Source: Pseudanabaena sp. lw0831 (GTDB lineage Bacteria > Cyanobacteriota > Cyanobacteriia > Pseudanabaenales > Pseudanabaenaceae). Taken from it: a stretch of 47,416 nt of DNA. The DNA lies in assembly GCF_016584665.1 (NCBI RefSeq), contig NZ_BBJB01000113.1, positions 1 to 47,416 on the forward strand. The letters run 5' to 3'. A program made the position numbers and the translations under genes. Each line of letters begins with the position of its first letter. Positions within the stretch are counted from its first letter, which is position 1. Positions 1-47,416 of the stretch are shown here, piece by piece. The notes below the pieces were generated by a model. That model saw only the letters and a program-made list of their open reading frames with translations, was not told where the DNA came from and ran no database searches.

Positions 1-1484
1 CGGTCATACCTCGCCTCCCGCGCCAACGGAACCGCAATCTCTCCAATGGCTCCAACATCCCCCGCAAACCTCTCCACCAGATAAGTTCCCAACAAACTCA
101 ACACCAACGCATATCCATCCCAATCGCGCACCACCTGCCTTAGCGCCGCCGCCTCACCCCGCACACTCAACTTTTGCAACAACTCACACCCCTCCCCATC
201 CGTCAACCGTTCCACATCCCGATGCACAAACGTCGTCAGATCGATCAGATCGAACAACGGCGCACGACTGGTCACCACACAAAACGCCTCATTCTCTCCC
301 TTAGCCAAAGTTCGCAACCACTCCCGCAGATCGGGACTTTTCAGTAAGCCATAATCATCACCGCTCTCATGCTGCAACTCCTCCAAACCATCCAAAACAA
401 ACAGATAGCGCCCACCCTTCCGCAAGACTAAATTAATCAGGAAAATCTTCTCGCTTGCAGATTTACATAGACTTAGAGCATTCAAATCCCCTACAACGAA
501 GTTAGCTAACGCTTCAAAAAACTCATCAATACCGCCATTCTCATAAAATCCCCACCAGAAAACCGCTTGCGGTTTGCGATTTGATGACAACACATTCGCC
601 ACCCACCGCCGCGCCACACTACTCTTACCCTCACCCCCAAACCCAATCAATTCCACAATCCGCCGCGCAGGATCGCCCCAATCCCCATCCAAAGCTTGCA
701 ACAATTCCACCCGTCCGACCCATTCATCCAAAAGCGGCGGCGCATTTACCAGTTTTTCCTTGAGAGTAGGCATGGCAATATTATTCGTCATTGGTGCTGT
801 AGCGATCGGTGCGATTGCTACAGCAGTTACTGTATTTAAGGGCAATGAGATCGGTGGCAAAGCCAACACCCGCACATTCACCGCCCAAGCCGTATCCCGA
901 TCCTTCCCTGTCTCGTCAGGAAACCAAGTCTCTGAGACAATCCCCACCACGCGATCGCGCTCCAAATCCAGCACCGCAGCACCACTCATGCCACTATTGA
1001 TCTGACTCGACTCCAACTGAATCGGATCGAGTTGTAAAACATAACCATTTGGCGGTTCCACATCCCCTAAAATTTCGCCTTTCGCAAACCCGCCTGAATA
1101 TTTCTCTAACGGACGATAGCCATAACTCCGAAAGCGATTCCCTGTTGATTCATCTGCCCCATCAATTCGCGCAGGTTGCATCTTGTCTGGCAAGAAAAAT
1201 GGAGCATTCTCATCACCCAATTGCAGCAACACCACATCATCATCGCAATCCTCAAAGCAGCCGATTACCCGTGCCAGCCATTTTTGACGCGATGGCGCGA
1301 AGTACGCTCCTATTTCCATACCTTGACAAACGCTCCCAGCCGCCGCCTTCACCACATGCACGCAAGTCACCGCCAAGCCATTTTCTGAAATCACAAACCC
1401 AGTGCCAATAATCTCTTCATTACTCACAGAGCGATGAATTTGCAGCGTAAACTCACGGGGATTTTGGATTTGAATGTTTGTCAT
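1..1484 (-). CDS. Trypsin-like protease fused to STAND NTPase (3' part outside window)
   Basis: The frame is open from an ATG at 1484 to the window edge, giving 494 residues without a stop. Residues 20-210 form a trypsin-like serine protease. His43 lies in TCVHVV, Asp83 in DDDVVLLQL and Ser167 in GMSGAA, so the triad is complete. No signal peptide is visible, so it should be cytoplasmic. Residues about 250-490 form a STAND-type NTPase with P-loop GFGGEGKSS (281-289), Walker B YLFVLDGLEE (360-369), a sensor-like VTSR, and a GYALVLSLLG segment where NB-ARC proteins usually have GLPLAL. A C-terminal sensor, often TPR or WD repeats, is expected beyond the window. In known families such a protease is the effector and the NTPase the switch of a conflict or defence protein. 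The Trypco1 gene just upstream on the same strand supports this. Target and trigger are unknown. Confidence 0.85.
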   Translation of the reverse strand, partial: MTNIQIQNPREFTLQIHRSVSNEEIIGTGFVISENGLAVTCVHVVKAAAGSVCQGMEIGAYFAPSRQKWLARVIGCFEDCDDDVVLLQLGDENAPFFLPDKMQPARIDGADESTGNRFRSYGYRPLEKYSGGFAKGEILGDVEPPNGYVLQLDPIQLESSQINSGMSGAAVLDLERDRVVGIVSETWFPDETGKDRDTAWAVNVRVLALPPISLPLNTVTAVAIAPIATAPMTNNIAMPTLKEKLVNAPPLLDEWVGRVELLQALDGDWGDPARRIVELIGFGGEGKSSVARRWVANVLSSNRKPQAVFWWGFYENGGIDEFFEALANFVVGDLNALSLCKSASEKIFLINLVLRKGGRYLFVLDGLEELQHESGDDYGLLKSPDLREWLRTLAKGENEAFCVVTSRAPLFDLIDLTTFVHRDVERLTDGEGCELLQKLSVRGEAAALRQVVRDWDGYALVLSLLGTYLVERFAGDVGAIGEIAVPLAREARYD

Positions 1485-1527
1485 GAGTATCAAATATCTG
1501 TAAGCAAAAGAAAACTAGAAAATGCCT

Positions 1528-1593
1528 AGATCCCCGACTTTTTGTGTGATTAGCACAGGTAATCTCTGACTGCAAAGAAAAAGTCGGGGATCT
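1528..1593. repeat. Inverted repeat between the Trypco1 and trypsin-STAND genes
   Basis: Two 16-base arms, AGATCCCCGACTTTTT (1528-1543) and its exact complement (1578-1593), enclose 34 bases. They could fold into a hairpin in the transcript between the two co-directional genes. That would attenuate or process the message, or it may be a small mobile palindrome. Confidence 0.7.
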
Positions 1594-1608
1594 TAAATCT
1601 CTGCATCT

Positions 1609-1947
1609 TTACTTATCCTTGTCCCGATTCCAGACCAGCCTCACCTTAATACTGCCCTCAGCCCCAGCACTCGCCAAAAACGCACCCGCCTTAGCATCCA
1701 GCTTCACCGCAAACTCCACCTCCACCTGAGACGGCTTATTTGCCATCGTATCAAGCGTTGCGATCGTGCGATTTGCCATTAACCGAATTGTCCCCATCGC
1801 CGCATTTACAGCGTGCTGAGACTGAGCTACTACTTGCGCAGTTATCTCTTGAGGTGATAGCGATCGGCTGACTTGACCTACAGATCCGCCACTTCCCTTA
1901 AAATCCACCAAAATAATTTCGAGATTGTCTTCTGGCAAATCAGTCAT
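1609..1947 (-). CDS. Trypco1 (trypsin co-occurring domain 1) protein
   Basis: This 112-residue protein has a beta-rich N-terminal stretch (LEIILVDFKGSGG) and a central helix. It ends in AGAFLASAGAEGSIKVRLVW, which matches how I recall the Trypco1 family. Trypco1 proteins are small partners encoded next to trypsin-like proteases in bacterial conflict systems of the VMAP and STAND type. Here it precedes the trypsin-STAND gene on the same strand, 124 bases upstream, which fits. A likely role is regulating or presenting substrate to the protease, but no activity is established. The start is the ATG at 1947. No membrane segment or signal peptide is visible. Confidence 0.75.
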   Translation of the reverse strand: MTDLPEDNLEIILVDFKGSGGSVGQVSRSLSPQEITAQVVAQSQHAVNAAMGTIRLMANRTIATLDTMANKPSQVEVEFAVKLDAKAGAFLASAGAEGSIKVRLVWNRDKDK

Positions 1948-2210
1948 GAGTTCTTCTAATTCTTGAAAGTTATTGCGATCGATTATATCGCTTTATTCTC
2001 ATAATCTTCATAGCTTGATTGGTAAATATTTCATCTACTCACAGCTTTTTCCAAGATTTTTATGATTTGAATCTTCTTAAATATCGAACAAAATCTTGAG
2101 ACATTTATCAATTTCAATTAGCATGACGATTAATTTTGGGGTGATTAGTTAGGCAATCGCCTACAATAGCGTTATTAGTAAGTTATAAATTTTGAATAAC
2201 TATCAAGCTT

Positions 2211-2441
2211 ATGACCACAGTAGAACTTCGCCATCAAATTGATGAATACATCGATAGCCTATCCCCTGAACGGCTCAGAGTAGCTGTAGATTTTTTGGCA
2301 TATCTGGCAGAACGTGAAAGCCAAGAAGCAACTGACGAACTACTGAGGATTCCTAGATTTATGGACTCTTTAGAAAAAGCAGAAGCTAAAGTTTCCACAG
2401 GTAGCTATCGTAACTGGAGAGACATTCGCAGAGATGTATGA
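2211..2441 (+). CDS. Antitoxin-like protein of a RelE/ParE module
   Basis: This 76-residue acidic protein contains IDEYIDSLSPERLRVAVDFL, a pattern common in cyanobacterial antitoxin-like proteins encoded just before RelE/ParE toxins. It should bind the toxin and probably autoregulate the operon, although no clear ribbon-helix-helix or HTH is visible. Its stop codon overlaps the toxin start (ATG at 2434, TGA at 2439-2441), a typical translationally coupled toxin-antitoxin layout. The frame is intact, whereas its partner is broken. Confidence 0.65.
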   Translation: MTTVELRHQIDEYIDSLSPERLRVAVDFLAYLAERESQEATDELLRIPRFMDSLEKAEAKVSTGSYRNWRDIRRDV

Positions 2442-2696
2442 AGTCCGCCTGTCTCCTGAAGCCCAGAATTTTTACAACAAGACCTCACTTGCAACTGTCA
2501 AAAAGATTAATAAGTGTCTGCTAATTCTCGAACAAACTCCATACAACACCCAAACATTACTGCTTTGAGAGGAAATTTAACAGGACGCTATCGTTATCGC
2601 ATTGGTGACTATCGAATAGTGTATCTAGTTGACGAAGACTCAAAAGTGGTATCTGTTACGCTCATTGCTCATCGCAGTAAGGTGTATGACGACTAA
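2434..2696 (+). pseudogene. RelE/ParE-family toxin, frameshifted
   Basis: Translation from the ATG at 2434 gives MYEVRLSPEAQNFYNK and stops after 44 codons at 2566-2568. The rest of the family pattern (LRGNLTGRYRYRIGDYRIVY, then VVSVTLIAHRSKVYDD) continues in another frame to the stop at 2694-2696. The joined length of 263 bases is one short of a whole number of codons, so one base appears to be missing near 2545-2555, in an AC-rich stretch. RelE toxins cleave mRNA on the ribosome and ParE toxins poison gyrase; the sequence does not say which applies. It may be a real inactivating mutation or an assembly error. Confidence 0.75.
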
Positions 2697-2713
2697 TAGT
2701 CTGTTTGTTTTAC

Positions 2714-2938
2714 CTACTTAATCTCCTGATTAACTTCTTGAAGCGCTAACTTGGGAAATAGAATCACAAAGAATCCCATCCATGCAGATATGGGAATCGC
2801 GACAAGAATCGATAACCAGACTATTTTAAACAATAGCCAACTACCACTAATAATCGAGATTCCAGTTAAGATAATTGTCCAAGGTTGACACCACCAAGGC
2901 TTATGATTCCAGACGCTATCAGGTTTTTCTAAAGACAT
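2714..2938 (-). CDS. Small two-helix membrane protein (DUF6737-like)
   Basis: This 74-residue protein has a polar N-terminus with the aromatic motif WWCQPWTIILTG, followed by two hydrophobic segments (about residues 20-38 and 42-62). It looks like the conserved short cyanobacterial and plastid membrane family I recall as DUF6737; the family number is from memory. No function is known. It lies downstream of argS on the same strand, separated by a hairpin terminator, so it probably has its own promoter. Confidence 0.6.
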   Translation of the reverse strand: MSLEKPDSVWNHKPWWCQPWTIILTGISIISGSWLLFKIVWLSILVAIPISAWMGFFVILFPKLALQEVNQEIK

Positions 2939-2960
2939 TTTTTTGATTCCTATATTTTAG

Positions 2961-2987
2961 AAAAGGTCGTGCGAAGCACGACCTTTT
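2961..2987. terminator. Hairpin downstream of argS
   Basis: A perfect 12-bp stem, AAAAGGTCGTGC, has a GAA loop and lies immediately past the argS stop (2989-2991). A-rich and T-rich edges on both sides would give U-runs. The apex is of the GC-NNN-GC type. Confidence 0.8.
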
Positions 2988-2988
2988 T

Positions 2989-4734
2989 TTACATCCGTTC
3001 TAACACGCGAATACCGAGGAGATTTAAACCAAGCTTGAGAGTTTTGGCAGTGATATCACACAGACTTAGTCGTGAGATTCTCTCTGATTCCTCAGCTTGC
3101 AATACAGGGCATTGCTCAAAAAATTGATTGAACTTCTGGCTGAGTTCAAAGAGATATTGACAAAGACGATTTGGGAATAGTTCTTCAGAAACAGCATCGA
3201 TCGCTTCGGCAAATTGCAACAAATGCTTAGCTAAGACAATCTCTGGCTCTTGCGTGAGCTTGATCGCATCAGCATCCAAACTAGCAAAATCAATCTCGCC
3301 TTTACGCCCGATTCCCTGCACCCGCACATAGGCATAGAGCATATAAGGTGCTGTGTTGCCTTGTAGGGCTAACATCTTATCAAAGCTGAAGATATAGTTG
3401 CTAGTGCGATTTTGCGACAGGTCGGCGTACTTCACTGCACCAAGTCCGACGGCTTCAGCGACATCTTGCTTGAATTCATCAGATGCTTCAGGGTTGCGGG
3501 TTTCGATATCAGCCCGTGCACGGGTGACCGCTTCTTCTAAGAGACTCTTGAGAGCGATCGTGTCACCCGATCGCGTTTTAAATTTTTTGCCATCGTCACC
3601 CATCACCAATCCAAATGGAACATGAGTAGTCTGCACAGTTTCAGGAATCCAATTCGCTCGCTTAGCAACTTGGAAGACTTGGGCGAAATGTCCCGACTGA
3701 CCGATATCTGTCACATAAATGATGCGCGTGGCTCTGTCTTCACGAATGCGATAACGCAGGGCGGCGAGGTCGGTGGTCGCATAGTTATAGCCGCCATCAG
3801 TTTTCTGAACGATCAGGGGCAAGGGCTGACCATCTTTGTTACTGAATCCTTCTAAGAAAACACATAATGCGCCTTGATCTTCTTGGAGTAAGCCAGTTTT
3901 GCGTAAATCTGTGACGACATCAGACAAGAACTGATTATAAAAAGATTCGCCGCGTTCTTCTAATTGAATATTGAGGGTGTCATAGATCTTTTGGAACTCA
4001 CGGCGTGATTGTTCGCAAAGCAGTTGCCATGCCAGTTTGGCTTCAGATCCTCCTGCTTGCAGTTCCACTACCGCAGCGCGAGAAATCTCTTTAAATTCTG
4101 CGTCTTCATCAAAGCGTTTTTTGGCGGCGCGATAGAGTTCTACTAAGTCGCCGATCGCGATCGCATCAGCTTTCGTCAACGCATCTGGATACACTTCGCG
4201 CAAATAGGTAATTAACATCCCAAATTGAGTCCCCCAGTCACCGACATGGTTGAGGCGCAGGACTTCATGTCCTTGAAATTCTAGAATCCGCGCAATGCTG
4301 TCACCGATAATCGTCGATCGCAAATGTCCGACATGCATTTCCTTGGCAATATTCGGACTTGAGAAATCGACGATGACGCGATCGGGCTTCTCGACCTTGG
4401 CGATCGCGAGGCGATCGCTTTTTTGCATTTTCGCTAATTGTGATTCTAGGTAGCTAAGTTTCAGTTTTAAGTTAATAAATCCTGCTCCTGCGATCGTCGG
4501 AGCCTCGAACATATCGTCAACTTGTAAATTTGCAATTATCTGTGCTGCGACATCTTGGGGCTTTTGTTTGAGCTTTTTGGTTAAGCCTAGAGCCGCATTG
4601 CATTGATAATCGCCAAATTTGGCATCTTTGGATGGGGCGACGGCTGGATCGTGGCTAGTATATTCCGCACCAAAGGCGGCTGCGATCGCCTTAGAAAAAC
4701 GTATCTTTAAATCGGATAAAACGGAAGTGGTCAT
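2989..4734 (-). CDS. argS: Arginine--tRNA ligase
   Basis: This class I aminoacyl-tRNA synthetase charges tRNA-Arg in the cytoplasm. The 581-residue length is normal. The N-terminal additional domain is followed by the HIGH-like region [20 protein letters not shown] and then [13 protein letters not shown], which is typical of ArgRS. The KMSKS-equivalent loop reads [14 protein letters not shown]. The C-terminal anticodon-binding domain ends in [12 protein letters not shown], close to the family's usual ending. The start is the ATG at 4734. It is transcribed away from the secreted-protein gene at 5023. Confidence 0.97.
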
Positions 4735-4839
4735 GGGTTAGTTGTCGCTTTTAGCCTAGGCAGATCAATATAGCGTTTTTTAAGATCTATTCAATATTAT
4801 GATTCATGGTGCTACGTGCTTGCAGCGCTTTGCACTCAA

Positions 4840-4904
4840 AGCAAAGAACTAAAAAATTTAAAAGTGATGCTTCGCACCACTTTTAAATTTTTTAGTTCTT
4901 TGCT
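4840..4904. repeat. 31-bp palindrome between divergent genes
   Basis: The left arm is 4840-4870, the loop is TTC, and the right arm is 4874-4904, with a single A/C mismatch near the apex. The rest of this 288-base spacer (4735-5022) shows nothing I recognise. The flanking genes point away from each other, so it cannot be the terminator of either. Confidence 0.85.
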
Positions 4905-5022
4905 ATCGAAAATTGCTGTAACCAAATCCAGAAGGCTGAGGGAACTACAAAAGCTCTTTTGACTTCTAAGTTTTGTAGATCCAAAATGCATAGACTGGGT
5001 TACTGTATCAGTAAAAAATTAC

Positions 5023-5565
5023 ATGAAAAATTCTAGGGTTAAGGCTTTCGGTCAAATTTTTAAGCAAATATGTTTGGGCGTTGGGGGTGCTGCGATCGCG
5101 CAATTATCTCTATTTACAAATCCCAGTTTTGCCGCGCCGAACAATATCACACTTAACGTTCATCCGACGGATTCGCGTGGAGCTTTTCCAATTTGTCCTA
5201 CTCAGGTGAGTCTTACTCAAACACCGCGTCCCTATGCTGAGGGTGGTTATACTACCGATGGCTCAGCGTCGCTGGGTTGGTTTGCAAGGGAGTTTCGGGT
5301 TGAGAAAAGTGATGAGTTTAGTGTGACTTGGGTGGCGAAGTTGCAGATCAAGTATCACAACTGTAAGGCTACTGCTGGAATCACTAAGTATAACGGTGAG
5401 ACGTTTGAAGGGCATTCATATTTGCGGATGAGGTTTGTTAATGACAAGGTTTATTTGATTTTGGATATGACAGGGATGAGTGATGCGAATGGGTTAACGC
5501 CTGTGATTTTGAATAAGGGTGTGAAAGATGGTAATCCGACATGGACATGGGGAGGTACAGATTAA
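5023..5565 (+). CDS. Secreted protein of unknown function
   Basis: This 180-residue protein begins with a Sec-type signal peptide: basic MKNSRVK, then a hydrophobic core, with probable cleavage after NPSFA near residue 38. The mature part is beta-rich (YLRMRFVNDKVYLILDMTGM) and has two cysteines, in FPICPTQ and YHNCKAT, that could form a disulfide. I do not recognise the family. It probably acts in the periplasm or outside the cell. It ends 64 bases before polA on the same strand but is unlikely to share its function. Confidence 0.7.
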   Translation: MKNSRVKAFGQIFKQICLGVGGAAIAQLSLFTNPSFAAPNNITLNVHPTDSRGAFPICPTQVSLTQTPRPYAEGGYTTDGSASLGWFAREFRVEKSDEFSVTWVAKLQIKYHNCKATAGITKYNGETFEGHSYLRMRFVNDKVYLILDMTGMSDANGLTPVILNKGVKDGNPTWTWGGTD

Positions 5566-5629
5566 TGTCAATGTCATAGCAATCGGTTAACCTAAGATTA
5601 GCGATCGCCAAAACTTTAAAACGAGCATC

Positions 5630-8488
5630 ATGACTTCAAGCGCACAAACTCACCCCACATTTTTACTCGTTGATGGACATTCCCTTGCCTTCAGAGCCTT
5701 TTATGCCTTTGGTAAACACCCAGAAGGCGGCTTGCGCACCTCGACAGGAATCCCCACGAGTATTTGTTTTGGCTTCTTGAAAGCATTGATCGAGATGCTA
5801 GATCGCGAAAAACCTGCTGCTGTTGCGATCGCCTTTGACCTCGCAGCACCCACATTTCGTCATGAGATTGACGATACTTATAAGGCAAATCGTTTGGAAA
5901 CCCCTGAAAGTTTTATTCCCGATATGCAGAACTTACAAAGGGTTTTAGCAGCGATGAATCTGCCAGCGATTACCCAAGCAGGTTTTGAGGCGGATGATGT
6001 ATTGGGAACTCTATCACAGGCGGCGAGTGCTGAGGGCTATACCGTCAAGATATTAAGTGGCGATCGCGATTTGTTTCAATTAATCGATATTGATAAGCGC
6101 ATTTCAGTGCTGAACATCGGACAAAAAGATAAGATTGTTGAATATCATGCCGATCAAGTAAAAGAGCGGTTAGGGGTTTTACCTACGCAAGTCGTGGACT
6201 ATAAAGCTCTCTGTGGTGATGCTTCTGACAATATCCCTGGAGTGCGGGGGATTGGCGAAAAAACGGCGATTAAATTAATAGAGGAATATGGCAGTTTAGA
6301 GAATGTTTTAGCGGCTGTACCAAGGATGAAGGGAGCCGTTAAAACTAAGCTAGAGCAAGGAATTGAAGCGGCAAAACATTCGCAATTTATGGCGACGATC
6401 AAAACCGATGTACCGCTGCCGATGGCGATCTCTGATTGTAAATTGACGGGTTTTGATACTGCCGAGTTAATCCCTTTATTAGAAGAGCTTGAGCTTAAAG
6501 CTTTTGTGAATAGAGTCGATCAGATTCAGGCAAAGTTGTCGGGAAATTATGAGAAGAAACCCTCACCCCCAGCCCCTCTCCCTCTGGGAGAGGGGAGTAA
6601 GACTTCTCAAAAGCAGGATAATGGCGAAGATGAGGAGTTGTGGTTTGACTTTGCTAAGCAAGAGGCAGATCGGGCGATCTCCGCTTCTGCATCGTTAAAG
6701 TTGGATGTACAGATTATTGATGCGATCGCAAAGTTAGAGCACTTAGTGGAAAATCTTCGCAGCACTAAACAGCCTGTGGCTTGGGATACGGAAACCTCGG
6801 CACTAAATCCCTTTGAAGCCGAATTAGTAGGAATTGGTTGTTGTTGGGGAGATTCAATTAGTGAGGTTGCCTATATTCCTTTAAGTCATAGTGAAGGACA
6901 AAATCTCAAATGGGAAGAGGTTAGAGAGATTCTTCGACCCATTCTTGAAGATGCTAGTTATCCGAAATATTTACAGAATGCCAAGTTTGATCGCTTAATG
7001 TTTAAGGCGGCGGGAATTGAGCTAGCAGGTGTGGTATTCGATACGATGATTGCTAGTTATGTCATCGATCCAGAAGCAAGTCATAAGCTCGATGATATGG
7101 CGATGAACTTACTCCAGATTCGCACTGTTAGTTATAAAACGCTAGTCGGTAAGCGCAAATCGATCGCAGAAGTTGCCATTCCTTTGGTTGCTCAATATTG
7201 CGGGATGGATACCTATCTTACTTATCACATTAGACCGATTCTGCAAGAGCAATTAACTGCGGTTCCCGAACTGTGGGATTTATTCCAAAATGTCGAGATG
7301 CCTCTAGAGCCAATCCTTGCGAAAATGGAATGGCGTGGTATTAGGATCGACAAAGAATATTTGAGTGTTTTCTCGCAGGAATTAGAAAAGGATTTAGATA
7401 CTTTAGCGATCGCAGCCTATGCCCAAGCTGGCAAAGAATTTAACCTCAATTCACCTAAGCAATTGAGCGAAATTTTACTCGAATTATTAGGCGAGAAATT
7501 TATCAAGAAATCGCGTAAAAGTGCCACAGGCTATTCTACTGATGTGGCAGTTCTCAATAAATTAGAAGGCGATCATCCACTCATTGACACGATTCTCGAA
7601 AACCGTACACTTGCCAAGCTCAAATCCACCTATGTTGATGCTTTGCCATCGCTGATTCAGCCAAAAACTGGGCGCGTACATACAGATTTTAATCAAACTG
7701 TTGCCTCAACAGGACGTTTGAGTAGTTCTAATCCTAACTTGCAAAATATTCCCATTCGTACAGCTTTTAGTAAGCGGATTAGAGCTGGCTTTTTGCCAAA
7801 AGAAGATTGGATATTAATGGCAGCGGATTATTCGCAAATTGAACTGCGAATTCTTGCTCACTTGAGTCAAGAGCCTGAATTGATGAGGGCTTTTAATGCT
7901 GGTGAAGATGTGCATACTGTCACGGCGCAACTGCTCTTAGAGAAAGAAGAAGTAACTAGCGATGAGCGTCGTCTAGCGAAAATCATTAATTATGGTGTGA
8001 TTTATGGCATGGGAGCGCAGAAATTTAGCCGTGATATCGGTGTGCCAGTAAAAGTTGCCAAGCAATTTATTGACAAATTCAATCAGCGCTACGCGAGGAT
8101 TTCTGCTTACATGCAGGATGTAGAGTTTGAAGCAGAACGTGATGGCTATGTGAAAACAATATTAGGTAGGCGGCGTTATTTCGGCGGGCTTAGTCAGAGC
8201 GGTGGATATCAGAAGGCGGCTCTATTGCGATCGGCTGTTAATGCGCCCATACAGGGAACTAGTGCCGATATCATTAAAATTGCAATGTTGCATGTGGATG
8301 ATCTTTTGCGAGGCTATCAAGCGCGATTGCTATTACAAGTCCATGATGAACTTGTATTTGAAGTACCACCTGATGAAGTTGCCGAATTACAGCCCAAAAT
8401 CAAAGCAGCGATGGAATTAGCTGTAGAGCTTTCGGTAAAGCTGGAAGTGGACATTCACACAGGTAAAAATTGGATGGAAGCAAAATAA
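5630..8488 (+). CDS. polA: DNA polymerase I
   Basis: This 952-residue repair and Okazaki-fragment polymerase has all three domains. Residues 1-295 are the 5' nuclease (FLLVDGHSLAFRAFYAF, LSGDRDLFQL, YKALCGDASDNIPGV). Residues about 365-545 are the 3'-5' exonuclease, whose acidic residues are kept (Asp386 and Glu388 in DTETSAL; YCGMD). Residues about 560-952 are the polymerase, with motif A at Asp733 (DYSQIELR), motif B RRLAKIINYGVIYGM, and motif C around Asp906 (QVHDELVFEV). Two features are odd. A palindromic repeat is inserted in frame in the linker (residues 311-323). Tyr788 occupies the O-helix position that is Phe762 in E. coli. The stop codon lies inside a palindrome shared with the convergent gene. 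Confidence 0.98.
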   Translation: MTSSAQTHPTFLLVDGHSLAFRAFYAFGKHPEGGLRTSTGIPTSICFGFLKALIEMLDREKPAAVAIAFDLAAPTFRHEIDDTYKANRLETPESFIPDMQNLQRVLAAMNLPAITQAGFEADDVLGTLSQAASAEGYTVKILSGDRDLFQLIDIDKRISVLNIGQKDKIVEYHADQVKERLGVLPTQVVDYKALCGDASDNIPGVRGIGEKTAIKLIEEYGSLENVLAAVPRMKGAVKTKLEQGIEAAKHSQFMATIKTDVPLPMAISDCKLTGFDTAELIPLLEELELKAFVNRVDQIQAKLSGNYEKKPSPPAPLPLGEGSKTSQKQDNGEDEELWFDFAKQEADRAISASASLKLDVQIIDAIAKLEHLVENLRSTKQPVAWDTETSALNPFEAELVGIGCCWGDSISEVAYIPLSHSEGQNLKWEEVREILRPILEDASYPKYLQNAKFDRLMFKAAGIELAGVVFDTMIASYVIDPEASHKLDDMAMNLLQIRTVSYKTLVGKRKSIAEVAIPLVAQYCGMDTYLTYHIRPILQEQLTAVPELWDLFQNVEMPLEPILAKMEWRGIRIDKEYLSVFSQELEKDLDTLAIAAYAQAGKEFNLNSPKQLSEILLELLGEKFIKKSRKSATGYSTDVAVLNKLEGDHPLIDTILENRTLAKLKSTYVDALPSLIQPKTGRVHTDFNQTVASTGRLSSSNPNLQNIPIRTAFSKRIRAGFLPKEDWILMAADYSQIELRILAHLSQEPELMRAFNAGEDVHTVTAQLLLEKEEVTSDERRLAKIINYGVIYGMGAQKFSRDIGVPVKVAKQFIDKFNQRYARISAYMQDVEFEAERDGYVKTILGRRRYFGGLSQSGGYQKAALLRSAVNAPIQGTSADIIKIAMLHVDDLLRGYQARLLLQVHDELVFEVPPDEVAELQPKIKAAMELAVELSVKLEVDIHTGKNWMEAK
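6560..6597. repeat. Dispersed palindromic repeat inside polA
   Basis: A C-rich then G-rich element contains arms CCCCTCTCCC (6573-6582) and GGGAGAGGGG (6586-6595) around TCT. It is read in frame as PSPPAPLPLGEG in the linker between two PolA domains. This sequence is a familiar dispersed repeat in cyanobacterial genomes and is normally intergenic. Confidence 0.85.
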
Positions 8489-8533
8489 ATCAATAAGAAG
8501 TAGTGCAAAGCACTACTTCTTATTGATTTATTT
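8483..8533. terminator. Bidirectional terminator between polA and the TMEM175-like gene
   Basis: A perfect 24-bp stem (8483-8506 and 8510-8533) has an AAA loop. The polA stop (8486-8488) lies in the left arm. Two of the three bases of the convergent gene's stop (8532-8534) lie in the right arm. Confidence 0.85.
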
Positions 8534-9107
8534 AGGAACTCATCGTCTTCTCAATACGGCGATCGGGTATCAGCCACATGATCGCCACTGCGACATACAA
8601 CAAGAAAGCTAACCATGAATTCACTATGGAAAGTAGAACCGCTACAGCATAAATCACCAGCGATATCTTGCCTTTAAAATCTCTACCGATCGCGATCGCT
8701 AGTGTGGATTCTTTACCATGATGAGAAATAAGCACACGACTAAGAATGTAATAAGCGATCGCTGACATTAAAAGCACGATCCCATAGAACGCAACAGTCA
8801 CAGGGGCAAAGAAATTTTCACCTGTCCATGCGGTGACAAAGGGAATTAGCGATAGCCAGAATAGCAGATGCATGTTAGCCCACAATATCTTCCCATTGAC
8901 TTGTCTAACTGCCTGTAACATGTGGTGGTGATTGTTCCAATAGATTCCTAGATAAATAAAGCTGAGTACATAGCTCAGAAATACTGGAATTAATGGACGT
9001 AATGCAGCTAAGTCTGCTTCATGTGGCACTTTCAATTCCAACACCATGATGGTAATAATAATAGCAATCACACCATCACTAAATGCTTCTAATCTACCTT
9101 TATGCAT
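8532..9107 (-). CDS. TMEM175-family potassium channel-like protein (DUF1211)
   Basis: From the ATG at 9107 the protein is 191 residues and begins MHKGRLEAFSDGVIAI, containing the RxxxFSDG signature of the TMEM175 family, whose characterised members are potassium-selective channels. About six membrane segments follow (for example IIIITIMVLEL, YVLSFIYLGIYW and LLFWLSLIPFVTAW). The open frame extends upstream to 9281, but that part encodes a dispersed intergenic repeat, and AAAGGAG lies just before 9107, so I use this start. It is convergent with polA. Confidence 0.85.
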   Translation of the reverse strand: MHKGRLEAFSDGVIAIIITIMVLELKVPHEADLAALRPLIPVFLSYVLSFIYLGIYWNNHHHMLQAVRQVNGKILWANMHLLFWLSLIPFVTAWTGENFFAPVTVAFYGIVLLMSAIAYYILSRVLISHHGKESTLAIAIGRDFKGKISLVIYAVAVLLSIVNSWLAFLLYVAVAIMWLIPDRRIEKTMSS

Positions 9108-9180
9108 TGATATATATGCTCCTTTGGGGCTTAGTTCAAATCTACAGCCATTTGCTTTCAAACTCGCCACAAATAAGCAT

Positions 9181-9223
9181 ATAAAACCCATTGCTGGACT
9201 TTGCCCTGCGACCCTTTTTGTGG
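9181..9223. repeat. 43-bp dispersed repeat, copy 1
   Basis: It begins ATAAAACCCATTG and contains CTTTGCCCTGC. A second copy at 40342-40384 matches over the same 43 bases with a handful of differences. It lies upstream of the chosen TMEM175 start. Confidence 0.8.
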
Positions 9224-9282
9224 TTGGTTCGATCGATAACTGCTGTAAGATAGTTCCAATAATAGATCGAGCAAATGACAAG

Positions 9283-9320
9283 CAAACTAATTTGTAAGCG
9301 ATCGCTTACAAATTAGTTTG
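9283..9320. repeat. 38-bp perfect palindrome centred on HIP1
   Basis: It is a loopless, perfect palindrome with arms CAAACTAATTTGTAAGCGA and its complement. GCGATCGC sits exactly at the centre (9298-9305). It lies just past the end of the DUF1186-like gene and may terminate it. Confidence 0.85.
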
Positions 9321-9328
9321 GATTGTTG

Positions 9329-10177
9329 CTATAGCTCCCAAAAAGCTTTTTTCTTTTTGGATTTAGTTTTTGGCTGCTCCCAAAATTGAGGTGTATATGG
9401 CTTAGATGAAACTGATTCCTCGATTTCTTCTGGGTTAAAACAAGCCCACCATGACATATTTTTATGGATATTATCTAATGATTTTCTAGATAGATTTTCT
9501 CTGAGCCGAGCAAGACATGTTTCTACATCGTCTTCCTCCAATATCTTCTCAATTGTTTCAAGATCAGTCCACATCTCTTCAATTAGTCCCTTGTCAAAAG
9601 CCTCCTTAATCTTATCCATCAACTCTTCAGGATAAAGGTCGCAGATGTCACAAACTAGTTGGCTATGAAAAGATGAATCTTCAGGAGCCTCATCACCCGT
9701 AAGCAATCCACCAAAGAAAGACAATGCATCTTCTCTAGTAATCATGCCTTCAACTACTGCATATACCATTGCAGTCAGTGCTGAACCACGACTAAATTCA
9801 TAGGCATTTTTGTTTTGAATAAGACTTTTAATTCCTTCAAGCGAGCCTCCACAAGTTCGCAGTAAAATGACTGGCAAATCTTCTGTGGTTGTATCGCCAA
9901 ACAGATCGTTTGGAAGAGGAACTGGTAAACTGAATAAATCAACAATTACCTGATGAGCTTTAGGTTCTTTAAAATGTCCCAGCAGCATCAAGGCATAGAT
10001 ATATGCAAAATAATCGACATCTTCTGCATATTTTTGTGGATCTTCTCTGACTTTTTCAAGAATCGCAATGAGATGAGGAGTGATTTCTTCTTTGTTGCTT
10101 AAAGCAGCTTCAACATGCTCGTGCTTATATTCACCATCATATATTTCAAATCCAGCCAAAATTTCATTTATATTCAT
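9329..10177 (-). CDS. DUF1186-like protein
   Basis: This 282-residue, largely helical, acidic protein has repeat-like helices, including DVDYFAYIYALMLLGHFKEP and a matching pattern around ITREDALSFFGGLL. It resembles the DUF1186 family, whose function is unknown. The C-terminal 20 residues are rich in lysine (KTKSKKKKAFWEL), where some relatives carry a zinc-binding SEC-C tail; that tail is absent here. There is no signal peptide or membrane segment. It is transcribed divergently from the exonuclease gene across a spacer of about 190 bases. Confidence 0.65.
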   Translation of the reverse strand: MNINEILAGFEIYDGEYKHEHVEAALSNKEEITPHLIAILEKVREDPQKYAEDVDYFAYIYALMLLGHFKEPKAHQVIVDLFSLPVPLPNDLFGDTTTEDLPVILLRTCGGSLEGIKSLIQNKNAYEFSRGSALTAMVYAVVEGMITREDALSFFGGLLTGDEAPEDSSFHSQLVCDICDLYPEELMDKIKEAFDKGLIEEMWTDLETIEKILEEDDVETCLARLRENLSRKSLDNIHKNMSWWACFNPEEIEESVSSKPYTPQFWEQPKTKSKKKKAFWEL

Positions 10178-10371
10178 TTGATTTGCCTCAAATAATTTTT
10201 ATAATTTGTAATGCTAAATTGTATGAGATAGCTAAGATTTTATCCACCTTATTTTTAGCCTCTGTTGAATAGACGATCGCTGATAGCAATTGGCTAAGGC
10301 TATAATTGCACCAAAAGCCTTGTGTCAAAAGCAGCTTTCAATGTCATGAGAAGTTTAAGCGATTTGAATCA

Positions 10372-11151
10372 ATGAAAATTAATGCCAATCTATCTATAGA
10401 ACTCCTTACCTACTATCGCCAGATTAGTACAGAGCTATTCACGGTAGTTGACTTAGAGACAACAGGAGGAAAAGGCGATCGCGATCGCATTATCGAAATT
10501 TCTGTTCTTCAAGCCACACTCAAAGACGGAATTCAGCAAATATCTACTGACCTAATCAATCCTCAAATCCAGATTCCTGAACAAATAGTCAGATTTACAG
10601 GCATCTCGCAGGATATGGTTGCTGATGTTGATGTCAGCGATCGGATTTTGCCCAAATATTTGCCAATGCTACAATCTGGCGTTCTTGTTGCTCACAATAT
10701 TGGCTTTGACTATTCTTTTCTCAAAGCTGAATATCAAAGACTAGGCACTGAATTTATCGCTCCTCAACAACTTTGCACCGTCAAGCTATCAAGGCTATTA
10801 TTGCCACATTTACCATCGCGATCGCTGCCTAAGTTAGTCAAACATTATGACTTTAATGTTGGTAAGTCGCATCGAGCCGAATCCGATGCGATCGCTTGTT
10901 GGTTACTTCTAGAAAAGCTATTGACTCAACTACTCAGGGCAAAGGATGATGAAATCTTGAATCTATTTGGGCAACAATGGCTCTCTGGAGAAGATATAGC
11001 CGTGATTTTGCAACTTCCTCTTTGTCAAGTTGAAGAGCTTTTGGCAGACCCCGCAATCAAATCAAGGTTTTCAAGCCGTAGACAAATTAATCTATATCAG
11101 CGTAAAAATGTTGAAGTTCTAGCGAATAAAATTACTCCATTTCCATTCTAA
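10372..11151 (+). CDS. DEDDh 3'-5' exonuclease (DnaQ-like)
   Basis: The exonuclease motifs are all present: Exo I FTVVDLETTGG, Exo II VAHNIGFDYSFL, and Exo III HRAESDAIACW. They carry the four acidic residues and the histidine of the DEDDh class, which includes the Pol III epsilon subunit and RNase T. About 75 C-terminal residues have a different, HTH-like character (QWLSGEDIAVILQLPLCQVEELL). I take the ATG at 10372 as the start because DEDDh proteins begin shortly before Exo I. The frame also allows an ATG at 10306, with no clear Shine-Dalgarno for either. A role in DNA repair or RNA trimming cannot be decided. Confidence 0.88.
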   Translation: MKINANLSIELLTYYRQISTELFTVVDLETTGGKGDRDRIIEISVLQATLKDGIQQISTDLINPQIQIPEQIVRFTGISQDMVADVDVSDRILPKYLPMLQSGVLVAHNIGFDYSFLKAEYQRLGTEFIAPQQLCTVKLSRLLLPHLPSRSLPKLVKHYDFNVGKSHRAESDAIACWLLLEKLLTQLLRAKDDEILNLFGQQWLSGEDIAVILQLPLCQVEELLADPAIKSRFSSRRQINLYQRKNVEVLANKITPFPF

Positions 11152-11190
11152 AATTGATGGTATGAAGCCTCGCTTCATACCATCAATTTT
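11150..11190. terminator. Hairpin at the exonuclease stop codon
   Basis: A perfect 19-bp stem starts with AAAATTGATGG and has a CTC loop. Its first base pairs overlap the TAA at 11149-11151. Confidence 0.8.
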
Positions 11191-11208
11191 AGACCCATAG
11201 CCATTGTT

Positions 11209-11257
11209 AAACCAAAAGAGAGTTGTGGGGCTTCGCTCCACAACTCTCTTTTGGTTT
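11209..11257. terminator. Hairpin downstream of the alpha/beta hydrolase
   Basis: A 23-bp stem (11209-11231 and 11235-11257) has a TTC loop and one G/T wobble. It follows the minus-strand gene ending at 11263. The window's last bases (from 47401) carry a similar string, AAAAGAGAGTTG, and may open another copy. Confidence 0.8.
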
Positions 11258-11262
11258 CGATA

Positions 11263-12873
11263 CTAAACAAACCAATTCTCTAACCTTTGGAACTGGCGCG
11301 ATCGCACAATGACAATAAACAAAAATGCAGGAATTAAAAATAGTTGCAAAAGAACTCGGAACGCTAATAAAGCATAGGTTAAAGAAACCAGCCCTAAACT
11401 TGCCTGATAGGACACGATCGCAACTAGCGACAATACAGCAACAATCAGAACAGTCATTGTCTTTGCATTTGGCTTTTGCCAATTCAAACGCAAAGGCTGA
11501 CGCAACCAATGCACAAGCCAGCGACCGCCTCGCGTTCCCCAATGCAAAAATAGACTTGGAAAAATTAGTTCAGGTAGAAATAAGAGAGAGAGTTGCCAAC
11601 TAGGAACCAAACCATTGCTATACACAGGAAACATCGCCGCATTAAATTCTTGTACACGGGAATAAGTCAGTGCAATCGGCAGGTAGACAATAAATTGGGG
11701 TAGACCCAGAAAATAGCTAGGACGAACCAGTAAGTCACCAATCCGAATTACTACTGACTCGATCGCATAGGCAATCAGAAACGCACCGATATATAGTCCA
11801 AATGATCGAAAGAAAGACGAGATCGCTCGTTGGACTCTAACTGCATAGGTTGCCACTGGCAAAAGAACAGCACAGAGCAAAATGCTACTGGTCGCGGTGC
11901 GGGAGGGAATGCTGCCATTTGCTCCCAAATAGATGAGTATGCTCACGATCGCAATTACCCCAAAAGCCAGTAAACGAGGCGATCGCAAACCCGATACATC
12001 TCGCAGTCCATAACCCACAGTGAGGATACTACCGACAAAAATGCAAAACCAACCGAGCATCACCTGTGGCATCGTCAGGGAGATCGCTTGTTTGGGAATT
12101 TGTAAAGACTGTATTGCCCAAGTCACTGCTTCTTGAATCAGCGTTGGATCGAAGGGTTCGGTTAAATGATCAGCAGTTGCAGAAATCACTAATTGTCTTG
12201 CTGTTCCCTTGAGGAAATCTCCTTTAATAGAGAACTCTGAAATTGTCTCTCCTGTGGCTTGTTGTAACATTTCGCGCATATCAGCAGGGGTATGAAACTC
12301 CTCATACAAGCCAATACCCATAAACAAATTAGCGGGTAAGCTCTTGGTCACATCTGCATTCATGCCCAAATCGAGAGTGACGCGAATTTTGGGGCTGTTC
12401 ATCGCCAAGGCGATCGCTGTGCTTGCTCCCATCGAGTGTCCGCCAATCCCCAATCGTTGCAGATCGAAGCGATCGGGATGTTTACTGACATACGCCATAA
12501 CTGCCTGAGCGTCTTGCAGATTTTCCTCCTCACTATGGTTACGCCGATAGGATTCACCAAATCCACCCGAATCAAAGGTAAGTGCAGCTATACCATGTCT
12601 GGCTAACTCCACCGCCAAAGGTTCCATCATTTCCTTACTAGAACTCACCCCATGCCATAACATGATCGTTGGGTAGGGAGTTGATGTTTGCACTGGCTGG
12701 AAAAGTTTACCCACTAGGACGCGATCGCGATCGAGGTCAATACGAATAGTTTCAGTTTTGATGCTGTAGGGAGAAAATGTAAAGTGCAACCATAGACCTA
12801 CAGCCAAAACCAACAAGCTCAAAACCAACCCTAGCCAATTTTTTAAGATAGACAGGCGATCGGTAAAGGTCAT
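11263..12873 (-). CDS. Membrane-anchored alpha/beta hydrolase with multi-pass C-terminal domain
   Basis: This 536-residue protein has an N-terminal membrane helix (about residues 12-32) and an alpha/beta-hydrolase domain to about residue 260. The nucleophile elbow is GGHSMGAS (Ser147), the oxyanion region is LWHGVSSS, and a late histidine lies in SATADHLTEPFD. About eight hydrophobic segments follow from residue 270 to the end, including ILTVGYGL, IYLGANG and YFLGLPQFIVYLPIAL. A hydrolase joined to a polytopic domain suggests action on lipids or membrane-linked esters, but the substrate is unknown. The ATG at 12873 begins MTFTDRLSILKNW. It lies downstream of ribF on the same strand but is separated by a multi-hairpin repeat. 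Confidence 0.8.
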   Translation of the reverse strand: MTFTDRLSILKNWLGLVLSLLVLAVGLWLHFTFSPYSIKTETIRIDLDRDRVLVGKLFQPVQTSTPYPTIMLWHGVSSSKEMMEPLAVELARHGIAALTFDSGGFGESYRRNHSEEENLQDAQAVMAYVSKHPDRFDLQRLGIGGHSMGASTAIALAMNSPKIRVTLDLGMNADVTKSLPANLFMGIGLYEEFHTPADMREMLQQATGETISEFSIKGDFLKGTARQLVISATADHLTEPFDPTLIQEAVTWAIQSLQIPKQAISLTMPQVMLGWFCIFVGSILTVGYGLRDVSGLRSPRLLAFGVIAIVSILIYLGANGSIPSRTATSSILLCAVLLPVATYAVRVQRAISSFFRSFGLYIGAFLIAYAIESVVIRIGDLLVRPSYFLGLPQFIVYLPIALTYSRVQEFNAAMFPVYSNGLVPSWQLSLLFLPELIFPSLFLHWGTRGGRWLVHWLRQPLRLNWQKPNAKTMTVLIVAVLSLVAIVSYQASLGLVSLTYALLAFRVLLQLFLIPAFLFIVIVRSRQFQRLENWFV

Positions 12874-12914
12874 GGTTATATTTTTGCTTGGTATTAAAAG
12901 GGGGTAACTAGTTA

Positions 12915-13047
12915 GGAATTGAGCTTTTAGCTAAGAACTTGAGTTCTTGGCTAAAAGCTCAATTCCACTTCAGTGGACTACAGAATATTTCAATTAACCC
13001 GTTTCAACGGGTTTTAGCCATTAGCCCGCACTTGAGTGCAGGGCTTT
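12915..13047. repeat. Multi-hairpin dispersed repeat, copy A
   Basis: The first hairpin has 24-base arms (12915-12938 and 12943-12966, TTGA loop). Smaller ones follow: CCACTTCAGTGG, then AACCCG/CGGGTT around 12998-13015, then GCCCGCACT/AGTGCAGGGC. Copy B at 22862-22990 has the same order of elements. The last hairpin overlaps the 3' end of ribF and provides its stop. Confidence 0.8.
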
Positions 13048-14037
13048 TGCTAGTATCTGTTGGTTTGGTGCAAGATAGTTGCTTGCGGTCTGACAATCAG
13101 CCTGAATTTGAGATTTGAGAGCATCAAGAGAATCAAATTTCTTTTCAGGGCGAATAAATCTGATTAAGTTTACACTTAGTTCCAGATCGTAGAGATCGCC
13201 TTGCCAGTCAAATAAATGTACTTCGACCGATCGCAGATCGCCATTCACAGTTGGACGCAATCCAATATTCATTACACCTAGTATTTGAGATTGCGTTTGC
13301 GATTGTGTTGCTGCATCAGGATGATTGATAGTTGCTTGGACAGCATAAACTCCATCACGCGGCAAACACTTTTGTGTCGGTAGTTCTAAATTTGCAGTCG
13401 GGAACCCAATTGTGCGGCCTAATTGCTTGCCTTGCACAACTCTGCCAACAAGGTTGTAAGGACGACCAAGCAACGAGTTGGCTAAATCAATTTCACCTTG
13501 AGCTAAGGCTGTCCGAATATTCGAGCTACTGATGCGCACGGGCGGCTGATCTAGATCTCCGAAACTCATCGTTTGCTCTGGAATCACCGTCAGGCGATCG
13601 CCCCAAATATTTTGCAGATCGGTGATATTGCCTTGACGTTTCTGCCCAAAGTGAAAATCAAAACCGACGCTAATTAATTCGACTTGGAGGGAGTCAATTA
13701 AAATTTTCTGGATAAATTCGGTGGCGGTTAGTTTGGCAAGATCGGCATTAAAGGGCAGTAAGACTAGCTGCTCGACACCGAGAGACTTGAGCAAGGCTAC
13801 TTTTTCATCAAATGGTGCGAGTAGCGATCGCGATTTTTGGCTAAAAAATTCTTGGGGATGCGGCGAAAAGGAAACGACCGTACTTGTTAAATTGCGATCG
13901 CGATCGCGCAAAGATATCGGCAAAATTGGCGCAATCACACGACGGTGTCCCACATGTACGCCATCAAAGTTACCAAGGGCGATCGCAGTGGGACGAGAAA
14001 TTTGGGTTGGGTCAAATATTACTCTCACGCTTAACAT
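13021..14037 (-). CDS. ribF: Bifunctional riboflavin kinase / FAD synthetase
   Basis: It converts riboflavin to FMN and FMN to FAD. The N-terminal FAD synthetase domain has the nucleotidyltransferase motif ALGNFDGVHVGHR and an ISSSNIR motif. The C-terminal flavokinase domain has GRTIGFPTANLELP and GVYAVQA. I choose the ATG at 14037 (MLSVRVIFDP). The frame opens upstream to 14097, but family members start only about 15-20 residues before the first motif. The last residues, KALHSSAG, and the stop are encoded by a dispersed repeat, so the C-terminus has been altered by that element. No FMN riboswitch is evident near it. Confidence 0.93.
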   Translation of the reverse strand: MLSVRVIFDPTQISRPTAIALGNFDGVHVGHRRVIAPILPISLRDRDRNLTSTVVSFSPHPQEFFSQKSRSLLAPFDEKVALLKSLGVEQLVLLPFNADLAKLTATEFIQKILIDSLQVELISVGFDFHFGQKRQGNITDLQNIWGDRLTVIPEQTMSFGDLDQPPVRISSSNIRTALAQGEIDLANSLLGRPYNLVGRVVQGKQLGRTIGFPTANLELPTQKCLPRDGVYAVQATINHPDAATQSQTQSQILGVMNIGLRPTVNGDLRSVEVHLFDWQGDLYDLELSVNLIRFIRPEKKFDSLDALKSQIQADCQTASNYLAPNQQILAKALHSSAG

Positions 14038-14130
14038 TTTGACATAATTGAAACCAAAAATAGTAGCTACATAGTCATATTGCATTGCTATAGTCAAATG
14101 AAAATCTTCATAAGATATGGAAAATCATTT

Positions 14131-15285
14131 CTAGTTCGCGATCGCTACTAAGTTACGACCATTTTTCTTGGCTGCATATAGTGCATGATCGGCAGCCGTA
14201 ATTAAGCTTTCCACTGAATTCCCATGCTGACGGATTACTGCTATTCCTAAACTAATTGTGATTTGAATATTTGATGGCGTGGGATTTGTCTCTACATAAG
14301 AGCGTAATCGCTCAGCAAGCTCATGGGCTTGATCGAGCGTCGTATCGGGCAACAAAATCAAAAACTCTTCGCCTCCCCAACGACTGGCTGAATCAGCTTT
14401 CCGCATCTTGGTTTGCAATATTTGGGCAAGATGGATGAGAACCATATCACCGCCATCATGCCCGTAGACATCATTAACACGCTTAAAGAAGTCTACATCA
14501 ATCAAAATAATCGCAAATGTGCGATCGCTACGGTAAAACTGATTCATGGCAATCTCAAGCTGATGCATCATCGCTCGGCGATTGAGCAAATGCGTCAACA
14601 CATCAGTATTCGCTGCAACCTTCAAATCATAGTAAAGTCTCTGACAGACCATCATGATAAATCCAGTCGTCAATAAAAATGTGAATAAAAACGCCACGAC
14701 CAAGGTGTAAGCATTTATATCATTAGAAGCAAATAGCTGTTCTGGCGGATTTCTCACTAAACCGACAATTCTGGCGACTAATGACATTGATAAAGCGATC
14801 GTGACACTCGCCATGAATCTAGATGATCCAATAAAACTCTTATGGGGCGTAGTCAGTAAGCAGTAAGTGGATATTGTATAGATAATTATTTGAAAAACTG
14901 TTTGATTAATAGTTTTAAAGACAAAAACATCCTTGAAGATCAAGAAATACAACTGAACACCAAGAAACAAAAGATTAATTATGAATAGGTAATGGAGTTT
15001 AATCTTTTTGTCTGTAAATTGAGAAACACCGACACAAGAAATGGAAGTGCCAACTAAAAGGAAAATACCCGCTAGAACTAATGTGAAGGAGAGAGGGAAG
15101 CCCTTACTTAAGCTGATTAGAAAGCCCGTTGTTGTAAAAGCCCTGCCTATCGCGTAGGTTTTGATTCCCCGATATTGATTTACTAACAAGCTTAAGAAAC
15201 CTAGTATTAATACTTGCAAAGTTGCATCAATACCTAGCATGAAGGTCATTGTCTGAATATCAAAATTTACCAAGTTTGTAAACAT
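14131..15285 (-). CDS. Membrane diguanylate cyclase (GGDEF)
   Basis: This 384-residue protein has about seven N-terminal membrane segments (residues 15-215), then a GGDEF domain. The active-site motif is GGEEF (304-308). The upstream metal site is ILIDVDFFKRVND, and the product-inhibition I-site RKAD (295-298) lies the canonical five residues before GGEEF. It should make cyclic di-GMP from GTP under feedback control, with the membrane part sensing an unknown signal. Its start (15285) overlaps the end of bioF by 19 bases, implying one transcript and coupled translation. Confidence 0.93.
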   Translation of the reverse strand: MFTNLVNFDIQTMTFMLGIDATLQVLILGFLSLLVNQYRGIKTYAIGRAFTTTGFLISLSKGFPLSFTLVLAGIFLLVGTSISCVGVSQFTDKKIKLHYLFIINLLFLGVQLYFLIFKDVFVFKTINQTVFQIIIYTISTYCLLTTPHKSFIGSSRFMASVTIALSMSLVARIVGLVRNPPEQLFASNDINAYTLVVAFLFTFLLTTGFIMMVCQRLYYDLKVAANTDVLTHLLNRRAMMHQLEIAMNQFYRSDRTFAIILIDVDFFKRVNDVYGHDGGDMVLIHLAQILQTKMRKADSASRWGGEEFLILLPDTTLDQAHELAERLRSYVETNPTPSNIQITISLGIAVIRQHGNSVESLITAADHALYAAKKNGRNLVAIAN

Positions 15286-16433
15286 TGCATCAAATACTGG
15301 ATTTGTTCGTGGGTATGACTTGTCATCAGAGTGAGCCGAATGCGCGGAGTCGGGACAGTGGGCGGACGGATCGCAGGAGCAAAGATTCCATTTTCGCGTA
15401 AATTTGTTGCCATTTTTAGAGTTTGAGCAATATCACCCATCTCGATCGCAATTATTGGTGAATCAAACGCGATCGCCTGAATACCTAAACTTTGTAAACC
15501 CTGTTTAAAGAATCTCACAATTTGCCAAAGCTGCTGACGAAGAGTGTTTTCTGACTTGACGATGTTAATCGCTGCGATCGCTGCGCCCGTATCCGCAGGC
15601 GAAAGCCCCGTAGTATAAATCCAAGTAGCCGCCCGATTGCGTAAAAAATCAATGAGTTTAGCCGAACCCGCCACATAGCCGCCCAAACTTCCCAAAGCTT
15701 TGCTCAGAGTTCCCACTTGGATTAAATCCTGCTGAATTCCTAGCGCCTGAGTTAAGCCACCACCGCGATCGCCAAATACTCCCGTGCCATGCGCTTCATC
15801 GACTAATACCATGCAGTCATATTGGTTGGCTAAGTCCATGATTTCCCGCAAGGTCGCCAAGTCACCATCCATACTAAATACGCTATCAGTCGTAATCAGA
15901 CAACGGCGATATTTAGCACGATTTGCTTGTAGTTTAGCGGTGAGATCTGTCAAATTCAAATGTTGATAATCGATCGCAGTTGCACCACTGAGTAAGCCGC
16001 CCTTTTTCAAACAAGAGTGATTATATTCATCCCCCAAAATCAAATCTCGCTGTCCCACAATTGCCGCGATCGCGCCCAAATTAGCCAAATAACCAGAGCT
16101 AAAAACTAGGGCATCTTCTGTATTCTTAAGATCTGCGATCGCCGTTTCTAATTCTTCATGCAAAGCGAGATGACCCGTAACTAAGCGCGATCCAGTCGAG
16201 CCAGTGCCGTACATTTCGGTAGCGGCAATAGCAGCATCAATCAATCTGCGATCGCCTGCTAGCCCCAAATAGTTATTACTAGCAAACATCAACATCTCGC
16301 GTCCATCAATGGTGGCGATCGTCCCTGCTTTGCTACTTATAGTTTGCGTAGAGCGATACCAGTTAGCTTTATGAATCGAGTCTAAAGAGCGATCGAGCCA
16401 GTCGTAGGGCGTAGATATGGGTTCAATCTTCAC
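15267..16433 (-). CDS. bioF: 8-amino-7-oxononanoate synthase
   Basis: This PLP enzyme of the alpha-oxoamine synthase family condenses pimeloyl-ACP (or -CoA) with alanine in biotin synthesis. The 388-residue length is typical. Diagnostic stretches are MLMFASNNYLGLAGDRRL, GSTGSRLVTGHLALHEELE, DEAHGTGVFGDRGGG and the PLP-lysine motif GTLSKALGSLGGYVAGS. A closely related oxoamine synthase such as Kbl cannot be fully excluded by motif, but the overall pattern fits BioF. No other bio gene is in the window. The downstream diguanylate cyclase gene overlaps it. Confidence 0.9.
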   Translation of the reverse strand: MKIEPISTPYDWLDRSLDSIHKANWYRSTQTISSKAGTIATIDGREMLMFASNNYLGLAGDRRLIDAAIAATEMYGTGSTGSRLVTGHLALHEELETAIADLKNTEDALVFSSGYLANLGAIAAIVGQRDLILGDEYNHSCLKKGGLLSGATAIDYQHLNLTDLTAKLQANRAKYRRCLITTDSVFSMDGDLATLREIMDLANQYDCMVLVDEAHGTGVFGDRGGGLTQALGIQQDLIQVGTLSKALGSLGGYVAGSAKLIDFLRNRAATWIYTTGLSPADTGAAIAAINIVKSENTLRQQLWQIVRFFKQGLQSLGIQAIAFDSPIIAIEMGDIAQTLKMATNLRENGIFAPAIRPPTVPTPRIRLTLMTSHTHEQIQYLMQCLQTW

Positions 16434-16530
16434 ACTTCTTTACAAATCAGTTTAAAATTGACTAATAGGATCTGAATAGCTTTAGGCTAACTAATCCCCG
16501 CAATCTATTATTTATGATTTAGGTTTAAAG

Positions 16531-17418
16531 ATGACAGTTGCTTATCCCCATAAATTTCGCGGTCAACTGAGCGCTGAAGACATTCTCGACAATGTTGTAC
16601 GTCAGCGCGAAGTTCACATGACAACATTAAATCGCTATCGCTTTAGCGAACAACGTAGCTGCAAAGATTTGACTGGACTGATTGAACTCCTGAATGGCAA
16701 GCCTCGCGATTTGATTCAAGACCTTTCCCATCATGTTTCTGACGAAGCGCGTCATGCGATGTGGTTGACCGATTTGCTCTATGAGCTTGGTGAAGAAATC
16801 GGTACACCTGATGGGAATTTGTATATCGATGAATTTACTCGCTTGAGTAAGTATGAACCTTCGGCAAATCCTGAAGATATTGTCATCGATGCTTTGGCGG
16901 GAATTAATGTTGCCGAAAAGCGTGGTTGTGAATATTTCGCTGCTCATATTCGCTCTCTCAAGAAAGCGGAACAGACTGACGAGAACATCAAAATTCGCGA
17001 AACCATTGAGAAGATTCTTCCTGAAGAGGCGGCTCATGTACGTTGGGGTAATCGCAAGCTAGCTGAGATTAGCAAAAAGAGTGAAGCTCATCGTACTAAG
17101 GTTGAGGTGGCTAAGCGCAAATATGTAGCGATCGAGCAAGCAGCTTTTGAGTCAGGAATGGATGTTCTTGCTGGTGCAGAAGTACGCCGTCTTGAAAATT
17201 TGTTGAAGATTTCCGAGACTCTTCCGCTATGGGAACGTCCTCAATACTTGCTCAATCAACTTCCTGAGACTTTGTTCTCGACAGAGTTACAGAAGACTAG
17301 AATCGATATCTTCAAAAAAGCATGGGATAAAGATCCTTCTTCTTTTGTGGAGAAGTTCATTCCAATGTTCTTTAATGCCAATCTTAAAGAGACTGCTAGC
17401 AAGGCAGTAAACCATTAA
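16531..17418 (+). CDS. Ferritin-like di-iron domain protein
   Basis: This 295-residue soluble helical protein has two ExxH-type carboxylate-histidine motifs, VSDEARHAMW (near residue 74) and LPEEAAHVRWG (near 169), plus single glutamates on separate helices (REVHM, NVAEKRGCEYFAAH). That arrangement is the four-helix ferritin-like di-iron site. It could be an oxidase, oxygenase or iron handler; the substrate is not evident. About 120 C-terminal residues follow the core. It stands alone, with a hairpin terminator right after it. Confidence 0.8.
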   Translation: MTVAYPHKFRGQLSAEDILDNVVRQREVHMTTLNRYRFSEQRSCKDLTGLIELLNGKPRDLIQDLSHHVSDEARHAMWLTDLLYELGEEIGTPDGNLYIDEFTRLSKYEPSANPEDIVIDALAGINVAEKRGCEYFAAHIRSLKKAEQTDENIKIRETIEKILPEEAAHVRWGNRKLAEISKKSEAHRTKVEVAKRKYVAIEQAAFESGMDVLAGAEVRRLENLLKISETLPLWERPQYLLNQLPETLFSTELQKTRIDIFKKAWDKDPSSFVEKFIPMFFNANLKETASKAVNH

Positions 17419-17431
17419 CAACTCTAACAGG

Positions 17432-17451
17432 CAAGGGGCTTAAGCCCCTTG
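17432..17451 (+). terminator. Terminator after the ferritin-like gene
   Basis: CAAGGGGCTTAAGCCCCTTG is a 20-base palindrome followed by TTCGCTTT, located 14 bases after the stop. Confidence 0.75.
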
Positions 17452-17522
17452 TTCGCTTTAAAGCTTCTAAGTTTGCTAATATTTTATATAGATAAATTTT
17501 TGGCATTAACAAGGTTTAGCTA

Positions 17523-20255
17523 ATGGCTGATCGCATTGAAAATTTGGCAGCCTTTGTGGCTTTTGTCACGGCAAATATTAAGGGGAGCGAGAAAAGTGAG
17601 GCGCAAACTTTTTTAGATCGATTTTTTCAGGCGTTTGGTCATTGCGGCGTGTTGGAGTCGGGGGCGCGGTATGAGGAGGTAATCAAAAACAGTAGCAAGA
17701 CAGGGAAAACGGGTTTTGCAGATTTGGTTTGGGATGGGCGGATCTTGATCGAGATGAAGAGTCGGGGTGTGGACTTACGCGATCGCAATATTTGGGAGCA
17801 AGCTGGGCGTTACTATTTGCGCTTAAAAAAGGAGAATCGTCCGCGCTATGTGATGTTTTGCAATTTTGATGAGTTTCATATTTACGATTTTGATAATCAG
17901 TCCGATGAACCCGTTGATGTGATTCGTTTAGAAGAATTACCAAAATGCGAATCTGCTTTTACATTTATGCGTGGCAGTAAGACTACGCCCCTATTTCGGA
18001 ATAATCAAACGTTGCTGACCGAGAAGGCGGCGCGGCGGTTGGGGGATTTGTATAATGCTTTGATTGAGCGAGGGAGCGATCGCCGATGGCGCGAATATTC
18101 AGAGTTACAGGCGCAACGTTTTGTATTGCAATGTGTGTTAGCGATGTTTGCGGAAGATTTGGATCTGTTGCCTGATAATTTGTTTACTCGATGTGTGAAG
18201 GATTGCATCGACAATAAGCTGAGTTCTTTTGATGTTTTGGGTGGCTTGTTTCAGGCGATGAATACGATGGGCGTAACGCCTGCGGGTCGCTATCAGGATG
18301 TGCAGTATTTTAATGGTGGTTTGTTTAAGGAAATCCATCCGATTGAATTGGAAATAGGTGAGTTAAGGATTTTAGAAACTGCGGCGGGTGCGGATTGGTC
18401 AAAGGTGCGTCCTTCAATTTTTGGGAATATTTTTGAGGGTGCTTTTCAGTCTGATGAGGGCAAGAAAAAGCGTCACGCGCATGGGATTCATTTCACTTCT
18501 GAGGGGGATATTAAGCGGATTGTGTTACCAACGATCGCAGATTATTGGCGCGATCGCATTAATTCGGCAAATACTTTAACGGAGTTACAATCTTTACATG
18601 AGGAGTTGAGCGAGTACAAGATTCTCGATCCTGCCTGTGGTTCGGGCAATTTCTTGTATGTGGCTTATCAGGAGTTGAAGTCGGTGGAGTTTGATTTGTT
18701 GCAACGTTTGCAGGGACTTGATCCGACGCGAGAATTTACGGCTTTGGTGACTCCACAGCAATTTTTTGGAATGGATATTAATTCGTTTGCGGTGGAGTTG
18801 GCGAAGGTGACGCTGATGATCGGGCGTGGTGTGGCGATCAGGAAGTTAAATCTGCCTGAGTCTTCTTTGCCTTTGGATACGTTGGATCAGAATATAGTTT
18901 GTACGGATGCTTTGTTTACGGATTGGGTTAAGACTGACGCGATTATTGGGAATCCACCATTTTTGGGTGGAAATCGTATCAGGCTTGAGTTAGGAGATGA
19001 TTATGCAAAAAGGGTTTTTGAAAAATTCTCAGATGTTAAATCACAAGTAGATTTTTGCAGCTATTGGTTTCGCTTAGCACATGATAACCTTGCAAAAAAT
19101 GGCAGGGCAGGTTTAGTTGCGACTAATACTATTAGCCAAGGAAATAGTAGAGTTTGTTCTTTAGATTATATTGTCCAAAATGGAGGATTTATTCATGATG
19201 CAGTTTCTACTCAGTCTTGGTCTGGAGAAGCTGCTGTTTATGTAAGCATTGTAAATTGGTCGTATATCAAACCAAATAAACTTTATCTTGATAATCAAAT
19301 TGTCAGTTCTATTAATTCATCTCTAAGCCAACTTATTAGTGTTTGTGATGCTTCAAGATTAAAAGCAAATCTAAATATTTGTTTTGAAGGAGCGAAGCCT
19401 AATGCAAAAGGTTTTGTTATAACTGAAGTTCAGTCTCATGATTGGATTAAAGCAGATCCTAAAAATACAACTGTAGTTAAACCATTTCTTGATGCTGGCG
19501 ATCTTGCTAGATCTCCTAATGGATATCCAAGTAGATGGGTTATTGATTTTTCAAATCTACCAATAGAAGGGGCAAGTGAGTACCTATTACCATTTGAGCA
19601 TACTAAAAAATTTGTTAAACCTGAACGTGAAAATAATCGAGAAGAGATTCTCAGAGAAAAATGGTGGCGTTTTAAGAGAACTCATGAAGCATTGAGAACA
19701 GCTATAGCTCCTTTAAATATATATTTTGCTGTTCCTGCTCATTCTAAGTGGTTTATTTTTCTGCCTTGTGACTCGACTTGGCTACCCAATAACTCTACTA
19801 AAGTAGTTGCCTCTAATGATTTTTATGAATTGGGAGTTTTGACGTCAAAAGTACATCGTCAATGGGTAAAAGTGCAAAGTTCTACATTAGAAGATCGAAC
19901 TCGTTACACCCATAATTCTTGTTTTGAAACCTTCCCATTCCCACAACTCGATCCCAATACCTCAACCAAAGCAAAACAATCCATTGAGAAAATTCGCACC
20001 ACTATGCAAGAACTCCATCAATACCGCAGTCAACAAATGGAAAGCAAACAATGGGGCATCACCAAACTCTATAACGCCTACTTCCACGAACCCGCCAGCC
20101 AACTCTACAAACTCCATGCCAAACTTGATAAACTCGTCATGCAAGCCTACGGATTTAGCGAAGATGACGACATCCTCAGCAAATTGCTGGAGCTAAATCT
20201 GCAACTAGCAGAACGCGAAAAGCAGGGCTTACCCGTTATCGGTGCGCGAGGTTAG
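17523..20255 (+). CDS. MmeI-like type II restriction-modification enzyme
   Basis: This 910-residue single-chain enzyme appears to both cut and methylate DNA (type IIG/IIL). The N-terminal nuclease shows D67-X9-E77-M-K79 (FADLVWDGRILIEMKS), the MmeI-type catalytic spacing. A helical spacer follows to about residue 340. The N6-adenine methyltransferase has SAM motif I DPACGSGNFLYVAY (from Asp369) and motif IV NPPF (477-480). Residues about 590-790 should be the target-recognition domain and the rest a C-terminal helical segment. Methylating one strand while the nuclease cuts at a distance is the family's habit. Base composition changes sharply at the recognition domain. The recognition site cannot be read from the sequence. 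Confidence 0.92.
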   Translation: MADRIENLAAFVAFVTANIKGSEKSEAQTFLDRFFQAFGHCGVLESGARYEEVIKNSSKTGKTGFADLVWDGRILIEMKSRGVDLRDRNIWEQAGRYYLRLKKENRPRYVMFCNFDEFHIYDFDNQSDEPVDVIRLEELPKCESAFTFMRGSKTTPLFRNNQTLLTEKAARRLGDLYNALIERGSDRRWREYSELQAQRFVLQCVLAMFAEDLDLLPDNLFTRCVKDCIDNKLSSFDVLGGLFQAMNTMGVTPAGRYQDVQYFNGGLFKEIHPIELEIGELRILETAAGADWSKVRPSIFGNIFEGAFQSDEGKKKRHAHGIHFTSEGDIKRIVLPTIADYWRDRINSANTLTELQSLHEELSEYKILDPACGSGNFLYVAYQELKSVEFDLLQRLQGLDPTREFTALVTPQQFFGMDINSFAVELAKVTLMIGRGVAIRKLNLPESSLPLDTLDQNIVCTDALFTDWVKTDAIIGNPPFLGGNRIRLELGDDYAKRVFEKFSDVKSQVDFCSYWFRLAHDNLAKNGRAGLVATNTISQGNSRVCSLDYIVQNGGFIHDAVSTQSWSGEAAVYVSIVNWSYIKPNKLYLDNQIVSSINSSLSQLISVCDASRLKANLNICFEGAKPNAKGFVITEVQSHDWIKADPKNTTVVKPFLDAGDLARSPNGYPSRWVIDFSNLPIEGASEYLLPFEHTKKFVKPERENNREEILREKWWRFKRTHEALRTAIAPLNIYFAVPAHSKWFIFLPCDSTWLPNNSTKVVASNDFYELGVLTSKVHRQWVKVQSSTLEDRTRYTHNSCFETFPFPQLDPNTSTKAKQSIEKIRTTMQELHQYRSQQMESKQWGITKLYNAYFHEPASQLYKLHAKLDKLVMQAYGFSEDDDILSKLLELNLQLAEREKQGLPVIGARG

Positions 20256-20325
20256 ATAATTTTTAACTTTTGGGAGATCATCTATGTTCTAACAATATAT
20301 AATCATCGACTAAAATTGAGAAAAT

Positions 20326-20520
20326 ATGACTGACAATAAAAAATATCGTATCCAGTTAGAAGGACAATACAAAGCACTAGACGAGCATCTCCAAAAACTA
20401 GCTAAAGAAAGAGAGAAACCAATTGAAAATCAAGATTTAGGCTTAATTGCTCATTGGGAGAAAACAGTAGCAAATTGTCATAATCAAATTGCAAAATTAG
20501 AGCGGAGACTTAAGAAATGA
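20326..20520 (+). CDS. Small coiled-coil protein downstream of the restriction enzyme
   Basis: This 64-residue, highly charged protein is predicted by eye to be almost all helix, with heptad-like leucines (LEGQYKALDEHLQKLAKERE and CHNQIAKLERRLKK). It is not recognised as a named family, though similar short coiled-coil proteins occur near conflict genes in cyanobacteria. It begins 70 bases after the restriction-modification gene and overlaps the next gene by four bases (ATGA). Confidence 0.6.
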   Translation: MTDNKKYRIQLEGQYKALDEHLQKLAKEREKPIENQDLGLIAHWEKTVANCHNQIAKLERRLKK

Positions 20521-20759
20521 ACAATATATACAAACAACCCATCGATCGCCTAAAGCGTCATATGGCAGAATATCAACCTCAACTCAAACGAGCGATCGCT
20601 GCGATCGCTATTTTAGAAAATACTGATCCAGAATCCGATGAGTTTTGCAATGCTCTTGCAGAGCTTCATGTCTGCTCAACGATACTAGAGCCATATTCTG
20701 AAGGAATGTTAGAAGCGATCGACCAGTTTACTGAAGACTCTGTTGCTGAAGAAAAATGA
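20517..20759 (+). CDS. Small helical acidic protein
   Basis: This 80-residue protein is unrecognised. It is helix-rich with an acidic C-terminus (IDQFTEDSVAEEK) and two cysteines. It starts inside the stop codon of the preceding gene, so the two are translationally coupled and probably form a pair. Position after the MmeI-like gene suggests the same transcript. Codon use, including a GCGATCGCTGCGATCGC stretch, looks native. Confidence 0.6.
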   Translation: MNNIYKQPIDRLKRHMAEYQPQLKRAIAAIAILENTDPESDEFCNALAELHVCSTILEPYSEGMLEAIDQFTEDSVAEEK

Positions 20760-20860
20760 TAAATAGGAAATTATTAGTCATTGTTAATCCTTAGCTTTAT
20801 TCCTAAACTCATTTTGTCTCTTTAGCCCTAAAGCTAAATCTTCTTTCGAGGTTTTAGCTT

Positions 20861-21514
20861 TTAAGTCAATCCATAAGTATTACTTAGCGATTTGCGAAAC
20901 TCCCTTAACATCGAACTTGTGCCAATCTTAATCGCTCGACTAACAAGCTGCGGAATCAGCGTCTTGATTGACATATCTGGGAAAAGCAAACTGCTATCAG
21001 ACTCAAGATAATGTCCATCGGTCAGCAGAAAAATCTTCAAGTCCTCATCTCGATAAATCCAAACCTCAGGGACAGCGATCGCTTCATAAGCAGAAAGTAA
21101 TGTCTTAGAAGTCACATCTGACTCGATCGCTAGTTCAGGTGGAGGATAAATATCTACATCAATCCTTCCTTCACAGTTTCGCACAGCCGCAGAGTTAGAA
21201 ATATAAAAGCAAGTATCAGGTTCCACATCCGCCAACCCATGCTTTTGGAAAGTCGTTGAACCAAAGTCTTCCCAATCTTTTCCCTGTGCATCTAGAATTG
21301 CGGTTACAACATAGCCAGCAATACGATGGGGACGTTCATGTCTAGCTAATGGTGACATAATTTCTAAAGTGCCATTGTGATACGCAATGCGCGTTTGCCG
21401 ATCTTCACCTAGCTCATCAAGGATGTTTTCGCAATCATTCCAACTAAGAGATTGAATTGCAATTGCACTTCCATGCCGTAAATCAATAGATTTGATGGGA
21501 ATAGTTACAGTCAC
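20861..21514 (-). CDS. Uma2-family (DUF820) putative endonuclease
   Basis: This 217-residue protein has the Uma2 pattern: RIAYHNGTLEIMSP near residue 50, HERPHRIAGYVV, then VEPDTCFYI and PPELAIESDVTSK, whose acidic residues and lysine form a PD-(D/E)XK-like site. Such genes are extremely numerous in cyanobacteria and their biological role is unknown. The short tail after residue 195 is variable. It is convergent with the small genes downstream of the restriction enzyme. Confidence 0.9.
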   Translation of the reverse strand: MTVTIPIKSIDLRHGSAIAIQSLSWNDCENILDELGEDRQTRIAYHNGTLEIMSPLARHERPHRIAGYVVTAILDAQGKDWEDFGSTTFQKHGLADVEPDTCFYISNSAAVRNCEGRIDVDIYPPPELAIESDVTSKTLLSAYEAIAVPEVWIYRDEDLKIFLLTDGHYLESDSSLLFPDMSIKTLIPQLVSRAIKIGTSSMLREFRKSLSNTYGLT

Positions 21515-21626
21515 TTGCTATCTTCTCCCGATAAATATGGCTTTAAATCTGTCCATATCTATACATAACAACATTTTACCAGATATTCAAACTAGTGAGT
21601 TCAAACTGATCCAGACGTTTTATCCC

Positions 21627-21659
21627 AATCCTCAAAATGACGTTGCCATTTTGAGGATT
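21627..21659. terminator. Hairpin downstream of raf1
   Basis: A perfect 13-bp stem, AATCCTCAAAATG, with a 7-base loop ends five bases past the raf1 stop (21664-21666). Confidence 0.75.
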
Positions 21660-21663
21660 GATA

Positions 21664-22758
21664 TTATTCTTCAAACTGCCAACGATCTTGAGATGCGGCT
21701 TCGTCGAAAAAGCGTTTAGGGCGAAGCGTTAGGGTGATTTTGCCCAATAGCTTCACCTCTGGTGAAGATTCAAACCATGCAAACTTGAGGTTCCCATCTT
21801 CATCAGCGATCGCAAAATAGCCATTTTCATCCCAATCCTGTTGGGCGCGATCCACTAGTACTAAAATATCTTCAGCGCGATCGCGAATTGAACTAACCAC
21901 TTCTTCTTGCGCGATCGCAGCTTGCAAAGTATCTGTATTACAAGAAACGATCACGCCATCTTCCGCTTCATGTACTACAAACCATCCTGGGAGAGTTGCC
22001 CATGTGGATTCACTAGAGGAATGCACAATCCCAAAAGGTTCAATCTCATTAGCAGAGGAAACTGATTTGAACTGATCAATTGACATTGGCAAAGTTCCAA
22101 CGACAGGCAAAATGCGAGGGATACTATCTTCGGCATCGTAACGGAAGTTAGGCAGCTTGGGAGCTTTCTTTTTGGTGGGGTTTGCCATGTCGGTGAGTAG
22201 ACGTTCGATCGCCGATCTTGCCTTTTCACTATGAGCAAAACGTAATCCTCTCGCAATCAATCTAGTTCGTTCCTGCGGATCGATTTTACCCTGAGCAGCT
22301 TTCAGGACTTGCAATACCACTGCATCCCCAGGGTGGCGAGTAAATCCTTCGGGCAAATTTGCCACAGAGGAAGCTTCTTTAATCGCCTTGACGACATCTT
22401 TGGCTTCCAAAACATCAAGATTCTTCTCAAGGGCAAAAGTTGCCATTGTCACTCTCTCAGCTTGATTGAGTACACGCAACTCATTGAGGATGTCACTTCC
22501 CTTTTGTTCAAAATGAGCAAGGACAATATCAACAGCATTGCCTGCCTGTAGGCTGGCATAGACTTGTGAAGCAACGACAATCTGATTTTGTTGAACTGGC
22601 TCAAAACCCGTGTTTTCAAAAATTGCAAGGGAATTCTCTCCCATTTTTTGCAGCATTTGGCAAGCAATTCCCCACTGCACCCAAGTTCCCTCTTTATGGC
22701 GTAAGAGTTTTAAAAGTCCTTCAGAGTCGGTGGGAAGTGTGGCTACTGGGGTTGGCAT
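21664..22758 (-). CDS. raf1: RuBisCO accumulation factor 1
   Basis: This 364-residue assembly chaperone holds RbcL dimers during formation of form I RuBisCO. The N-terminal helical domain shows LLRHKEGTWVQWGIACQML and FENTGFEPVQQNQIVVASQV, which is characteristic of Raf1. A flexible linker near residue 195 (NPTKKKAPKLPNFRYD) leads to the beta-rich C-terminal dimerisation domain, including LPGWFVVHEAEDGVIVSC. The length matches cyanobacterial Raf1. No rbc gene is nearby, which is common. The start is the ATG at 22758, and upstream lies repeat copy B. Confidence 0.93.
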   Translation of the reverse strand: MPTPVATLPTDSEGLLKLLRHKEGTWVQWGIACQMLQKMGENSLAIFENTGFEPVQQNQIVVASQVYASLQAGNAVDIVLAHFEQKGSDILNELRVLNQAERVTMATFALEKNLDVLEAKDVVKAIKEASSVANLPEGFTRHPGDAVVLQVLKAAQGKIDPQERTRLIARGLRFAHSEKARSAIERLLTDMANPTKKKAPKLPNFRYDAEDSIPRILPVVGTLPMSIDQFKSVSSANEIEPFGIVHSSSESTWATLPGWFVVHEAEDGVIVSCNTDTLQAAIAQEEVVSSIRDRAEDILVLVDRAQQDWDENGYFAIADEDGNLKFAWFESSPEVKLLGKITLTLRPKRFFDEAASQDRWQFEE

Positions 22759-22861
22759 AGTTGTAACTGGAAGTAAATTAGAAATGAGAGCGATCGCATT
22801 GCTCTGCCATATAACATTTATATCATCTCACCTTAGAGGCTTGATCCCCCAGCCACACAAA

Positions 22862-22990
22862 TAGCCAAGAACCCAAGTTTTTGGCTAAAAGCTCAAGTCA
22901 TCTAAAGATGACTAAATAAAATCAACTCGTTTCAACCTGTTTCAACGGGTTCTAAGACCATGACCCTGCACTCAAGTCAGGCTATGGTTT
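22862..22990. repeat. Multi-hairpin dispersed repeat, copy B
   Basis: It has the same order of blocks as 12915-13047: a degenerate AGCCAAGAAC...TTTTTGGCT hairpin, then AGTCATC/GATGACT, CAACCTGTTTCAACGGGTT, and CCCTGCACTCAAGTCAGG. It occupies part of the 385-base raf1-carA spacer. Confidence 0.75.
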
Positions 22991-23046
22991 TGAACCCATT
23001 CAAGAATTATATGACACTTAAAATTTTGTTTAAAGCTCTAAGTGTC

Positions 23047-23117
23047 TAGCCCCCTAAATCCCCCAATTCTGGGGGACTTAAATATGGTTCCCCCCAGAAT
23101 TGGGGGGCTAGGGGGGC
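23047..23117. repeat. C-rich/G-rich palindromic repeat
   Basis: TAGCCCCC and CCCCCAATTCTGGGGG pair with CCCCCCAGAATTGGGGGG and CTAGGGGGG further on, giving a large imperfect hairpin. It is a well-known repeat style in cyanobacterial spacers. It lies just past the end of carA. Confidence 0.8.
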
Positions 23118-23143
23118 AAAAACTACAACTCTTAAATGGGTTC

Positions 23144-24316
23144 TTAAGCTGCAACTTGCTTGTGATTGTTTTTATGTTCTCGCATCGAGTTCACAAAACG
23201 CTCGAATAAATAATCAGCATCATGTGGCCCTGGGCTAGCTTCTGGGTGATATTGCACCGAGAAGATTGGCAAGGTTTTATGTTCTAGCCCTGCTACAGTG
23301 CGATCGTTGAGGTTGATATGAGTCAACATCGCGGGAGACTCATCAAAGGATTCACCTGTGAGTGCAAACCCATGATTTTGGCTAGTGATTTCCACGCGGC
23401 GATCGGCGTTTTCGGCTTGGTTTTGGGCAGGTTGATTGAGTCCACGATGTCCAAACTTGAGCTTGAAGGTGTCGCCACCCATGGATAAGCCAAGAATCTG
23501 ATGTCCTAAGCAAATACCAAACATGGGTTTATCAGAAGCTAGCAGGGCTTTAGCGGTTTCAATGCCTTGAGTGACGGCGGCGGGATCTCCAGGGCCATTA
23601 GACAGAAAGATCCCATCAGGATTGTAGGAGAGAATCTTTTCGGCGGGGGTGTCGGCTGGGACGACGATCACGCGGCAGCCGTAGCTAGCAAGACGACGCA
23701 AGATATTCCGCTTGACACCGAAGTCGATCGCAACTACTGTCAGCGCTTCCCCAGTTAACTTAGTTGGCTCGATGAATTCCCATTCAGGTAAGGTTTTGTC
23801 AGCCCATTCATAAATGCAATTAGTCGAAGCTGCTTGAGCGAGGTTTTGACCTTGCATCGAAGGAGCCGCTTTTACCTGCGCTAATAAGACTTCAGGGTCA
23901 AGAATTTCCGTAGAGATACCGCCATTCATTGCACCCAGCGATCGCAACTTGCGGGTAAGTGCGCGAGTATCAATCCCTGCAATACCGACAACATTATGTG
24001 CCTTGAGGTAATCAGGCAGAGACTGACGCGATCGCCAATTACTAGGCACAGCCGTAATGTTACGCGCAATTACACCACGAACCTGTGGGCGATCGGACTC
24101 ATCATCTTCGGGGGTTACGCCTGTATTGCCAAGTTCAGGGCAGGTAAAAGTTACAATTTGACCTCGGTAGCTGGGATCGGTCATTACCTCTTGGTAGCCA
24201 GTCATACCTGTATTAAATACTACTTCGCCGATCGCAGTTCCAGATGCGCCAAACGCATAGCCACGGTAACAAGTACCATCCGCCAAGACCAAAATCGCTG
24301 CTTGCTTTGTTGCCAT
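23144..24316 (-). CDS. carA: Carbamoyl-phosphate synthase small subunit
   Basis: This subunit hydrolyses glutamine and feeds ammonia to CarB for arginine and pyrimidine synthesis. The N-terminal domain has [20 protein letters not shown]. The class I glutamine amidotransferase domain has the nucleophile Cys in [13 protein letters not shown] and the His-Glu pair in [14 protein letters not shown] choose the ATG at 24316 ([15 protein letters not shown]), giving about 390 residues; the frame opens upstream to 24346 but that adds ten residues unlike the family. carB is not in the window. Confidence 0.96.
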
Positions 24317-24409
24317 ATCTTCAAATACTCGTTCGTTGCTGTCCACTATTCAGATACTTATTTTGGACACTAGCGAACATTCTAAACGTTATCTAGGTCA
24401 CAAGATCAA

Positions 24410-24440
24410 AAAAGAAGGCTTGCAATGCAAGCCTTCTTTT
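24410..24440. terminator. Hairpin downstream of the VOC gene
   Basis: A 14-bp stem, AAAAGAAGGCTTGC, with an AAT loop ends next to the stop at 24444-24446. Confidence 0.78.
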
Positions 24441-24443
24441 GAT

Positions 24444-24962
24444 TTAGCTAAGAACTTCAGCGATTTCAATTACTTGACCATCTGGGTCTTTGACCAAAAA
24501 GTTGAGCGGCTTTTCACTACGAACCTTGTGCTTAATACCTTTGACTTGAATCTGCAACAAGAGTTGCTCCACACAGTCACGATTAAAGCAAATATGTCGT
24601 CCTCTGTTTGCGTCGGTGACATTGGCTCCAGGGACAATGTGCAATTGGACGTTTTTCTTGAGCTGATACCATGCGCCATCCATGTCTGCTGAATATTTGG
24701 ACTGAGAGCGTCTAGCTTCAGCAGGAATATAAATTGGATCGGCAGGTGCGCCCATGCCGTATTCATAGCCATAGTAATAATGTAGCGGTATATCAGCGAT
24801 CGGCAGTTTCATTTCGCCTTCATAAAAATATCGCGCTTGATCGAGGTTGGAAACCATGATCGTATGTACTTTCGGTGCGCTGGTGAGAAACATCCACATG
24901 GCAACTGCGTATGCACCGAGGAGCATAACCATGATGCCTTGAGTAGAAAAAATTGACTCCAT
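24444..24962 (-). CDS. Membrane-anchored VOC (glyoxalase-like) protein
   Basis: This 172-residue protein has one N-terminal membrane helix (about residues 8-27, IMVMLLGAYAVAMWMFL). It is followed by a vicinal-oxygen-chelate fold: VHTIMVSNLDQARYFYEGEM at the start, and FLVKDPDGQVIEIAEVL with the terminal glutamate at the end. His33 and the glutamate near residue 167 are candidate metal ligands. Several relatives are conserved in cyanobacteria without a known substrate. It is upstream of carA on the same strand, but a terminator separates them. Confidence 0.8.
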   Translation of the reverse strand: MESIFSTQGIMVMLLGAYAVAMWMFLTSAPKVHTIMVSNLDQARYFYEGEMKLPIADIPLHYYYGYEYGMGAPADPIYIPAEARRSQSKYSADMDGAWYQLKKNVQLHIVPGANVTDANRGRHICFNRDCVEQLLLQIQVKGIKHKVRSEKPLNFLVKDPDGQVIEIAEVLS

Positions 24963-25064
24963 CGTAAAGCAACTACATATTAAGAGACTAAGCTTTTTAG
25001 TTTAACGCAACTGTCATAGGTTTAAGTCACAAACTACACGATCTGACAATTTACCTTATAAGAG

Positions 25065-25097
25065 AGGGATGGGCGGCGCGAAGCGCCGCCCATCCCT
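25065..25097. terminator. Hairpin downstream of the PIN gene
   Basis: A perfect 15-bp stem, AGGGATGGGCGGCGC, with a GAA loop closes the ATPase-PIN operon, 14 bases after the PIN stop. Confidence 0.8.
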
Positions 25098-25110
25098 GTA
25101 CCGTGTAAAT

Positions 25111-25593
25111 CTATTTATCGTAGGGAATATCTGATGGCTTTTTCCCAACCGTTACCGTAAAGCTAGGAAATTTCACTAAGTCCGCAGTAAATTTTTCGTC
25201 TAAAGTCAGGGCATATTTGCGATCGGACAATAAAACTACGGGAATATGCTCGCGATCTTCTTTATTAGAAACTAACTTTCTTTCTACTTTTTTTGTAAAA
25301 TGCTCTTGCTTAAATTCTTTTATCTGCTCATTGCTAATTCGATTTAACCTACCTTGCTGGGTTAAGAGATTAATAATCACAGCAATATTATTACCTGATG
25401 CTGCATGACCCATCGTTCTGTAATATTCGGCTATCAATTTTTGGGAAACAACTAAATGAGCGTTATCATCATGTTTTTTGGAATCAGAATTAAATTCTAT
25501 TAGCCATTTAATCAGTTTCTTGTATTCAGGATCGACAGGATTAGAGAAGTTTTTAGCTATATTGGTGTCGATAAATATATCTTTTCTAGTCAT
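25111..25593 (-). CDS. PIN-like nuclease, partner of the upstream ATPase
   Basis: This 160-residue protein starts KDIFIDTN with Asp9 in the first PIN position. Glu56 lies in QKLIAEYYR. A second acidic cluster, EDREHIPVVLLSDRKYALTLDEKF, places Asp113, Asp124 and Asp132 where PIN domains bind metal. PIN nucleases usually cut RNA and are frequent toxins. The gene begins 25 bases after the ATPase stop on the same strand, so the two form one operon with the ATPase first. I infer a toxin or effector released or licensed by the ATPase. The family inside the PIN clan is not recognised. Confidence 0.78.
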   Translation of the reverse strand: MTRKDIFIDTNIAKNFSNPVDPEYKKLIKWLIEFNSDSKKHDDNAHLVVSQKLIAEYYRTMGHAASGNNIAVIINLLTQQGRLNRISNEQIKEFKQEHFTKKVERKLVSNKEDREHIPVVLLSDRKYALTLDEKFTADLVKFPSFTVTVGKKPSDIPYDK

Positions 25594-25618
25594 TAGAAAT
25601 TTTTAAAAGTTAAACCTA

Positions 25619-26839
25619 TCAAGCATTGAGAGCAATATCCATTGTGTCAATCATATATGTCTCAAAGAATCCTTTGGGAGCATTTAAGATTTGTCCATCT
25701 TTAGTAAATTCAATCCTATGAGCAATGCTGCCATCTTTAATCGAGTTTTCAAAATAATAAACAGCTACATCTTCTGGTTTAATTTCTCCTGTGACAATTA
25801 GCAACCTCATCCTATTGAGCAAATATTCACTATGAGTTTCAACAATATAATTTTTATTTCTCTCTTTAACTTGCTTAACTAAATAATTACCTAAGTTGGC
25901 TTGTACAGAAGGATGTAAATGTATTTCTGGTTGAGACATTATTAGAGTGGAATCATCAGACAACTGCAAATCAGCGACAATAATAGGTAAGAACTGACTA
26001 ATTCCGAAACCAACATCAGCTAAAGATGCCCATTTACTTTTGCCTTTAACCTTAACTTTTAATTCAAACCTACCCCCAGATAATCTTTGAAGCTTAATGT
26101 CATGTAATATTTTCAAGGCTCTAAGAATAGAAACTAATTCATATAACTCATCTGCCACGTTATCATTCCATTCTAAAATCTGGTCTATATAGCCACCTCC
26201 AAACTTATCAACTTTATCAGTTGCTAATGATTGGTAGTAAGTACGATCAGGATGAGATCTAAAAGAACTTATGAAGTTAAAACCGGGGTTTAAAATCCAG
26301 CTATCATATAGACCTCCATGTATATGAGCAATCCAACCACCAATATCATCATCGAAATCCTGAATAATCAGATTTCTGACATCCTTTCCATAATTATGAT
26401 TAGAATAGTTTGCAATGTAAGACAAGTCTTCTTTTTGCTTGATTTCAATTTCACTAAAAGGAGGAGTTGTTTTTGATATATTTAAACTGCTTAACTTTGG
26501 AGATTTACTGTTGGGATCAAAATACCATTTTGTTCTCACTAATTCCGGATTAAAGTAATCAGCAGATAGTGTCATTTCAATTCCAATTTGGTTTTTTAAA
26601 TCATGATTAAAGGAAACCTCCCCAAATCCACCCATATTTACATAATTTCCATTGAATGACAAATACAAAGGGAAGGAAACTATATGGAAATTTACGCTTT
26701 GAATCGGCGCTAATATTCCATATATCAGAGAACTTTTACCGCTACTATTTTCACCTGTAAGCAAAGTTATTTTTGAGAAGGAAATATCTACTTCTTTAAA
26801 GCATTTAAAATTTTTTAGAGCTATTTGATGAATCCACAT
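25619..26839 (-). CDS. ABC-type AAA ATPase (DUF3696-like), putative defence sensor
   Basis: This 406-residue ATPase of the OLD/RecF-like ABC group begins IALKNFKCFKEVDISF, with Walker A GENSSGKSS (29-37). A signature-like SLADVGFGISQFLPII is followed by IMSQPEIHLHPSVQ (Ser302-Gln303-Pro304-Glu305) and the H-loop region VETHSEYLLNRMR. The C-terminus ILNAPKGFFETYMID matches the DUF3696 tail. The Walker B acidic position that is normally Glu before QPE is Ser302. No Toprim nuclease is fused; the separate PIN gene may supply that role. The layout resembles ATPase-plus-effector abortive-infection systems such as PARIS, but the effector differs. Confidence 0.85.
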   Translation of the reverse strand: MWIHQIALKNFKCFKEVDISFSKITLLTGENSSGKSSLIYGILAPIQSVNFHIVSFPLYLSFNGNYVNMGGFGEVSFNHDLKNQIGIEMTLSADYFNPELVRTKWYFDPNSKSPKLSSLNISKTTPPFSEIEIKQKEDLSYIANYSNHNYGKDVRNLIIQDFDDDIGGWIAHIHGGLYDSWILNPGFNFISSFRSHPDRTYYQSLATDKVDKFGGGYIDQILEWNDNVADELYELVSILRALKILHDIKLQRLSGGRFELKVKVKGKSKWASLADVGFGISQFLPIIVADLQLSDDSTLIMSQPEIHLHPSVQANLGNYLVKQVKERNKNYIVETHSEYLLNRMRLLIVTGEIKPEDVAVYYFENSIKDGSIAHRIEFTKDGQILNAPKGFFETYMIDTMDIALNA

Positions 26840-26952
26840 AAGTGAGGTTTCCTGAAAGGATTTTTTGAAATATATATGTTTAGTTTATATCTGCGATTCT
26901 ATAATTTGCCGATCCCGATAAATCTCTAACGAGTTCCCGAATCTAAATACAT

Positions 26953-27050
26953 GGCACTGGTCAGTTAATGAGGGATGGGTGCTGAAATTCACATTTCATG
27001 CCGACAAAAAAGACGCAAATACGTTGATCACGTTTTAGCTGACCAGTGCC
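26953..27050. mobile_element. 98-bp MITE-like element with 7-bp target duplication
   Basis: Terminal inverted repeats GGCACTGGTCAG (26953-26964) and CTGACCAGTGCC (27039-27050) match perfectly and extend a few bases with one mismatch. AATACAT flanks it on both sides (26946-26952 and 27051-27057). No transposase is encoded. It sits in the 259-base gap upstream of the ATPase-PIN operon and downstream of larB. Confidence 0.8.
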
Positions 27051-27098
27051 AATACATAATAAAAATTATAAAAGTCCTAGCTTTGTTTTACTACATTT

Positions 27099-27863
27099 TT
27101 AAAAATCTTGCTGATCGCTTGCTAAGCGTAAAATTTTTCCTGCCAACATCGCCGCTCCGAAGCCGTTATCGATATTTACCACACCCACACCAGTTGCACA
27201 GGAATTAAGCATCGTCAGCAAAGGCGCAAGCCCATTAAAACTAGCACCATAACCAATACTCGTCGGCACAGCCACAATCGGGCAATCCGCCAAACCCGCA
27301 ACCACACTTGCCAGCGCTCCCTCCATGCCAGCGACCACAATAATCACATCAGCATCCGCGATCGCATCACGATGACTGAGCAAGCGATGGATTCCTGCCA
27401 CACCCACATCCCAAAGCCGCTTCACCGTAAATCCACATAGCTCACCTGTCACAGCAGCTTCCTCTGCGATCGGTAGATCGGCAGTTCCTGCGGTAAGGAT
27501 TGTCATCGTGCCTTGCTTTTTCATAGTTGATTCACCGAGACAGCAAATTTGGGCGATCGGGTAATATCGCAAACCGCGCAAAGATGGCTGAATCAGTTCA
27601 TAAACTACGGTTGATATTTTGGTTGCCATTACTAATGGATTTTTGGACTCCATCACCCGCATAATCTGGACAATCTGCTCAGGAGTTTTACCCAAACCAA
27701 AAATCACTTCAGGAAATCCTGTTCGTAAAGTGCGATGGTGATCGATTTTGGCAAAATCTCCAACTGTTTCATAGTGTAGATATTTCAATTCTTCTAAAGC
27801 TTTCTCTGGGCTAAGTTCTCCTTTCGCTACTGTTTCCAGAATTTGCTTTAAGTTGTCGTGCAT
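27099..27863 (-). CDS. larB: Nickel-pincer cofactor biosynthesis protein LarB
   Basis: This 254-residue protein has an N-terminal segment KGELSPEKALEELKYLHYETVGDFAKIDHHR and a PurE-like C-terminal domain, with ILTAGTADLPIAEEAA, RLWDVGVAGIHRLL and VPTSIGYGASFNGLAPLLTMLNSCATGVGVV. This combination defines LarB. LarB carboxylates and hydrolyses nicotinic acid adenine dinucleotide as the first step to the nickel-pincer cofactor. Neither larC nor larE is in the window, so either they lie elsewhere or the protein does something else here. Confidence 0.9.
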   Translation of the reverse strand: MHDNLKQILETVAKGELSPEKALEELKYLHYETVGDFAKIDHHRTLRTGFPEVIFGLGKTPEQIVQIMRVMESKNPLVMATKISTVVYELIQPSLRGLRYYPIAQICCLGESTMKKQGTMTILTAGTADLPIAEEAAVTGELCGFTVKRLWDVGVAGIHRLLSHRDAIADADVIIVVAGMEGALASVVAGLADCPIVAVPTSIGYGASFNGLAPLLTMLNSCATGVGVVNIDNGFGAAMLAGKILRLASDQQDF

Positions 27864-27892
27864 AGAGATTAAACGTGCTGATTTAGGGAATT

Positions 27893-27945
27893 ACCCAAAT
27901 TTGTAAGGTTGCGCTCCGCAGGGGCGCAACCTTACAAATTTGGGT
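27893..27945. terminator. Hairpin between the FTR1 gene and larB
   Basis: A perfect 22-bp stem (27893-27914 and 27924-27945) with a 9-base loop lies 34 bases past the FTR1 stop. Confidence 0.8.
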
Positions 27946-27979
27946 TTTCAATTAATTATTTTACCGATTTACGGCAGCC

Positions 27980-28906
27980 TCAACTATTCGTCATACTTTT
28001 AATAGGCTTATCCGAAAGGCTTTGGAAATATAGCAAACCCGCAGAGGTCAGGAACGTGAAGTAAGCGATCGCTTGTCCTAGAAATAGGCGATCGCGAAAG
28101 CCAAACAAAGCTTTGAGCAAGATCCCAGGGAATTCTTGGTCAGGAAGAATCTCATGCACATCCCAAACTAAACCACCTAGAAGACAAGAAGTTAATCCAG
28201 TTGTTGCATCCGTTGGGAAACAAAGCGAAGCTTGCGAGAGTTCAGCGTAGGCTGCTACGGCTTTGTCAAGATGCCCGATCGCACTAATTACTAAACCTCC
28301 AACGATTAGTAATAGAAATATACCCATCGCTTGAAAAAATACTTTAAGATTGATGCGAATCCCGAACTGAAACAGCGCAATCCCGATCCCTACAGCACCA
28401 ACTAAACCTGCGATCGCACCCAAAATTGGCACAAGTCCGCCTTGCAGCTTTGCCGAGATAAAAATCACCACCTCAAAACCTTCGCGCAAAACTGCGATTA
28501 AAATCAGCGTGAATACGGCAAAGCCTGCATTCTTTTCATTCGAGATCGCCTTGCCAATTCGCCCTTCGATTTCACCCTTCAGCGCTTTAGCATTTTCAGT
28601 CATCCATACCAACATCCAACTCAACATGGCGATCGCAGTAATTCCCAAAAGCCCTTGCCATAATTGCCCATAAAAAGCTGCTTGGTCTGGGTCAGTACTT
28701 TCGACCTGTTTGAGAAACCAATTCAGTAATATCCCCATCACAAAGCTAGCCAAGATACCTGTACCAATGCCGCCAAATACCCAAGGGTTAAGCGAACTGC
28801 GATCAGCTTTTTTGAGATATGCCATCACGATGCCCACCACAAGGGCGGCTTCAACACCTTCGCGTAAAGTAATCGCAAAAATCGGTAAGGCTGCACTGAA
28901 ATCCAT
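27980..28906 (-). CDS. FTR1-family high-affinity iron permease
   Basis: This 308-residue polytopic membrane protein has about seven segments and both conserved REGxE iron-binding motifs: LREGVEAALVVGIVMAYL near residue 16, and LREGFEVVIFISAKLQ near 140. It belongs to the FTR1/EfeU family, which moves ferric iron across the membrane. The EfeO and EfeB partners are not nearby. Between the last two helices is a loop with paired cysteines (SLCFPTDATTGLTSCLLGG). Confidence 0.9.
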   Translation of the reverse strand: MDFSAALPIFAITLREGVEAALVVGIVMAYLKKADRSSLNPWVFGGIGTGILASFVMGILLNWFLKQVESTDPDQAAFYGQLWQGLLGITAIAMLSWMLVWMTENAKALKGEIEGRIGKAISNEKNAGFAVFTLILIAVLREGFEVVIFISAKLQGGLVPILGAIAGLVGAVGIGIALFQFGIRINLKVFFQAMGIFLLLIVGGLVISAIGHLDKAVAAYAELSQASLCFPTDATTGLTSCLLGGLVWDVHEILPDQEFPGILLKALFGFRDRLFLGQAIAYFTFLTSAGLLYFQSLSDKPIKSMTNS

Positions 28907-29027
28907 ATAAGTTTCCTTTAGTTTACTAGTAACTCTCTCTAATCATTTGTCAAAGATAACGTATACAAATTCAATTCCCCACAAATAGCGATCGCTATCT
29001 ATTTCAGTAATTTATCATATTTAGCTC

Positions 29028-29190
29028 TAGTGGTGCAGAAAACTTTTTGAGGTCTTATTTGAGACTTAGTTTTGGTAAATTAGCATCTTGGAATAGCCTA
29101 TTTACAAGGCTTTATATCAAGGCTTTTAAAAATCTATCTTAAGTTAAGATTAGGACATAATGCTGGTTCCCAGACTTTTCTGCACCACTA
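29028..29190. mobile_element. 163-bp MITE-like element
   Basis: Perfect 15-bp terminal inverted repeats, TAGTGGTGCAGAAAA (29028-29042) and its complement (29176-29190), are flanked by AGCTC on each side (29023-29027 and 29191-29195). An alternative reading is a TA duplication with 13-bp ends, as for IS630-type elements. The interior is AT-rich and non-coding. It occupies half of the 333-base gap between the TumE and FTR1 genes. Confidence 0.8.
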
Positions 29191-29239
29191 AGCTCATAAA
29201 CCTATCAATAAGCAAGAGGCGATCGCTATTTTTTACTCA

Positions 29240-29605
29240 TTATCTCTGTTTTTGAGCAATTTCTAAAAGTACCTGATACAAAATGATTTCAGGAGATTCC
29301 CTAACATCATCCCCTTCATGCTTGTGATGAGGAAATGTAAAAATTTCAACATGATGGGGGGCATTATCATAGCGAAAAATCATGACTTGATTTTCATTCA
29401 TGTAATGATATCGATATTTTAACTTCCGTTGAATTTCAGTATTTTTAACCTCAACAAAATCCAAACGATGATTATTTTCAAAGATAATCGAGCCGCCAAT
29501 ATAACCTTGGGTAACATTGTAGATTTTCTTAGTCAGTGAGACAAAACGGACATTTGGGAAATCCCGAATCGTTTGCTCAATTTCGATAAAATAAGTCTCA
29601 ATCAT
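29240..29605 (-). CDS. TumE-like (DUF6516) toxin
   Basis: This 121-residue protein has the pattern I associate with TumE/DUF6516: GGSIIFENNHRLDFVEVKNT, then KLKYRYHYMNENQVMIFRYD and APHHVEIFTFPHHKHEG. The family is predicted to be the toxin of a type II-like toxin-antitoxin pair. The gene overlaps the upstream antitoxin-like gene by four bases, which fits. The mode of action is not established from the sequence. The paired histidines (HH, HKH) may be catalytic or metal-binding. Confidence 0.7.
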   Translation of the reverse strand: MIETYFIEIEQTIRDFPNVRFVSLTKKIYNVTQGYIGGSIIFENNHRLDFVEVKNTEIQRKLKYRYHYMNENQVMIFRYDNAPHHVEIFTFPHHKHEGDDVRESPEIILYQVLLEIAQKQR

Positions 29606-29910
29606 CTCAATTCGCTAAGCTGCATCTGATTGTGACAAAGCATTTCGTACAAACCTGACCAAACCATAAAATCTGCATCATCCCCTAAAATACCTTGAGA
29701 GAATCTCTCTTGAAAGTCTTCAGAAGTCATTTGATGTTTTTGTTCAAATTCCTTTAGATCCAATCGCAAGTTTAAGACACCTTTTTGTAATTCTGAAATT
29801 TGATAGGAAATAATAGTTCTTGCAAATATCTCCGTATCTTGCACCTGACTTAAAATTTTTCTAAGTCTTTTTTCTGTTTGCGGCTGAACAGATAGATGAA
29901 AGTCAATCAT
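29602..29910 (-). CDS. Antitoxin-like partner of the TumE protein
   Basis: This 102-residue helical protein with many charged residues (KRLRKILSQVQDTEIFARTI, LRLDLKEFEQKHQM) has no clear DNA-binding motif. It precedes the TumE-like gene and overlaps it by four bases. The first gene of such pairs is the antitoxin, so that role is inferred from order and coupling. A hairpin separates it from acnB upstream. Confidence 0.65.
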   Translation of the reverse strand: MIDFHLSVQPQTEKRLRKILSQVQDTEIFARTIISYQISELQKGVLNLRLDLKEFEQKHQMTSEDFQERFSQGILGDDADFMVWSGLYEMLCHNQMQLSELR

Positions 29911-29942
29911 TGTACCTTATCCTTAAATTAGAAAAATCATAA

Positions 29943-29985
29943 ATAATGTTAAGGTGAGTCGTTTATAGACTCACCTTAACATTAT
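29943..29985. terminator. Hairpin downstream of acnB
   Basis: A perfect 18-bp stem, ATAATGTTAAGGTGAGTC, with a 7-base loop lies 15 bases past the acnB stop. Confidence 0.8.
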
Positions 29986-30000
29986 AAGCAAATCAACTAA

Positions 30001-32601
30001 CTACTTCGCTGCTATAGGCATACCCAAAATGTCCTCAATACGCGGCATATCCTCTAATGCAATCACCCGACCTTGATCTTCAAAATTGGAGATCTGATCG
30101 AAGTTGAGATAGCGATAAAGCTCACTGGCAAAAGGATCGATCTTTCTCGTGACGATCGCTTGATATTCATCCACCGTAGGAATCTTACCTAGCAAGGCAC
30201 AGACGGATGCTAGTTCCGCCGAACCGAGATAGACTTGAGCATCTTTGCCCATGCGATTATTGAAGTTACGAGTGGAAGTCGAGAATACCGTCGCGCCATC
30301 GGCAACACGGGCTTGATTACCCATGCAGAGCGAACATCCTGGAACTTCCGTTCTGGCTCCAGCGACACCGAAAGTACTGTAGATCCCTTCTTCTTTGAGT
30401 TGGAACTCATCCATGCGCGTGGGTGGCGCTATCCAGAGACGGGTTTTGACTGGAGGTTCTTTTTCGAGAACCTTGGCGGCGGCGCGGTAATGTCCGATAT
30501 TAGTCATGCAGGAGCCGATAAATACTTCATCTACGCGATCGCCTGCAACTTCTGAGAGCAACTTCACATTGTCAGGATCGTTCGGTGCAGCAACGATTGG
30601 CTCTTTAATTTCATTGAGATCGATCTCGATGATTTCTGCATATTCGGCATCGGGATCGGCTTCCATGAGAACAGGATTCGCGAGCCATTCTTCCATTTTG
30701 GCAATGCGGCGGAGCAGTGTTTTGGCATCGCTGTAACCGCGAGCGATCATGTTTTTCATCAAAGCGACATTCGATCGCAAGTATTCGGCAACTGTCTCAG
30801 TGCTAAGCTTAATCGTACTGCCTGAGCAGGAACGCTCAGCGGTGGCATCGGTGAGTTCAAAGGCTTGTTCCACTTTTAGATCGGGTAAACCTTCAATTTC
30901 CATGATTCGACCTGCGAAGACATTCTTTTTATTCTTCTTCTCAACTGTCAGCAATCCTTTTTGAATGGCAATATAGGGAATCGCATTCACGACATCCCGC
31001 AGGGTGACACCAGCTTGCAACTCACCTGTGAAGCGTACTAATACGGATTCAGGCATGTCCAAGGGCATAATTCCCAATGCGGCAGCGAAGGCGACTAGTC
31101 CTGAACCTGCGGGAAATGAAATGCCAAGAGGAAAACGAGTATGGGAATCACCGCCAGTACCGACAGTATCGGGTAATAGCATTCTGTTTAGCCAAGAGTG
31201 GATAATGCCATCATTGGGACGGAGCGCCACGCCTGCGCGAGTAGAAAAGAAATCGGGAAGTTCCTTATGGGTTTTGATGTCCGTAGGTTTGGGATAGGCG
31301 GCGGTATGACAGAAGCTCTGAAGCACTAAGTCAGCGCTAAATCCTAAACAGGCAAGTTCTTGCAACTCATCGCGAGTCATGGGGCCAGTTGTATCTTGGG
31401 AACCAACGGTCGTCATCAAGGGTTCGCAAGAAGTATAGGGACGCACACCAGTCACGCCGCAAGCTTTGCCGACCATCTTTTGAGCGAGAGTGTAGCCTTT
31501 GCCTGTGTCGGTTGGGACAGATGGAAGGATGAAGATATCGCTAGCAGGTAAACCAATCGCATGGCGAGTTTTGGCAGTGAGACTGCGACCGATCAAGAGA
31601 GGAATGCGACCACCTGCACGAACTTCATCAGCGATCGTATCAGGGGTGAGGCTAAAGGTGGAAATAGTTTCACCAGCTGCGTTTGTAATCTTACCTTCGC
31701 GAGTGTGGATCGTAATCACATCACCCATTTCCAATTTAGAGACATCGCACTGAATCGGTAATGCGCCTGCATCTTCAGCCGTGTTAAAGAAAATTGGGGC
31801 GATCGTGCTACCGAGAATTACCCCGCCTGATCGCTTATTAGGAATGAACGGAATATCATTGCCTATATGCCACAGTACCGAGTTAATCGCCGATTTTCGC
31901 GAAGACCCAGTTCCTACAACATCACCAACAAAGGCGACAGGATGACCTTTTTTCTTAAGTTCAGCAATGGTTTTTAGACCAGTGGGCATCATTGATTCCA
32001 ACATGCAGAGCGCATGGAGGGGAATGTCAGGACGTGAGAAAGCTTGAGAGGCAGGTGAAAAGTCATCGGTATTGATTTCACCTGTTACTTTAAAAACAGT
32101 AACAGTAACAGTCTCAGGCAATACGGGGCGACTGGTAAACCATTCGGCTGCTGCCCATGACTCGATTACGCCTCTGGCTCTAGCGTTAGTTTTAGATAAT
32201 TCCAAAACTTGATTGAAGGCATCAAATACTAGGAGCGTTTTCTTGAGAGCAGTTGCAGCAAGATCGCCTAAATCATCATTTTCTAGCAAATCGATTAGAG
32301 TATGCACGTTATAGCCACCGACCATCGTGCCAAGCAATTCCACTGCTCTTGACGGTGTAACCAATGGTGATGTCAATTCACCCTTAGCGATCGCAGTTAG
32401 CCATCCTGCTTTGACATAGGCAGCCTGATCGACTCCTGGGGGAATGCGATCGCGTAGTAACGATAGTAAAAATTCTTCTTCACCTGCTGGAGGCTTTTGC
32501 AATAAATCGCAAAGTGCCGAAGCTTGCTGGGCATTCAAGGGCAAAGGGGGAATCCCTTGCTGGGCGCGTTCGGCAACATGGTTACGGTAGGCTGATAACA
32601 T
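30001..32601 (-). CDS. acnB: Bifunctional aconitate hydratase 2 / 2-methylisocitrate dehydratase
   Basis: This 866-residue iron-sulfur enzyme isomerises citrate to isocitrate. It starts with the AcnB-type HEAT-like domain ([21 protein letters not shown]), then the swivel domain ([21 protein letters not shown]) and the catalytic core. The 4Fe-4S cysteines are seen in SCMTNIG and [11 protein letters not shown]. The length and N-terminal swivel order mark AcnB rather than AcnA. It is the usual aconitase of cyanobacteria, feeding 2-oxoglutarate for nitrogen assimilation. Hairpins bracket it on both sides. Confidence 0.97.
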
Positions 32602-32635
32602 ACGTTGTTATTTCTAATTCTGTAATTGAGATATA

Positions 32636-32682
32636 GCAGATTGTGAGAGTATGACCCTCTGGGGCACACTCTCACAATCTGC
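32636..32682. repeat. 22-bp near-perfect palindrome upstream of acnB
   Basis: Arms 32636-32657 and 32661-32682 around TCT have two mismatches near the apex. It lies downstream of the histidine kinase gene and may terminate it. Confidence 0.75.
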
Positions 32683-32748
32683 CGAGGATAGCTATATTAT
32701 CGATCCTATTAAACTTTGGTGCGGAAATTATGTTTGCGTTGATATGTT

Positions 32749-34377
32749 TTAGGTTTTGCAGAGATTGGGGTTCAAAGTAAAATGAAAACTTGTGCCAGCT
32801 AAACAAGATAAATCTAAACTAGCTCGCAATTGTTGAGTCATAATACGTACCAGTCTTAAACCAAGTGAAGCAGTTGCTTTAAAGTCAATATTTTCAGGAA
32901 TCCCTATCCCATTATCACGAATGATTAAATGTAAGTTTTCGTCATCCAGCGACTTATATAAAATTACTTCAATTAAGCCCACATTATTATTTGGGAATGC
33001 ATACTTAAAAGCATTTGTTAATAGTTCATTCACGATTAATCCCATAGAAATGGCCGTATCAACATTCAATTGAGTTGGCTTAATATCTAATTTTAATTCA
33101 ACTTGGCTAGTATTAAAACTTGTGGAACTATAGAGATTACCGACTAGACGCTGTAGGTATTCACAAAAATCAACCTTATCCACATCATGAGATTGATATA
33201 ATTGCTCATGAATTAGCGACATTGTATGAATCCGTCGTTGACTATCGGAAATCGCTCTCAACGCTTCTGCATCACTTATATAACGAGCTTGCATCGACAG
33301 CAAGCTATCAACCACACTAAGATTATTTTTAACCCGATGATGTACTTCTCTTAATAGAACTTCCTTGTCCGCAAGTGATGATTGCAGCCTTGATTCAACT
33401 TCTTTTAACTTTGTGATGTCAGATGCTGCGCCAATTGTCTGCTTAACAGTGCCATCAGCATTACAGAAAAAAACAGTTTCTTGACTATAAAACCATTTCC
33501 ATTTGCCATGAATATCTCTCATGCGATATTCAAAGACAAATAAATCTTCAGGATTCTCTTCAGGTTCTTTGTTGCGAATAAGCTCGTAATGATCTTTTAC
33601 TTTTTCTAGATCATCAGGATGAATGACCTTATGCAGTAGTAAGTCACCCATTGCTTGAATTTCTGATGGTGTATATCCCAGAAGATGTGTAATAGCTTGA
33701 TTGCAGTAAATATTACGATGTTCTTCGATATCGTAAATATAGAGAATGCTGGGAGTAGTATCGGCAATCCGTTGAATAAATTGTTGACTGCTTTTGAGAG
33801 CTTGTTCAGTCTGTTTACGGGTTAACGAGATCGCAATATAAGTAACAATTGTCTGTGTTAATTGGACTTCTTCTTCCGTAAATTGCCTTGGCGCATCAAA
33901 ATACGCAACAATATCCCCTAAGTGTCGGCGTTCGTACTGTAGCGGAAATACTGCCAAGGCTCCAATGCTTTCAGCTAGGCATATACTTTGTAAACTGCGA
34001 TCGCTAGGCAATATCGCACAGTAAGGAAAAGTCCTGAATTTGAGTTCAATTTGATGAGATGAATCTTCAAAGAATGCTTCAATAGATTGCCTGTAACCTT
34101 GACTAATTCCTACAGATTCTTGATATTTTAAACAATGATTAGCTTTAGTTGTAATCACGGCCGAACGCGAAGTTCTTAGAGCAGTACAGATTCCATTTAT
34201 CGCAATTTGATAAATTTCATTAACTGATTGTGCAGCATTTAACGCTGATACAAAGTCGTACATCAGCCTTAAGCGATTGAGCTGCAAATTCAAGCGATCT
34301 TCAGATAGTTGTTGATCCGCGATCGTTTGTACTAATTGCAGGTTAACTTCTTTGAGTTCTGTCCTTACTTTAGCCAT
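32749..34377 (-). CDS. Sensor histidine kinase (GAF-PAS-HisKA_2)
   Basis: This roughly 542-residue soluble kinase has a coiled N-terminus, a GAF-like domain (about 45-190), a PAS domain (about 205-325, with IYDIEEHRNIYCNQAITHLLGY and a PAC end) and a HisKA_2 dimerisation domain whose phosphorylatable His lies in REVHHRVKNNL. A HATPase_c domain follows, with NELLTNAFKYAF and DNGIGIPE. I choose the ATG at 34377: AGGAGG lies at the best distance, and an earlier GTG/ATG pair lies inside or right after that site. The start overlaps the tldD stop by eight bases, so translation is coupled. The partner regulator is not adjacent. Confidence 0.92.
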   Translation of the reverse strand: MAKVRTELKEVNLQLVQTIADQQLSEDRLNLQLNRLRLMYDFVSALNAAQSVNEIYQIAINGICTALRTSRSAVITTKANHCLKYQESVGISQGYRQSIEAFFEDSSHQIELKFRTFPYCAILPSDRSLQSICLAESIGALAVFPLQYERRHLGDIVAYFDAPRQFTEEEVQLTQTIVTYIAISLTRKQTEQALKSSQQFIQRIADTTPSILYIYDIEEHRNIYCNQAITHLLGYTPSEIQAMGDLLLHKVIHPDDLEKVKDHYELIRNKEPEENPEDLFVFEYRMRDIHGKWKWFYSQETVFFCNADGTVKQTIGAASDITKLKEVESRLQSSLADKEVLLREVHHRVKNNLSVVDSLLSMQARYISDAEALRAISDSQRRIHTMSLIHEQLYQSHDVDKVDFCEYLQRLVGNLYSSTSFNTSQVELKLDIKPTQLNVDTAISMGLIVNELLTNAFKYAFPNNNVGLIEVILYKSLDDENLHLIIRDNGIGIPENIDFKATASLGLRLVRIMTQQLRASLDLSCLAGTSFHFTLNPNLCKT

Positions 34378-35758
34378 GAGCATCACCTCCTACGATCGCA
34401 TTCTTAATTCTTAAGCTTGGCGAACCACAACCAACCGCTAGTCCACTTTGTCCTCCTTTGCCGCAACCACCTGAATCGTCCCACTCAAAGTCATTGCCGA
34501 TCGCCTCAATATCCTGCAAAGTCTCAAAAGCATTTCCTGAGAGCGTCACATCCTTAACAGGCTCAGCAATTTGACCATTGCGAATCATCCAAGCTTCACC
34601 TGCGGTAAAGGTAAACATCTCACCATTAGTCATACCGCCTTGCCAGTTTTTGGCATAAACACCAATAGGAATATCGTTAAACAAATCGGCAACAGGTGTT
34701 TGACCGCGACCAATCCAAGTATTTGTCATCCTTACGATTGGTGGGTAATGATAATCCAAACATCGCGCATTACCAGTTACTTTTTCACCCAATTTACCTG
34801 CTGTCTCCCGCGAATGTAATCTCCCAACTAATACACCATCTTCGATTAACTGAGTTGTCGTCGCAGGTACACCTTCATCATCATAGAGATAACTACCTCG
34901 ATGGTCAGCAGTAGCAGCTCCGTCAAAAATTTGTAGATCAGTCGAGCCAAATCTTCTACCAATGCTCATCGTTTCTAACATATCGGGATTTTCATAGAGC
35001 ATATCCGCTTCCGAGAGATGCCCAAATGCTTCATGCACAAACAATCCTGCCAAAATCGGATCGATGACTACTGTGTAAGTATTACCTTGCACCGTGGGTA
35101 AGTCTAGCGCACTAACAGCACGTTGAGCCGCGCCAAGTACTTGTCGATCCAAATTGAGCAAATCCTTATAAGCCATTCTTGATCCGAAAGTTTCGCGACC
35201 AGTTTGGATCGTTTCCCCATCCCTTGAGATCGCGGAACATCGCAATTCCCAGTCAGCCCATTCTTGCTCAATCATTGTGCCTTCAGATGTCGCAAATACA
35301 ACTTGCTGCGTGCAGTCTCCATAGCGGACTGCGGTGCTAACCACGCGATCGGAAACCGATCGCAAAATATCTGTGTAATGGGCGCACAAATTCTTTTTGT
35401 CAATGAGTTCAATTTGATGCAGATTTTCTTTAATCAGCGATACCTTCGCTTGGACAGGCTCAACTTTGGCAAGCACAGTTTCTGCATTGCCAACCCATTT
35501 TGCCGATGCGATCGCTTCTTCGAGTTTGGCTTCCAAACTATGTAGATCATTAAAACTCGCAAATCCCCATCCGCCCCGATGACAAGCTCTGACCTGTCCA
35601 CCAATCGAAATACCCGTACTCAAAGTTTCAACTTTACCACTACGTAAAAAAATATCCGCCCCTTGATCTCGCTCTAACCGAATCGCAAAAAAATCGACAT
35701 GAGATTTATACTTGCTCACTAAGCTCGAAATTTGATCTTTAAATTGCCATATGTTCAT
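34370..35758 (-). CDS. tldD: TldD/PmbA-family metalloprotease
   Basis: This 462-residue protein of the TldD group carries the HExxxH zinc motif His242-Glu243-AFG-His247 (FVHEAFGHLSEADML). It also has GKVETLSTGISIGGQVRA near the start and GGCGKGGQSGLAVGCGSPSL at the end, both typical. TldD works with PmbA/TldE to digest unfolded or modified peptides. No tldE is next to it. The following histidine kinase gene overlaps its end. Confidence 0.93.
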   Translation of the reverse strand: MNIWQFKDQISSLVSKYKSHVDFFAIRLERDQGADIFLRSGKVETLSTGISIGGQVRACHRGGWGFASFNDLHSLEAKLEEAIASAKWVGNAETVLAKVEPVQAKVSLIKENLHQIELIDKKNLCAHYTDILRSVSDRVVSTAVRYGDCTQQVVFATSEGTMIEQEWADWELRCSAISRDGETIQTGRETFGSRMAYKDLLNLDRQVLGAAQRAVSALDLPTVQGNTYTVVIDPILAGLFVHEAFGHLSEADMLYENPDMLETMSIGRRFGSTDLQIFDGAATADHRGSYLYDDEGVPATTTQLIEDGVLVGRLHSRETAGKLGEKVTGNARCLDYHYPPIVRMTNTWIGRGQTPVADLFNDIPIGVYAKNWQGGMTNGEMFTFTAGEAWMIRNGQIAEPVKDVTLSGNAFETLQDIEAIGNDFEWDDSGGCGKGGQSGLAVGCGSPSLRIKNAIVGGDAHG

Positions 35759-35878
35759 ATATCAAGCTCACAAGAAAAGCTTTTTATGCATTTTACTGAA
35801 AATTATTACACAAAAATCATTATTTGCATATAAAAATAGCAAATCTCATAATATAGCTATAACCGCTTGGATTAACAC

Positions 35879-35943
35879 ATATCAAAAGCCAAAAGATGAG
35901 AGGCGGCGCTTCGCGCCGCCTCTCATCTTTTGGCTTTTGATAT
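35879..35943. repeat. 31-bp perfect palindrome between divergent genes
   Basis: The left arm (35879-35909) ends in GAGAGGCGGCGC. The loop is TTC and the right arm is 35913-35943. tldD and the coiled-coil gene both point away from it, so it is not a terminator for either. The rest of the 293-base gap (35759-36051) is AT-rich with nothing recognised. Confidence 0.85.
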
Positions 35944-36051
35944 GAAACCAATTTTTATCATAAAAATTTCTGGCTACTACAAATATAAATTGCCAATTGA
36001 GTACTTCTGTGATATATATCTTAGCCTAAATTCCCTAAATGAATTGCACCT

Positions 36052-36603
36052 ATGAATGCCACAGTAAATGCCCTCGCGAATACCTCAGAAGACATGACAG
36101 CCAACCTTCAGAAGGAAATTAATTTACTTAAGGTTGATCTAGAACAAAAGGATCTGTTAGTACAGCAGCTTTCTGAAGAGCTTTTTCGTTTGGTAAAGGG
36201 AAATACAGCCTTTTTGCCAAATGCTGAGGTACATGAGCATCATTCAGAAGAGATGCGCTGTTTGGCAGAAAAGCTTGCTATGGTCGAAAATCAATTAATT
36301 TTGTCTCAAGCCCTAATCCAAGATCGCGATCGCGAAGCCTTAGAATTGCGTCACACCATCCAAGAAATGAGCGATCGCAATCGGATGCTAGAGCAAGTCG
36401 TACAGGAGTTGCCAAATATTTATCGGGCAAAGTTTGCCGAACGGATTGTTCCGATCAAACAAAAGATCGAAGCACTGCAAAAAGAAAACCGCCAATTGCA
36501 TATTGAGCTGCAAAGCCTTAGTTTCCGTCTCTCAGGTCGTACTCGTCGTCCTGCGGCTCAACAGCGCCTTGAGCTACCCAGAGTTATCCCTGCACTAGGC
36601 TAA
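36052..36603 (+). CDS. Cyanobacterial coiled-coil protein (Npun_F5560-like)
   Basis: This 183-residue protein has long coiled-coil stretches, including LQKEINLLKVDLEQKDLLVQ and KQKIEALQKENRQLHIELQS, and a basic, proline-containing tail (SGRTRRPAAQQRLELPRVIP). It resembles a conserved cyanobacterial family I recall as Npun_F5560; the name is from memory. It may act as a scaffold or polar protein, but no function is established. Its stop overlaps a hairpin terminator. Confidence 0.65.
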   Translation: MNATVNALANTSEDMTANLQKEINLLKVDLEQKDLLVQQLSEELFRLVKGNTAFLPNAEVHEHHSEEMRCLAEKLAMVENQLILSQALIQDRDREALELRHTIQEMSDRNRMLEQVVQELPNIYRAKFAERIVPIKQKIEALQKENRQLHIELQSLSFRLSGRTRRPAAQQRLELPRVIPALG

Positions 36604-36644
36604 AACAAATAAAGGCGGCGCATCGCGCCGCCTTTATTTGTTTT
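36602..36644. terminator. Terminator of the coiled-coil gene
   Basis: A perfect 20-bp stem, AAAACAAATAAAGGCGGCGC, with an ATC loop overlaps the stop codon at 36601-36603 and ends in TTTT. Confidence 0.85.
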
Positions 36645-36651
36645 GGTTTTA

Positions 36652-36668
36652 GGTGGGCATTGCCCACC
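36652..36668. repeat. GGTGGGC/GCCCACC hairpin
   Basis: A 7-bp stem with an ATT loop lies between two larger palindromes. It is a familiar short cyanobacterial repeat motif. Confidence 0.65.
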
Positions 36669-36675
36669 CTACTAA

Positions 36676-36716
36676 AAATAAAGAAAAGCGGCGCAAAGCG
36701 CCGCTTTTCTTTATTT
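36676..36716. terminator. Terminator of the O-antigen-ligase-like gene
   Basis: A perfect 19-bp stem, AAATAAAGAAAAGCGGCGC, has an AAA loop. The stop codon at 36711-36713 lies inside its right arm. Confidence 0.85.
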
Positions 36717-37970
36717 GGGTCTTAAGCCATACATGCCACCGAGCAAAAACCATAACAACATACTCAGTCGTGGCTCATAGAGTACTAAGTCTAACCACCC
36801 TGACATCAAAAAAAGCATCACGCTGATCACGACTACGACTATCATTCCGTCTGTATCTTTAGCGATCGCAGATTTGAGAGATGTCCAGATTGTCCAACCG
36901 ATGATGCCGACAAATCCTAACAGCGCAGGAATTCCCGAAGCAACAGCGATCGCTAAAAACAAATTATGCTCATGGGGTAGCCCTCGCAAGTCATAGCCGA
37001 TAGACTGGGCGACCAGTGGAAAATTACGTAAACCCCAACCTTGGAGCGGATGTTGAGATATTAGAGAGAGCGCAAATTGCCAAACATTTAGGCGACCAGC
37101 CGTGGATGCATAGTCACCTAATTGCGGATCGATGCTACTAACTAAGCGATTGACGAATCCTTCTGGTAATAGCGATCGCACCGCTTCGCCACCCAAACCA
37201 AATTTTTGCCCGAACACTCCCCACGCAATGATTGTCAAAACAAGTCCAAATCCTGCGACAAGTTTCCATTGACGGTAGTAGAGGGCTAGGGCGACAGCGC
37301 CGAATATAGCCAGTCCCCAAGCATTGCGCGAACTAGTCAGAATCAGTACACAAGTTCCTAATGCTAGAGCTATAGCAGCGATTATCTGTTGGGATTTAGA
37401 AATACTTTTGACTTTGCCAAGAGCAAAATGAAAAGAGATCGGTAATATCATTAAGAAGTAAGCAGCCGTTTCATTGAAATGCCCGAAAAATGACTGAATG
37501 CGGCGATCGGGACTAAATCCCATGGGGATCGGATAGCTATCAAAAATCACTTTCGGAAAGATTAAATCGGGGCGATCAAGAACGGCTTGTAATAGACCAA
37601 ATCCACTTACCATTATGGAACTCAGCACTAGTAGCCAGAGAAAATGAATAAATTGAGTAGGGGTACGGATGATGTAGCTAGTAGTAGCAGCCAAGAGAAA
37701 ATATGGCAAGAAATTAGCTAGTCCTCCTGCGGCAGTTGCTGGGTTGAAAGCGATGATGGTAGTGAAAATCATCCATAGCGACAACCCGAAATAAGCTTGA
37801 TTAACTGGTGCTGCGATCGCTCTCCATCCATAGCAAATCAGAACTCTCAAAGCCAGTATTGCCATAAAAATTGGCATGAAAATATTGCTAATCACCATAA
37901 AAATAGCAACGCTTTGCAACCAATTCCACTCTAAGCGCAACTCATCATTGTCTGCCGATTTCCAGAGCAT
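36711..37970 (-). CDS. O-antigen ligase-like (Wzy_C) membrane protein
   Basis: This 419-residue protein has about eleven membrane segments. The family loop GRLNVWQFALSLISQHPLQGWGLRNFPLV is followed by GLPHEHNLFLAIAVASGIPALLG, which matches the Wzy_C region of O-antigen ligases and polymerases, including the PHEHN histidine. An upstream segment has LILTSSRNAWGLAIFG with the arginine seen in the family. It should transfer or polymerise glycan at the periplasmic face. No glycosyltransferase neighbours help to name the glycan. Confidence 0.85.
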   Translation of the reverse strand: MLWKSADNDELRLEWNWLQSVAIFMVISNIFMPIFMAILALRVLICYGWRAIAAPVNQAYFGLSLWMIFTTIIAFNPATAAGGLANFLPYFLLAATTSYIIRTPTQFIHFLWLLVLSSIMVSGFGLLQAVLDRPDLIFPKVIFDSYPIPMGFSPDRRIQSFFGHFNETAAYFLMILPISFHFALGKVKSISKSQQIIAAIALALGTCVLILTSSRNAWGLAIFGAVALALYYRQWKLVAGFGLVLTIIAWGVFGQKFGLGGEAVRSLLPEGFVNRLVSSIDPQLGDYASTAGRLNVWQFALSLISQHPLQGWGLRNFPLVAQSIGYDLRGLPHEHNLFLAIAVASGIPALLGFVGIIGWTIWTSLKSAIAKDTDGMIVVVVISVMLFLMSGWLDLVLYEPRLSMLLWFLLGGMYGLRPK

Positions 37971-38033
37971 CCATTCACCTTACACATTTGCGTAATCACA
38001 ATTTTAATAGCTAGGCACAATTAAAACCCAAAA

Positions 38034-38078
38034 ACCAAAATATGTACCGCCCGCTATGCGGACGGTACATATTTTGGT
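38034..38078. repeat. Palindrome 1 of a tandem triplet
   Basis: Arms of 21 bases begin ACCAAAATATGTACCG and have a TAT loop and one mismatch. It is the first of three hairpins filling the groEL-O-antigen ligase gap. Confidence 0.8.
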
Positions 38079-38119
38079 AAAAAAAGAAAGGGAGTGCAGT
38101 GCACTCCCTTTCTTTTTTT
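38079..38119. terminator. Palindrome 2 of a tandem triplet
   Basis: A perfect 19-bp stem, AAAAAAAGAAAGGGAGTGC, has an AGT loop. Poly-A and poly-T ends make it a good bidirectional terminator. Confidence 0.82.
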
Positions 38120-38150
38120 AATAAAGATTTGCTCTGCAAACCTTTATTAA
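38118..38150. terminator. Palindrome 3 of a tandem triplet, next to the groEL stop
   Basis: A 15-bp stem, TTAATAAAGATTTGC, with a TCT loop and one mismatch lies three bases from the groEL stop (38154-38156). It shares two bases with palindrome 2. Confidence 0.78.
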
Positions 38151-38153
38151 TGA

Positions 38154-40161
<2,008 letters not shown>

Positions 40162-40209
40162 TTGTATTCACTCATTTGACTAGCATTTTTTGGCTTTGTC
40201 TAGAGTTGT

Positions 40210-40236
40210 TTAGCACTCTAGGTGACTGAGTGCTAA
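40210..40236 (-). promoter_or_regulatory. CIRCE operator (HrcA-binding)
   Basis: TTAGCACTC (40210-40218), nine bases, then GAGTGCTAA (40228-40236) is an exact match to the CIRCE consensus. It lies 48 bases before the groES start. Confidence 0.96.
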
Positions 40237-40282
40237 TTTAACCGAAATGGTTGCAATGGCTATAGTGTGGTTTACCGAACTG

Positions 40283-40327
40283 TAATAACAAAGCAGGTGA
40301 CACTACATGTCACCTGCTTTGTTATTA
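40283..40327. repeat. 19-bp perfect palindrome upstream of the groES promoter
   Basis: Arms starting TAATAACAAAGCAGG (40283-40301 and 40309-40327) enclose a 7-base loop. It lies between petM and groES and may end readthrough from petM. Confidence 0.78.
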
Positions 40328-40341
40328 CCATAAATCAGAAT

Positions 40342-40384
40342 ATAAAACCCATTGTGGGGCTTTGCCCTGCAACCCTTCTGGTGG
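40342..40384. repeat. 43-bp dispersed repeat, copy 2
   Basis: It matches 9181-9223 base for base except for a handful of substitutions. It contains GGGGCTTTGCCC, a small hairpin. Confidence 0.8.
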
Positions 40385-40389
40385 CTCGC

Positions 40390-40436
40390 ATAAATAAATA
40401 AAAAGCGGCGCATCGCGCCGCTTTTTATTTATTTAT
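40390..40436. terminator. Terminator of petM
   Basis: A perfect 22-bp stem ending AAAAAGCGGCGC has an ATC loop. The petM stop codon (40433-40435) lies inside the right arm. Confidence 0.85.
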
Positions 40437-40543
40437 GCTTCTTCTTGTTCTTCGCCTTGCAGTTTTAGCAAGAAGTAGCCGAAGGCAATACCAACAGGAA
40501 TTAGTACCATCGATAAGACCATTGCGTTAACCATTTCTCCCAT
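40433..40543 (-). CDS. petM: Cytochrome b6f complex subunit PetM
   Basis: This 36-residue protein starts MGEMVNAMVLSMVLIPVG and ends in FGYFLLKLQGEEQEEA. It has one membrane helix and the LLKLQGxEE ending I associate with cyanobacterial PetM (subunit VII of the cytochrome b6f complex, in the thylakoid membrane). Length and topology fit. AAGAGA lies a few bases before the ATG. It stands alone between two palindromes. Confidence 0.82.
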   Translation of the reverse strand: MGEMVNAMVLSMVLIPVGIAFGYFLLKLQGEEQEEA

Positions 40544-40609
40544 GATGTTCTCTTTTTAAAAATTAATATAGTATTGCTTTAGAAATTTTACCGCATAAAG
40601 ATTCGGTAT

Positions 40610-40666
40610 AAAAATCAGTTTTGATGCAAGTCCGCCGCCGACGGACTTACATCAAAACTGATTTTT
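40610..40666. repeat. 25-bp palindrome downstream of the acidic-protein gene
   Basis: Arms start AAAAATCAGTTTTGATG (40610-40634 and 40642-40666), with a 7-base loop and one mismatch. It lies between petM and the gene ending at 40699. Confidence 0.78.
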
Positions 40667-40667
40667 G

Positions 40668-40698
40668 TTTTTGTTACCGCCGCAGGCGCTAACAAAAA
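40668..40698. terminator. Hairpin at the end of the acidic-protein gene
   Basis: A 13-bp stem, TTTTTGTTACCGC, with one C/C mismatch and a CGCAG loop directly abuts the stop at 40699-40701. Confidence 0.72.
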
Positions 40699-41388
40699 TC
40701 ACAAGATTTCTACATCGATCGCATCGGCATAATCTTCTTGCTCACGCTTAGCTTGACTATCCTTAGATTTATGAGAATCTTGCTCATTTTGATAAGATTC
40801 CATAACTTCAGCCTCGTCTAACCAAACTGGGCGAATCTCGTAATGAACTCGCAGATTTGCAGGAGCACTGCGTTCAGCTTCTCGCACAAATCGATTAGCT
40901 TCCCATTCTGCTTGAAATGTGTTGATCAATTTGAGCGTTTTTAGACGTTGTCGCTCTAGATATGTCCATACTTCCCAAGCATTGTATTCAGGCTCTTTGG
41001 GCGTTTCAATGATTTCTTCAGGCTCAGAAAATATTTCAGCATGATCGTCATGATCTGTAGACTTTTGGCTATCACGAATAGGATCATTACTCTGATCCTC
41101 AAATTTAGATGGTGATGGCTTTGGTCTATCTTCATCATCGCGAGATTTGCTAGCAACATCCTTCGATGTTGCCGAATCTGCGAAGGCATCCTGCGATCGC
41201 GATAGACTTTTAATCGCCCTTGCCCGAATTTGTCTAACTGATGACTGATCGCCTGCGATCGCCTTCACCTCGATCGCCGTCTGAGACTGATCAACCCATC
41301 CTTTAAAAATGACTTCCTCGTCATTAATTATTAAGCGATCGCCAACTTCTAACGCAAATCCTGCTAACGAATTAAACAATGGCTTCAA
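40699..41388 (-). CDS. Acidic, partly disordered protein of unknown function
   Basis: The annotated part is 229 residues from a TTG at 41388. An N-terminal beta-like domain (GDRLIINDEEVIFKGWVDQS) is followed by a long charged, low-complexity linker (KDVASKSRDDEDRPKPSPSK). A helical region (AWEVWTYLERQRLKTLKLIN) and a disordered acidic tail complete it. I do not recognise it. The frame stays open upstream to 41530 but has no ATG or GTG there, and no Shine-Dalgarno precedes the TTG. It may therefore be read as an extension of the preceding gene by a frameshift in a five-base G run. Confidence 0.55.
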   Translation of the reverse strand: MKPLFNSLAGFALEVGDRLIINDEEVIFKGWVDQSQTAIEVKAIAGDQSSVRQIRARAIKSLSRSQDAFADSATSKDVASKSRDDEDRPKPSPSKFEDQSNDPIRDSQKSTDHDDHAEIFSEPEEIIETPKEPEYNAWEVWTYLERQRLKTLKLINTFQAEWEANRFVREAERSAPANLRVHYEIRPVWLDEAEVMESYQNEQDSHKSKDSQAKREQEDYADAIDVEIL

Positions 41389-41492
41389 GTTTGGTGTTGA
41401 ACTAAAGCCACTAGCACTATTAGCGTCTTGACTATGGTCATTAGCGACCTTGGGGATAGAGACATTTGCCTGACTAGATTTCCCATTGTCAA

Positions 41493-41774
41493 TCAGGCTT
41501 TGGACTCCCCCAGTTGCATTCTCATCTCGCTAATTTGAGCATGTAACGGAGCTAGACATTTCTCGACATATGTCAAAAGCTCAGGATGTAAAATGAACGG
41601 AGATGGCTCTGGTAGCTTTTCTGGTATTGTCTCAGGCTCAAACTCGCGGCTGACCACTGTTAAAATCCAATCAGCGATCGCCTGTTGTTTGGCATCAGCT
41701 TTTGTTTTGATTTGGCTCAATAAAGGCAGAGGAAAACGAAGATTTACCTGTTTTGTCCTATGAGGAGTCGCCAT
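41493..41774 (-). CDS. Ribbon-helix-helix-like DNA-binding protein
   Basis: This 93-residue protein begins HRTKQVNLRFPLPLLSQIKT, followed by ADAKQQAIADWILTVVSREF, which fits a ribbon-helix-helix fold of the Arc/CopG type: one strand then two helices. A proline-rich linker and a C-terminal helix follow. It is probably a small transcription or partition regulator; the target is unknown. It precedes the acidic-protein gene, whose frame overlaps its end. Confidence 0.65.
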   Translation of the reverse strand: MATPHRTKQVNLRFPLPLLSQIKTKADAKQQAIADWILTVVSREFEPETIPEKLPEPSPFILHPELLTYVEKCLAPLHAQISEMRMQLGESKA

Positions 41775-41863
41775 TATTTGCCCTTACTTAAAATTTTTGA
41801 AAATGTTTGCGAACTTAATTATAGCAATCGGCATCACTAATACCAATTCTCGAAAATGTAGTC

Positions 41864-41994
41864 CAGCAATTCTCGTTATCAAAATCGGTTTTTTGAAAGC
41901 CCACCTATGGCGGGCTTTCAAAAAACCGATTTTGGAGTTTCCAGCGCAAAAGGCGCTGGAAACTCCAAAATCGGTTTCATAATGAGAATTGCTG
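41864..41994. repeat. Composite nested palindrome (three-way-junction-like)
   Basis: An outer 16-bp stem (41864-41879 and 41979-41994) encloses two inner hairpins: 41881-41902 with 41912-41933, and 41926-41947 with 41953-41974. The inner hairpins share CCGATTTT (41926-41933), so they cannot both form fully. It fills much of the 328-base gap between two minus-strand genes. Confidence 0.82.
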
Positions 41995-42034
41995 AATGTA
42001 GTCGCACTTTCGATAATATAAAAATCAAACCTAA

Positions 42035-42073
42035 AAAGAAGAAGCATCGCAATTATTGCGATGCTTCTTCTTT
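42035..42073. terminator. Terminator of the 39-residue membrane protein gene
   Basis: A perfect 19-bp stem, AAAGAAGAAGCATCGCAAT, with a one-base loop ends in TTT, 29 bases past the stop at 42103. Confidence 0.75.
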
Positions 42074-42102
42074 AGCTTTATAGACATTTCGATAGCCAAT
42101 AA

Positions 42103-42222
42103 TTATTTAAACTGCAAAGGGGATTTCCCCAATGAAAGCGTAACCATTACCCACAACGCTAAGCTAGAGCAGGCAAAAGCGGAAATAACTCCTAAGAAAA
42201 AGCTATTCCAAACAATAATCAT
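42103..42222 (-). CDS. Small single-helix membrane protein (39 aa)
   Basis: The frame runs from the ATG at 42222: MIIVWNSFFLGVISAF, then a hydrophobic helix, ending SLGKSPLQFK. AGGAG lies nine bases upstream and a terminator lies downstream, so it looks like a real gene. Its size and topology are like the small subunits of photosynthetic or NDH-1 complexes, but I cannot match it to a named one. Confidence 0.6.
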   Translation of the reverse strand: MIIVWNSFFLGVISAFACSSLALWVMVTLSLGKSPLQFK

Positions 42223-42464
42223 TTTGCTTTTCTCCTGAATACAGAATTCTAGCTGTACTGTACATAATATTTATAGCTTATTACTTTATAAAGTAACTGT
42301 GCGATTGCTGACAAAAATTAACAATCGATCATAGACGATGAAACAAATTAATTTGTTCCCTAAAACTCATGTTTAAGAACGCGCTTTCCATTATCTAGCT
42401 GTTTTAAAACACGGGTTTGGAGAAGTTCAAAAACAGCAAGCCCAGAACCAGTAATTCACTTGTG

Positions 42465-42519
42465 AAACCAATTTTGGGGTTTTCAGCGTCGCAGGCACTG
42501 AAAACCCCAAAATTGGTTT
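42465..42519. repeat. 22-bp perfect palindrome upstream of menB
   Basis: Arms AAACCAATTTTGGGGTTTTC+AG (42465-42486 and 42498-42519) enclose an 11-base loop. It is homologous to 41923-41977, with paired changes in both arms. The remainder of the 377-base spacer (42223-42599) is AT-rich and shows nothing recognised. Confidence 0.82.
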
Positions 42520-42599
42520 TGATGGCATTTGGAATAAAAAAGATGAGGCAGCTTTAGCCGATGATAAAATGAGTATCTGTACTTTTTGATCCCAAAACC

Positions 42600-43430
42600 A
42601 TGACCGATTGGCAAATCGCCGCCGAATTTGAAGACATTCTCTATCACAAAGCCGATGGAATGGCAAAAATTACAATTAATCGTCCCCAAGTTCGTAATGC
42701 TTTTCGTCCTAAAACGATTACAGAAATGATCGCTGCCTTTGCTGACGCGCGAGAAGATGTAGAGATAGGTGTAGTTTTGCTAACTGGTGCAGGACCTACA
42801 ACCGATGGTAAATACGCTTTTTGTTCAGGGGGCGATCAGAAAGTGCGTGGAGATGGTGGTTACATCTCTGAGTCTGGCGTACCGCGCTTAAATGTACTCG
42901 ATTTGCAGCGTTTAATTCGGACAATGCCTCAACCTGTAATTGCATTAGTTGCTGGTTATGCGATCGGTGGTGGTCATGTGTTGCACGTTGTCTGCGACCT
43001 AACTATTGCTGCCGATAATGCTGTTTTTGGGCAGACTGGCCCAATGGTTGGTAGCTTTGATGGTGGTTTTGGGGCTTCCTATTTGGCGAGATTAGTTGGA
43101 CAGAAAAAAGCAAGGGAAATTTGGTATCTATGTCGTCAATATGATGCTCAAGAAGCTCTTGATATGGGCTTAGTGAATAAGGTTGTACCAGTGGGGCAGT
43201 TGGAAGCTGAAGGCATCCAATGGGCGCAGGAAATTTTAGATAAAAGTCCCTTGGCAATTCGTTGTCTCAAGTCTGCCTTTAATGCTGATTGTGATGGACA
43301 AGCGGGTATTCAAGAGTTGGCGGGTAATGCAACAATGTTGTTCTACATGACTCAGGAAGCACAAGAGGGTAAGCAAGCATTTCTCGAAAAACGCAAACCC
43401 AATTTTCGCCAATATCCCAAATTGCCATAA
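42600..43430 (+). CDS. menB: 1,4-dihydroxy-2-naphthoyl-CoA synthase
   Basis: This 276-residue crotonase-fold enzyme closes the second ring in phylloquinone synthesis; phylloquinone is the A1 cofactor of photosystem I. Diagnostic parts are [34 protein letters not shown], the oxyanion region [20 protein letters not shown] and [20 protein letters not shown]. The start at 42600 ([13 protein letters not shown]) matches relatives. It is followed by a strong hairpin, so it is probably monocistronic. Confidence 0.96.
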
Positions 43431-43440
43431 ATGATATTCC

Positions 43441-43495
43441 GCAAATGCAAAAACGAGAGGTAGCGCAAAGCGCTACCTCTCGTTTTTGCATTTGC
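43441..43495. terminator. 26-bp perfect palindrome after menB
   Basis: The stem runs 43441-43466 and 43470-43495 with an AAA loop and apex GCGC-AAA-GCGC, starting 11 bases past the menB stop. Confidence 0.85.
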
Positions 43496-43565
43496 AGTCA
43501 ACAGATAAGACGATCACGATACACTTGATAAATTATGATCAATTAGCAAAAATCAATCAAGTTTT

Positions 43566-43697
43566 ATGTCAGAAACCGTTCTTCTCAATACCTTCTTCTG
43601 GTCTGCCATTGTACTAATGGCGATCGCCACTAGTGGCGTTGGCTATCTCACTTATCTAGAATGGCAAGATCGTCGCCGTCGCGGAGGAAAAAGTTAA
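43566..43697 (+). CDS. Small single-helix membrane protein (43 aa)
   Basis: The frame reads [20 protein letters not shown] and ends [14 protein letters not shown]: one membrane helix and a strongly basic cytoplasmic or stromal-side tail. Its 3' 50 bases overlap the end of ribBA on the opposite strand. The helix-then-RRRR layout and the clean frame favour a real gene of the small thylakoid-protein type. No named family is recognised and no strong Shine-Dalgarno is seen. Confidence 0.55.
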
Positions 43698-45348
43698 ACC
43701 ACTCATACATCCGATCTTCCAACCAAGGCGTGTGCCACGCTAAACCTAAGTTGATTGTTTCTACAAAATTTTCAGGCAAATCATCATCATTGATCGCCAC
43801 GCAAAATCTAAAGGTCGCAACCTGTTCCCATTGTTTTAAATGTTTGAATACGCACACGATCGCCTGACGATAGGGATGATTTGGTTGTTCATACCAATCA
43901 TTAGAAATTTCATTGGAGCGATCAAATCCTAAATGGACAATCGAGAGCTTGTTGGAAAACTCTTTTGCTAATAGGTTTGGATCTTGCGTATCAGCATTGG
44001 CAAATAAACTCGCAAAAGCTATAGAGGTTTCCTCTTGTAGTAATAGATCGTTAGCTGAAGTAACTTCCCGTAATTGATCGAACCATTCAGGTGGTTTATG
44101 ATCGGTCCAGCGAATCCCAAGGGTGATGAGTTTAGTCTTCAAGAGCAAATGCCCTAGCTTTTCCGCCTTGGTTTCGAGATAGCGTAAATTATGCTCATTG
44201 GTTTCAATGAGTAAAGGCAATCGCCCAACAACTTCAATATCAAACCCTTTAAGTCCCGCTAGTTTGCGAGGGTTATTAGTAATTAAGCGCATTTTCTTAA
44301 TGCCTAGATCGTGTAAAATTTGCGCCCCAACTCCATAAGTACGCAGATCAGCCCCAAATCCTAGCTTTTCGTTAGCTTCGACCGTATCTAATCCGCCATC
44401 TTGAAGGTTATAGGCTTTGATTTTATTAATTAGCCCGATGCCACGCCCTTCTTGTCGCAAATAAACGACTACGCCCCAATTGGCAAACTCGATCATTTTT
44501 AAAGCACTTTGCAACTGTCCCCGACAATCACAACGGAGAGAGCCAAGCGCGTCGCCTGTCAGACATTCAGAATGTACGCGCACCAAAACTTCATGTTCAG
44601 GAAAGTCGTGGAGATCGCCTTTAACGATCGCAAGATGCTCCGTATTGTCGAGGGTATTGCAATAGGCATAAACTTTAAAGTCGCCAAATAACGATGGTAA
44701 ATTTGCGATCGCTTCTCTCTGCACAAAGCGATCGTGCGCCAGACGATAACTAATCAAGTCGGCAATGCTAATTAATTTCAGGTTATGCAACTTTGCATAT
44801 TCAATTAGTTCAGGCAGACGCGCCATTGAGCCATCATCATTTTGGATCTCGCAAATCACCCCTGCGGGATATAGTCCTGACATTTGCGCCAGATCCACCG
44901 CTGCTTCAGTATGTCCAGCGCGCTTGAGTACGCCGCCATCCTTTGCCCTGAGAGGGAAAATGTGTCCAGGACGGCGCAGATCGTTAGGGCGTGTATTGGG
45001 GTTAATCGCCGCTTGAATTGTACGAGATCGATCCTCTGCCGAAATTCCTGTTGATGTACCTTCTACCGCATCAATGCTGACGGTGAAGGCGGTTTGCTGA
45101 CTATCAGTATTGCGATCAACCATCAGTGGCAGATCTAGGCGATCAAGGCGATCGCCTGTCATCGCTAGACAGATCAGACCTCGCGCTTTCACCGCCATAA
45201 AATTAACCATTTCAGGGGTGGCAAATTGGGCTGCCCCAATCAGATCGCCTTCGTTTTCACGGTTTTCATCATCGACAACGACAATGAGACGACCAGATTT
45301 GAGGTCATTAAGAGCATCGGGAATAGAGTCAAATTGAAACTTAGTCAA
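43648..45348 (-). CDS. ribBA: Bifunctional DHBP synthase / GTP cyclohydrolase II
   Basis: This 566-residue enzyme supplies both precursors of riboflavin. Residues 1-205 are 3,4-dihydroxy-2-butanone-4-phosphate synthase ([38 protein letters not shown]). Residues about 210-400 are GTP cyclohydrolase II, with the zinc-binding [20 protein letters not shown] and then [22 protein letters not shown]-terminal extension of about 160 residues ([18 protein letters not shown] near the end) is seen in cyanobacterial forms. ribF lies elsewhere in the window. Its end overlaps a small convergent gene. Confidence 0.96.
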
Positions 45349-45576
45349 GGCTTACTGTCAGGGCTTCAAGCTATTTATATCCATCATATAGCAATCTCTA
45401 TATTGCTTAACCCAGAAAACAAAGAGAGAGGCAAAGCCCTCACTATGTTGTTGATATAGCTCCCGCATCCGTTGAGACATCAAAATTCATTTGTGAGATT
45501 AAATGGTTTGCTATATTCATCAGATTTTATGCAAATTATTATTTGATGCATTTTTAAAAATTTACCAAATAAATTA

Positions 45577-45653
45577 AATGTTTGATTTGCTTGATTTATT
45601 TAATTAACTTAATGAATCAAACCTTAATTTAACGAACCTTAATGTTTGATTTG
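45577..45653. promoter_or_regulatory. Repeated GTTTGATT boxes upstream of the SLH gene
   Basis: AATGTTTGATTTG occurs at 45577-45589 and again at 45641-45653, with an inverted GTTTGATT at 45615-45622. ACCTTAAT is also repeated nearby. They lie 145-220 bases before the start codon in a 449-base AT-rich gap and could be operator sites. Nothing else is recognised there apart from AGGAGAAAA just before the ATG. Confidence 0.45.
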
Positions 45654-45797
45654 TATAACTTATTGTTTTTACAAACACAAGTTGCGCAAACATTTTGAAT
45701 ATGACATTGCTATATCCCACAAACTTTTAGGAACATTTAGTTTAGATATACAGTCATTCGCAAATATACATAAATATGTATAGGAGAAAAACTCAAA

Positions 45798-47027
45798 ATG
45801 ACAAATCAAACTAGACGTTATAGCACTGCATTACTTGTTGCTGTTAGCTTTATTGGTAGCTCTGCAATTCCTTTATTCAGCGCAACCTCTGCATTTGCTC
45901 AGACCACGTTTAATGATGTGCCTACAGGTTATTGGGCGCAGACTTTTATTCAAGAGTTAGCCTCTAGAGATATTATCAAAGGCTTTCCTGATGGGGGATT
46001 TCGTCCAAACGATCCAGTAACTAGAGCGCAATTTGCAGCGATGCTTAGCAAAGCAGTAAACAAAGCGCCTATTCGAGGTGGTGTCACTTTTGTTGATGTT
46101 GCTTCAAGTTATTGGGCAGCTTCTGCCATTCAAACTTCATACACAACTGGTTTTATGTCTGGCTACCCAGGCAATGTTTTTGAACCTACCCAAAATATTC
46201 CTCGTGTACAGGTTTTAGTTTCCCTTGCTAATGGCTTAAATTATTCTGCTAGTCAATCGCCTGAAACAATTCTCCAAACCTATGCTGATGCTTCTGGCAT
46301 CCCTAACTATGCTAGAAATAGCGTAGCGGCAGCTACTGAGAATCGATTGGTGGTTAATTATCCCAATGTGCAGTTCCTAAACCCTAATCAAACAGCAACT
46401 AGAGCAGAAGTTGCCGCGTTTATCTATCAATCTTTGGTGCGCTCAGGACAAGCCAATGCGATCGCTTCTCCTTACATAGTGGGGCAGACAACTACGACTC
46501 CTCCAGTGCAAAACCAAGTCAGAATTCCCGCAGGCAATGTAATCGCTGTGCAGTATTCCAAAGACAAGATTTTGCTTGGGCCTGATGAAAAAGTTCCTCT
46601 TGTGCTCAATGTGTCACAAAATATTGCTAATTCCCAGGGCACCATTTTGATACCTGCTGGTACTCAAGTTGTGGGTGAATTGCGAACTGTATCTGGTGGT
46701 GCACAGTTTTTTGCCAGCGAACTTGTGTTTGCCAATGGTCAGAGAAAAGCGATCAATGCAACTTCTAAAGTTGTTACTACAACCGAGAAAGTTGATAAAG
46801 GCGTAAACGTTGGGGGACTTCTGCAAAATGCTGCCCTTGGTGCTGCTGCTGCTGCTGCGATCTCTGCGGTAACAGGCGATCGCGCGATCGCTACTGAGGA
46901 AGTACTTGGTGGTGCTGGTGTTGCCGCATTGATCGGTCTATTTTTAGGTCGTAATAGTGTCACCCTTGCTTCTGTCAATCCCAATACTGACCTAGCAGTA
47001 ACTTTGAACTCCGATCTTTTGCTATAG
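45798..47027 (+). CDS. SLH-domain secreted envelope protein
   Basis: This 409-residue protein has a signal peptide cleaved after SAFA (residue 34). Three S-layer homology domains follow at about 36-88 (FNDVPTGYWAQTFIQELASR), 95-148 (FVDVASSYWAASAIQ) and 160-215 (NPNQTATRAEVAAFIYQSL). These should bind cell-wall polymer or peptidoglycan. The C-terminal part has a beta domain with ILIPAGTQVVGELRTVSGG, like a VirB10/TrbI-type fold. It ends in a glycine- and alanine-rich helix (ALGAAAAAAISAVTGD and GVAALIGLFLGRN) that could enter a membrane. AGGAGAAAA precedes the start. It may link the outer membrane and the wall. Confidence 0.85.
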   Translation: MTNQTRRYSTALLVAVSFIGSSAIPLFSATSAFAQTTFNDVPTGYWAQTFIQELASRDIIKGFPDGGFRPNDPVTRAQFAAMLSKAVNKAPIRGGVTFVDVASSYWAASAIQTSYTTGFMSGYPGNVFEPTQNIPRVQVLVSLANGLNYSASQSPETILQTYADASGIPNYARNSVAAATENRLVVNYPNVQFLNPNQTATRAEVAAFIYQSLVRSGQANAIASPYIVGQTTTTPPVQNQVRIPAGNVIAVQYSKDKILLGPDEKVPLVLNVSQNIANSQGTILIPAGTQVVGELRTVSGGAQFFASELVFANGQRKAINATSKVVTTTEKVDKGVNVGGLLQNAALGAAAAAAISAVTGDRAIATEEVLGGAGVAALIGLFLGRNSVTLASVNPNTDLAVTLNSDLLL

Positions 47028-47057
47028 ATTCTAAAAAATTGTAGTGAAGCTTAATGT

Positions 47058-47101
47058 AAAAAAGCAACGCCATTCCCGAATAGGAATGGCGTTGCTTTTT
47101 T
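47058..47101 (+). terminator. Terminator of the SLH gene
   Basis: A perfect 19-bp stem, AAAAAAGCAACGCCATTCC, with a 6-base loop and a final T-run lies 30 bases past the stop. Confidence 0.85.
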
Positions 47102-47150
47102 ATCGTGAGTGTTAGTTCGAGTTGATTTATACAAATTCCTGAAAGTATTT

Positions 47151-47359
47151 AGGGCTTCCTGAAAAAGTACAAAAGCTCGCTACATAAGGACTTTAAGCTT
47201 TTTTGCCATAACAAGTGCAAGGTTATAGCGTCTAGAGGCTCAAAACCCTTGCACTTCCGTGGAAAATCGCTGGGTAAATTTTGGAAATATGCGACAGAAT
47301 ACTATTTTTAAAGCTGTATTGCCTTTAAATTCGCTCTGTAGACTTTTTCAGCAAGCCCT
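47151..47359. mobile_element. 209-bp MITE-like element
   Basis: The ends AGGGCTTCCTGAAAAAGT and ACTTTTTCAGCAAGCCCT are inverted with one mismatch. ATTT flanks both sides (47147-47150 and 47360-47363). The GGGCTTGCTGAAAAAGT end resembles cyanobacterial IS ends I have seen. No transposase is encoded. It takes up most of the final 389-base gene-free stretch. Confidence 0.75.
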
Positions 47360-47416
47360 ATTTACTATAGCTGTAGTCACTCAAGTTAAGATATAAAACC
47401 TAAAAGAGAGTTGCGG

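Follow-up and report, generated by a model that had tools for sequence, protein, structure and literature searches.

Paired arm changes and turned loops in a family of palindromic miniature elements of Pseudanabaena

Two palindromes and the element around the first

The window considered here, that is, the whole 47-kb stretch of DNA analysed (47,416 nucleotides), belongs to a Pseudanabaena genome of 5.26 Mb in 118 contigs (G000). It carries two palindromes a few hundred base pairs apart, and Table 1 gives their positions together with those of the surrounding features. The arms of the first palindrome (41923-41947 and 41953-41977) are 25 nt long, those of the second (42465-42486 and 42498-42519) 22 nt, and in both cases they are 100% complementary. 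When the two are aligned base by base, their outer 22 pairs differ at three stem pairs, with pairing intact: G-C in the 41923 copy is A-T in the 42465 copy at pair 6:50, A-T is G-C at pair 14:42, and C-G is T-A at pair 19:37. This agrees with the initial annotation, which had described two neighbouring homologous palindromes with complementary arms and paired differences. Its further statement that every site keeps its pairing is true of the outer 22 pairs but not of those near the loop, where C.A at 23:33 and T.G at 25:31 interrupt the 42465 copy and where pair 26:30 is paired in the 42465 copy and unpaired in the 41923 copy.

The window contains 25 palindromes with an arm score of at least 13, against none in any of five order-2 Markov sequences, and the two described here belong to one repeat family; a chance origin is therefore excluded. 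The stretch gives 87 BLAST matches in its own genome, many of which are the two strands of a single place. More generally, near-perfect palindromes of several families, about 30 to 67 bp long, are densely spread through the genome (25 places in the window). As judged by eye, many of those in the window immediately follow a gene end or separate convergent genes.

The first palindrome is one of two overlapping hairpins within an element that the initial annotation did not recognise. This element is a MITE: it has terminal inverted repeats, a target-site duplication with a corresponding empty site, and ends in common with an autonomous element. At the orthologous site of two other genomes (G017 and G019) the element is absent and one copy of the target is found, and in a third (G008) a different palindrome is present. 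The second palindrome is hairpin A of an old copy that lacks hairpin B. Its orthologues in G017 and G008 are hairpins with other arm sequences, standing before the same gene.

Table 1. Position of the MITE, its parts and related hairpins in the window
Feature	Position	Strand	Remarks
Target-site duplication AATGTAGTC, left copy	41855..41863		9/9 match with the right copy; single AATGTAGTC in G017, single AGTGTAGTC in G019
131-bp MITE with two overlapping hairpins	41864..41994		Empty orthologous site in G017 and G019
Terminal inverted repeat, left, 16 bp	41864..41879	+	One mismatch to CAGCAATTCTCATTAT
Hairpin B	41880..41934		26-nt arms, 96% complementary, 3 nt between; 12-mer overlap with hairpin A
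Hairpin A (first palindrome)	41923..41977		25-nt arms, 5 nt between
Terminal inverted repeat, right	41979..41994	-	Exact CAGCAATTCTCATTAT
Target-site duplication AATGTAGTC, right copy	41995..42003		9/9 match with the left copy
Eroded terminal repeat CAGTAATTCACTTGTG adjoining the second palindrome	42449..42464	+	First 11 bases match the MITE end with at most 2 mismatches
Hairpin A (second palindrome) of an old copy lacking hairpin B	42465..42519		22-nt paired arms; inner part of 11 nt containing two mismatched pairs
Solitary type-B hairpin, same family	40610..40666		Likeness to B hairpins, judged by eye

At the gathering score, Rfam models gave 0 matches in 41000-43600, and a BLAST search of plasmids with the MITE gave no match. 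In the literature, the first 14 bases of the MITE end occurred in no open-licence paper, and no description of the element in Pseudanabaena was found by title or abstract opening.

The MITE family and its candidate helper

The 16-mer end is found 144 times in the genome with at most 2 mismatches, versus 2 hits for the reversed pattern. Among 49 end pairings in the family stretches of this genome, the flanking 9-mers agree at 8 or 9 of 9 positions in 27, with 15 exact; several of the remaining pairings, which have poor ends, are probably due to chance. The elements form clusters at lengths of 131 and 133 bp and an additional group at 45 bp. A full copy reads, in order, an end, a 12-mer (R1), the arm and loop of hairpin A, the reverse complement of the 12-mer (R2), the arm and loop of hairpin B, a third 12-mer (R3), and the other end, R2 being common to the two hairpins. 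The 45-bp form, with one such repeat between its ends, fits a deletion between R1 and R3, which lie 86 bp apart. When the cores of the three repeats are read at fixed offsets, they are identical in 14 of the 23 full-length copies; R3 alone differs in six others, R1 alone in one, and all three differ in two. At one locus (L010, 1399-1582), a 131-bp copy sits precisely where a 53-bp copy ends, and its target duplication GAATTACTG is the older element's end. Elements of 122 bp (L056, 1243-1364) and 141 bp (L060, 1266-1406) have the same ends and exact 9-bp duplications around different interiors, and may represent additional MITE families served by the same helper.

A search of Pseudanabaena genomes with a transposase of Gloeothece verrucosa PCC 7822 returned 30 loci, and in 13 of them (from G020, G024, and G004) exact CAGCAATTCTCATTAT ends stand 1,417-1,428 bp apart, with an exact 9-bp duplication in 10 of the 13. 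The reference copy measures 1,418 bp and contains a 440-aa frame. This insertion sequence of other Pseudanabaena, with ends identical to those of the MITE, is the likely helper and source of transposase. A near-full-length transposase gene of another genome (G016, locus L424) has no such ends. The gene of the Gloeothece transposase, annotated as ISNCY family, is bounded by ends CAGCAATTCTCATTTT at a distance of 1,766 bp, and these have no matching duplication. Its protein matches 9 of the 26 Pseudanabaena genomes searched and has no match in the genome of the window. Among short elements with the MITE ends in bins labelled as other bacteria, the right ends of some (L241 and L248) encode a tail weakly similar to that ISNCY transposase (for L241, E 8e-3, 44% over 39 residues). 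Family models match these proteins only weakly.

Other transposases were also considered. None of the six PF01609 transposase loci of the window's own genome and none of 15 PF03400 (IS1) loci from five genomes had both ends within 4 mismatches. A derivation from the IS1 family was likewise rejected: a single, partial locus (L233) joins an end to an IS1-type gene. Since its first ~105 bp match another locus (L298) before the two diverge, it is likely a nested IS1. In this locus, which comes from a proteobacterial metagenome bin, the IS1-type transposase gene (111-786) is seemingly inserted in an element of the MITE family. Thirty loci returned with its IS1 protein gave, as end pairs, only ones with 5 mismatches and without duplication; one of that search's loci (L371) has one lone end with 2 mismatches. 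By eye, no transposase was recognised among the listed frames of three candidates for a long element (L303, L262, and L300).

Finally, bins labelled as other bacteria contain, among the matches listed (80 loci examined), short elements with the same ends and other interiors. At L303, L257, L285, and L271, from bins carrying the labels Marinifilum, Nitrosomonas, Desulfobacula, and Methylovulum, end pairs stand about 135-251 bp apart, and exact 9-bp duplications flank those of L257 and L285. Either the ends cross phyla or these four bins are contaminated.

Paired changes in the arms and turned loops

Covariation is widely taken as proof of selection on an RNA fold. The initial annotation had proposed a covariation test on further copies of the palindromes. 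By their likeness to the consensus, 50 A hairpins were gathered from stretches of the genome, and merging two duplicates left 48 copies (47 distinct rows). Of the 1,248 cells obtained (48 copies by 26 pairs), 1,152 are Watson-Crick, a number that after column shuffling has a mean of 964 and a maximum of 991; 130 cells are paired variants and 96 are unpaired. Changes on both sides occur at 22 of the 26 stem pairs, with a covariation score of 0.346 against 0.107 after shuffling and at most 0.069 in the slid control. Both-side changed cells number 134 against 28.4 in the shuffles, and on any of five measures 0 of 500 shuffles reach the observed value. The copies were chosen for likeness and their relatedness inflates the shuffle test, so that the slid control and the orthologous comparisons below weigh more.

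Copies within one genome may come to agree in their arms by exchange, either through gene conversion among dispersed hairpins or through new insertions of variants, and there are indeed many close copies, with several variants recurring. Comparisons at orthologous sites, where the flanks align, bear on this directly (Table 2). Set 1 is rich in MITEs and comprises 72 locus pairs of at least 86% mean identity; its 114 palindrome comparisons became 85 after removal of sequence repeats, and as this set is non-redundant by sequence only, a few sites appear with two partners. Its background divergence is 11,636 of 147,466 positions (0.079). Set 4 consists of 65 kb of aligned blocks at 97.5% identity or more, where 253 of 63,971 positions outside the palindromes differ (0.4%). 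Set 1 shares a few sites near menB with set 2 or set 4, and the counts are therefore not additive. Sites were chosen for being palindromic in at least one species, a selection that lowers the unpaired count.

Table 2. Arm changes at orthologous palindromes (expected numbers, in brackets, under independence)
Set	Genomes	Palindromes	Dropped for gaps	Ungapped	Pairs	Paired changes	Unpaired changes
1	MITE-rich locus pairs	85	39	46	1,037	38 (2.2)	76 (151)
2	G021/G002	35	17	18	377	13 (0.44)	18 (44.7)
3	G023/G020	9	5	4	77	6 (0.26)	4
4	G023/G025	22			489	1	0

In set 1, a further five pairs are unpaired in both orthologues, and 918 are unchanged. Whether unpaired substitutions are as frequent as paired ones, a question raised by the initial annotation, thus receives a divided answer. 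They are not among the copies of one genome (96 against 130). By plain count at orthologous sites, they outnumber the paired ones in the two larger sets, 76:38 and 18:13. Measured against independence, the paired changes of these same sets are ~17 and ~30 times the expectation, and the unpaired changes amount to about half of it or less. Several of the gapped sites also show, by eye and uncounted, matching insertions or deletions in both arms. Moreover, palindromes unlike the MITE family carry paired changes in all three genome pairs of sets 2 to 4. Neither re-insertion nor the MITE family is therefore needed for such changes, and exchange between copies is very unlikely to be their source.

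A second alternative is that the hairpins are selected as RNA, for example as terminators or stability elements, with single changes arising mostly via G-U intermediates and then being followed by a selected change of the partner. The strong covariation among copies is as this alternative would have it, and so is the number of unpaired changes at orthologous sites, about half of the expectation or less. In addition, a comparison by eye places many other palindromes of the window at gene ends, and 41500-43600 contains six terminator-like hits, five of them on three hairpins, versus 1.7 in shuffles. The spectrum of changes speaks otherwise. Transversions account for 17 of the 38 paired changes, 28 of 78 single ones, and 4,658 of all 12,393 aligned differences; the paired changes thus lack the bias to transitions that a G-U intermediate needs. 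G.T and A.C mismatches are about equal, at 25 and 29 among the copies of the genome and 26 and 24 at the sites of set 1, which is a weak test because it depends on the strand that is transcribed. The overlap of hairpins A and B in a 12-mer also means that both cannot form fully in one RNA.

The loops provide a further mark. Among the 46 ungapped sites of set 1, 14 loops are turned, that is, reverse-complemented, 19 are the same, and 13 are other. Twelve of the 14 would need 3 or 4 base changes; the other two are one-base loops, for which a single substitution explains as much. With one-base loops left out, 12 of the 31 same-or-turned loops are turned at ~8% divergence. Two turned loops of this set are accompanied by a paired arm change at a flank identity of at least 97%. 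In set 2, compared by 13-base cores, the turned form is the closer match for eight of 35 (by at least 3 bases for five clear ones and by one base for the other three), 12 are the same, and 15 are self-complementary, tied, unclear or without a core. The two turned loops of set 3 each rest on one base. Set 4 has five turned loops among its 22 palindromes, four being exact turns of 3 to 5 bases and the fifth a turn plus one base; one further single-base loop change, equally explained by substitution, is outside this count. Loop triplets among the copies of the window's genome also come in complementary couples: TGC 7 and GCA 4, AAA 6 and TTT 5, GTA 6 and TAC 3, TTC 4 and GAA 3. A strand switch would be expected to turn the loop as a whole in this way; selection on an RNA stem would not.

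Both kinds of event are recent, as a paired change and turned loops separate the genomes of set 4, which are about 99.5-99.6% alike; this, like the turning of the loops, speaks against slow selection on RNA pairing, which is on balance an unlikely explanation. At this depth, one-step arm changes rest on one paired event, the other events of the set being loops.

The main caveat concerns the assembly of loops in draft genomes, as several of the genomes are metagenome bins or drafts. Short words cannot tell a perfect palindrome from its turned form, so that an assembler working from short reads may pick either; G025 is in about 160 contigs, and turned loops are not clearly more frequent at higher divergence (5/22 at 0.4%, 12/31 at about 8%). 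A fast real process would likewise predict a plateau below one half, and G021 and G002, with contigs of 4.80 and 4.73 Mb, differ by five clear loop turns. Paired arm changes cannot arise in this way. It is thus quite unlikely that the turned loops are artefacts.

Arm copying and related systems

The initial annotation had left two readings side by side, maintained pairing or a process that copies arms. This disjunction is supported, and its second half better than its first, because the loops are reverse-complemented as blocks and because the events are present between near-identical genomes. We consider it probable that the hairpin modules of the MITEs are moved by a transposase recognising the same ends, and that each hairpin then becomes a hot spot of replication template switching. 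A transposase of this kind would move the Pseudanabaena MITE family with the modules it carries, and an inserted hairpin would be prone to template switching during replication. The growing strand may fold back and copy the other arm, by which a change in one arm would be written into both, or it may switch to the opposite strand and copy through the loop, which would turn the loop over. Paired changes would then largely be single DNA events, and selection on the RNA fold would not be needed. As the enzymatic path, we infer replication template switching rather than a different way of copying arms, for example through cruciform processing. Selection on pairing may contribute too, because unpaired changes are about half of the expectation or less.

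A bolder proposal, which we hold as possible and somewhat doubtful, is that Pseudanabaena palindromes turn their loops by interstrand template switching ~75 times faster than single sites are substituted (a hand estimate from a two-state model and the 5 turned loops of 22 at 0.4% divergence). Loop orientation would then be a fast random switch and stems would be kept perfect by mutation alone, as a trait of the whole genus that is perhaps tied to replication or nuclease genes.

The mechanism itself is already known, and the interest lies in the clear natural record. In yeast inverted repeats, template-switch mutation leaves arm homogenisation and loop inversion as its marks (PMC8604942). In RNA genes, compensatory change accompanied by loop inversion has been called the strongest possible support and extremely rare (PMC8794818). 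Template-switch mutation at inverted repeats, as described in these papers (PMC8604942, PMC8794818), resembles the present case in arm homogenisation, inversion of the spacer or loop, and compensatory changes in one event. Two of these marks are found here, namely paired arm changes above independence and, with the caveat of assembly, loop inversion. In contrast to what is reported for RNA genes (PMC8794818), paired changes and turned loops are frequent here, in long near-perfect cyanobacterial palindromes.

These palindromes constitute a bacterial case, with about 150 orthologous comparisons (85, 35, 9, and 22, a few of them shared), in which mutation at the DNA level is the better explanation of covariation. 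Covariation alone is here no proof of selection on the RNA fold, and covariation in near-perfect hairpins need not mean function. The system would also allow the shares of one-step and two-step compensatory change to be measured.

Very small mobile repeats of cyanobacteria were, by the title, reportedly the subject of work by Elhai et al. in 2008, and the likeness to the present family is that of small dispersed elements. With IS-derived MITEs (PMC10969869), the family shares its length of 131 to 133 bp, terminal inverted repeats, 9-bp duplications, shorter derivatives, and a same-ended insertion sequence. It differs from those described there (PMC10969869) in having two overlapping hairpins that share a 12-mer in three alternating copies, plus the 45-bp form. 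REPINs are also short mobile hairpins, and compensatory changes are reported as common in them (PMC3116915). Unlike the REPINs described there (PMC3116915), the ends and the 9-bp duplication found here go with an insertion sequence annotated as ISNCY. Finally, paired changes and turned loops are not confined to this family: in related genomes, palindromes from other families have them as well.
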